This document shows positions 1-34,640 of a stretch of DNA of 34,640 nucleotides, piece by piece. The stretch covers positions 1-34,640 of the IMG/VR virus record IMGVR_UViG_3300032288_000616; one strand, 5' to 3'. The translations under genes were made by a program, and so were the position numbers. Under the pieces are notes generated by a model. That model searched no databases and was not told where the DNA came from. It saw nothing but the letters and a program-made list of their open reading frames with translations. The DNA is from a virus. Positions within the stretch are counted from its first letter, which is position 1. Every line of letters starts with the position of its first letter.

Positions 1-123
1 AAAAAATATAGTGCTGTATGCTCTATACCAACCGCCTGAAGATGTTTGCCGCAAATTGCCGTTTGATACCGTAGAGCTTGGTGACTTGTTAACTGGGTTT
101 AATACACAATAGTTAGCCGCCGT
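1..123. repeat. Terminal redundancy, left copy (identical to 34518-34640)
   Basis: These 123 bases are identical to the last 123 bases of the window. The copy lies inside a tail-protein gene and the reading frame is continuous across the join. The simplest explanation is a circular or circularly permuted genome of 34,517 bp assembled with an overlap. A true short direct terminal repeat placed inside a structural gene would be odd for a phage end. Confidence 0.95.
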
Positions 124-912
124 AGCACTTGTCAGTGTAGGCACATCGGTCATTGAGTCGTACGTCACACCAGCCGTTACGCTGATGTTGTTCGGTGTCC
201 AGTTGTTACCGTTGCCGCTAAAGTCTTTGCCGATAGTCGTGGCTGTTGCACCGGAGTTGTCCGTAAACTGTAATTCAAACCCGTTTGTGCCGTATGTGCC
301 CGTGTATTGAGCTGGTTGCCATACGCCTGTTAGCGTATTAAACGAGCCAAATGACGATGGGGTTAGGGCTTGACCGTCGATGAAATTGACTTCGGCTAGG
401 TAACCGTCAAAATAATTGGCATTGTTATCTTGAGAAGCAATTTTATTGTTGCCGTTGTTCAGCGTAAATTGCGACAATGCGTTTTGTGATGGATAGTTTG
501 CTGTACCAAACGCAGTAATTTGCAAACCGTTTACATACAGTTTAACTCTGTTGCTTGCTGTTGCTTGAGTAGTATCAATTGACAAAACAAAATGATACCA
601 AGCAGACGGGTCACGGAATACTTGCGTTGTTATTAAAGATGTTGATGCGGCAAAATGAAACTCTACAGTATTGCCAGACAACAAAACAAGTCTTGTTCCT
701 CCAGCTGAAACGCCATCATATCCAGCCATCAACACTTGTTCTGTTGAAAGAGTGCCTCTTTTAAACCATACAGATAATGTTTGTTTTGTTCTTACGGTTG
801 GCGCTGCCCCAAATGTTCTGCTTAAATTAGCAGACGCACTAGCTCTTGTCCTTACAGAGCGTGTGAGGTTGTAGCCTGCCGATCCGTTTGCAGGAATTGT
901 TGGGAACGTCAT
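1..912 (-). CDS. LamG-like/SPRY tail adhesin, N-terminal part (gene continues at the right end of the window)
   Basis: ATG at 912 overlaps the stop of the upstream fibre gene (TAATG). The frame stays open to base 1 and, through the 123-bp overlap, continues in frame at 34517 down to 33090, giving a 779-residue protein. The 304 codons here hold a concanavalin/LamG-like jelly-roll: residues around 40-190 carry the pattern of a lectin sandwich (LSVWFKRG, WYHFVLSID, VKLYVNG, YFDGYLAEVNFIDGQ). This fold is frequent in phage tail proteins that bind surface glycans. The role as a receptor-binding or adhesin subunit is inferred from the fold and from the neighbouring fibre genes. It is too long a frame to be chance and was split only by the linearisation point. 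Confidence 0.85.
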   Translation of the reverse strand, partial: MTFPTIPANGSAGYNLTRSVRTRASASANLSRTFGAAPTVRTKQTLSVWFKRGTLSTEQVLMAGYDGVSAGGTRLVLLSGNTVEFHFAASTSLITTQVFRDPSAWYHFVLSIDTTQATASNRVKLYVNGLQITAFGTANYPSQNALSQFTLNNGNNKIASQDNNANYFDGYLAEVNFIDGQALTPSSFGSFNTLTGVWQPAQYTGTYGTNGFELQFTDNSGATATTIGKDFSGNGNNWTPNNISVTAGVTYDSMTDVPTLTSATAANYCVLNPVNKSPSSTVSNGNLRQTSSGGWYRAYSTIFF

Positions 913-1343
913 TAAGCAACCCCTAAGCTGCGACCTACCTCAAGAAGATTTGTACCGTCACTGCGCCATGCAATCAAGTCTTTAGCGCCAGCCGCTGTGG
1001 ACAATGTAGGTGCTACGCCGCCAGTAAAGTCAAACACTGAGTTCCAGCTAATCGTGCGTGAGCCTGTACCGTCTTGGATAATTAAAAGTGAATAAAACCC
1101 ACCATTTACCAAGTTAGTAGGCGCAGCAAATGTCCTGTTGCCACCTAATGTAACTTGCGCTACCTGACCTAAAGCTGTGTTCCAGTTTAGTGTTGCACCG
1201 TCTGTCAGCGTAATTGTTGGCGAATATCCCGTTCCAGTAAACGAATTTAACCCGTTTGTAGGGCTAAATGACAGGTTGCCTGTCGTGTCAGCAGTGATGA
1301 CTACTGCTGTCGTTGATGTTGTGCCTGCGCTAATCGTTGACAT
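912..1343 (-). CDS. Putative tail fibre/appendage protein, 143 aa
   Basis: The start ATG directly follows the TAA of the 558-aa fibre gene, and the stop overlaps the start of the LamG adhesin gene. The protein is rich in T, G, S and N and reads as beta-structured throughout, with phrases such as LTDGATLNWNT, QVTLGGNRTF and LIIQDGTGSRTISW. Similar stretches occur at the C-termini of many phage fibre proteins. It may be a separate small appendage subunit or a detached fibre C-terminal domain. No catalytic motif is visible. Confidence 0.6.
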   Translation of the reverse strand: MSTISAGTTSTTAVVITADTTGNLSFSPTNGLNSFTGTGYSPTITLTDGATLNWNTALGQVAQVTLGGNRTFAAPTNLVNGGFYSLLIIQDGTGSRTISWNSVFDFTGGVAPTLSTAAGAKDLIAWRSDGTNLLEVGRSLGVA

Positions 1344-3020
1344 TTAAATCACCACCCATCGTTGACCTGAAGATACTGTGACAGCAGCGCCGCTGTTGAC
1401 GGTCATCGGGCCTACTGAAAAACCGTTATCGCCTGCTGCTATTGTATAGCTAGTTGATACTGTTGCGTTGTTTACAACTATGCCGTTTGTAGCGTTCATA
1501 ATCGGTGCTTTTAGTGATGCACCGTCGTATGTAAAGCTCGACGAAGCTCCAAAAACACCAGAATTGTTGTATTGAACCTGATAGTTTGACCCTGCTGGGC
1601 TAACCGATACGCTTGCCCATGTGCCATCACCACGCCAGTAAGTGCTAGATGATGCGCCTGTGCCGCTGTTTAGGTTTGTAACAGGCAAATTGCCCGTAAC
1701 CTGTGTTGCTAAATCTACGTTTGATAACGTGCCGCCAAGCGTTAGGTTTCCGCTAGATGTAACTGTGCCAGTCAGCGTAATGCCATTAACCGACCCTGTG
1801 CCGCTTACGCTTGTAACAGTTCCGCCGCTTGATGGGCTGGTGTTTGTGACCGTAAAGTTTGGGTATGTGCCAGACACGCTAATGCCTGTGCCAGCAGTCA
1901 AACTAACGGTTTGGTCAGGCGCTGTGTTGGCAACCGTAATTGAACCCGGCCCGTTAGTGACAGAAATGCCTGTTCCAGCCGTGATTCCAGCAGACTCCCA
2001 TAATTGCGTTGAGTTATTCCAAATAAGCACGTTGCCGTTTGACGGTGTTTGTGCAGATACGTTATGGAGTTCGTCCATTTCGTATCCGTTTTGGATTTTG
2101 ACTTCAATTGTGCCTTGGTTCACATGGCTACGGGTTACTACACCAACATAAACAATATGCGCTGGAGCATATTGTTTTGTTGAAGTCCAATCGCCAGCCG
2201 TTGTTGAACTTAGGTAAAGCTGCGTCCCGTCTGTATAAGCGCTTGTATTTAGATTGCCAAGCGAACCAGCAATTGTGGCATAACCGTTTTGATTATTCGG
2301 AATGTCAGCGGTAATTACGCCATAAGTTTGTGCAGATGTAGCATCACTTGTCGCTAATGCTTTTGAAACTAACGCCTTATTGCCTGCTGCGCCGCTAATG
2401 TATACGACTGTTCCTCGTGTAAGCGTTGCGCCAGTTTCGTTTCTAACTTGACCAATTAAAGTTGACGCTGGTGAGTTGATAGAAACCGTCAAATCAACCG
2501 CTGTGCCTACAGTCGATACGTCAATACTGCCATCAGAGCTTGTAATTGTTGCTAAAGCGCCAACATCAGCAGCCGTCAATACAACCGTGCCTGTGTATCC
2601 GTTTACCGACGTAACTGCGTCTGTGTTATCAACTTTTTGCCATGCTGTGCCGTTGTATACAGCCCAATCACCAACTACCCAGTTTGTTATCCCGTCAAGG
2701 TCAGTTGAGCCTGCAACGCTAACAACGTAGTAATAACCTTTTGTGCCGACACCAGAAGCGAGCGTTGGTGTGTTGGTTGATGCGTTCCATGTGCCTTGAT
2801 AACTTAGCGCCCCCAATACAGCCGCTGGAAGCTCAGAAACAGGCACTTTACCGCCTGAATCAAGCGACGCAACACCGTTTGCAACACCTACGTCTTTTTC
2901 TGCTGCTGTGCCAAGACCGACGATAGTGTGGTCAGCGTTCCAGTTACTAGGACGAACTAAGCTCGTATCCGCAGAATCAGGGACAGCGCTTACAAATGGG
3001 TGTTTTACGGTAACTGTCAT
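1344..3020 (-). CDS. Tail fibre-like protein, 558 aa
   Basis: ATG at 3020 overlaps the stop of the preceding gene (ATGA). Composition is typical of a trimeric fibre: low in charge, rich in T/S/G/N/V, with repeated short units. Near the N-terminus (about residues 30-75) is a linker common in phage fibres (WNADHTIVGLGTAAEKDVG, VPVSELPAAVLGAL). Residues about 70-135 read like a carbohydrate-binding-type insert with many W and Y. A VTSVNGYTGTVVLTAADVGAL element follows near 140-160. The phrase TAGTGISV occurs twice around 345-390, which suggests internal repeats. The role as fibre or spike is inferred from composition and context. Confidence 0.7.
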   Translation of the reverse strand: MTVTVKHPFVSAVPDSADTSLVRPSNWNADHTIVGLGTAAEKDVGVANGVASLDSGGKVPVSELPAAVLGALSYQGTWNASTNTPTLASGVGTKGYYYVVSVAGSTDLDGITNWVVGDWAVYNGTAWQKVDNTDAVTSVNGYTGTVVLTAADVGALATITSSDGSIDVSTVGTAVDLTVSINSPASTLIGQVRNETGATLTRGTVVYISGAAGNKALVSKALATSDATSAQTYGVITADIPNNQNGYATIAGSLGNLNTSAYTDGTQLYLSSTTAGDWTSTKQYAPAHIVYVGVVTRSHVNQGTIEVKIQNGYEMDELHNVSAQTPSNGNVLIWNNSTQLWESAGITAGTGISVTNGPGSITVANTAPDQTVSLTAGTGISVSGTYPNFTVTNTSPSSGGTVTSVSGTGSVNGITLTGTVTSSGNLTLGGTLSNVDLATQVTGNLPVTNLNSGTGASSSTYWRGDGTWASVSVSPAGSNYQVQYNNSGVFGASSSFTYDGASLKAPIMNATNGIVVNNATVSTSYTIAAGDNGFSVGPMTVNSGAAVTVSSGQRWVVI

Positions 3021-3412
3021 GAGTTGCCTCGAATAATCGTGCCTGCCGTGATGTCTACGCTTTGACCAGCAGCAATGTCAACAGTGTTCAATATCAAATC
3101 TGCGCTAGACAAGCCTACAGAACCGTCCATGATGACAGAGTTATCAGACTTAAATATGCGAAAGAAGCTCGCAGTACCTGATGCCACTGCGTTTGTTTGC
3201 GTTACCGCCCCCAGTGTTAGCGTCCCATCGGTATCAGTACCAAACACCCCTGCAATGGGCATACTTACGAGAAGAACTTGCGTAGTAATCGCTGTATTAG
3301 CATTTGCAGGTTGTGTACCGCTGTAGAGATTGAATTGCGAATTCGTTGCAGCATAGGTGATTAACCCCTCATTTTGAGCGTGTCGTGTAGCGTTGGAATA
3401 TTCAAGCGTCAT
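3017..3412 (-). CDS. Conserved phage structural-type protein, 131 aa
   Basis: The gene overlaps both neighbours by 4 bases: portal upstream and the 558-aa fibre downstream. The first 30 residues (EYSNATRHAQNEGLITY) are helical and polar. The rest is beta-rich and T/A/G-rich, ending with DIAAGQSVDITAGTIIRGN, a pattern seen in small head or tail surface proteins. No enzyme motif is visible. The tight coupling to portal suggests a virion protein, but the exact role is unknown. Confidence 0.55.
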   Translation of the reverse strand: MTLEYSNATRHAQNEGLITYAATNSQFNLYSGTQPANANTAITTQVLLVSMPIAGVFGTDTDGTLTLGAVTQTNAVASGTASFFRIFKSDNSVIMDGSVGLSSADLILNTVDIAAGQSVDITAGTIIRGNS

Positions 3413-5604
3413 TGCACAACCTCAACACCAGCAACTTTTCCGTCGATCCCACGAATCACTCGTTTAGGCGCAGAAACCATCGTTTTCACGCCTTCAATTT
3501 GTTGAATCGTTTGAGCTTGCAGAGCCATCATTTGTTGATTTAACTGAGCCATTTGAGTTATTGCGTCTTTCATGCTTTGCGAAATCGACACAATTGCTGA
3601 TTCTTGTTGTTCAATCAATGGAATGTCGTAGCCGGGGTTCGCAGCAATCCTAGCCAAATTGATCTTGTTCTGAGCTTCAAACTGGACTTTCCATGCTTCA
3701 AAGTCCTGCTTTTGTTTCTCAAGAACAGAATCGCTTTGCGCTTTGATTTGCTCAATTTGTATGTCCGCATCAGTACGAGCTTGCTCACGCTGTTGATCGA
3801 GTTGCATTTTGACCACTTCAGGATCAGGCTGTGGCGGCTGTTGTGCTGCCATCTGCTGCTTTTGCTTCATCTGCTCAAGCGCTTGATCTATCGTGCCCTC
3901 AATCGGTTCTGCTTGCTTGTATGCAGACATACCAAACTTGACCATATCCACAAGCATAGGCACAAGCTCAGGCGCTTGTTGACCCATTGGCAACGCCTGC
4001 GACAAGAATCCACCCATTGCTTGCAGGAATTCAACCCTGTCACGCTTGTTTTGGTTCTCGTCAATCTGCACAAGACTGTCTGCTGCGACTTCAATCCTGA
4101 AGTTACGCAACACTTTGTCTTTAATCAGCATCAGCGCTTGAGGAACGAGCTGTTTGTCAGCATCGCTCATCTGTTCCGCAGCAGCGTACTGGACGATTGT
4201 CTGTGGTTGGAACTTAGAACAAATAATTTGCGCTTTGAGACGGATTAGCTCTGAGGCGAAAAGTGCCACGTCTTCTTGCATTGAGCGAAGTCGTAGACCT
4301 GCGTACTGTCCTTTGATTTGCTGTGCTGTCGCTGTTTCGCTTGCCGAAGTTTGACCACGAACAATGTCTGAAATACCCGTGATTTCATAGATTTGTCCCT
4401 TGATCTCGTCTCGTGCCCGATAACATTGAATCAATGCGCCTGCAATCTGGTCAATTGGAAGAATGTCAATTGAGCCTTTCAGACCGCCTTTCTCGCTAAA
4501 GCCCATCCACTTATCCACAGGGATCAACGTATTGTTGTCACCTTCAGTAAGCAGACGCTGCAAAGCTGGTTGTGATGCGTCATATACGCCACGAATACGC
4601 AGCGCTTTGACTAGACCGTCAATCCTGTCTGTCAGAATGTCTAACTCTTGCGCCTGATCTTGATACAGCACAAAGTCAGCAACAGGAATAAGCGTATCGC
4701 TCGTCATTGTTGCGTACAGTGGTTTGGCGCAAGGGAAGAATCCCTCTAATCCTAGTGGGTCATCACGCTCGTCAATAATTTGACCCACGTTCTTGCTCAA
4801 CCAGTAGACCTTTTCCGTCTCCAAGTCCCACAATTCACAGATTTTTGCTCGTGTAAAGTCACGGTTGTTTTGACCGTACTGTTTGTTGGTCTCTGGCCCT
4901 GCATCCAGCGGTATCTTGTTACCCACTTCCTCGCCAAATCGCTCAATCAGCGCCTCACGAGTCATGTACACCCAGCGCCAGACTTGAGTTACTTCTTCCC
5001 ATGTGCGAGCAATTGAGTGCCCAAAGTCTTTCCAATGGACGTAATCAGTAGGAGCGCACTCGTACTCAATTTCTTCCTGTGGTTCAGCGTCCATGCCAGC
5101 GCTACCATCGAGCGTACTGACATTCCCCTCGTTACCTGCGCCAATCCCAGTTTCTTTGTCTACGTCTTCAGTGATTTGGTAGCCATCGTCGGGCATATCT
5201 TGAGCGACAACGTGCGGTTCGTACCTTACCCATGCGACACCACGTCCACCGAGAAATCTATCCTCAACAGCGTGACGCATTGCGCTACGAAAGTCTGAAT
5301 AATGCTCAATCTCAAAGTCTAACGAGCGTTCAATAAGCTGCGAAGCGACACGCCCAACTGGGTCATTGTCACCAAAGCGACGAGATACCGCAGCTTTTGG
5401 CAAACGAGCGTAAACAGCAGGAATCAGCGTCTGTACGTTAGACCACAGAATGTTGAACTTTGCTGTTTCGTTCGTGTTTTGGTTGCGGTTGTCATCACGA
5501 TAGCGTTTAACTATCTTCTGAGTGCGAGCTTCCCACTTCTTGAACTCAATTTCGTATTGAGCAATGATGTTCAGATACTTCTGAACGCCTGTTAGAGCTT
5601 CCAT
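3409..5604 (-). CDS. Portal protein, 731 aa
   Basis: The portal is the dodecameric ring at one head vertex through which DNA is packaged and ejected. Length (731) and position just after the large terminase fit a P22-type portal. The N-terminus is helical and charged (YEIEFKKWEARTQKIVKRYRDD). The region near residues 55-100 (TLIPAVYARLPKAAVSRRF) is typical of portal-like proteins in aquatic podoviruses. A C-terminal stretch, about 570-700, is a long Q/K/E-rich coiled coil (QMKQKQQMAAQQPPQPDPEV), compatible with a barrel extending into the head. A strong SD-like AAGAGGTT precedes the ATG. No single diagnostic motif exists, so the call rests on size, helical profile and neighbours. Confidence 0.85.
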   Translation of the reverse strand: MEALTGVQKYLNIIAQYEIEFKKWEARTQKIVKRYRDDNRNQNTNETAKFNILWSNVQTLIPAVYARLPKAAVSRRFGDNDPVGRVASQLIERSLDFEIEHYSDFRSAMRHAVEDRFLGGRGVAWVRYEPHVVAQDMPDDGYQITEDVDKETGIGAGNEGNVSTLDGSAGMDAEPQEEIEYECAPTDYVHWKDFGHSIARTWEEVTQVWRWVYMTREALIERFGEEVGNKIPLDAGPETNKQYGQNNRDFTRAKICELWDLETEKVYWLSKNVGQIIDERDDPLGLEGFFPCAKPLYATMTSDTLIPVADFVLYQDQAQELDILTDRIDGLVKALRIRGVYDASQPALQRLLTEGDNNTLIPVDKWMGFSEKGGLKGSIDILPIDQIAGALIQCYRARDEIKGQIYEITGISDIVRGQTSASETATAQQIKGQYAGLRLRSMQEDVALFASELIRLKAQIICSKFQPQTIVQYAAAEQMSDADKQLVPQALMLIKDKVLRNFRIEVAADSLVQIDENQNKRDRVEFLQAMGGFLSQALPMGQQAPELVPMLVDMVKFGMSAYKQAEPIEGTIDQALEQMKQKQQMAAQQPPQPDPEVVKMQLDQQREQARTDADIQIEQIKAQSDSVLEKQKQDFEAWKVQFEAQNKINLARIAANPGYDIPLIEQQESAIVSISQSMKDAITQMAQLNQQMMALQAQTIQQIEGVKTMVSAPKRVIRGIDGKVAGVEVVQ

Positions 5605-5614
5605 TTAGAACCTC

Positions 5615-5923
5615 TTAGCTAAATTGACCAACCGCCACTACTGTAACGCCTGCGCCTGTGGTGACTTTCCAACCTGATGTGAGAGAAGCCATGTTTAGCT
5701 CAATGTCAATTACGCCAACGCCTGAAGCTACGTTAGCTGGAACAATGGCAATGTTGACTGCGCCATCAGTGATAGTCACGCCTGAAGTTGCTGCTGTGTT
5801 TACAGTAACGATGAGACGATGCAGATAGTCACCTGCTGCGCCTGAGCCGCCAAGCACTTGTGCTGTCTGACTAGCTGCGACTGTTTCGTACTGGTATCCA
5901 TAACCACGTTGAATTCCGCTCAT
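5615..5923 (-). CDS. Small conserved phage protein between terminase and portal, 102 aa
   Basis: Start ATG overlaps the TerL stop by four bases. The protein is beta-rich and low in charge (YLHRLIVTVNTAATSGVTITDG; GVIDIELNMASLTSGW), like a small jelly-roll or decoration subunit. Placement between large terminase and portal suggests a head-related role. I do not recognise a named family. Confidence 0.5.
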   Translation of the reverse strand: MSGIQRGYGYQYETVAASQTAQVLGGSGAAGDYLHRLIVTVNTAATSGVTITDGAVNIAIVPANVASGVGVIDIELNMASLTSGWKVTTGAGVTVVAVGQFS

Positions 5924-7257
5924 ATCCTGCTACCCCTTGGAGGTTGGTAAGTTGCCCACATATCGTTCAAAGTGACCGTGTTCTCTGGGCCAACTATCAA
6001 CGGTTTCACAACGTCTGGTGGCTTCACTTTAGGTTCTAACCTCCAAGCTACTGCCATCATCCTAAAAGCGTCTGACGGGTGTGAAGTCCAGTCATGCCTT
6101 GGACTAGCCCTAAACGCCTTCTTGTCTTCGTCGTATTCCCGCTGGTACTGTCTCAGAGCTTCAAGTCCATCCGAGCATTTAGTCTTGTCGAACCAACACA
6201 TCGGAAGGCATTGCCGTACTGCTTGAATCCCATCTTGTACGCCCAAGTCTGGCACGATTGCCATGTTGTTTATACCGAGATGTTCAGCCAATTGCTCAAT
6301 AACCGACTTGCCCTGCGCTGCTAGAGTTTTAGCTCTTGCATCATGCGGAAGTTGATGTTTTCCGTATTTATAGGGCTTTTCTTTGATTATTTTCGCAATT
6401 TCATCAATATTAGCACCGGAAATAGCAAAAAAGTCGATTAAATGTATTTCATTTCGCACAACTTGATACCACCAAATTGCGGTGTCATCACGGTATCCCA
6501 AGTCCCAGGCTGTATGCACTGGTAGGTGCGGGTCATACGGAACATCCGTGATACGCCCATCGTCTTCAGCTTGTCGCAGGTCTGTGCCATAGTAAGCGCC
6601 TAAGATGCTGGCTTCAAATGAGCATTCGTACTCCTGCAAGTATTGGTCTTCAGAGATTTGCGCCCTTGCAGCACTTAGCTCAGTCTGAGGCAACAACCCT
6701 GATTCTGACGCTGTGAGCTTGAGACAAAACCATTCGCCATCGCTTTTTTTGGCTTGGTCATATATTTGCCAAAACTGGTTCTTGCCCTTTGGTGTGCCAG
6801 CGAACACAGCCCAACCCTGCTTGTCAGACAAAGTAGGACGGATGACGTTACCCCAGACGCTAGGTCTGAAATCTCCGTACTCGTCCATAAACACGCCTGA
6901 GAAACCCAATCCTCGCATAGCGTCTGCGTTGTCAGCACCGAATAAGCGTATCTTTGCGCCTGTCACTAGCTCGACTGTCAATTCAGCCTCATTTGAGCTT
7001 TTAAGCACAGGTTCTGCAAAGTGTTTGAGATAATCCCATGCGACAGACTTAGCCTGTGAGCGATAAGGCGCTATGTACGCATAAAGCGGGTATTCGTCCT
7101 TACTCATTAGCGCAGCACGAACAATATCGTTGATTGCAGCGACAGTTTTGCCAGCTCGTCTATGAGCAACTAAGCAAGCCCATCGCTCTGTGCGTGAGTG
7201 AAACGGTCTGAACGCTTTACGAGGGCTATACGGTAAGACTACTTCTCGTCTTGCCAC
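5920..7257 (-). CDS. terL: Terminase large subunit (packaging ATPase/nuclease), 445 aa
   Basis: This is the motor that pumps DNA into the prohead and cuts it. The ATPase domain has Walker A at residues 32-39 (HRRAGKTV), Walker B at about 121-126 (GVFMDE) and a coupling motif at 152-158 (FAGTPKG). The RNase H-like nuclease domain shows acidic positions at D252 (AWDLGYRDD), D306 (HDA) and D396 (SDAFRMM). The start is GTG at 7257, inside the small-subunit gene (19-base overlap), which points to translational coupling. The length is normal for the family and all key residues are present. Confidence 0.95.
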   Translation of the reverse strand: MARREVVLPYSPRKAFRPFHSRTERWACLVAHRRAGKTVAAINDIVRAALMSKDEYPLYAYIAPYRSQAKSVAWDYLKHFAEPVLKSSNEAELTVELVTGAKIRLFGADNADAMRGLGFSGVFMDEYGDFRPSVWGNVIRPTLSDKQGWAVFAGTPKGKNQFWQIYDQAKKSDGEWFCLKLTASESGLLPQTELSAARAQISEDQYLQEYECSFEASILGAYYGTDLRQAEDDGRITDVPYDPHLPVHTAWDLGYRDDTAIWWYQVVRNEIHLIDFFAISGANIDEIAKIIKEKPYKYGKHQLPHDARAKTLAAQGKSVIEQLAEHLGINNMAIVPDLGVQDGIQAVRQCLPMCWFDKTKCSDGLEALRQYQREYDEDKKAFRASPRHDWTSHPSDAFRMMAVAWRLEPKVKPPDVVKPLIVGPENTVTLNDMWATYQPPRGSRI

Positions 7258-7538
7258 TTGACCACCAGTTCGATAGGGCCGTTATCTGCGCCAACGTGTT
7301 CTTGTCTTGCAAGTTTAGGAACGTGGTATTCAGCCACAGCCATGAAACAGTCAAACGCTGTCTTCGGCCCGTACTTATCGTCCATAGCAATCTGTTCTAG
7401 CCACGTTTGCAATTGGTGTGCGTTACCATCAACGAACGCTGCAATCGCCTCTCTAGCCTTCGCTGTTGACTTATTAGGCGTACCTGCGACACGACCGCCT
7501 GCCTTCTTTCTAGTCTTAACTACAGTAGTTTCTGCCAT
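7239..7538 (-). CDS. terS: Probable terminase small subunit, about 99 aa
   Basis: It is encoded immediately before and overlapping TerL. It carries the basic stretch KTRKKAGGRVAGTPNKSTAKAR followed by helices (FVDGNAHQLQTWLEQIA; AFDCFMAVAEYHVPKLAR), a pattern I associate with small DNA-binding proteins beside TerL in podoviruses. Three in-frame starts exist: TTG 7550, ATG 7544 and ATG 7538. The last was chosen because a GAG lies seven bases upstream. It would recognise the packaging site and recruit TerL. The family assignment is by position and composition rather than by a decisive motif. Confidence 0.7.
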   Translation of the reverse strand: MAETTVVKTRKKAGGRVAGTPNKSTAKAREAIAAFVDGNAHQLQTWLEQIAMDDKYGPKTAFDCFMAVAEYHVPKLARQEHVGADNGPIELVVKWQDEK

Positions 7539-7562
7539 ATCCATACTCAATTGTCTTAGAGA

Positions 7563-7603
7563 TTAAGATAGGTTAATTATATGTCATTTACCAAGTTTAT
7601 CAA
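7563..7603 (-). promoter_or_regulatory. Leftward promoter before the terminase genes with overlapping operator
   Basis: On the minus strand the sequence has -35 TTGATA (7598-7603), a 16-base spacer and a perfect -10 TATAAT (7576-7581), the best sigma70-type match in the window. The + strand segment 7563-7576 reads TTAAGATAGGTTAA, one base from the inverted repeat in the early control region. It covers the predicted transcription start. This suggests the late packaging/structural operon is repressed by the same protein as the early genes. Confidence 0.7.
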
Positions 7604-8897
7604 ATTCTTCTTGTAATAGCCGCTTTCTATTACCTTGAAATATCAAATCTTCAAGGTTTACGCCTGTTTTTTCTTTAAAGTATGCAGGATCATACGGGTT
7701 TGCTGCTGCTAATTCATCTTTAGTCATGTCTGACCGTGCTTGCGTTAAACGAGCTTCCGCTTCGCCACCCAGTCTTTTGTATTTGTCGTTAGCAATAGCT
7801 GTTATTTGTTCAGGATATAAAACGCCACGCTGTCTTGCCTCTATAACTAAAGCGTCCCGTTCATCCATTAAAGCAGCATATTGTGGCGTACCTGCGGCTT
7901 CTTTCATTTGTTTATTGAGATTTTCTATAGCGCTCATGTAATGTTTATGTTCTTGCAACGGCTGTTTAGCAAGCACATTTGCGCTACCGCCACGGGCAAA
8001 ACCTTCGTTTTCTTGAATATGGTGCTGTATCTCGTGCAAAATTGTTGACCGGGCTTCTTCTGGCGTTAAGTTTTCCCGCACCCACATTGTGTTATCGCTA
8101 CCTTTTCTTCCTTTTAAAGCCCCTTCAGATGGCAAAAATCGCATTTTGTAATTTTGCAATTCTGGGTATGCTGCATACAAGTCTGGTGCTTCAAATACGT
8201 TTTGAAGTAAAACTTCTCCACCTTGTTTGTTAACTAAATTTTCGTTATTACGCAAAAAATCCATTACAGAATTTTGGTAATTGCCAGTTCCTCTTAAAAA
8301 TGTGTTTTTGTCACTTATCTCTTGACGCAACAAACCTTCTGGCCCTGTCATTGTTGGCGCATTTGCATCCCAAGTCTTTGATGTTGGGCCTACAAACATT
8401 TCAGACACAGGTTTAAATCCCGGCGTTAATTTGCCTTGTTCATACATTGTCAGACTTTTCTCTAGCATAGGCATACCGTATTGTTGCCCTGCATAGCGTG
8501 TTGCGCCTGCGCCTAACCGTGGTGTCGGAATACCGCTTACTACTGGCGGGAGCGAGCTAATCCCTGTTTTGTCTGCAAAGTCACTAAATGCGCTTGCAGA
8601 GGCTTGCCCGTAATCTGTTGTTGGTTTGTATGTCAAAGCGTCGGCTAGTTTGCCAGCAGCGGCTTTACCGTCTCCACCAAACAATTCTGTTCCTGCGCCA
8701 TACCAACCTGCTAATGGTGCAGCAATTGCGCCAGTTCCCAAACTTAACGCTGTTTCGCCTAAGCCAATTGGGTTATATGGGTTAACTTGTGCTGATTTGT
8801 TTAATGGCGGTGTAGGAATAAACTCGCCCGTAGGTGTAGCCATCGGCACAGACCGATCCTGCTGAAGCATTAGCGCAAGTCGTTCTGCGTCTGTCAT
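7584..8897 (-). CDS. Zincin-like (HExxH) putative virion or ejected protein, 437 aa
   Basis: Residues 286-304 read ILHEIQHHIQENEGFARGG, a clear HExxH zinc-metallopeptidase motif (H288, E289, H292). A downstream GEAEAR around 378-383 could give the third zinc ligand (inference). Similar HEIQHHIQ-EGFARGG signatures occur in large polyvalent-type phage proteins thought to be delivered with DNA. The N-terminal 45-75 region is hydrophobic (ETALSLGTGAIAAPLAGWYG), compatible with membrane contact. Its first 15 residues resemble those of the upstream 165-aa protein. It is the last gene before the terminase promoter. Substrate is unknown. Confidence 0.65.
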   Translation of the reverse strand: MTDAERLALMLQQDRSVPMATPTGEFIPTPPLNKSAQVNPYNPIGLGETALSLGTGAIAAPLAGWYGAGTELFGGDGKAAAGKLADALTYKPTTDYGQASASAFSDFADKTGISSLPPVVSGIPTPRLGAGATRYAGQQYGMPMLEKSLTMYEQGKLTPGFKPVSEMFVGPTSKTWDANAPTMTGPEGLLRQEISDKNTFLRGTGNYQNSVMDFLRNNENLVNKQGGEVLLQNVFEAPDLYAAYPELQNYKMRFLPSEGALKGRKGSDNTMWVRENLTPEEARSTILHEIQHHIQENEGFARGGSANVLAKQPLQEHKHYMSAIENLNKQMKEAAGTPQYAALMDERDALVIEARQRGVLYPEQITAIANDKYKRLGGEAEARLTQARSDMTKDELAAANPYDPAYFKEKTGVNLEDLIFQGNRKRLLQEEFDKLGK

Positions 8898-8907
8898 ACT
8901 GCACCTG

Positions 8908-9405
8908 TCAATAAGGTTTGTTGTAACGCAGCATTGCGTTGTAATTATTGCCTTGTGTTGGCACGTTTACATTAGCTGACAATGTGCCACCGCCAACTGG
9001 TGCGCTGTAGCCAAGACCGACTTGGTTTAGGCTTGTGCGGTTGTAGCCCGGCGCTGCGACATTTGATCCCATCACGTTGCCGTGTAGCCTTCCCTCACCC
9101 ATTGGCATACTTCCACTAACTTGCATTGGGGTCATGTTAATGCCCCGCTGGAATGTCTGTTGTGGATTGTAAAACCCTTGTGGAACGCCTTGTGGCACAG
9201 GAATGTCAGGCATTTGACCGCCAGCGACTTGCACAGGTGCGCCCATGTTGTTTTGCATTGGTGGTTGTTGGTTTTCCATGCCAATCGGCACTTGGTCAAC
9301 AGGCGTATTCACTTGGAATCGCTGCATCATTTTCTGCAATTGCTGTTGACGCAGCATATCTGCTAGGCGCTGTGCATCTGGGTTTTCAGGCAATCCGTCC
9401 ATCAT
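8908..9405 (-). CDS. Q/M/P/G-rich hypothetical protein, 165 aa
   Basis: The start is a tandem ATGATG preceded by AGGTGG; the second ATG (9402) has the better spacing. The protein opens with a helical QRLADMLRQQQ segment. A disordered region rich in P, Q, M and N follows. A short beta-like C-terminus ends in NAMLRYNKPY. The opening DAQRLADMLRQQ parallels DAERLALMLQQ of the adjacent zincin, so both may carry the same N-terminal signal. It sits between a DUF5856-like gene and the zincin gene. No family recognised. Confidence 0.55.
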   Translation of the reverse strand: MMDGLPENPDAQRLADMLRQQQLQKMMQRFQVNTPVDQVPIGMENQQPPMQNNMGAPVQVAGGQMPDIPVPQGVPQGFYNPQQTFQRGINMTPMQVSGSMPMGEGRLHGNVMGSNVAAPGYNRTSLNQVGLGYSAPVGGGTLSANVNVPTQGNNYNAMLRYNKPY

Positions 9406-9410
9406 GCCAC

Positions 9411-9767
9411 CTATTTGAGAAAGCGTAGTTGGTATAGCGTTGAGTCAATCAATTGAGCAATTTCGTCAATGATATTCTGCAATGGCGTGTCTTTTGGCAA
9501 CTCTTTGCGGATTTCTTCGACAAAATCACACAAACTTTTGAGGTATTTCTGTGGCGTTTTAGCCAAATGAAAGTCATCCGGATATGTTTTTATCTTCTCG
9601 TATTTGCCTTGATACGCTTCTGTGAAGTCATCAACCAAGTCTGGGATGGCTTCATAATACATTTGCAACGCCTTATGCTCTGCGTAGCTTTCAGTCTGAA
9701 AGTGCATAAAATGAGCATTGGTTGCGCTATGTAGTAGCGTCGATACGAATACGGCTGGATAGTCCAT
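9411..9767 (-). CDS. DUF5856-like small helical protein, 118 aa
   Basis: The start follows the RusA stop directly (TAAATG) with GAGG upstream. The protein is nearly all helical, with HSATNAHFMHFQTESYAEHKAL near residues 13-34 and DLVDDFTEAYQGKYEKI at about 43-60. This reads like a ferritin-like or Dps-like four-helix protein; I associate it with the DUF5856 family found in many phages. H/E residues are spaced as in metal-binding helices, but metal binding is not shown. Function in the phage is unknown. Confidence 0.6.
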   Translation of the reverse strand: MDYPAVFVSTLLHSATNAHFMHFQTESYAEHKALQMYYEAIPDLVDDFTEAYQGKYEKIKTYPDDFHLAKTPQKYLKSLCDFVEEIRKELPKDTPLQNIIDEIAQLIDSTLYQLRFLK

Positions 9768-10130
9768 TTACGCCTCGTCCTCAATGGTGGCTAGGATTAT
9801 TGTACATTGCCCACCTGATTTAATCACGCCTCTTGTAATCGTGATTTGGTCAAATTGCTCATCATCGTCAAACACGCCTGCGTCTTGGAGACTGTCCAAC
9901 AGGGCTTTTAGGCGGTTGTCTAGGTCTATTTTGCGCCTATCCCTTGGGAATATTGTAATTATGGCGTGTAAGCGCTTTTGATCAAATTTAGGGATATTGT
10001 TCTCAGCAACGTATTCCTGAACGGCTTGTTTGTAGTCCCGCCCCTGCTTGCTTAGGATGGTGCGCCCCCTAAAGTTGTTCCAGTATGAGTTTACGGACGG
10101 TGGAAGCGGTAATCGCATCGTTGCTAACAT
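9768..10130 (-). CDS. rusA: RusA-family Holliday junction resolvase, 120 aa
   Basis: RusA dimers cut four-way DNA junctions made by recombination or stalled forks, resolving branched phage DNA before packaging. The protein has the family opening LPLPPSVNSYW and the acidic core RRKIDLDNRLKALLDSLQ (D69, D71, with D79 or D83) followed by AGVFDDDEQFDQI (D88-D90). Length matches E. coli RusA (120 aa). The ATG is preceded by AGAGG and overlaps the end of the HNH nuclease gene by 7 bases, placing the two in one recombination cassette. Confidence 0.92.
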   Translation of the reverse strand: MLATMRLPLPPSVNSYWNNFRGRTILSKQGRDYKQAVQEYVAENNIPKFDQKRLHAIITIFPRDRRKIDLDNRLKALLDSLQDAGVFDDDEQFDQITITRGVIKSGGQCTIILATIEDEA

Positions 10131-10387
10131 AAAGCCTCTGTTTGAGCTAATAAGTCTTCTTCGGATACGCCGTAATGCTTGGCAAATGCTTTGCGTCCCA
10201 TGCCGTGAACGCCTGTGTTGCCTCGATGGTGTTCAGGACATAACCCTATTACTGGCGCTAAATCTCTGCGCCCAGCGTGTCTGATGTGATGTATTTCACA
10301 CGGTGTTTCGCCATAACCCAAGTGTCTGCAAAGCGAGCAACCAAGCTGTGCAAGTTTGTCGTAATGCTTTTTCTCAGCTTTCGTCAC
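10124..10387 (-). CDS. Ref-like HNH (RecA-dependent type) nuclease, 87 aa
   Basis: A GTG start at 10387 has GAGGAA just upstream. The protein shows the zinc-binding HNH arrangement C17-x2-C20, C30-EIHH (H33, H34) and C50-PEHH (H53, H54). GMGRKAFAKHYGVSEEDLL follows. The order CSLC, PCEIHH, GLCPEHHRG and KAF-YG is that of the phage P1 Ref family, in which RecA filaments direct site-specific cutting. It is much shorter than P1 Ref because it lacks the disordered N-terminal region; short versions like this are common in phages. It lies directly upstream of RusA. Confidence 0.8.
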   Translation of the reverse strand: MTKAEKKHYDKLAQLGCSLCRHLGYGETPCEIHHIRHAGRRDLAPVIGLCPEHHRGNTGVHGMGRKAFAKHYGVSEEDLLAQTEALC

Positions 10388-10541
10388 ACTGTTCCTCAGT
10401 CCATTGCTGTAGCTCGTTTGTCAAAAGCTGCATATCTACGGCAACGTCAGCGGCTTCTTCAAACTTAGCTTTTAGGATCAACTGGCGGTAAATCTTAACA
10501 GCCGCCATCAATTTAATCAGGGTTGAGCTGTAGTCAATCAT
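10374..10541 (-). CDS. Small helical protein, 55 aa
   Basis: ATG at 10541 overlaps the previous stop (ATGA) and has AGGA seven bases upstream. The 55-residue product (starting MIDYSSTLIKLM) is a helical, charged peptide ending in QQWTEEQCDES. Its end overlaps the HNH gene start by 14 bases. Translational coupling and a good ribosome site support it as real. Function unknown. Confidence 0.6.
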   Translation of the reverse strand: MIDYSSTLIKLMAAVKIYRQLILKAKFEEAADVAVDMQLLTNELQQWTEEQCDES

Positions 10542-10861
10542 TTTGTCATCCTTTCAAGGTTACGGTTGCTTGCCTGCTCTGTTCGCCATGCGTCAAAGCG
10601 CATTTTTGCACTTTCTAGCCGCCAACGCAGTAATTCTGCCTGTTCTGTCGCTTCTCCGATAGCTTTGCAAAGATTCTGATAATCAGCGTGTGCGTAGGCT
10701 TCCCGCTCCTGCGCTCCAATGGCTGTTTCGTAGCTTTGCTTCATTAAAATAGCTTTTAGGCTAGATTTGTAGGTTTCCAGTTCTGCTAGTTTGCCTTTTG
10801 CCGCAGCGTAATCAGGTGCTGTTTTGTAGATATAGTCAATTGCATCATGTTGGTCTTTCAC
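10538..10861 (-). CDS. Hypothetical helical phage protein, 107 aa
   Basis: A GTG start at 10861 overlaps the stop of the replisome-organiser-like gene (GTGA) and is preceded by GGAGG. The protein is predicted almost entirely helical, with regions AAAKGKLAELETYKSSLKAI and EQAELLRWRLESAKMRF suggesting coiled coils. It resembles small conserved proteins seen beside replication and HNH genes in many phages. No enzymatic motif is visible. Its position suggests a part in replication or recombination, without direct evidence. Confidence 0.65.
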   Translation of the reverse strand: MKDQHDAIDYIYKTAPDYAAAKGKLAELETYKSSLKAILMKQSYETAIGAQEREAYAHADYQNLCKAIGEATEQAELLRWRLESAKMRFDAWRTEQASNRNLERMTK

Positions 10862-11232
10862 GCTGCCTCCGCTACTTTCTGTGCAATCCTAGACCTAAAT
10901 TGCCCCATGTCCTCGCCCGGTCTTGGTGTCATACCCAATTCCCTCGCTTTATCCATCGTCAATTGCTCTGTTGAATACCAAGGTAATGCAGGTTTTTTAG
11001 GTTGTTTAGGCTGCATATCTAACTCATCGTAGTAACGCCCTTGATTTAGCCATGTCGCAGGATGCGGTATGTACTCTATCGCTGTCTCTTTTAGCTTCCA
11101 ATACTCTATATGCGTTTCTAGCGCATCAATTGCCAATTCCTGCTCGTCTATAGGAAGTTTGGCAAATGATTGCATAGCGGTCTTTTTAGCGACTTTGCGA
11201 GGGTATTTAGACCAAAAGTCATTAAAGGTCAT
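10858..11232 (-). CDS. Replisome-organiser C-terminal-like protein, 124 aa
   Basis: The opening FWSKYPRKVAKKTAMQSFAKL and the segment YIPHPATWLNQGRYYDEL (about residues 55-72) are the signature of the C-terminal domain of many phage replisome organisers (lambda O or DnaT-like helicase loaders). Those proteins usually carry an N-terminal winged-helix origin-binding domain. Here only the C-terminal domain is encoded, and a winged-helix-like HTH protein is a separate gene upstream in the same operon (12479-12805). It may recruit the host helicase. The ATG overlaps the upstream stop (ATGA). Confidence 0.7.
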   Translation of the reverse strand: MTFNDFWSKYPRKVAKKTAMQSFAKLPIDEQELAIDALETHIEYWKLKETAIEYIPHPATWLNQGRYYDELDMQPKQPKKPALPWYSTEQLTMDKARELGMTPRPGEDMGQFRSRIAQKVAEAA

Positions 11233-11639
11233 GTGTTCTTCTCCCGCAAAATTGTTTCCGTCATCTGAATGACGTTTTCTCTTTCATCACGCTCTGTTTC
11301 ACGGCGTATCCGTCTGCAATCTTCAACATCAAGTCCGACCCATTCTTTGCGTGGTGATGCGGAATCTTGACCTGCTTCGTAACTGATTTTCAAAGCCTGT
11401 AAAAATCCAATTTCTTCTGGATCGCCATGTTGTCTTGAAAGCCATGTTTCAAACGCCACAGGCTCTTGCTTCTCTGCTTGCTCGATGGCTTGGCGTAGGG
11501 CGGTGATTGCATCAAAACAGCGTTTGTCAACACCGTGAAAAACCCAAGCATCTTGAGCAGGATAGCTTGTAAGTATTACCCCATGAGAAGACTTTGCCAG
11601 TTTCAACGCTTCCAACGCTTGCTTCATTGCTTCGATCAT
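11229..11639 (-). CDS. Hypothetical phage protein, 136 aa
   Basis: Two in-frame ATGs exist. The second (11639) was chosen because GGAG lies six bases upstream and it overlaps the preceding stop as ATGA. The protein contains a conserved-looking helical stretch AITALRQAIEQAEKQEPVAF (about residues 43-62), common in phage early hypothetical proteins, and a charged C-terminus (CRRIRRETERDERENVIQM). No function can be assigned. Confidence 0.65.
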   Translation of the reverse strand: MIEAMKQALEALKLAKSSHGVILTSYPAQDAWVFHGVDKRCFDAITALRQAIEQAEKQEPVAFETWLSRQHGDPEEIGFLQALKISYEAGQDSASPRKEWVGLDVEDCRRIRRETERDERENVIQMTETILREKNT

Positions 11640-11797
11640 TTTGTTCTCCATTCTGTGTAGTAGTACTCATACCGCTTTATCAGCCCAAATAAATATGTGC
11701 CAACCAACCTGCGCTCAAGCTGCCGATGCTGTATCTCTGGCTCCATTTGGTCAGGGCGGTTGCGTATTCGGGTAAAGTCATCTTGGAAGTTTGTCAT
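11636..11797 (-). CDS. Small basic protein, 53 aa
   Basis: ATG at 11797 overlaps the stop of the 86-aa gene (ATGA) with AGGGGTGA just upstream; TGA at 11636-11638 overlaps the next start. The 53-residue product starts MTNFQDDFTRIRNRPDQMEP and ends RYEYYYTEWRTK. It is basic, with a middle LERRLVGTYLFGLIKRYEYYY that could be a helix. Coupled signals at both ends make it likely real. Function unknown. Confidence 0.65.
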   Translation of the reverse strand: MTNFQDDFTRIRNRPDQMEPEIQHRQLERRLVGTYLFGLIKRYEYYYTEWRTK

Positions 11798-12054
11798 TTT
11801 TCACCCCTTGCTCTAATTGCTTTGGCACACTCTTTTTGGCGTTTATACCAATCAGGGCCACCACTCCAAACATTCAATGCAGGATGTACGCCCATTGACT
11901 CACACAGCTTCGCACAAGCTTCACGCTCATCTTGGCGCACTAGCTCGGCAAAATGTTCAATGTGAATAACCCCAATGGGCAGTAAATACAAAGTGCCGTT
12001 GCTTGTTGCGGCTAATCCTGACATTTGAGCAAGCTCTTTGATTCGTTCGTTCAT
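11794..12054 (-). CDS. Hypothetical early protein, 86 aa
   Basis: The frame is open upstream to 12183, but ATG at 12054 was chosen because GGAGG lies seven bases upstream and it overlaps the stop of the 33-aa membrane peptide. The protein has a helical opening (NERIKELAQMSGL). A central beta part (NGTLYLLPIGVIHIEHFAELV) leads to EREACAKLCESMG, a phrase common in small phage early proteins. The end is basic. Function unknown. Confidence 0.65.
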   Translation of the reverse strand: MNERIKELAQMSGLAATSNGTLYLLPIGVIHIEHFAELVRQDEREACAKLCESMGVHPALNVWSGGPDWYKRQKECAKAIRARGEK

Positions 12055-12152
12055 TTCAACGCCTCCAACAAAAACAAAACAAGCAAAGGGCAACAAAACA
12101 CAAAACCAATGAAGCCAAGCTGCAATAAAGTTTCTTTTATAAAGTCTTTCAT
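12051..12152 (-). CDS. Small single-span membrane peptide, 33 aa
   Basis: ATG at 12152 is preceded by GGGAGGTGG and overlaps the stop of the 68-aa gene (ATGA); the TGA overlaps the next start. The peptide begins MKDFIKETLLQLGF, continues as an uninterrupted hydrophobic stretch (about residues 10-30, including GFVFCCPLLVLFLL) and ends EALK. This is a clear candidate transmembrane peptide with a polar N-tail. Its early position argues against lysis and for a host-membrane function such as superinfection exclusion (inference). Confidence 0.65.
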   Translation of the reverse strand: MKDFIKETLLQLGFIGFVFCCPLLVLFLLEALK

Positions 12153-12355
12153 TTATCCACCTCCCAAAGTTTGACAGCAGCAACGTGAAAATGATTATGT
12201 TGATTCTTAAATTCGTCGTGCAATTTCATCAAAAAGTTGCAACACTCACGCCTAGCGTTCTTTTGTATGTTTTGCAGCATTGTCACAAGTTCTTCCTGCT
12301 CTTGCTGCGTGACCAATCCTGATTCCAGTATCTCAATAGCTTTATCAATGTTCAT
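12149..12355 (-). CDS. Hypothetical early protein, 68 aa
   Basis: ATG at 12355 overlaps the upstream stop (ATGA). The protein is helical and acidic in its first half (IDKAIEILESGLVTQQEQEELV) with CC and several H/N residues in the second half (RRECCNFLMKLHDEFKNQHNHFHVAAVKL). No family is recognised. It belongs to the chain of overlapping small early genes. Confidence 0.6.
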   Translation of the reverse strand: MNIDKAIEILESGLVTQQEQEELVTMLQNIQKNARRECCNFLMKLHDEFKNQHNHFHVAAVKLWEVDK

Positions 12356-12504
12356 TTGTGCGCCTTATAAAATCTTGAGCACCAGTCACATAATCCGTCA
12401 GTCAACTTTGATACTTGCCCACAACAATCACAAATCGGTTCAACAGTTTCTTTGCTGTTTTCCCGTCTAAACTTTTCTCTAAGCCACTCTGCTAACGTTT
12501 TCAT
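12352..12504 (-). CDS. Small zinc-ribbon-like protein, 50 aa
   Basis: The chosen ATG (12504) gives MKTLAEWLREKFRRENSKET; an upstream TTG (12534) is less likely. The C-terminal half has CDCCGQVSKLTDGLCDWC, two CxxC pairs separated by about 11 residues, a compact zinc-ribbon arrangement. It could bind nucleic acid or a host protein. It overlaps the HTH gene upstream by 26 bases and the next gene by 4. No convincing SD is seen, so coupled translation is likely. Confidence 0.6.
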   Translation of the reverse strand: MKTLAEWLREKFRRENSKETVEPICDCCGQVSKLTDGLCDWCSRFYKAHK

Positions 12505-12805
12505 AAATGTTGTTTGCCCAATAAAGTTGTCCAAAAATGCCTTGGTGCTGGTTTGCCAATCGAAGTGCTTGCTCTACTGCGCTTTTACTTTTCTTTGGAA
12601 ACCTGTACACCCGCACATAGCGTCCACCGTTGTTTGCTTTTGTGTCTCTGATTCCTCGCTCAATGTCATAAAACGCTTTAGTCTTCATCGCTGTGCGAAT
12701 GTGATTTGGCTGAATGCCAGTCACCTTAGCTATCTCCTTTGCACTTATCCAGTCGTTTTCTTTTATCGCTGTCAGAATCCGTTGTTGAGTGTTTGTCAGT
12801 GCCAT
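12479..12805 (-). CDS. Winged-helix/HTH DNA-binding protein, 108 aa
   Basis: Residues about 5-60 read as a winged helix: TNTQQRILTAIKENDWISAKEIAKVTGIQPNHIRTAMKTK, with a recognition helix near 27-42, followed by a beta wing (GGRYVRVYRF). ATG at 12805 has a GGAT five bases upstream. It could be an early transcription regulator or the origin-binding half of a split replisome organiser, since a protein resembling the other half is encoded downstream at 10858-11232. Its first 27 codons overlap the 72-aa gene in another frame. Confidence 0.75.
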   Translation of the reverse strand: MALTNTQQRILTAIKENDWISAKEIAKVTGIQPNHIRTAMKTKAFYDIERGIRDTKANNGGRYVRVYRFPKKSKSAVEQALRLANQHQGIFGQLYWANNIYENVSRVA

Positions 12806-12944
12806 AACTATCCATGTAAAAAAGTGAGTTACTAATCCGTGTTGGGTACTTCATAAAGTCCATACTGCCCGGTCTCGGCATCAACTTGAAACCTGTGTAT
12901 AACTTTGCAAATCTGTCTATCTTTTCTGGTTGCTTTTTCTTCAT
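12726..12944 (-). CDS. First gene of the leftward early operon, 72-aa basic protein
   Basis: ATG at 12944 has AGGA six bases upstream and is the first start after the leftward operator. The product begins MKKKQPEKIDRFAKLYTGFK and is strongly basic. Residues after about 46 (KHSTTDSDSDKRKRLDK) are low complexity and coincide with the overlapping HTH gene, 80 bases in another frame. Either this is a true overlap or the C-terminus is a read-on past a frameshift. The N-terminal part looks real. No family recognised. Confidence 0.5.
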   Translation of the reverse strand: MKKKQPEKIDRFAKLYTGFKLMPRPGSMDFMKYPTRISNSLFYMDSYGTDKHSTTDSDSDKRKRLDKCKGDS

Positions 12945-12960
12945 GTTGATTCCTATGCAG

Positions 12961-12996
12961 TTAAGATAGCTTAATACTTGTTTTATGTTTTAGCAA
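12961..12996 (-). promoter_or_regulatory. Operator and possible promoter of the leftward early operon
   Basis: TTAAGATAGCTTAA at 12961-12974 has perfect five-base arms (TTAAG/CTTAA). It sits 17 bases upstream of the first leftward start codon. On the minus strand a -35-like TTGCTA lies at 12991-12996, similar to TTGCAC in the rightward promoters, but the matching -10 is weak. The operator call is firm as a sequence repeat; the promoter call is tentative. Confidence 0.6.
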
Positions 12997-13104
12997 GTCG
13001 TTTTGATGTTGTATTTTTACAGTGTTATTTGTATAGATTCTTGAGACATAACTTCCCCAAGGGTGGTAAGCGTGTAGTTCCCTACGCTGTACCGACCTAT
13101 CCCA

Positions 13105-13154
13105 TATCTATTACAGAAGTTATGCACATATATTTGATTAAGCACAAATAGATA
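13105..13154. other. Candidate replication origin with two DnaA-box-like sites
   Basis: TTATGCACA at 13120-13128 matches the DnaA-box consensus TTATNCACA exactly. TTAAGCACA at 13138-13146, 18 bases on in the same direction, differs by one base. Both lie in an AT-rich stretch flanked by an 8-base perfect inverted repeat, TATCTATT (13105-13112) and AATAGATA (13147-13154). The segment is non-coding and near the centre of divergent transcription. Because no phage polymerase, primase or helicase is recognised, host DnaA-linked initiation is plausible (inference). Confidence 0.45.
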
Positions 13155-13330
13155 CCAGAGCTACACAGAGTGAATGTTCAATCGAGCTAGAGTCTTGTCC
13201 CACCATGTCCTCTAGTCTTGTGCTGTACCCATTTAAGTCAGCGAGGCTTGCTCACGGGTGTAGTGAAGCCTATGTTCTATTCCACGCCACCCATGTAGGT
13301 GCATTGTTATCGTATGGAGTACGAGACAAT
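13155..13330. other. Non-coding structured spacer
   Basis: No believable gene is present between the leftward early operon and the regulator. Several hairpins can be drawn: CTAGAG/CTCTAG at 13187-13192 and 13210-13215, and a two-part stem at 13244-13271 (AGGCT/AGCCT with inner TCAC/GTGA). A short direct repeat, CTAG-(AG)-TCTTGT, occurs at about 13187 and 13212. The frames on both strands here lack ribosome sites and recognisable protein features. This part may belong to the origin or to a longer RNA. Confidence 0.4.
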
Positions 13331-13448
13331 AAAAAAACCGCTTTAGGCTGTACCCCGTTGGACACCAAACCATATAGGTTTGACCCCCTTTCGGGGCGAG
13401 GCACATTCTAAAGCGGTCTTTCTCGTCGGGTGTCCAGTCCGACAATAT
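13331..13448 (-). ncRNA. Candidate structured small RNA ending in an intrinsic terminator
   Basis: On the minus strand this segment folds into nested stems. An outer 10-bp stem, ACCGCTTTAG (13408-13417) with CTAAAGCGGT (13337-13346), is followed by seven U (13331-13337). Inside it are CCCC-GAAA-GGGG (13385-13396) and CAAACC-TATAT-GGTTTG (13366-13382). A 5' hairpin has arms at 13425-13429 and 13439-13443. Its loop holds most of TGGACACC, which can pair over 8 bases with GGTGTCCA inside the outer stem, giving a pseudoknot or an alternative fold. A possible promoter starts it near 13448. It could also be the structured 3' end of the regulator mRNA. Confidence 0.55.
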
Positions 13449-13454
13449 GACTTA

Positions 13455-13483
13455 ATTATGTACTATTTTTTGTCTCAATGCAA
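13455..13483 (-). promoter_or_regulatory. Possible promoter for the structured RNA
   Basis: On the minus strand TTGCAT (13478-13483), 17 bases of spacer and CATAAT (13455-13460, five of six to consensus) predict a start near 13448, just before the first hairpin. The -35 overlaps the last codons of the regulator gene. The TTGCA-type -35 is shared with the two rightward promoters, which adds weight. Confidence 0.4.
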
Positions 13484-13696
13484 CTCAGGCCAAATTGTTT
13501 TCCAGCTTTCAGGAAAAATATCTTTTCGGTGTATCACGCCTTGAGACAGTCGCTCAAGTTCAGCAGCCATAAAAATCAGCTTGTCTGGCGGTATACCGTT
13601 ATTTTTCCACTGGCTAACAGCAGGAACACTGACCCCACACAACTTTGCAACCTTAGTTGTGCCCCCTAGAATCGAGATGATTTTACCGTTGTCCAT
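13475..13696 (-). CDS. Cro/YdaS-like repressor, 73 aa
   Basis: It is a single-domain DNA-binding regulator. Residues about 7-34 (ISILGGTTKVAKLCGVSVP then AVSQWKNNGIP) form a clear helix-turn-helix of the Cro/YdaS type, in which Q29 and W30 lie on the recognition helix. KDIFPESWKTIWPEL closes the protein. It is transcribed away from the ERF operon, the layout of a lambdoid cro or repressor. The operator-like TGTAGCTATCTTAA (13696-13709) abuts its start codon, which suggests autoregulation. It probably binds the 14-bp repeats reported in this window (inference). No cleavage or dimerisation domain of a CI repressor is present. Confidence 0.82.
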   Translation of the reverse strand: MDNGKIISILGGTTKVAKLCGVSVPAVSQWKNNGIPPDKLIFMAAELERLSQGVIHRKDIFPESWKTIWPELH

Positions 13697-13709
13697 GTAG
13701 CTATCTTAA
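13696..13709. promoter_or_regulatory. Operator-like site at the regulator start codon
   Basis: TGTAGCTATCTTAA matches the reverse complement of the repeat TTAAGATAGCTTAA at 12 of 14 positions, with one perfect half site. It touches the first base of the regulator gene. Binding here would block the regulator's own expression. Confidence 0.5.
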
Positions 13710-13763
13710 CCCAACAAATCAAGGGTGCAGAAAGTTTATTTTTTTAGCCTACTTTTTTCATAC

Positions 13764-13792
13764 TTGCACAATCTGTTTAGATAGCTTAATAT
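13764..13792 (+). promoter_or_regulatory. Rightward promoter of the ERF operon with operator
   Basis: TTGCAC (13764-13769), a 17-base spacer and TAATAT (13787-13792) form a promoter identical in both boxes and spacing to that at 16006. The operator TTTAGATAGCTTAA (13776-13789), one base from the perfect repeat, covers the spacer and half of the -10. Repressor binding would exclude RNA polymerase. Confidence 0.7.
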
Positions 13793-13799
13793 CTACCTA

Positions 13800-13835
13800 C
13801 TGACATACCCGTCAGGACAACATATAGGTGCAAAA
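13800..13835 (+). promoter_or_regulatory. 5'-end hairpin and ribosome site of the ERF mRNA
   Basis: CTGAC-ATACCC-GTCAG (13800-13815) starts about eight bases after the -10, so it would form the very 5' end of the mRNA. It is followed by ATATAGGTGCAAAA and the ATG. The same order (hairpin, short linker, AGGTGCA, ATG) precedes the genes at 16081 and 16389. Such 5' stems often protect mRNA from decay. Confidence 0.5.
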
Positions 13836-14405
13836 ATGAATGAACTAGCAAAAGCATTAGTCAAAGCTCAAGCTGCTATGAACCACGCAGCGAAAGATAG
13901 TAAAAATCCCCACTTTAAATCTGCATACTCTAGTTTGGCATCAGTCATTGACGCTGTTCGACCTGCGTTATCTAGCAACGGCCTTGCGTTTGTGCAAAGG
14001 ATGCACGATTCTGAAGGTGGTGTTGCTGTTGAAACGGTTTTAATTCACGAATCTGGCGAACAATTTGGTTGCGGTGTTTTATTTATCCCTGCAAGCAAAC
14101 AAGACGCACAAGGCTTTGGTTCAGCGCTTTCGTATGCAAAACGCTATAGCTTGCAATCTGCGCTTGGCATTGCCTCGGCTGACGATGACGGTGAAGCAGC
14201 CGTTAAATCGCCGCCTAAGCCGCCAGTAGCCGTGACGATAGATATGGACTACGCAGTAGACGAAATGTCTGCACAGCCTAATTTAGAGGCTTTAAAAGCG
14301 TGTTTTGCAAAATGGTACAAATCTGCGCCTGATTCGCAGAAAGAAGTGCTCAAAATGATGTATGACGGTATCAAAGTTCAACTAGCTGCAAAAGGAACAA
14401 AATAA
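13836..14405 (+). CDS. erf: ERF-family single-strand annealing protein, 189 aa
   Basis: ERF proteins anneal complementary single strands and circularise or recombine phage DNA, as in P22. The protein shows family features: ELAKALVKAQAAMNHAAKDSKNPHFKSAYSSL-type opening, VIDAVRPALSSNGLAFVQ, and QGFGSALSYAKRYSLQSALGIASADDDGEAA near residues 90-125. The first AGGTGCA ribosome site and the early promoter lie just upstream. Its stop overlaps the SSB start (ATAATGG), and a PD-(D/E)XK nuclease follows, making a recombination cassette. The C-terminal 50 residues are variable, as usual. Confidence 0.93.
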   Translation: MNELAKALVKAQAAMNHAAKDSKNPHFKSAYSSLASVIDAVRPALSSNGLAFVQRMHDSEGGVAVETVLIHESGEQFGCGVLFIPASKQDAQGFGSALSYAKRYSLQSALGIASADDDGEAAVKSPPKPPVAVTIDMDYAVDEMSAQPNLEALKACFAKWYKSAPDSQKEVLKMMYDGIKVQLAAKGTK

Positions 14406-14815
14406 TGGCAAACGACCTAAACCGCTGTGAGTTTATTGGAAGATTAGGGCGTGACCCTGAAGTGCGCTACTCAGCTTCTGGTGAAGCAATTACAAACTTT
14501 TCAATCGCTTGTGGTTGGAAGTCAAAAGAAAAGGAATCTGTAGAATGGATTCGCATCACAGCTTTTGGCAAACTTGCTGGCGTTTGTGGTGAGTATCTTC
14601 GCAAAGGTTCGCAGATTTACATCGCTGGGCGCATGACTACACGCAAATGGCAAAACAAAGACGGAGTAGAACAATTCTCTACAGAAGTCGTTGCTGACCA
14701 TATGCAAATGCTAGGCGGTAAATCTGAAGAATCACCAGCACCAAAGAAACCTGACGCATATCGCCAGATTAAAGAAGGCAATATTGCTGACTTAGATTCA
14801 GATGTCCCTTTTTAG
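14405..14815 (+). CDS. ssb: Single-stranded DNA-binding protein, 136 aa
   Basis: The OB-fold domain has the classic order NRCEFIGRLGRDPEVRYSASGEAITNFSIA, then EWIRITAFGKLAGVCGEYLRKGSQIYIAGRM, then TEVVADHMQMLG. The acidic tail ends DSDVPF, the usual protein-interaction tip of bacterial SSB. It coats single strands and can recruit host replication proteins. It is translated with the ERF gene (one-base overlap). The full length is typical for a phage-encoded SSB. Confidence 0.95.
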   Translation: MANDLNRCEFIGRLGRDPEVRYSASGEAITNFSIACGWKSKEKESVEWIRITAFGKLAGVCGEYLRKGSQIYIAGRMTTRKWQNKDGVEQFSTEVVADHMQMLGGKSEESPAPKKPDAYRQIKEGNIADLDSDVPF

Positions 14816-14816
14816 T

Positions 14817-14960
14817 ATGAACAAGACTGAAGAAGCAATCCTAATATCTTGGCGGCTTCAGCAATGGTACGAGGGAATGGTGCTAGACCCTCGTGCCATG
14901 CAAGACCTACAAGATGCCATTGAAATGCTTAAAACATTAGCCAAACAGGTGAACAAATGA
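14817..14960 (+). CDS. Small acidic protein, 47 aa
   Basis: ATG lies one base after the SSB stop, and the TGA overlaps the next start (ATGA). The product (MNKTEEAILISWRLQQWYEG at the start, TLAKQVNK at the end) is helical and polar. It lacks a strong SD and is probably translated by coupling. No family recognised. Confidence 0.6.
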   Translation: MNKTEEAILISWRLQQWYEGMVLDPRAMQDLQDAIEMLKTLAKQVNK

Positions 14961-15169
14961 AAATTAGCCAACCCGCTTTCCCAACATGGTTAGAGACAGA
15001 CAATATGGCGCATGGCATGATGCTGCGAGATTACGTTGCAGCACACGTCATTGCAGGTATGTGCGCTGGTGACTGGCAACTTCCCATTGACGATCAAACA
15101 TGGGCAAAAGCTGCTGCAACACGAGCGTTTGAGATTGCTGACGAGTTTATGAAAGCGAGAGAAGCATGA
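14957..15169 (+). CDS. Small conserved phage protein, 70 aa
   Basis: The central phrase HGMMLRDYVAAHVIAGMCAG (residues about 19-38) is a signature of a small family found in many phage early regions (often GMTLRDYFAA). The rest is helical (WAKAAATRAFEIADEFMKA). It overlaps both neighbours by 4 bases. Function of the family is unknown to me. Confidence 0.7.
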   Translation: MKISQPAFPTWLETDNMAHGMMLRDYVAAHVIAGMCAGDWQLPIDDQTWAKAAATRAFEIADEFMKAREA

Positions 15170-15903
15170 TTATCAAAACAGCAGATTCAGAATCCGGTCA
15201 TTGGTACACCCAGACGGGTGAGCCAGCGTATCGCATCATTGGTAAAAACGGTGTTGAGCGCAATACACGCCTGACAGACGCTCGTGAACGTGGGCTAGTC
15301 CCGTCAGTAACAACGATTACGGGATTGCTTGCAAAGCCCGGTCTCAACAACTGGCTACAACAACAAGTCTTGCTTGCTGCGCTGACATTGCCAAGAGCTG
15401 AAGGCGAATCAGAGGAAAACTGGTTGCAGCGTGTCATGTCGGATGCCAAAAGCACTGGGCGTGAAGCAGCAGACAGAGGAACTCGATTGCATGGTGTGCT
15501 TGAGGAATACTACCAAGGCAAAAACCTCGTATTTCCAGACTTTGTGCATAACGTCAACACTGCGCTTGAATCACATTTTGGCGCTAACCACATCTGGGAA
15601 GCAGAGCGCTCATTTGCGTCTAATGGCTACGGTGGCAAAGTTGACTTGATTTCAGCCAACATCGTGGTGGACTTTAAGAGCAAAGAAGGGGACTTGAGCA
15701 AAGTTACCCCTTACCACGAGCAAATAATGCAACTGGCGGCTTATAGACAAGGATTAGGGCTAACCACAGCACGATGCGCCAATATTTACTTTACAGAATC
15801 TGGTGATGTACGGCTGATTGAGCATTCAGAGCAAGATTTGGCTGATGCTTGGGAGTGTTTTCAGTATCTTCTCGCTTACTACAAGAAGAAGAACAACATA
15901 TAA
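15166..15903 (+). CDS. PD-(D/E)XK exonuclease (RecB/Cas4-like), 245 aa
   Basis: The nuclease core is visible: RGTRLHGVLEEYY (104-116) as the first helix, E147, GGKVDL with D160, VVDFKSK with D169 and K171, and the QLAAYRQGL motif at 189-197. The end-processing exonuclease would supply single strands to ERF, as Red exo does for Beta. It is the last gene of the first rightward operon and overlaps its upstream neighbour by 4 bases. The length is normal for phage members. Confidence 0.88.
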   Translation: MIIKTADSESGHWYTQTGEPAYRIIGKNGVERNTRLTDARERGLVPSVTTITGLLAKPGLNNWLQQQVLLAALTLPRAEGESEENWLQRVMSDAKSTGREAADRGTRLHGVLEEYYQGKNLVFPDFVHNVNTALESHFGANHIWEAERSFASNGYGGKVDLISANIVVDFKSKEGDLSKVTPYHEQIMQLAAYRQGLGLTTARCANIYFTESGDVRLIEHSEQDLADAWECFQYLLAYYKKKNNI

Positions 15904-16005
15904 TCAAGAGGCGGGGAACGCTGGTGTCCCCTCCCTCCTAGTTCCGGCTAGTACCCGCACCCCAACAAAAATACAACACTTAGGGTAAACACCTAGTAAA
16001 AAGAC
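15904..16005 (+). other. Intergenic stretch after the exonuclease gene
   Basis: No gene is seen. Two weak inverted repeats are present: GGGGA/TCCCC near 15914-15932 and CTAG/CTAG around TTCCGG near 15939-15952. Neither is followed by a T run, so a clear intrinsic terminator cannot be called, though partial termination is possible. Confidence 0.4.
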
Positions 16006-16034
16006 TTGCACAACTTGTTAAGTTAGCTTAATAT
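16006..16034 (+). promoter_or_regulatory. Second rightward promoter with exact operator
   Basis: TTGCAC (16006-16011), a 17-base spacer and TAATAT (16029-16034) repeat the ERF promoter exactly in both boxes. TTAAGTTAGCTTAA (16018-16031) has perfect arms and covers the spacer end and half of the -10. This divides the rightward block into two co-regulated operons. Confidence 0.72.
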
Positions 16035-16039
16035 GTAGT

Positions 16040-16080
16040 TATGGCAACAACGCCATACAACTAAATACAGGTGCATAAAC
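16040..16080 (+). promoter_or_regulatory. 5'-end hairpin and ribosome site of the second rightward mRNA
   Basis: TATGGC-AACAAC-GCCATA (16040-16057) begins six bases after the -10, placing it at the mRNA 5' end. Then ATACAGGTGCATAAAC leads to the ATG at 16081. The arrangement copies that of the ERF leader. Confidence 0.5.
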
Positions 16081-16350
16081 ATGAAATCATATCAAGACGC
16101 TTTAAAAGACTTTTCTAAAGTTCAACACGTTACTTATTTTGAACCAGAGCAACATACAGAAATTTCTGATCTTTGTTTTTTATGTTTACATGAACTTGAT
16201 TTGCACGCAGAAAGTGAATATTGGCATCCTCTTGCGTTAAGAAAAAAATTGTTAGCGTTTTGTCAAAAATGGGGGCATTACGCAGATGAAGCGCAACAAC
16301 AATTTAATATTGGCAAAACAGTAAGCAAGCAGGACGCTTACATTGATTAA
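16081..16350 (+). CDS. Hypothetical early protein, 89 aa
   Basis: It has a good AGGTGCA ribosome site and its own promoter. The protein is rich in H, C, Y and acidic residues (YFEPEQHTEISDLCFLCLHELDLHAESEYWH), followed by helical KKLLAFCQKWGHYADEAQQQ. CFLC plus several H residues could bind metal, but no known motif matches. It is the first product of the second rightward operon and so is probably made early and in quantity. Confidence 0.65.
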   Translation: MKSYQDALKDFSKVQHVTYFEPEQHTEISDLCFLCLHELDLHAESEYWHPLALRKKLLAFCQKWGHYADEAQQQFNIGKTVSKQDAYID

Positions 16351-16353
16351 ACA

Positions 16354-16388
16354 ATGGGGCGCAAGCCCCATTTCATACAGGTGCATAA
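16354..16388 (+). promoter_or_regulatory. Intercistronic GNRA hairpin and ribosome site
   Basis: ATGGGGC-GCAA-GCCCCAT (16354-16371) is a perfect 7-bp stem with a stable GCAA loop. It is followed by only three T and then ATACAGGTGCATAA before the ATG at 16389. It resembles the hairpin-plus-AGGTGCA leaders at 13800 and 16040, so it may be a processing or stabilising stem rather than a terminator. Confidence 0.5.
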
Positions 16389-16628
16389 ATGAGTGAATAC
16401 AACGACGAGCAATTTGACGTAGGTGTGCAAAGCGCCAATGACGTTATGAACGTGATTCAACATCGTGGCATTGATGACGATGGCTTGACTTGGCTAGATT
16501 GGTACAAGCGCATTCAGTCTGGTGACGCACTCCACAACATTGTGATGATTCTTGTGCGTAATCGTAAAGACCCAAAGTATGCAGAATTGATTGACGAACT
16601 TGAAGCTGAAATTGAGGGGTGGCTATGA
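16389..16628 (+). CDS. Hypothetical acidic early protein, 79 aa
   Basis: The ATG follows ATACAGGTGCATAA. The protein is acidic (net charge strongly negative) and helical: NDEQFDVGVQSANDVMNVIQ, then LTWLDWYKRIQSGDALHNIVM, ending ELIDELEAEIEGWL. Small acidic early proteins can act as DNA mimics or inhibitors of host proteins, but nothing here proves that. The stop overlaps the next start (ATGA). Confidence 0.6.
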   Translation: MSEYNDEQFDVGVQSANDVMNVIQHRGIDDDGLTWLDWYKRIQSGDALHNIVMILVRNRKDPKYAELIDELEAEIEGWL

Positions 16629-16747
16629 AACATCTTACATACAAACCTAATGACCAACGTATTCCGCTTGAGGGGTATGTGCTTGGCGCAATCGTGTTGT
16701 TTGCTGTATTTGGCTTTTTACCATTACTTAACTGGATACTAAAATGA
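16625..16747 (+). CDS. Small single-span membrane protein, 40 aa
   Basis: ATG overlaps the upstream stop, with GAGGGGTGG just before it; the TGA overlaps the following start. The peptide has a polar basic N-tail (MKHLTYKPNDQRIPLEGY) and then a hydrophobic span of about 19 residues (VLGAIVLFAVFGFLPLL) ending NWILK. It is expected in the inner membrane. The early location argues for a host-modifying role rather than lysis (inference). Confidence 0.65.
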   Translation: MKHLTYKPNDQRIPLEGYVLGAIVLFAVFGFLPLLNWILK

Positions 16748-16944
16748 GCAAATCAAATCAAGTTCTAATGCACCTGCAAAAAAAACCCATTACGTCTTGG
16801 GAAGCAATTACAAAGTATCGTGTCACTAGGCTTGCTGATGTGATTTTTAAGCTAAAGAAACGAGGTCACAACATTGTGACTTGGATGGTAGACGATGGCG
16901 AAGTGCGTTTTGCCCGTTACTATTTGGTAAAGGAGAAAAAATGA
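16744..16944 (+). CDS. HTH_39-like helix-turn-helix protein, 66 aa
   Basis: The sequence MHLQKKPITSWEAITKYRVTRLADVIFKLKKRGHNI followed by a wing (VRFARYYLV) matches the small winged-helix family common in phage early regions (SWEAI-YxVTRLA-VIF-LKKRGHNI). It probably binds DNA. The target is unknown; it could modulate the phage's own promoters or host genes. It overlaps both neighbours by 4 bases. Confidence 0.78.
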   Translation: MSKSNQVLMHLQKKPITSWEAITKYRVTRLADVIFKLKKRGHNIVTWMVDDGEVRFARYYLVKEKK

Positions 16945-17093
16945 GCTACGAACTGACAGAGCAACCTAAGTTGCCATGCCCGTTGATTGACAATCCTAAA
17001 TGGAAATATATCCCAGCAGCATCCACTAACATTGCTGAAACTTTTAAGCGTTTTGGCTTTGTCCCACCAAGCACATTAAAGGAATCAAAATGA
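16941..17093 (+). CDS. Small hypothetical protein, 50 aa
   Basis: ATG at 16941 is preceded by AGGAG and overlaps the upstream stop. An in-frame upstream extension to 16881 was rejected because it duplicates the HTH gene region in another frame. The peptide is proline-rich in its first half (EQPKLPCPLIDNPKWKYIP) and ends FKRFGFVPPSTLKESK. No family recognised. Confidence 0.6.
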   Translation: MSYELTEQPKLPCPLIDNPKWKYIPAASTNIAETFKRFGFVPPSTLKESK

Positions 17094-17239
17094 AAAAGTA
17101 CATCATCGCCGCAGTTTTAGCTTTATCAGCAAGCGCAGCATACGCAGCTTGTGTCACCAACACCACGTTTTCAGGTGGACGTATGGTGACTTGTACAACT
17201 TGCTGTTATGGCAACAACTGCACCACAAACTGTTTCTAA
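17090..17239 (+). CDS. Cysteine-rich secreted peptide, 49 aa
   Basis: AAAGGAATCAAA precedes the ATG, which overlaps the upstream stop (ATGA). Residues 1-20 form a classic signal peptide: basic MKKY, hydrophobic IIAAVLALSASAAYA and an AxA-type cleavage site, probably after A19 or A20. The mature part of about 29 residues has six cysteines (CVTNTTF..., VTCTTCC, NNC, TNC), suited to disulfide bonds in the periplasm. It is the last rightward gene and its stop overlaps the endolysin stop on the other strand. Function unknown. Confidence 0.65.
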   Translation: MKKYIIAAVLALSASAAYAACVTNTTFSGGRMVTCTTCCYGNNCTTNCF

Positions 17240-17748
17240 GCAAGCAAAGATGTAGCTTTAACTTTTACCGCAGCAACACGGTTTAGCCAACCTTTACCAA
17301 ACGTATCAAACGTATTTAAGCTGCGGTAAAAGTCTTCTTTTGCTTGGCTAAATTTCTCAATTAACTCGTCACCATCAAGAGCTTTTACAGCGGCTAGGGT
17401 GATTGGCCCTATCCCACCGTCAGGCGTTACGCCTACAGCAGTTTGTAGAATCTTTGCGCTGCGTCCACAGCCTGCGTTCACAGCGAAATCAAACACCAAG
17501 TAGTCAATCCCGCTGGGCAGCTCATCGCACTTACAAGCATCCCAAAACTTGCGCTTATAGAGCGGCTCAACCATCTCAGGGGTCAACGAACGCATCTCTT
17601 TCTCATTCGATTCACGCCCAACCCATTCCTCCCAGACACGCTTAGTCACGCCAAGATTGGTCATGCCGCCGGGGTCAGACGGGTGATTAACATACCCACC
17701 CTCTGAAGCAAGCATCATCTTAAAAGCGTTGTCCCAGTTACTTTGCAT
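17236..17748 (-). CDS. GH108-type endolysin (N-acetylmuramidase), 170 aa
   Basis: ATG at 17748 was chosen for its GGAG seven bases upstream; the longer TTG-initiated frame lacks support. SEGGYVNHPSDPGGMTNLGVT (residues 15-35) is the GH108 signature with catalytic E16. The C-terminal part (VGVTPDGGIGPITLAAVKAL, FGKGWLNRVAAVK) is the peptidoglycan-binding PG_binding_3-like end usual in this family. It would cut the glycan chain at lysis. No signal peptide is visible, so it needs the adjacent holin. Confidence 0.93.
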   Translation of the reverse strand: MQSNWDNAFKMMLASEGGYVNHPSDPGGMTNLGVTKRVWEEWVGRESNEKEMRSLTPEMVEPLYKRKFWDACKCDELPSGIDYLVFDFAVNAGCGRSAKILQTAVGVTPDGGIGPITLAAVKALDGDELIEKFSQAKEDFYRSLNTFDTFGKGWLNRVAAVKVKATSLLA

Positions 17749-18169
17749 TTTTAATCTCCGCTTCAATAGTTTTTTCTTTAGTTTTCATGTCAATAATCTT
17801 TTCCAACGTCCTACCACCAAAGTAAAAGGACATAATTAACATCCCCCATTGACCTAACAGTTCAACGTATGCTTTGTTTGTTTCCATATCAAATGCGCTC
17901 ATCATGGCAAACGTAAAATATCCTGCCAGAATCGCTATAAGCGTCATAGGGCGTATATTTTTAGACAGCCAAGAGTCTGACTTCATGTCGTTTTCTTGAC
18001 GCTTGGTAAGCTCGCCTTGCTCTTGCATATCTGCTTGCATCTTAGCAAGTTCGCCAGACTGTTGTAGCTCTAAAAGTTTAAGTTTTGCAGCTTCCGCAGC
18101 GTTAGCGTCAGGAAATATCTTGTCAATAATCTTGCCGCCAATGTTCAGAATGTCCAAAATAGGTATCAT
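17738..18169 (-). CDS. Holin of the GTA_holin_3TM-like type, 143 aa
   Basis: The opening IPILDILNIGGKIIDKIFPDANAAEAAKLKLLEL is typical of 3TM-family phage/GTA holins. A charged helical linker rich in Q, E and K (about residues 35-65) precedes two hydrophobic spans (NIRPMTLIAILAGYFTFAMM and GQWGMLIMSFYFGG). It overlaps the endolysin gene by 11 bases and the upstream gene by 4. It would form the inner-membrane lesion that releases endolysin. Confidence 0.8.
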   Translation of the reverse strand: MIPILDILNIGGKIIDKIFPDANAAEAAKLKLLELQQSGELAKMQADMQEQGELTKRQENDMKSDSWLSKNIRPMTLIAILAGYFTFAMMSAFDMETNKAYVELLGQWGMLIMSFYFGGRTLEKIIDMKTKEKTIEAEIKNAK

Positions 18170-18771
18170 CGTCTGTCCTTTACAAGTTTGGTTGCTGCAA
18201 TTAACAACATATCGTGTGCATGAGCTGTGTCTGGTTTTTCTTTCCAGCCAACCGTAATTTGACCGATAAACTGGTTGATCTCAGGCGGCACAGATATACG
18301 GCAAGTGTACGTCACGCCTTGATTGAGATACCAAAGTCCAATCTCAGATTGCGCTCGTGTGTATTCACCACACGGGATTTCGCTAGACATTAGCTTTACA
18401 ACGTCACTGTTGTTAGCTTGGTTTGCAGTAAACAACCCAACATCCACGCCCTCAAAGCGTTTTTCACGAGTACCGTCTTTAGCGTAAGCTCTTTGGACTA
18501 CACGCTTGTTGACGATTGGATTGACAGAAAATATGACTACGAAATCAGCTCGTGTCTCTTTAAAAAGCAGCACAGCAGCGTCATCAAACTGGTTTTCGTT
18601 GAGTTTTGGCAATTCCTGCGACTTCATGTAGACGCTTAGGAACAAACCTTGATTTTGGTATGCAAAGTAACCAAAGAAGCCCATCAAAGCGAGCAAAACG
18701 ACCACTAAGAGCTTAAACGGGCTATCTATGTATGTCAGCACTGACATTACATTTTCACGAGCCTCTTTCAC
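18166..18771 (-). CDS. Membrane-anchored lysis-region protein, 201 aa
   Basis: GTG at 18771 overlaps the upstream stop (GTGA); an in-frame ATG at 18747 is an alternative. One hydrophobic span near residues 19-40 (FKLLVVVLLALMGFFGYFAY) is followed by a soluble domain of about 160 residues with two cysteines (IPCGEYTRAQ, TYTCRIS). By topology the soluble part is probably periplasmic. It lies next to the holin. It could serve a spanin-like role or alter the envelope; I recognise no named family. Confidence 0.6.
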   Translation of the reverse strand: MKEARENVMSVLTYIDSPFKLLVVVLLALMGFFGYFAYQNQGLFLSVYMKSQELPKLNENQFDDAAVLLFKETRADFVVIFSVNPIVNKRVVQRAYAKDGTREKRFEGVDVGLFTANQANNSDVVKLMSSEIPCGEYTRAQSEIGLWYLNQGVTYTCRISVPPEINQFIGQITVGWKEKPDTAHAHDMLLIAATKLVKDRR

Positions 18772-18989
18772 TTGTCTGCCTTGCTATCGAGTTTCTCAAA
18801 TATCTGTTTGAGAATAGACTTTATCTCTGCAATATCAGCACGATAATCGTCTTTTTGAACGTAGGTATGTGGCAAATCATTTACTTTGTCTTCAAGTTTT
18901 TGAATTTGCCTAGTCATATTGTTAAAAACGTACACAGCTAAGAAAGCTGCAACGCTCACAATTATGTTGAAGATTTGCTGATTATCCAT
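18768..18989 (-). CDS. Small membrane protein with coiled-coil tail, 73 aa
   Basis: ATG at 18989 was chosen (MDNQQIFN); the longer upstream frame has no membrane or family feature. Residues about 7-24 form one membrane span (NIIVSVAAFLAVYVFNN). A charged helical tail follows, with KLEDKVNDLPHTYVQKDDYRADIAEIKSILKQIFEKLD. The YVQKDDYRADI motif is common in small phage proteins of lysis modules. It may be an antiholin or accessory. Confidence 0.65.
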   Translation of the reverse strand: MDNQQIFNIIVSVAAFLAVYVFNNMTRQIQKLEDKVNDLPHTYVQKDDYRADIAEIKSILKQIFEKLDSKADK

Positions 18990-19081
18990 GCTACAAAAAC
19001 CCAAGGAATTAGACACGTCATCACAATTACAAACATCGGGAATAATACTATTGCACCAAACCAAAGTGATGCAATTTTCAT
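18962..19081 (-). CDS. Very small hydrophobic protein, 39 aa
   Basis: ATG at 19081 overlaps the stop of the Gly-rich gene (ATGA), and the frame ends with TAA at 18962, 28 bases into the next gene. The peptide is nearly all hydrophobic (IASLWFGAIVLFPMFVIVM, then LIPWVFVAWIISK), compatible with one long or two short spans. As part of the lysis cassette it may be a holin or antiholin. There is no strong independent SD. Confidence 0.6.
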   Translation of the reverse strand: MKIASLWFGAIVLFPMFVIVMTCLIPWVFVAWIISKSST

Positions 19082-19881
19082 GCAATATACGAACCTGAAG
19101 TCGTAAACGTGTGAATTGTATAACCACCGCTTGAGGTGACTGTTCCTCCAGTTGCTCGTTGCGAACCGGGGTAAGAAATAATCACAATTCCTGAGCCACC
19201 TGATGAGCCTTGTGCGCCAACGTCACCTGATGCGCCAACCCCGCCGCCTCCAGTGTTAATTGTGCCGCCACCACCCAAGCCGCTTGTGCCTCCGCAAACT
19301 CCAGCCCCACCACCAGCCCTGTAGACAGACGAGCCTGTAATCGTAGACGCTAATCCATTGCCGCCATCTGGGTATTGCCCAAACGCTGAGTTGTTGCTTG
19401 TACCTGCTCCACCTGCCCCGCCGCCACCGCCGCCGCCGTATACAGAGCCGCTACCGCCGTTATTGCCTTGCCCTGACGTTCCTGAGCCCCCTGCTGCGCT
19501 AAGACCGCCTCCTCCGCCTGACCCACCATTTCTTCCATATCCTACGCTTGGATCAGCATAGCCGCCGCCACCGCCGCCGCCCGTAGCTGTAGCAACTGTT
19601 GAAATTGACGAGTTTGAACCGTTGTAGCCGGGGTTTGTATTGCCAGCTCCACCAGCACCAACAACAATGGTGTACGTTTTGCCAACTTGAAAAGATGCGG
19701 TGTTTGGTAAATACCCACCTCCGCCACCGCCGCCGCCCCCGCACAAATTTCCCCCGCCAATAGAGTTGCCGCCCCCACCACCACCACCTGCAACTATTAA
19801 ATAACTTGCAATGTAATCAGAGCTGTTGCCAAAACCAAAAGCTCCCGTTGCTGCCGCTCCAATTCTAGCTAAACGTGGCAT
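19078..19881 (-). CDS. Glycine-rich tail adhesin-like protein, 267 aa
   Basis: A short N-terminus (MPRLARIGAAATGAFGFG) is followed by YLIVAGGGGGGG and then many G-runs up to nine long, mixed with S/N/T, ending in VIISYPGSQRATGGTV and TIHTFTTSGSYIA. This matches the glycine-rich domain proteins of phage tails, in which polyglycine-II helices form a rigid sandwich tip. It lies after a fibre gene, as adhesins do. Receptor binding is inferred. The DNA is GC-rich and repetitive in this gene. Confidence 0.75.
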   Translation of the reverse strand: MPRLARIGAAATGAFGFGNSSDYIASYLIVAGGGGGGGNSIGGGNLCGGGGGGGGGYLPNTASFQVGKTYTIVVGAGGAGNTNPGYNGSNSSISTVATATGGGGGGGYADPSVGYGRNGGSGGGGGLSAAGGSGTSGQGNNGGSGSVYGGGGGGGAGGAGTSNNSAFGQYPDGGNGLASTITGSSVYRAGGGAGVCGGTSGLGGGGTINTGGGGVGASGDVGAQGSSGGSGIVIISYPGSQRATGGTVTSSGGYTIHTFTTSGSYIA

Positions 19882-19889
19882 TTTCAGTC

Positions 19890-20864
19890 CTATACAAACT
19901 TAGTCTGAGAAGCAAATACTGTAAATGTAGCGTCTGCTGTTTTTAATATTGCGTATGTATATACGTCAACAGAGTTAGCGTTGCCAAAACTAGGTGCAAT
20001 GCTTTGCCATTTTGGAGTAACAGCAGAACCGTCAATAGTGACTGCGCTGTTGTAATAAGCCGTTGCGCCTTGCGTAGCCATGAAAGTAACAGAAATTGTC
20101 TGCCCAATCGACATTAACGAATTTAATGTTGCAGACGATGTTGAACGAAAATTTAGCGTCCAATTGCCTGTTGCGTTACTTGTGTAATACAAAATAGGCT
20201 GAGTCAAACAATCAAAATTGATCGTTCCAGTAGATGCTGTTGCAGAAACAGTTGTTGTTTCTTTGATTGCGTTAAATGTCGCTGCACCAACAACCAATAA
20301 ACTACCAGTAACTGTTGCAGCCCCGCTGACGTTGATATTGTCAAATACGTTGCTATAAACCTGTTGGAAACGAGTGCCATCGTAAACAATGTAAATCATT
20401 GTTCCTGCAACCAAATCGCCAGCAGACAATGCTGTTGTGCCTGATTTAGTAATAGCTTTAGCGCCTAGCCCGTCAATATTGATCGTTACAGCGCTAGTGT
20501 TTGTTGTCGCAACTACAAAATTAAAGGCGTTACCCGCTGTGTATGTCGTTAACGCTGGGTTAGAACTTGCAATAATTGTGTCAGAGCCAGAAACGCTTAA
20601 TAAGTTGGTATTGCCAGCCTGAAGTTGAGAAACCCTTACAGCATCATTTGACAGTGTTCCAGCGCCTAAATTGGTAAGTTTAAAACCACCTAGCGGAATG
20701 TTTGCCGTTGGCGTTGTTTGCCCGTCTTTCGTAATAGCTGTAGAAAGACCACCAGCTAAGTCAGCAGTCAGCGCATTAAACGCTGTAGAACTGATAACAG
20801 TGCCAGCAACAACAGGCTGACCTGCTGTGTTGATGTTAAATACGCCATTTCCGTTGTAAGACAT
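19890..20864 (-). CDS. Tail fibre protein, 324 aa
   Basis: The opening (VFNINTAGQPVVAGTVISSTAFNAL, AITKDGQTTPTANIPLGGFKLTNLGAG) is a common start of phage tail fibres that attach to the tail. The remainder is S/T/N/V-rich beta structure without catalytic motifs. It follows the ejection-protein genes and precedes the Gly-rich adhesin, forming a second fibre module separate from the one near the portal. The start overlaps nothing; a two-base gap separates it from the upstream gene. Confidence 0.78.
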   Translation of the reverse strand: MSYNGNGVFNINTAGQPVVAGTVISSTAFNALTADLAGGLSTAITKDGQTTPTANIPLGGFKLTNLGAGTLSNDAVRVSQLQAGNTNLLSVSGSDTIIASSNPALTTYTAGNAFNFVVATTNTSAVTINIDGLGAKAITKSGTTALSAGDLVAGTMIYIVYDGTRFQQVYSNVFDNINVSGAATVTGSLLVVGAATFNAIKETTTVSATASTGTINFDCLTQPILYYTSNATGNWTLNFRSTSSATLNSLMSIGQTISVTFMATQGATAYYNSAVTIDGSAVTPKWQSIAPSFGNANSVDVYTYAILKTADATFTVFASQTKFV

Positions 20865-20866
20865 AA

Positions 20867-23098
20867 TTACCTCTGTTCTTCAGTCTGTTGTTGACCTAGT
20901 TTAGTTGCAAGCATACGCAATGTGTAGGGGTCTAACGCAGCGCCGCCACGAGATTTTAAAGTCTCTAGCATTTGTGATGTTAATTCGCTTGTTTTGCCGC
21001 CTGCGCTTGTCCGTTTTAACGCTTCAGCAAGTCGTTGTGGCGCACCAGCAGCTTTGCCTGCGTAGTATGCAGTTTCTCCAACAACACGGGGCATAGTCAA
21101 TGGCAAACTTGCAAGGTAAGCAGGGTTCGTGACCGCAGAACCTGCCGCCGTAATAGCAGAACCAATACCTTGCAAACTTCTAGGAGTCCATGAGCTTAGT
21201 GCTTGACCTGCCAATTGTGGCATTAGTGTCTCAGCACCTGCGCCTTCTAGCATTTGAGCTTGTTCTAGCCTGCGACCATAATTCGTATTGGCGTTGTTTC
21301 GCATAATTGATTGCAGTTTTCTGACTGACGTATCAATGTTTGCTTTTTTGCCTAACGATAGCGAGCTTTCAATGTCTTTCAGCGTGTTGCTTGCAAGCTC
21401 GTAATCTTTCATTACTTTTGCATAACCCGGCGCTTGAGAATTGATCTCATTTTTAATGGCGTTATACGCTGCGTCTGCAACATTTCGTGCAGGTGTGCCA
21501 AATGGCGCATTGTCACGAATGTCACCAATACGCATTTTTAGTCGATCCAACCCTTCTGGGGTGTGAAACTCAGCTGGATCAAGGCGCTTCCAGTTTTGAA
21601 CAACTTGATTGATTTCCTGCCAAGTCTCAACCGTACTAGGTTGAATGACTTGACCTTTGTACATACCAACTTCTTGCTTGTTAGCTAATATGTCATCAAT
21701 TTTGTCAAAACTGAGAATGCTTTTATCGTTTTTAATGTCAACCATGCCAGACCGATAAGCGTTAGCTCTTTGATCTCGCATTTCAGCAACAGCAGATTTA
21801 GCAGTATTTACTACGTTCTCAACAGGCGCATTGGTTCTTAATTGTTCAAGAAACGCCGTTGCATTATCGCCGCCTACAAACCCTGATTTAGCTGCTTCAC
21901 GGATTGCGCCGCCACCTGCTCCAGTTGTAAACCCTGCGCCTTCAGACGCAAGCAATCCTGCTAATTGAGCTGGTTTTGTAACCGCTTTAGTAACCACATT
22001 AAATGGGTCAATGGTGCGACCAACTTGTGCTGTCATTCGTCCTGCTTGAGCAAGACCGGGCACTTTTGCAGCCACAGAGCCGCCGCCAGTTGCCAACAGC
22101 GACAAATCGCCAATTACGCTAACAGGGTCAGTTGCTACTGCTTGCTTAAAACCTTCCAAAGTGCCGTATTTTTTAGCGTATTCACCGCCTACAGCATTTG
22201 CCATTTGAACGGCTTGGTCAATTTGACCGGGTTCTTTAGCAATTGAGGTAATAAACTTTTGCACCACTTCAGGCGTGATGTTTTTCAACCCACCTGCTGC
22301 AACCATACCAATGTTTTTAACTGTTTCAACAGGATTCGTAACGGCTTCGTATAGCTCTTTGCCATACTTAACAGCGCTTGACGGGAAATTGGTAATTGCT
22401 TCGCCTGCAACCTGCATTCCTGTCATTTTTGGCTTTACGCCAGCAATTTGCATTAATTGCTCGTCGCTTAGACTTGAATAATCAGGCGCTTTCGGTGTTT
22501 GTTGACGTGCAATAGCCATCAACTGCTCATCAGACATTTGCGAAAAGTCAGGCTGTCGTGACATTGCAGGCGGGTTTGCGTCAGAAGTAGGCGGTGCAGA
22601 AGCCAATGTTTGCCTTGGATTATTTAATTGTTGCATAACAAACTCATTTGATTGACGAGGTTGTGGGTAATTAGCTGATGGCAAACTTGCCCAGATTGGG
22701 CCTGACTTCTTTACCGCAGATTCCCAATTGCCTTGCAATACGTCAGGAAGAATCCCACGCTCTTGCAACAAGTTCACAGCAGCCAAATCTTGACTACGCT
22801 CACCAAAATCAGGCAATCCTAGCTTCTTTGCTTGTTCATCCCAAGTGTTTGACAAGAATTGATAACGCCCTGCTGCCGTTGTCTTGTTGGGTCTGCCAGT
22901 AGTCTCAGTAAAATCAAACAAAATACGAGGATGATCTGTCAACGATTCCATCTTGCCGCCACCAAACAACGTGTTATAGCCGTGTTTAGTAGTTCCTTCT
23001 GCCGCAGAAATCATGTCCAAAAAGTTACGGACATTAGGATTATCTAATACAGGTAAAAGGTTGCTTACAGCAGGATTAACTTGTTGAACGCCATCCAT
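20867..23098 (-). CDS. Ejection/internal virion protein with lambda-lysozyme-like (GH104) domain, 743 aa
   Basis: Residues about 25-115 match the lambda R-type transglycosylase: MISAAEGT with catalytic E34, GYNTLFGGGKM, DHPRI, TTAAGRYQFLSNTWDEQAKKLGL, then DFGERSQDLAAVNLLQERG. Fusion to a body of over 600 residues shows a virion protein that opens peptidoglycan during DNA entry, not a free endolysin. A linker repeats MSDEQLMAIA/LSDEQLMQIA near 195-225. The rest is helical and A/G-rich, like P22 gp16-type ejection proteins. Its start overlaps the upstream stop (TGATG). Confidence 0.8.
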   Translation of the reverse strand: MDGVQQVNPAVSNLLPVLDNPNVRNFLDMISAAEGTTKHGYNTLFGGGKMESLTDHPRILFDFTETTGRPNKTTAAGRYQFLSNTWDEQAKKLGLPDFGERSQDLAAVNLLQERGILPDVLQGNWESAVKKSGPIWASLPSANYPQPRQSNEFVMQQLNNPRQTLASAPPTSDANPPAMSRQPDFSQMSDEQLMAIARQQTPKAPDYSSLSDEQLMQIAGVKPKMTGMQVAGEAITNFPSSAVKYGKELYEAVTNPVETVKNIGMVAAGGLKNITPEVVQKFITSIAKEPGQIDQAVQMANAVGGEYAKKYGTLEGFKQAVATDPVSVIGDLSLLATGGGSVAAKVPGLAQAGRMTAQVGRTIDPFNVVTKAVTKPAQLAGLLASEGAGFTTGAGGGAIREAAKSGFVGGDNATAFLEQLRTNAPVENVVNTAKSAVAEMRDQRANAYRSGMVDIKNDKSILSFDKIDDILANKQEVGMYKGQVIQPSTVETWQEINQVVQNWKRLDPAEFHTPEGLDRLKMRIGDIRDNAPFGTPARNVADAAYNAIKNEINSQAPGYAKVMKDYELASNTLKDIESSLSLGKKANIDTSVRKLQSIMRNNANTNYGRRLEQAQMLEGAGAETLMPQLAGQALSSWTPRSLQGIGSAITAAGSAVTNPAYLASLPLTMPRVVGETAYYAGKAAGAPQRLAEALKRTSAGGKTSELTSQMLETLKSRGGAALDPYTLRMLATKLGQQQTEEQR

Positions 23099-24402
23099 CA
23101 GAATTTCCGTCCTCTCTGTCTGAGAATTTCCATTGCTTGCTCAGGTGTTGGCATCATTTGAGTTGGTGCGTTTTGACCTTGAGCTTGAGTTGGGTTTGCG
23201 TACTTTTCATTTAAAGTTCTAATTGTGACAATTGCAGCTTTGCGGGTATCCGCAGGAATATTTGGGTTAGCAATGTCACCAGCCGCTTGACGATACATCT
23301 CAACGTCAATGTTAGATTGTGGGCCTTCCATACGAGGCATTTTAGAAATCAATTGACCAGCAATTGCTCTAAGCTGTGCATCGGATTGAGAAGCTTTTGT
23401 ACTAATGCCCGGAACTTCCAAAGCGCCTGTAATAATATTTTGCAACCGACCAGAAGAAGCTGTGCCAAGAAATTTATTGGCTTCATCCGTAAGCGTCAAA
23501 ATGTCTTTGGCGTTTTCCGTCTTCACGTCGGGTTTAGCAAGCAATGGAGCGCCACCAGTTGCTGCATTAGCAATTTGCTCAACAGTTTGATAAACAGGCA
23601 CTTGATTTGGGCCTGTTGCTGTTTCTTGCAGTCTGTAACCAGCTTCGCCTCTTGCTTTTGCCCTTGATTCCAATTCCATTTGCTGAGCAGTAATTTCTGC
23701 TGCGTTTGGAACAGCAAAAGCAGATGCAACACCTGTAGGGCTAAACTGTAACTGTTGACCTTCAGCAGCTTTTGGAACGTTTAACATCGTTCCGCCCGGC
23801 CCACGCAATGTTGATCCCGGTGCAATGATTTGACTAATATCTTTCTCTAATGCTTGCGTTGTGTATTGTTGACGTAATGGGCTATTTGCAGGAATCCCTG
23901 CTTCATTCAACAATTTAGCTGTTTGAGTTGGCGAAGTATTTGCTGCCAATGCTTTTATTAACGCATCAGGCGAAATCATCATTGAAAACGCTGCTTGTTG
24001 TGGTGTCATGCCGGGCGGTACTAAGCTGCTTAATTGACCACCACCACTTGTTCCGCCTGCACCAACGCCAACCCCACCTGCGCCGCCACCGCCTGCACCA
24101 CCTGTTGGTGCAAACATATTCTGAATTTGTTGCAATTGAGCTTGCCCTGCCGCTGCTTGTTGTGCAGGAATTTTGTCTGCAACGCTGCGACCAACATAGG
24201 CTTTTAGCAATTGAGCAATACCTTGCACAGGGCTTGCTGGCACATAATGCCCCGACACCATCTGACCTTGCGGCTGATCCATCAACGCTTGTTGCATCAT
24301 AATATCTGCATAGCGCTGATTTTGTGCAAGTTGGTATTGAGATTGCGCCGCTTCAGGCCCTAATAACGCAGCCATCATGGGGTTTTGTACATTCGTGACC
24401 AT
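23098..24402 (-). CDS. Ejection-type internal virion protein, 434 aa
   Basis: The protein is helical, Q/A-rich (EAAQSQYQLAQNQRYADIMMQQ near 18-40) and has a polyglycine linker around residues 97-125. It lacks recognised catalytic sites. With the 415-aa gene upstream and the transglycosylase downstream it forms a set of three, as P22 gp7-gp20-gp16 do. A virion-internal, ejected role is inferred from position, size and composition. Confidence 0.6.
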   Translation of the reverse strand: MVTNVQNPMMAALLGPEAAQSQYQLAQNQRYADIMMQQALMDQPQGQMVSGHYVPASPVQGIAQLLKAYVGRSVADKIPAQQAAAGQAQLQQIQNMFAPTGGAGGGGAGGVGVGAGGTSGGGQLSSLVPPGMTPQQAAFSMMISPDALIKALAANTSPTQTAKLLNEAGIPANSPLRQQYTTQALEKDISQIIAPGSTLRGPGGTMLNVPKAAEGQQLQFSPTGVASAFAVPNAAEITAQQMELESRAKARGEAGYRLQETATGPNQVPVYQTVEQIANAATGGAPLLAKPDVKTENAKDILTLTDEANKFLGTASSGRLQNIITGALEVPGISTKASQSDAQLRAIAGQLISKMPRMEGPQSNIDVEMYRQAAGDIANPNIPADTRKAAIVTIRTLNEKYANPTQAQGQNAPTQMMPTPEQAMEILRQRGRKF

Positions 24403-24416
24403 ATTAAATTATTCCG

Positions 24417-25664
24417 TTATGGTTTCAAAAAGCCAAATGTTCCTGCTGGAGCCATTAGTCCTGCCGCACCTAAGCCAAACAAGCCTGACATCATTTGCGA
24501 ATTAGCTGCATTTTGTGCGTTCGCTTGACCTAATTGACCTTGATATTGAGCTTGCGCTGCGTTAAATGTTGGTGCAGCTCCAACCTGAACTGGCGTGTAT
24601 CCAGAAAACTGTGGAAGTTGAATTTGCGAACCACCCATAATTGCAGCAAGCTCTTGCAAAGGCTGACTACGCAATGCCAAATCTTGTGCAAGCTGTTGTT
24701 GTTGCGCTTGGTTGCCAAATTGTGCACGTTGTATTGCTTGTGAATAATCTTGTCCAAGCGCTTGGTTATACAATCCTGCTCGTTGTAATTGAGCTTGGTT
24801 TTGAAATCCACCAACTCCTAACAATTCGTTTACACCCTGCTGGCGAGCTGCCATATCAAGGTTGATGCCTTGCAACGCCGCTTGGTTGTACAAGTCGTTT
24901 TTGCTCATTTCACGATTACGAAATGCTGCGTTGTACGCTTCTGTGCCGGGCGCTAAACCTTGATTTGCTAACGCTTGTTTAAAAGACGTATCGCCAGATT
25001 CAATCGTTGGCGCTAAACGCTGCAAAATCAAATCTTGAGCAGTCGTTCCTGCGTTAATTGGCATGGCAGCTAAATTGCTCATATCTAATTGCGTGGTCAA
25101 TGGCACTTCATTCATTGCCCGACCGTAATCAGCAAATTCTTTTTTGATTTCTGTTGAAGTTGGCACAAATTGCGTAGACAGCGTTTGCTGTACATTGCCC
25201 ATTGCTTGTTCACCAAGTTCTGCAAGTCGTTGTTGCACTCGTTGTTGAGCTTCCAAAGTGCTTTGCGCTGTTGGATTCAATGTTTGTGTAACTGTTGGCG
25301 CTCCTACCCCTGTCATAAACGCATTGCGTTCAGGTGCTGCACCCCTATCTTTTAAGGCTTTGTCGTAAGCAGCTTGGTCAAAATAAGAGTAATCAGTTCC
25401 TGAATCGCCTGAGCCGCCGCCTGTTTGATAAAACTGACTTCTATCAATTGCAGGTCTTGCTTGATATTCTTGCACTGCTCTGTTGTAGCCAGACTCGTCA
25501 AACGTAGGTGCGCCATAAGTAATGGTTTGCGTACCAAACGGCGTAATCATGTTTGGGTTGCTCAGTCGTGAACTAGCCTCACCCGCTTTCAAATTTTCTT
25601 GCCCTTGCTGTTTTGCAAGCGCCATGTAATCTGGAACTGGTGGCGTACTAACCGACTTACCCAT
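24417..25664 (-). CDS. Ejection-type internal virion protein, 415 aa
   Basis: The first 50 residues (PPVPDYMALAKQQGQENL, NPNMITPFGTQTITYG) recur at the start of many podovirus internal proteins. A Q-rich helical body spans about 130-370 with repeated QRL/NQA/QLQ phrases. The C-terminus is hydrophobic and G/A-rich (MSGLFGLGAAGLMAPAGTFGF), fit for membrane insertion. The start overlaps the GNAT gene by 8 bases. It probably contributes to the trans-envelope DNA channel. Confidence 0.62.
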   Translation of the reverse strand: MGKSVSTPPVPDYMALAKQQGQENLKAGEASSRLSNPNMITPFGTQTITYGAPTFDESGYNRAVQEYQARPAIDRSQFYQTGGGSGDSGTDYSYFDQAAYDKALKDRGAAPERNAFMTGVGAPTVTQTLNPTAQSTLEAQQRVQQRLAELGEQAMGNVQQTLSTQFVPTSTEIKKEFADYGRAMNEVPLTTQLDMSNLAAMPINAGTTAQDLILQRLAPTIESGDTSFKQALANQGLAPGTEAYNAAFRNREMSKNDLYNQAALQGINLDMAARQQGVNELLGVGGFQNQAQLQRAGLYNQALGQDYSQAIQRAQFGNQAQQQQLAQDLALRSQPLQELAAIMGGSQIQLPQFSGYTPVQVGAAPTFNAAQAQYQGQLGQANAQNAANSQMMSGLFGLGAAGLMAPAGTFGFLKP

Positions 25665-26070
25665 AACGAACCCCTAAAAATCGACAATTCTCTCTTGTCA
25701 TTGTCAAAAATATAATGTCACCGTCTTGCGAACCATCAACGATTCTAGCTTCTTCTGTGAAACCCATATTTGTTACTAATTTTATACTTTTAACGTGATT
25801 AGATACCACTGGAACAATAATTTTCTTTACATTGCAAACATTGAACGGATAGTCAAAAATCGCTTTTAAATACGCTTTTGTCATCCTGCCTTCAATCGCA
25901 ATATGACAGAAAATTGATGCTCGATTCCAATTTTCGTAAATCACGCCTGCTACTGTAACGCTATCTTTCTGTAGTCCAATAGCGCTACTTGTTTGCGAGT
26001 AAAACTCACCTGCAATTCGATCCGCAACCCATGCGCCGATTTCAGCGCCTTGGACTATATTCCAGCCCAT
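25657..26070 (-). CDS. GNAT-like acetyltransferase, 137 aa
   Basis: The C-terminal half has the GNAT-like core: KKIIVPVVSNHVKSIKLVTNMGFTEEARI, where N/xxx/K-LxxNMGF is the usual helix and strand near the acetyl-CoA site. Phages often encode such proteins in tail modules, where their target is unknown. It overlaps the tail-hub gene by 16 bases and the next by 8. It could modify a virion protein or be a non-catalytic structural relative; the canonical RxxGxG/A phosphate loop is not obvious. Confidence 0.65.
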   Translation of the reverse strand: MGWNIVQGAEIGAWVADRIAGEFYSQTSSAIGLQKDSVTVAGVIYENWNRASIFCHIAIEGRMTKAYLKAIFDYPFNVCNVKKIIVPVVSNHVKSIKLVTNMGFTEEARIVDGSQDGDIIFLTMTRENCRFLGVRYG

Positions 26071-27599
26071 CCGAGTTGATACACAACGTCAGTTGAAGCC
26101 CACAAAATCGTAATCCCTTGTGAAGATGACTTAAATGCAGTCGATCCACAGTATCCAATCCCTGTGATGCCTTGCCAATTGTTTGTGATAATCGTGTCTG
26201 TGCCCCAATTGTCTACATCCCATTGCGCTGTGTCCCAAAGACTTTGAGAAATAGGCGAAAAAGACAGCGTTGCAGTGTTATCTGAAAGGTCAAAATCGAC
26301 GTTCATTCCTACAAAAATTGCAGGCGAACCGTTTGTGAATATGCTAGGTCTTGCTCGTGTGAAATACTTTTTAACGCCACGAGTCTCAAAATAGTTAAAC
26401 GCTTGTAAGCAGTTGGTTTCAATGTTATTGCCATCATCAGCATAGTCATCATCCCATGCGTGAGCAACATAGCCATCGCCGCCAAAATACGGTTCGTTGT
26501 TGAAAATTTCCCAACAATTAGCTGCCCAATTTGTGAAATTGCACCACGCTTTCGTAATGTTATTCATTACATATTGCTCTTGTTTCCCTTCTGAAACAGG
26601 GACATTTACAGACAAAGCATTATGTTTTGGGTCAAATATAATTTGCCAACCAAAGTTAGCCCCGTAAATCTGTGTTGCAGCAGCAAAAGCGCCTTGAATT
26701 TTGTCTGATAACGCAATTCGAGGGTCTAAACGTGAACTTTGCAAACTTGCTGCAAGCGGGTATACGCCGTTATACGTCAAAATTACAATATCGCCGCCGT
26801 ACTTAATCAGGCAACGCTTGCCAACAGGTTTACCAACACGCCAAACGCCCACTAGCGCCCATTTTGTCGCATCGCTAGGGTCTGTGCCACTGTAGACAAT
26901 TACTTCGCCGTTAGACGTGATAAATACAAGGTTATCGTCAACACCATAGCCTGCGTCAATCGTCCAAGTACCTAAAGCTACTAACTTGCCGCCTAATTGA
27001 GCAACAGCGCTCATGTCAATATAAGCAGCAGTACCTTGAATAGACAAAGTAGGCAAATACCACGCTTTTAACGTGTCGTTTTCAGTAAACCAAACTTGAT
27101 TCTTAAATGTCGTAATGTTATTTAAGTCTGTTTGGTCAACGCCAGTAATTGTCGGGTTTGTCCAAGTTGTGCCGTTATAAATAATAGGGTCATCAACACC
27201 ATTTACAGCGTATAAATACCCACCAGCAGGGGTTGTGACGTTGACATATTCCCATTTAGCGTTAGATAACCCAAACAAATCAGGAGCGCCAACAGCACCA
27301 GCAGACGTGACGTTGTAAATTTCGTCTCCCACAGCAGCAAATAACTCATTTACGCTGCCAGACGAATAACCCATTAAGGTTTCAATTTGTCCTGTCATGC
27401 CTGTGGCGTGTTTGTTGTAACCGGGTCTTAAAACCACGTTGTTTACAGACGGGAACAAATTGGTCAACTGGACAGCATCAAGCACGTCCATGTTTGCAAT
27501 TGAGTCACGAGCATTCCAACCACCAATAGGCGCAGGAAGCGAAGCAACACGAGCTGCGTTGTGTTGAACTAGCTGATTGATGCCTCTGCGTGTTGCCAT
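26055..27599 (-). CDS. Tail hub/nozzle-type protein (P22 gp10-like role), 514 aa
   Basis: ATG at 27599 follows the previous stop by one base (TAACATG); the longer frame starts with TTG inside the upstream gene. Residues 20-60 (PAPIGGWNARDSIANMD, AVQLTNLFPSVNNVVLRPGY) open a beta-rich protein with repeated aromatic/Gly units (GGYLYAVNGVDDPIIYNGTTW). This start is shared by many podovirus tail tube-end proteins. It would sit below the portal-adaptor ring and hold spikes. The call is from pattern and position. Confidence 0.7.
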   Translation of the reverse strand: MATRRGINQLVQHNAARVASLPAPIGGWNARDSIANMDVLDAVQLTNLFPSVNNVVLRPGYNKHATGMTGQIETLMGYSSGSVNELFAAVGDEIYNVTSAGAVGAPDLFGLSNAKWEYVNVTTPAGGYLYAVNGVDDPIIYNGTTWTNPTITGVDQTDLNNITTFKNQVWFTENDTLKAWYLPTLSIQGTAAYIDMSAVAQLGGKLVALGTWTIDAGYGVDDNLVFITSNGEVIVYSGTDPSDATKWALVGVWRVGKPVGKRCLIKYGGDIVILTYNGVYPLAASLQSSRLDPRIALSDKIQGAFAAATQIYGANFGWQIIFDPKHNALSVNVPVSEGKQEQYVMNNITKAWCNFTNWAANCWEIFNNEPYFGGDGYVAHAWDDDYADDGNNIETNCLQAFNYFETRGVKKYFTRARPSIFTNGSPAIFVGMNVDFDLSDNTATLSFSPISQSLWDTAQWDVDNWGTDTIITNNWQGITGIGYCGSTAFKSSSQGITILWASTDVVYQLGWAGI

Positions 27600-27600
27600 G

Positions 27601-28506
27601 TTAGTTCGGGCCGTATCCGGTGTCAGGAATGTTGTCGTAGCCAATCAGCACTGTGCCGGGTCTTGGCGCAAACGAAAGGTTCGCAGCGCTCATATCCTGA
27701 GCCAACACTGTCTCTAATTCCGTCATGTAATTGCGGAACATAGCTGTCGTATCAAAGCCTTTTGCTTCAAAATACTTCAGTTTTGTAGACAACACCATCA
27801 GGCGATCAGGATAGATGCAAGTGTCAGAATCGGCTGTAAACGAGTTCTTTGGTGTGCCGTCTGCCGCTTCAGCCCATGCTTGCGAACGGTATTCGTAGCC
27901 TAATAACTCATTGGTTGAGACACCGGGCCATATCTGAAACGTGTTTCCCAACAAGCGCCACCGAATGCGAGGGCCAGTCGAGATATACCCCGAAAGCAAC
28001 CATTCCCATTGCTGTGCGTCCGTTGGCCCTAACATCTCCCAATGCTTTGACTTATCCCAATGTGTACGAGGAATTGTCGCATCATAATCAACGGGAAGCG
28101 GATACTTCACTTTCATAAAACACAAATCAGTACCGACAAAGTTGCCTGTTGACGGTTGATTGACTGTGACTTGCGTAGGTGAATCAACGCTAACGATGTA
28201 TGTAGCGTTCCCAAGCCCGTTTCCTGTTACTTGATAAGTTGTATCAAATCCAGCGGTGCTTGGGATGTTCGTGATTGTGTAGGTATTAAGAGCAACATCA
28301 CCAGTTGTATTAGTGAATGAGGTTGTGAACAAATGCTGCTTTGAAAGTCTGCGCCAATCGCCTTTCTTTAGTAGCTCATAGCCTGATGCGTTCATCAAAG
28401 CTAGGATTTGGATAACGTCCTGATTTGTGTTACCCGCTACAGAAGCTGGAGTTGATACGCCTAGCTCGTTTGTCACTTGCGTGACTAATTGCAGCATTGT
28501 GGACAT
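27601..28506 (-). CDS. Head-tail adaptor (P22 gp4/SU10-like), 301 aa
   Basis: The helical N-terminus (LQLVTQVTNELGVSTPASV, QDVIQILALMNASGYELLKKGDWRRL) is typical of phage adaptor proteins that bind the portal ring. The middle is a beta insert (FTNTTGDVALNTYTITNIPST). FAEAxxxDTTA-like helices near the end (KLKYFEAKGFDTTAMFRNYMTELE) complete the fold. It lies directly upstream of the tail hub gene. The stop and next start are one base apart. Confidence 0.72.
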   Translation of the reverse strand: MSTMLQLVTQVTNELGVSTPASVAGNTNQDVIQILALMNASGYELLKKGDWRRLSKQHLFTTSFTNTTGDVALNTYTITNIPSTAGFDTTYQVTGNGLGNATYIVSVDSPTQVTVNQPSTGNFVGTDLCFMKVKYPLPVDYDATIPRTHWDKSKHWEMLGPTDAQQWEWLLSGYISTGPRIRWRLLGNTFQIWPGVSTNELLGYEYRSQAWAEAADGTPKNSFTADSDTCIYPDRLMVLSTKLKYFEAKGFDTTAMFRNYMTELETVLAQDMSAANLSFAPRPGTVLIGYDNIPDTGYGPN

Positions 28507-29052
28507 TTATTCCTCTTTCTTCGGTCTACCAGCCTTCTTGTCAGCCATCAAAGCAGCGAGTTGCTCTTTCAATTCAGCTAACTCTTTTTTTGTGCTTTCA
28601 ATTTCAACTTGGCTTTCAGACTGATTTTTGTTCAACAAGAAACTTCGAGCTTTATCACGCAAACCTGCTGCGCCCATACCGACTTTCTGAAGTTGCATAT
28701 CTGAAGCAGTAGCTACTTGCTCAACAGTCTGAAACTTCAAAATACTCAATTCTTCCAACTGCATTTGATTGATTTCGCCCGGACGAGCCAAATGCCAATC
28801 TTTCAACGGAGTGCCAATCATGTGTGCATCGTTGTTCTGCATCTGAAAGTGTAGCCATTGACGAGGAAACCTCAGTTTATGACTTTCACGAACAGGTTGC
28901 TCGACTACGTTCGTCTTATCACCCGGCACTACAATTCTAACAAAAGGAACGCCTTGATACGGTTTTTTTACATCCGTACTAGGGTGTTCAAACGTATAAA
29001 ACTCAACAAATAATTGCGAGTCTGCATTACGAATATCGCTATCTAGTCCCAA
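28507..29052 (-). CDS. Conserved phage head-tail region protein, 181 aa
   Basis: The only good start is TTG at 29052, with GGGAG six bases upstream; the next in-frame ATG is about 70 residues in. The N-terminal two thirds is beta-rich. LSILKFQTVEQVATASDMQLQKVGMGAAGLRDKARSFL (about residues 103-140) resembles a helix-hairpin-helix element. The tail is charged and coiled (KKELAELKEQLAALMADK), ending GRPKKEE. It is the first gene after the terminator and probably a head-completion protein. Confidence 0.6.
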   Translation of the reverse strand: MGLDSDIRNADSQLFVEFYTFEHPSTDVKKPYQGVPFVRIVVPGDKTNVVEQPVRESHKLRFPRQWLHFQMQNNDAHMIGTPLKDWHLARPGEINQMQLEELSILKFQTVEQVATASDMQLQKVGMGAAGLRDKARSFLLNKNQSESQVEIESTKKELAELKEQLAALMADKKAGRPKKEE

Positions 29053-29072
29053 AATCCTCTCCCGTTAGATTT

Positions 29073-29101
29073 AAAAAGGGGGGAAGGTTGCCCAACCCCC
29101 C
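29073..29101 (-). terminator. Intrinsic terminator after the capsid decoration gene
   Basis: On the minus strand GGGGGG (29096-29101) can pair with CCCCCC (29078-29083), followed by five T (29073-29077). The intervening TTGGGCAACCTT gives an alternative smaller GGTTG/CAACC hairpin. It begins eight bases after the stop of the 98-aa gene and ends just before the next ribosome site. This would reduce or stop transcription of tail genes from upstream. Confidence 0.8.
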
Positions 29102-29108
29102 GACTACT

Positions 29109-29405
29109 TTACACCGATGCTTTGCTGAACCAAGCGTAATCGCCTGATGCCAGAGCAACTGCTGGGCTGGTGTACGAACCACCAGAAGCAGTAGCTACAA
29201 AGGTTGAAGCATCAACTGAGCAATCTGCATCAGATGCAGCAATTGTTGCTCCAGCTTTAGCTAGAACGTACAAACGACCATCCGAACCAAACACTTGCAG
29301 ACCGAGAGGGCCGCTCGTGGGGACAGCCGTACCTGCGCTGTTGGTGTTGGTGGTAACGGTGCTAGTTAGGGTAGCACCGATGACTGGCGAGACTGAATAA
29401 GCCAT
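29109..29405 (-). CDS. Probable head decoration protein, 98 aa
   Basis: AAAGGAAAC precedes the ATG. The protein is beta-rich, A/T/S/G-rich (VIGATLTSTVTTNTNSAGT, LQVFGSDGRLYVLAKAG, SPAVALASGDYAWFSKASV), as expected for a small capsid-surface or cement subunit. It is encoded directly after the major capsid protein and before a terminator, so it is likely made in high amounts. The role is inferred. Confidence 0.62.
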   Translation of the reverse strand: MAYSVSPVIGATLTSTVTTNTNSAGTAVPTSGPLGLQVFGSDGRLYVLAKAGATIAASDADCSVDASTFVATASGGSYTSPAVALASGDYAWFSKASV

Positions 29406-29426
29406 GATAGTTTCCTTTTATGTTAA

Positions 29427-30428
29427 TTAAGCAATCAACACGCCGTTAAACTGTGGGCCAGACGATGTGAGGTTCCCGGCCCAGCCGATTAGCTTCACGA
29501 TTGCGTCTTGGTTAACAGCTTGGCGCTCGCCGCCGATTGGCACGAAGTTGCGATCAACGTGTGGACGGAACATCATGTACTTGGTGTTCAAGAACCACAT
29601 GTGGTTAGCAGTTGCATCGTTACCGATACCACCGTCAAGCACAACGTCAGAAGCCATACCAGCGCCGTAGTACTTCAGGCTTGCAAAACCAGCACCAACG
29701 CCAGAGTTGCCACCATCAGTAATACGCTGAATTGCTTGCAGCGACTGGAGGTACAGGCTGTAGTAGTTGTTGTCGCAAACGATAAGGTCAGGCTTATCTG
29801 TTCCACGAATCAACTGAACAGCAACCGAGTCCATGTATTTCTGGATGTTGGAAGCTGAAACTGCTGCGCCGCCATCAGTAGCACCAGAGTAAGCAACAGA
29901 GCGCCAGAACGACCAAGTAGCACGGTTAATGCCACCGTATGTACCAGACGAAGGTGCATCAGGAACGGCTGCGCCCAGACCAGTAATGTTCTTGCCGCTG
30001 TTACCAGTACCGTCAAGATAAATATCCTGCGAGATACGGTTAGCCAACTGAGCTTCAGCAACTTGCATACGACCATCGAGCAAGTCGATGATTGCTTCTT
30101 TGCCGCTGTTCTGGATCATTTCCAGACCAGAAATCGACACGGCTGCTGCGTACTGAGTAATCGAGAACTGAGCTGCCGAAATTGGCGAGTTCTGCGACAC
30201 GTTCAGCACTTCGTAGCCAGAGTACGAATTCGTGTTGTCGGTTGCGCTGTCGGTGTACATAATTTCTTGCAAAATTACGTTACCACCAGAGAATGTCTTT
30301 ACGTTGCCACGTTCTTTGAGGCGGCGCAGCAAAGCGTTGTTGTTTGTTACGTTGTCAGCAAGCTCACCACTACGGCTCTGAATGTTAGTCGCAATGATGT
30401 CGCTGATCGAGCTATTGGCAAATGCCAT
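29427..30428 (-). CDS. Major capsid protein, 333 aa
   Basis: It lies between scaffold and decoration genes, the normal place for the coat protein. GGAG precedes the ATG. The sequence has an N-terminal helical arm (SGELADNVTNNNALLRRLKERG). Beta-rich domains with a capsid-like profile follow (GGNVILQEIMY, AQFSITQYAAAVSISGLEM, NTKYMMFRPHVDRNFVPIGGERQAVNQDAIVKLIGWAGNL). An HK97-type fold is presumed but not provable by eye. The antisense 263-aa frame over this gene and the scaffold gene is judged a shadow. Confidence 0.88.
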   Translation of the reverse strand: MAFANSSISDIIATNIQSRSGELADNVTNNNALLRRLKERGNVKTFSGGNVILQEIMYTDSATDNTNSYSGYEVLNVSQNSPISAAQFSITQYAAAVSISGLEMIQNSGKEAIIDLLDGRMQVAEAQLANRISQDIYLDGTGNSGKNITGLGAAVPDAPSSGTYGGINRATWSFWRSVAYSGATDGGAAVSASNIQKYMDSVAVQLIRGTDKPDLIVCDNNYYSLYLQSLQAIQRITDGGNSGVGAGFASLKYYGAGMASDVVLDGGIGNDATANHMWFLNTKYMMFRPHVDRNFVPIGGERQAVNQDAIVKLIGWAGNLTSSGPQFNGVLIA

Positions 30429-30448
30429 AGTAATCTCCGATTAGGTTA

Positions 30449-31369
30449 TCAAAAGCGCCCATTGAGGCTTTCTATTTGTTCAGCCAACAATGAACGTCTA
30501 TCTTGCGCTTTGGTAGCCGTGTTCACTCCGGGTGTAGAGCTTCGTACGCTGACCGCTGCCGCCCGAGCAGCTTTCGCTGCTTTGTTAGCCGATTCTCGTT
30601 TTGCAGCTTCAGCTTGGGCTTGTTGGCTTTGCTGTAGCTTGCTAGACAGAGCTTCGTCTAGGCGTAATGCTTTGTTGTATGCGTCTTCCAAGTTCTGCGC
30701 CATTCCTGAATTCAGGAGCTGGATCATTGTTGGACGGGCATCCTCAAAAAACTCAGCTTTTTGTGCAAAAGTATCAATTTCGCCTAAAAGAGCTTGGTTT
30801 TGTGCTGCTTCTTGCTGCTGTTTCCATGTCATTACTTCATTTTTAACGCTATAAAGCTCGTTTTGAAGTGCTGACACAGTAGGATCGACAGGCTGTTGTT
30901 GCAGATTGCCGATTTCCCCTAAATTTACACCATATTGCTGAGAAAGACTAGCAAACATCTGTGCTTTCTGCTGCGCTGTTCCGTTACGCAAGACGTTATC
31001 TGCGTTCATCAACGCTTTAATCGCTTGAGGTGGTTCAATCCCAAGCGACTTTAAGTTATTTTGGTACGGTTCAATTGCTTGTTGAATCTGATCTGCAAAT
31101 TGAGCCTTTGAAAGCAGCGGTTCAACGCCACGTTTCATTTCTTCTTCACGCTGCCAAGCATATTCTTTGAGCTTTGGGTCAGCCGTTTGCCAGACTTCGT
31201 GAAAGTCTTTCTTCCACGATGCAGGTGGACGCTCCCAAACTGGCGGTTCTGGCGCAGGTTCAGCCGAAACAGGCGCAGCAGGTTCAATTTCCACTACAGG
31301 CTGTGCATCTTCCGCAGCTTCAAATTGCTGCATCAATAGTTCTTTCCGGTCTAGCTGTTCGTCGCTCAT
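30449..31369 (-). CDS. Scaffolding protein, 306 aa
   Basis: It is immediately upstream of the coat gene. The first 50 residues are acidic and proline/alanine-rich (EPAAPVSAEPAPEPPVWERPP). The body is helical and Q/E/K-rich with coiled-coil stretches (ALQNELYSVKNEVMTWKQQQEAA). The C-terminus is basic (AAKRESANKAAKAARAAAV, KAQDRRSLLAEQIESLNGRF), the usual coat-binding end. GGGAG precedes the ATG. It would guide prohead assembly and then leave. Confidence 0.82.
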   Translation of the reverse strand: MSDEQLDRKELLMQQFEAAEDAQPVVEIEPAAPVSAEPAPEPPVWERPPASWKKDFHEVWQTADPKLKEYAWQREEEMKRGVEPLLSKAQFADQIQQAIEPYQNNLKSLGIEPPQAIKALMNADNVLRNGTAQQKAQMFASLSQQYGVNLGEIGNLQQQPVDPTVSALQNELYSVKNEVMTWKQQQEAAQNQALLGEIDTFAQKAEFFEDARPTMIQLLNSGMAQNLEDAYNKALRLDEALSSKLQQSQQAQAEAAKRESANKAAKAARAAAVSVRSSTPGVNTATKAQDRRSLLAEQIESLNGRF

Positions 31370-31379
31370 AAATACTCCC

Positions 31380-31706
31380 TCAAGTAAATTTTCTGCGTAT
31401 ATCAGTCAAAATTCGCTGTGCTTCTTTATGCGTCATGTTGCCAAGCTGTTGGCGCAATACATCTCGTCTGCTTTCATTAGACGGAGTTGTATATTTGGTT
31501 TCCATTTTCTCGTTGCCCACCTCAATGCAGCCATGTGCTTGTAGGTGTTCACGGTGTCTTGAGCGGCTTGTAATCATTGAGCCATCAATCATTGACTTAT
31601 ATGGCTGAATGTCAGGCATAACAAAAGGGCCGTACAACTTGTCCAAGTGTTCGTCTGAACCTTTCTCAACCAACTTGCCATCCACATAAACGTAAGTCTT
31701 TCTCAT
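31380..31706 (-). CDS. Conserved phage protein upstream of scaffold, 108 aa
   Basis: ATG overlaps the upstream stop. The opening KTYVYVDGKLVEKGS and the segment GPFVMPDIQPYKSMIDGSMITSRSRHREHLQAHGCIEVGNE occur in many phages just before the scaffold gene. ITSRSRHREHLQAHG looks like a short conserved motif. The C-terminus is basic (QRILTDIRRKFT). It probably takes part in head formation; the biochemical role is unknown. Confidence 0.68.
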   Translation of the reverse strand: MRKTYVYVDGKLVEKGSDEHLDKLYGPFVMPDIQPYKSMIDGSMITSRSRHREHLQAHGCIEVGNEKMETKYTTPSNESRRDVLRQQLGNMTHKEAQRILTDIRRKFT

Positions 31707-32143
31707 AGCAGAGCAAGAACCTCCTCATCGTCCATTTCAATATAAGCGTCATAGATTTGCTGAACTCTTGCTAAGTCAGCCATCAACGCATCAAAATCAA
31801 TAGTATTGATAAAATCTATCGACTTTAGTTCGCTTATTGTAGCTTCCTTAATGAAGGGTGCGGCGATTTCTTCAGCTATTAGGGGTTTACCCTCAACCAA
31901 ATGCTCAAATAGCGCAACGACTTCCTCTCTGCGTTTTTTTGCTTTTGCTGCTTCTTTTTCTCGTTGTTCTTTGCGCTTCTTATCGCCATCGTGCATATCA
32001 ATTTCAATAACGGGGACAACACCGCCAACAACGCCTGTAAACGACCCTGAATCGTTTTCATCCGTTGCGTTTAATACGCCCGTGACAACAAGTGTCTGGA
32101 ACGCATTGGGCTGAAACGCATTTATTTGAAAAGCTGCTGCCAT
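31703..32143 (-). CDS. Small virion-region protein with N/F/Q-rich N-terminus, 146 aa
   Basis: AAAGGAT precedes the ATG. The N-terminus holds the tandem phrase INAFQPNAFQT, seen in small phage virion proteins. Then VVPVIEIDMHDGDKKRKEQREKEAAKAKKRR forms a very basic helical stretch (about residues 47-75). The end is acidic (YDAYIEMDDEEVLALL). Opposite charges suggest a scaffold-like or assembly partner. It overlaps the next gene by four bases. Confidence 0.55.
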   Translation of the reverse strand: MAAAFQINAFQPNAFQTLVVTGVLNATDENDSGSFTGVVGGVVPVIEIDMHDGDKKRKEQREKEAAKAKKRREEVVALFEHLVEGKPLIAEEIAAPFIKEATISELKSIDFINTIDFDALMADLARVQQIYDAYIEMDDEEVLALL

Positions 32144-32152
32144 TTCAATCCT

Positions 32153-32554
32153 TTAGGGATTTGCAGGAATCCAAGACTGTGTTGCTTCGTCCCAGATGTA
32201 TGGGCCACCACTCGACGGATACGGTACTGGAGCTTGCCATTCCCATGTCGGAGCGCTAATTATCCACGATGGGAACGGCTGAGGAGCATAAAACACGCCT
32301 ACAACACCGTCTGTAACAACGGATGTGTCTAGCGTAAAACCTACGCCTGCATAGTTTGCTCGTAGCGCTACGCCACCGTCAGGCTTACCGTCTGGCCCGT
32401 AATGAATGCCACCATGCGTGTTGTAAGACGTTTGCCACCATTGCGAGGGGTCACCTACTGCGCCAGAGTCAATAAACGCTTGGTCAGCAGAAATAACTTC
32501 AGCAACGATGCCTTTGTTATCTACGATTGTTAATACTTGTGCAAAATAAGCCAT
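32153..32554 (-). CDS. Conserved phage appendage-region protein, 133 aa
   Basis: The sequence is W/P/Y-rich with the recognisable order VLTIVDNKGIVAEVISADQAFIDSGAVGDPSQWWQTSYNTHGGIHYGPDG and PYIWDEATQSWI at the end. I have seen this pattern in many phages of aquatic bacteria and in cyanophages, always in structural blocks. It is probably a small tail or baseplate-surface protein. No enzymatic motif is present. Confidence 0.6.
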   Translation of the reverse strand: MAYFAQVLTIVDNKGIVAEVISADQAFIDSGAVGDPSQWWQTSYNTHGGIHYGPDGKPDGGVALRANYAGVGFTLDTSVVTDGVVGVFYAPQPFPSWIISAPTWEWQAPVPYPSSGGPYIWDEATQSWIPANP

Positions 32555-32556
32555 GT

Positions 32557-33081
32557 TTAAACTCCGGAGGCTTCAGCAGGAGGTATCCAATTGGGATCAT
32601 GCGCCCAATCAACTGGAGGCAGAGCTGCTAGTTCGTCAACAGTTGTGCAAGCTGTAATGGCTTGAATTTGTGCATCGCATTGCGAGCGGATGGTCTGCCG
32701 CCATGTATCCCAATCCGGTGGGATAAGTGACTTTGTTTCGTAGCCCTTGACCACACGCCAATCGCTTGGTTGCAAGATTGTGTACGCAGTCTGTTGCATT
32801 GCTGTCACGGCGTTGTTTTGCAGCATGAACAGGTCTTTAGGTGTAGCTGTGTAGTTAATTGTTACTACACCGTCTGCGTACACAGGAGCGTCTTGTGATA
32901 TCCAGTAATAGACATCTGAAGGCTGTGCGCCGTAGACCACATCGACCATGCCGATAGCTGCTTTTTCTTCGGGGCTGGACAGGTTGCACCAATTGGCAGG
33001 GTACTGAATACCATCCCACTCAAAGGCTGTGCCAGCGGGGACTAGGAGGGCAATTAAGCCGTTGGAAATAATTGCAAACAT
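32557..33081 (-). CDS. Putative tail-fibre assembly/accessory protein, 174 aa
   Basis: AGGA lies before the ATG. The opening FAIISNGLIALLVPAGTAFEWDGIQYPANWCNL and the later TPKDLFMLQNNAVTAMQQTAYTILQPSDWRVVKGYE belong to a group commonly encoded right after fibre or adhesin genes. This resembles fibre-assembly chaperones by position and size. It follows the LamG/SPRY adhesin with an eight-base gap. The chaperone role is inferred. Confidence 0.6.
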   Translation of the reverse strand: MFAIISNGLIALLVPAGTAFEWDGIQYPANWCNLSSPEEKAAIGMVDVVYGAQPSDVYYWISQDAPVYADGVVTINYTATPKDLFMLQNNAVTAMQQTAYTILQPSDWRVVKGYETKSLIPPDWDTWRQTIRSQCDAQIQAITACTTVDELAALPPVDWAHDPNWIPPAEASGV

Positions 33082-33089
33082 GATATTCC

Positions 33090-34640
33090 TCAGAAGGCTA
33101 GGCTGTTTTTAAATGGGTTGGAAGCGTAGGCAGCGTAAATTATCGTTCCAGCGTTAATATTGTTTGATGTTTGTCTTAGCTTAAATCCATTAGACAAAAA
33201 ATCAAGTGCTACGTCTGCGCCTGTTGCTTCAGCGTCAGCAAGGTTAGGTCTTAACAATTTTGTGACCGCATTATATGTGTCTCGTGCTGAATCAAACACA
33301 AGCCAACTTGCTGCTGCGTCTGTTCTTCTTATTAATAAATATTTTGGTCTAAAACCTGTGTATACAAACGGCCCGTCAGTGCTTGAGTTACCAGTGTAGC
33401 TACCAAATGCGCTAAACCCAGCTATGGGTGTCCAGCAGTATGCGACATAAGTGCCGGTTGACCGGTTTACGTTTGTGGTTGTTCCAATACTAAAAACAGA
33501 AGATGTCGGGGCGGTATTGTTCCAATAAGTTGAGCTTGTATTTGAAGCAGAAGTTGAATCTAAACTTATGCCTTGTGTTGCCCCAAGCGATGCGTGATAA
33601 GAAAGCCAGTTTGTTCCGCTGTCATTGCGTTGTTTAACAATCACCAAACTAGGAGCAACACCCAACCCATGCCCAACAGTCGCATTAGCACCCGTACCCG
33701 TATACGTCACTACACTAAACCCAGCACTAGCATTAACGCTCACAGTCGATGTAATTGTGCCGTTGGTGTTGGTTGTGTTTGTGCCTTGTCCTGCTTGCCA
33801 TTGCCAAGCAACGTAAGTTGCTGCCAAGTTGTTGTAATCGGTGTTTGTGCCAACGGTAAAACCTGCGCTACCAAACGCCGTCAATCCTTGGGTGTCAGTT
33901 GATTCTGCATCTGTAGAATTTGAACTTAAACCTTTTGTTACCCCACGCACAGAATCCGTCAATTTGTTTGTTGTAGCTGCCGAGCGGGATTTAACCCACA
34001 CAAGGTCAGGCTTAAACGCAGCCGTATTGGTCACAGACAATGATGCACCCGTACCCGTATACAAGGTCGCATCCATCACCGTATTGCCTTTGACGATAGT
34101 GCTTGTCGGCAAGTTGTATGTATTTAGGGCTAATGCGCCGCTTGGCAAGCTGTAAGAGAAAGGTCTTTGTCCAAAATTCCAATCAACAGTATCCGTATCA
34201 AATGGCGAGCCAGCAAAACAGAATGTTCCTGTTAATCCGCTGTAAGCAACTCCTTGCGATACGCCATTTTTATAAAAAGTTAGCGAGCCGTTATTAAACA
34301 AAATACTGACAATATCGCCTTGGGCATAACTTGCGCCGTAAGATGATAGCGTACCGTTTGTATATTTGCCACCTTGGTTGTCATACGACCAGCTATTTGC
34401 GTCGCTGCCAACATAAGTAAAAACAGAGTTAGCGTTAGCAATACCAACACGCACCCCGTTTGATCCAGAATTAAGTGAAGTCATTGTGGCTTCAGCATAA
34501 AACGCCGCAGTGCTTGCAAAAAATATAGTGCTGTATGCTCTATACCAACCGCCTGAAGATGTTTGCCGCAAATTGCCGTTTGATACCGTAGAGCTTGGTG
34601 ACTTGTTAACTGGGTTTAATACACAATAGTTAGCCGCCGT
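33090..34640 (-). CDS. LamG/SPRY/DUF7483-like tail adhesin, C-terminal part (gene starts at 912)
   Basis: The frame is open to the right edge, where 34518-34640 repeat bases 1-123; the true start is ATG at 912 in the left copy. A TTG at 34571 is not a real start. Within the 779-aa product, residues about 310-440 carry a SPRY-like domain (GVRVGIANANSVFTYVG, YAQGDIVSILFNNGSLTFYKNGVSQG). Two DUF7483-like units follow (FKPDLVWVKSRS, TDSVRGVTKGL, ATYVAWQWQAGQGTNTTNTNG; then GHGLGVAPSLVIVKQR). A third related segment is at FRPKYLLIRRTDAAASW. The protein is a multi-domain surface-binding tail subunit. Confidence 0.85.
   Translation of the reverse strand, partial: TAANYCVLNPVNKSPSSTVSNGNLRQTSSGGWYRAYSTIFFASTAAFYAEATMTSLNSGSNGVRVGIANANSVFTYVGSDANSWSYDNQGGKYTNGTLSSYGASYAQGDIVSILFNNGSLTFYKNGVSQGVAYSGLTGTFCFAGSPFDTDTVDWNFGQRPFSYSLPSGALALNTYNLPTSTIVKGNTVMDATLYTGTGASLSVTNTAAFKPDLVWVKSRSAATTNKLTDSVRGVTKGLSSNSTDAESTDTQGLTAFGSAGFTVGTNTDYNNLAATYVAWQWQAGQGTNTTNTNGTITSTVSVNASAGFSVVTYTGTGANATVGHGLGVAPSLVIVKQRNDSGTNWLSYHASLGATQGISLDSTSASNTSSTYWNNTAPTSSVFSIGTTTNVNRSTGTYVAYCWTPIAGFSAFGSYTGNSSTDGPFVYTGFRPKYLLIRRTDAAASWLVFDSARDTYNAVTKLLRPNLADAEATGADVALDFLSNGFKLRQTSNNINAGTIIYAAYASNPFKNSLAF
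34518..34640. repeat. Terminal redundancy, right copy (identical to 1-123)
   Basis: Exact copy of the first 123 bases. Bases beyond 34517 should be removed when the genome is treated as circular. Confidence 0.95.

Follow-up and report, generated by a model that had tools for sequence, protein, structure and literature searches.

A phage RNA family whose two-word pseudoknot interleaves with its own terminator

The window analysed here, a virus contig of 34640 bases, encodes on its minus strand (13331–13447) a structured RNA of about 117 nt that belongs to a well-supported RNA family bearing no name in the libraries searched; the literature consulted was open-licence only, so an earlier description elsewhere is possible. 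The family occurs in many environmental phage contigs, and its unusual two-word pairing crosses the RNA's own terminator. The structure of the family is firm; we infer a switch and its signal. With moderate confidence, drawn from the comparative and folding results, we propose that the RNA is a modular, cis-acting leader with a conditional terminator that would also yield a small RNA of about 118 nt.

Architecture and setting of the RNA in the window

The RNA begins with hairpin P1 (13423–13445, minus strand, like all RNA elements given here), predicted by folding and paired in 98.3% of the cells in relatives. Its loop holds word A, UGGACACC (13429–13436), which carries a U-turn UNR motif. The outer stem, P2, doubles as the terminator and consists of 15 pairs, a 2x2 internal loop and 9 further pairs. 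The P2a arms lie at 13408–13422 (5') and 13332–13346 (3'), the latter running into a tract of seven U (13331–13337) recognised from sequence and fold; the arms of P2b, the inner part of the stem, lie at 13397–13405 and 13349–13357. Both P2a arms and the 3' arm of P2b come from the fold and the consensus of the window subgroup of relatives, and the 5' arm of P2b from the fold and covarying pairs. Within P2 are a CCCC-GAAA-GGGG hairpin with a GAAA tetraloop (13385–13396; fold and subgroup consensus) and a second inner hairpin (13365–13383; fold and compensatory changes in the A2 alignment). Word B, GGUGUCCA (13359–13366), is the exact complement of A and stands directly 5' of the P2 3' arm. The minimum free energy (MFE) is -59 kcal/mol (z -6.55), which none of 200 shuffles equalled.

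This picture agrees with the initial annotation on the two inner hairpins, one with a GAAA tetraloop, and on the seven U, all of which lie at the minus-strand place given for them, as well as on the interleaving of the pseudoknot partners with the terminator arms, the A:B pair enclosing the P2 5' arm. Two details needed revision. The outer stem, put at 10 bp, is present but longer, and the loop does have its 8-base complement, but B sits in the apical loop region of the outer stem rather than within a paired arm.

The source genome is that of a lake-type phage. An open reading frame leaving one contig end resumes from the other with identical letters, so the genome is probably a circle or carries repeats at its ends. 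Immediately upstream of the RNA stands a Cro/YdaS-type repressor gene (13475–13696, minus strand; PF15943, PF14549), which bears out the earlier description of a phage-encoded RNA downstream of a repressor; the ERF and SSB genes are on the strand opposite to the RNA.

A promoter of the form TTGCAT-17-CATAAT had also been proposed. The letters are there, with a weak -35 element (13478–13483, 3/6 consensus match) overlapping the repressor stop codon and, after a 17-nt spacer, a -10 element (13455–13460) predicting a start at about 13448–13446, but in the window alone they do not exceed chance and become convincing only through relatives. In about half of 40 class A loci (the class of the window RNA, defined below), the end of a -10 hexamer lies exactly 7 nt upstream of the P1 anchor, and promoters scoring at least 9/12 occur in 57.5% of class A loci against 8.7% of shuffles. 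The upstream letters vary widely despite this fixed -10 position. No plus-strand (antisense) promoter was called across 13331–13447 by a simple consensus scan that also misses the weak minus-strand promoter.

Relatives and covariation

An ERF protein scan yielded 69 phage loci, and more came from repressor, DNA-pattern and ERF-alignment scans. Most loci read had a terminator-ended RNA behind the repressor, with very different letters. Members were chosen by the P2 arms alone, with A:B not required; of the 45 hits, four that looked unrelated on inspection were dropped, and 41 distinct RNAs remained. Every one of the 41 contains A-like and B-like complementarity (mean 7.7 nt, against 5.2 nt with halves swapped between RNAs), and in nearly all of them B keeps a constant distance from the 3' end. 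These swap controls rule out chance A:B complementarity. The whole architecture stands behind 19 of 31 repressor genes or regions and in 0 of 620 shuffles. Many related phages keep the RNA while nearly all of its letters change; these are sequence counts, which are not counts of independent events.

In the A3 alignment of 23 relatives, 97.9% of paired cells hold across P1, A:B and P2, with both-side changes at 20/34 pairs, a result reached by 0/500 shuffles; sliding the register by 1–3 columns lowers pairing to 40–46%. For the A:B pseudoknot itself, 99.4% of cells are paired and 6/7 pairs change on both sides. For the window subgroup (11 members), RNAalifold gave 31 consensus pairs, 11 of them with double changes. 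Because MAFFT shifted P1 by one base in this subgroup, its A:B pairing was scored on hand-anchored words, which matched in 81/88 cells, a level reached by 1/5000 whole-word shuffles.

A covariance model, R1, was built from A3, of which the window is not a member. It finds the window RNA over its full length (model positions 1–119; minus strand 13331–13452, 57.2 bits, E=2e-10). With this full-length match and an A:B complementarity in the 7–9 nt range between the P1 loop and the segment immediately before the P2 3' arm, the window RNA belongs to class A. Searching further loci with R1 returned 16 distinct RNAs, every one with a perfect A:B of 7–9 nt at the same offset (mean 8.25 against 4.82 swapped); several are close relatives of known members, and these are not 16 independent tests. 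Compensatory changes, on which the initial annotation had staked its proposal, are therefore abundant, including at 6/7 pseudoknot pairs and in held-out members. Its suggestion of a new RNA also stands, for no Rfam 15 family matched at the gathering threshold, the best hit below it being a microRNA model with 20 of 90 bits.

U-tract hairpins are common behind genes, and the element could in principle be an ordinary terminator of the repressor gene with complementarity arising by chance. We consider this highly improbable: the A:B words change in a compensatory manner, a covariation that already contradicts it, the RNA has its own -10 box, it is also found away from any repressor, and a second class has two pseudoknots.

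Protein and DNA-pattern scans of bacterial genomes found no true relative. The RNA was seen in 0/398 Pseudomonadota genomes, in a scan that had no positive control and is thus uninformative on hosts. Named-phage matches comprised only two uncultured records, from Manatee Spring; the nearest named terminase, that of Rhodoferax phage P26218, is only 46% identical, and the RNA is absent from that phage and from Methylophilales phage Venkman.

In loci L097–L102, an RNA behind the repressor follows the same plan in other letters, with A:B words of 8–11 nt, for example AGTTCTCTCCT, and may represent a third class. In locus L121 (8872–8944 and 8956–9097), the RNA has a tRNA gene immediately before it.

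A second class and the downstream payloads

Class B has no obvious letters in common with class A and the same plan: a P1 loop word beginning UUGG, a B word, a long P2 and a U tract. Both-side changes occur at 23/36 pairs. It has an additional pseudoknot, in which the linker 5' of P2 pairs with an inner hairpin's loop; here 5/5 pairs change on both sides, but only 82% of cells are paired. Across both classes, word A has U at position 2 and a purine at position 4 in 70/70 sequences, and locus L256 contains one RNA of each class.

The U tract of class B stands 11–14 nt before an ATG in 22 of the 26 RNAs with an open reading frame, and 22–23 nt before it in 3 more. The genes that follow encode DUF1376 or HNH proteins or have no Pfam match. 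The gap is too short to hold another promoter, so transcription of these genes must pass through the RNA. The fixed distance of 11–14 nt between the terminator and the start codons of several unrelated genes is the reason for favouring a cis-acting leader over a free-standing small RNA.

Behind class A RNAs there is mostly no protein gene but a larger noncoding stretch. In the window this is RNA-2, a structured noncoding region directly downstream (13045–13326, minus strand) with double changes at 23/38 consensus pairs, which is probably transcribed by read-through from the first RNA. RNA-2 (about 280–300 nt) has no Rfam match and has relatives in L002, L003, L029, L078, L022, L111, L121, L124 and L145. 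The two RNAs occur together even where the surrounding genes are unrelated.

A near-palindrome, TTAAGnTAGCTTAA (TTTAGATAGCTTAA at 13776), recurs beside gene starts at 12961, 13776 and 16018 of the window. It is a probable operator of the Cro/YdaS-type repressor, which would give the gene at 12944 its own control. As this next protein gene seemingly has its own operator/promoter (12961), only RNA-2 clearly depends on read-through in the window.

Other loci have different RNAs in the same slot. The Betaproteobacteria-1 RNA (RF02932) occupies it in L116 (2200–2316, plus strand), L012 (3177–3302, minus strand) and L016 (54–179, minus strand), from about 12 nt (in L116) to 80 nt behind the terminator of the RNA family. 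It has a separate fold that the window RNA does not match, and in the window another RNA takes that slot. A third noncoding type is seen downstream in L115, L190, L219, L028 and L024; it contains ...GTGTGACCCGCACG... and ...GGTGGGTGGGTATAAGGGTAGGGG... and had no Rfam match in the loci scanned.

Some class A RNAs have no repressor beside them: in L124 the RNA lies between virion genes, in L116 and L145 it is next to terminase genes, and there are further settings of this kind; the gene names are read from translations. The RNA can be regarded as a movable leader before very different phage genes and other unnamed RNAs.

Candidate modes of action

Transcription would start just before P1 from the RNA's own promoter and would also enter from the repressor gene. 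Once made, word B could pair with word A in the P1 loop, and this fold, enclosing the P2 5' arm, would compete with the terminator. As the P2 3' arm emerges, P2 could take over, terminating transcription at the U tract and releasing the RNA of about 118 nt; otherwise the polymerase would read into the payload, RNA-2 in the window or a protein gene in class B. We infer that the choice is regulated, most likely by trans pairing of the released small RNA, or by a phage protein. Neither a conserved pocket nor a leader peptide was found that could identify the signal.

The comparative evidence supports the P1, P2 and A:B pairings, the -10 position and the fixed place before the payload. It is the folding energies that suggest the order, A:B first and P2 later: in 5/5 RNAs, the MFE structure of a transcript cut after B has A:B paired, whereas that of the full transcript has P2 (nested-structure energies). 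The truncated and full transcripts are thus predicted to favour different folds, as the switch between terminated and read-through states proposed in the initial annotation requires. Simple helix lengths point the same way. P2 has 22–24 pairs (about 62 Å) and P1 plus A:B would reach about 36–42 Å with a linker of 1–2 nt, so A:B and full P2 should be mutually exclusive within a single molecule. Because the two also interleave, the RNA is best read as a leader with two competing folds, one terminated and one read-through.

An attenuator has two folds that compete, of which one is an intrinsic terminator, and the energy model predicts such a pair here. It also stands between a promoter and a payload, no second promoter intervening; class B fits this order, and in the window RNA-2 comes directly next, followed by a gene with an operator-like site. 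Class A counts against a leader in that it occurs in varied contexts and so is not tied to one operon. If the switch is real, the RNA would be a compact device for timing phage gene expression.

The geometry that disfavours A:B in cis beside full P2 also speaks for a tentative alternative, a self-recognising small RNA that would engage other copies of itself in trans by A:B kissing, as a dimer, a ring or a control on nascent leaders. Such kissing would provide dosage control or superinfection immunity, in the manner of plasmid copy-control RNAs or the immunity RNA of phage P4. The 32 distinct class A words are each strictly matched to their own complement, and between two near relatives the RNA shares only 48% identity, against 93–96% for the repressor and RNA-2, as expected of a specificity cassette; on the other side, compensatory drift alone could diversify the words. 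The U-turn, whose signature is present in word A of all 70 sequences, is a hallmark of loop-loop antisense RNA recognition (PMC4485353). Against action in trans, no second target was seen in the window, where the 8-nt words A and B occur outside the RNA at about chance frequency. A version that joins trans pairing to the leader, in our view somewhat unlikely, would give each phage a matched word pair whose released RNA kisses its own kind and sets termination of the same leader, making it a cassette-swapped counter or immunity tag. If trans recognition is real, it would be a new RNA basis for phage self-recognition.

Known RNAs offer partial parallels to such recognition. The P4 CI RNA, or C4 antisense RNA, is a short phage RNA related to an early leader, and its pairing causes premature termination. 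The window RNA has no Rfam C4 match and a different fold, and its own action in trans is only putative. The pRNA of phi29 is a phage RNA with conserved intermolecular loop pairings. The phage RNAs ROOL and GOLLD assemble through kissing loops, likewise with conserved intermolecular loop pairings (PMC12286853); the window RNA matches none of these three in Rfam, and oligomerisation is only a possibility here. Plasmid leaders under antisense control (attenuation in pT181 and pIP501; rep of IncI, IncB and IncK) are alike in their alternative folds, U-turn loop recognition and specificity set by the loop (PMC4485353, PMC10724649). They differ in that here one RNA carries both words, the end under regulation would be a terminator and no promoter was called on the opposite strand.

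A further reading, which we judge quite unlikely, takes the RNA as a scaffold or decoy for a phage or host protein, either the polymerase, as for put RNA of phage HK022, or a defence protein, with the terminator merely ending the transcript. Conservation of shape with variable letters and the varied genomic contexts agree with it, but no stretch of sequence is constant apart from the UNR motif and the outer pairs of P2. Binding to the zinc-binding domain of polymerase beta' marks membership among put RNAs. The position is comparable: the window RNA lies just behind a Cro-type gene, and putR, a phage RNA site near an early promoter whose RNA acts on termination, is found about 270 nt past the start of PR (PMC9378689). 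In contrast, put RNA has two stem-loops in about 70 nt and suppresses distant terminators, with no pseudoknot or built-in terminator described (PMC9378689), whereas the window RNA differs in size and fold and has its own terminator and a covarying pseudoknot. None of put, the plasmid antisense systems or ROOL/GOLLD is a family match for the window RNA.

Several other candidates were rejected. Type III toxin-antitoxin RNAs are tandem pseudoknot repeats before an endoribonuclease toxin gene; the window has a single copy without tandem repeats, and no toxin gene follows the class B RNAs tested. HDV-like ribozymes have a similar order of A, P2, inner hairpins and B, but here the hairpin whose loop contains A has a stem that covaries, and on inspection the catalytic junction between B and P2 is absent. 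A 70-aa open reading frame (13233–13445) is interrupted by stops in relatives, and no tRNA or tmRNA was found.

Between the repressor and the RNA, a run of hairpins is conserved in L003, L008, L013–L015, L019, L025–L029 and L115. It comprises GAAAC..GTTTC, GCCC-AGCUUUA-GGGC and CACCG-GAAAGA-CGGTG, with apparent compensatory changes in the arms; it overlaps the promoter spacer, is preceded by CCTTTAGCAAGC and may be a nut-like antitermination site.
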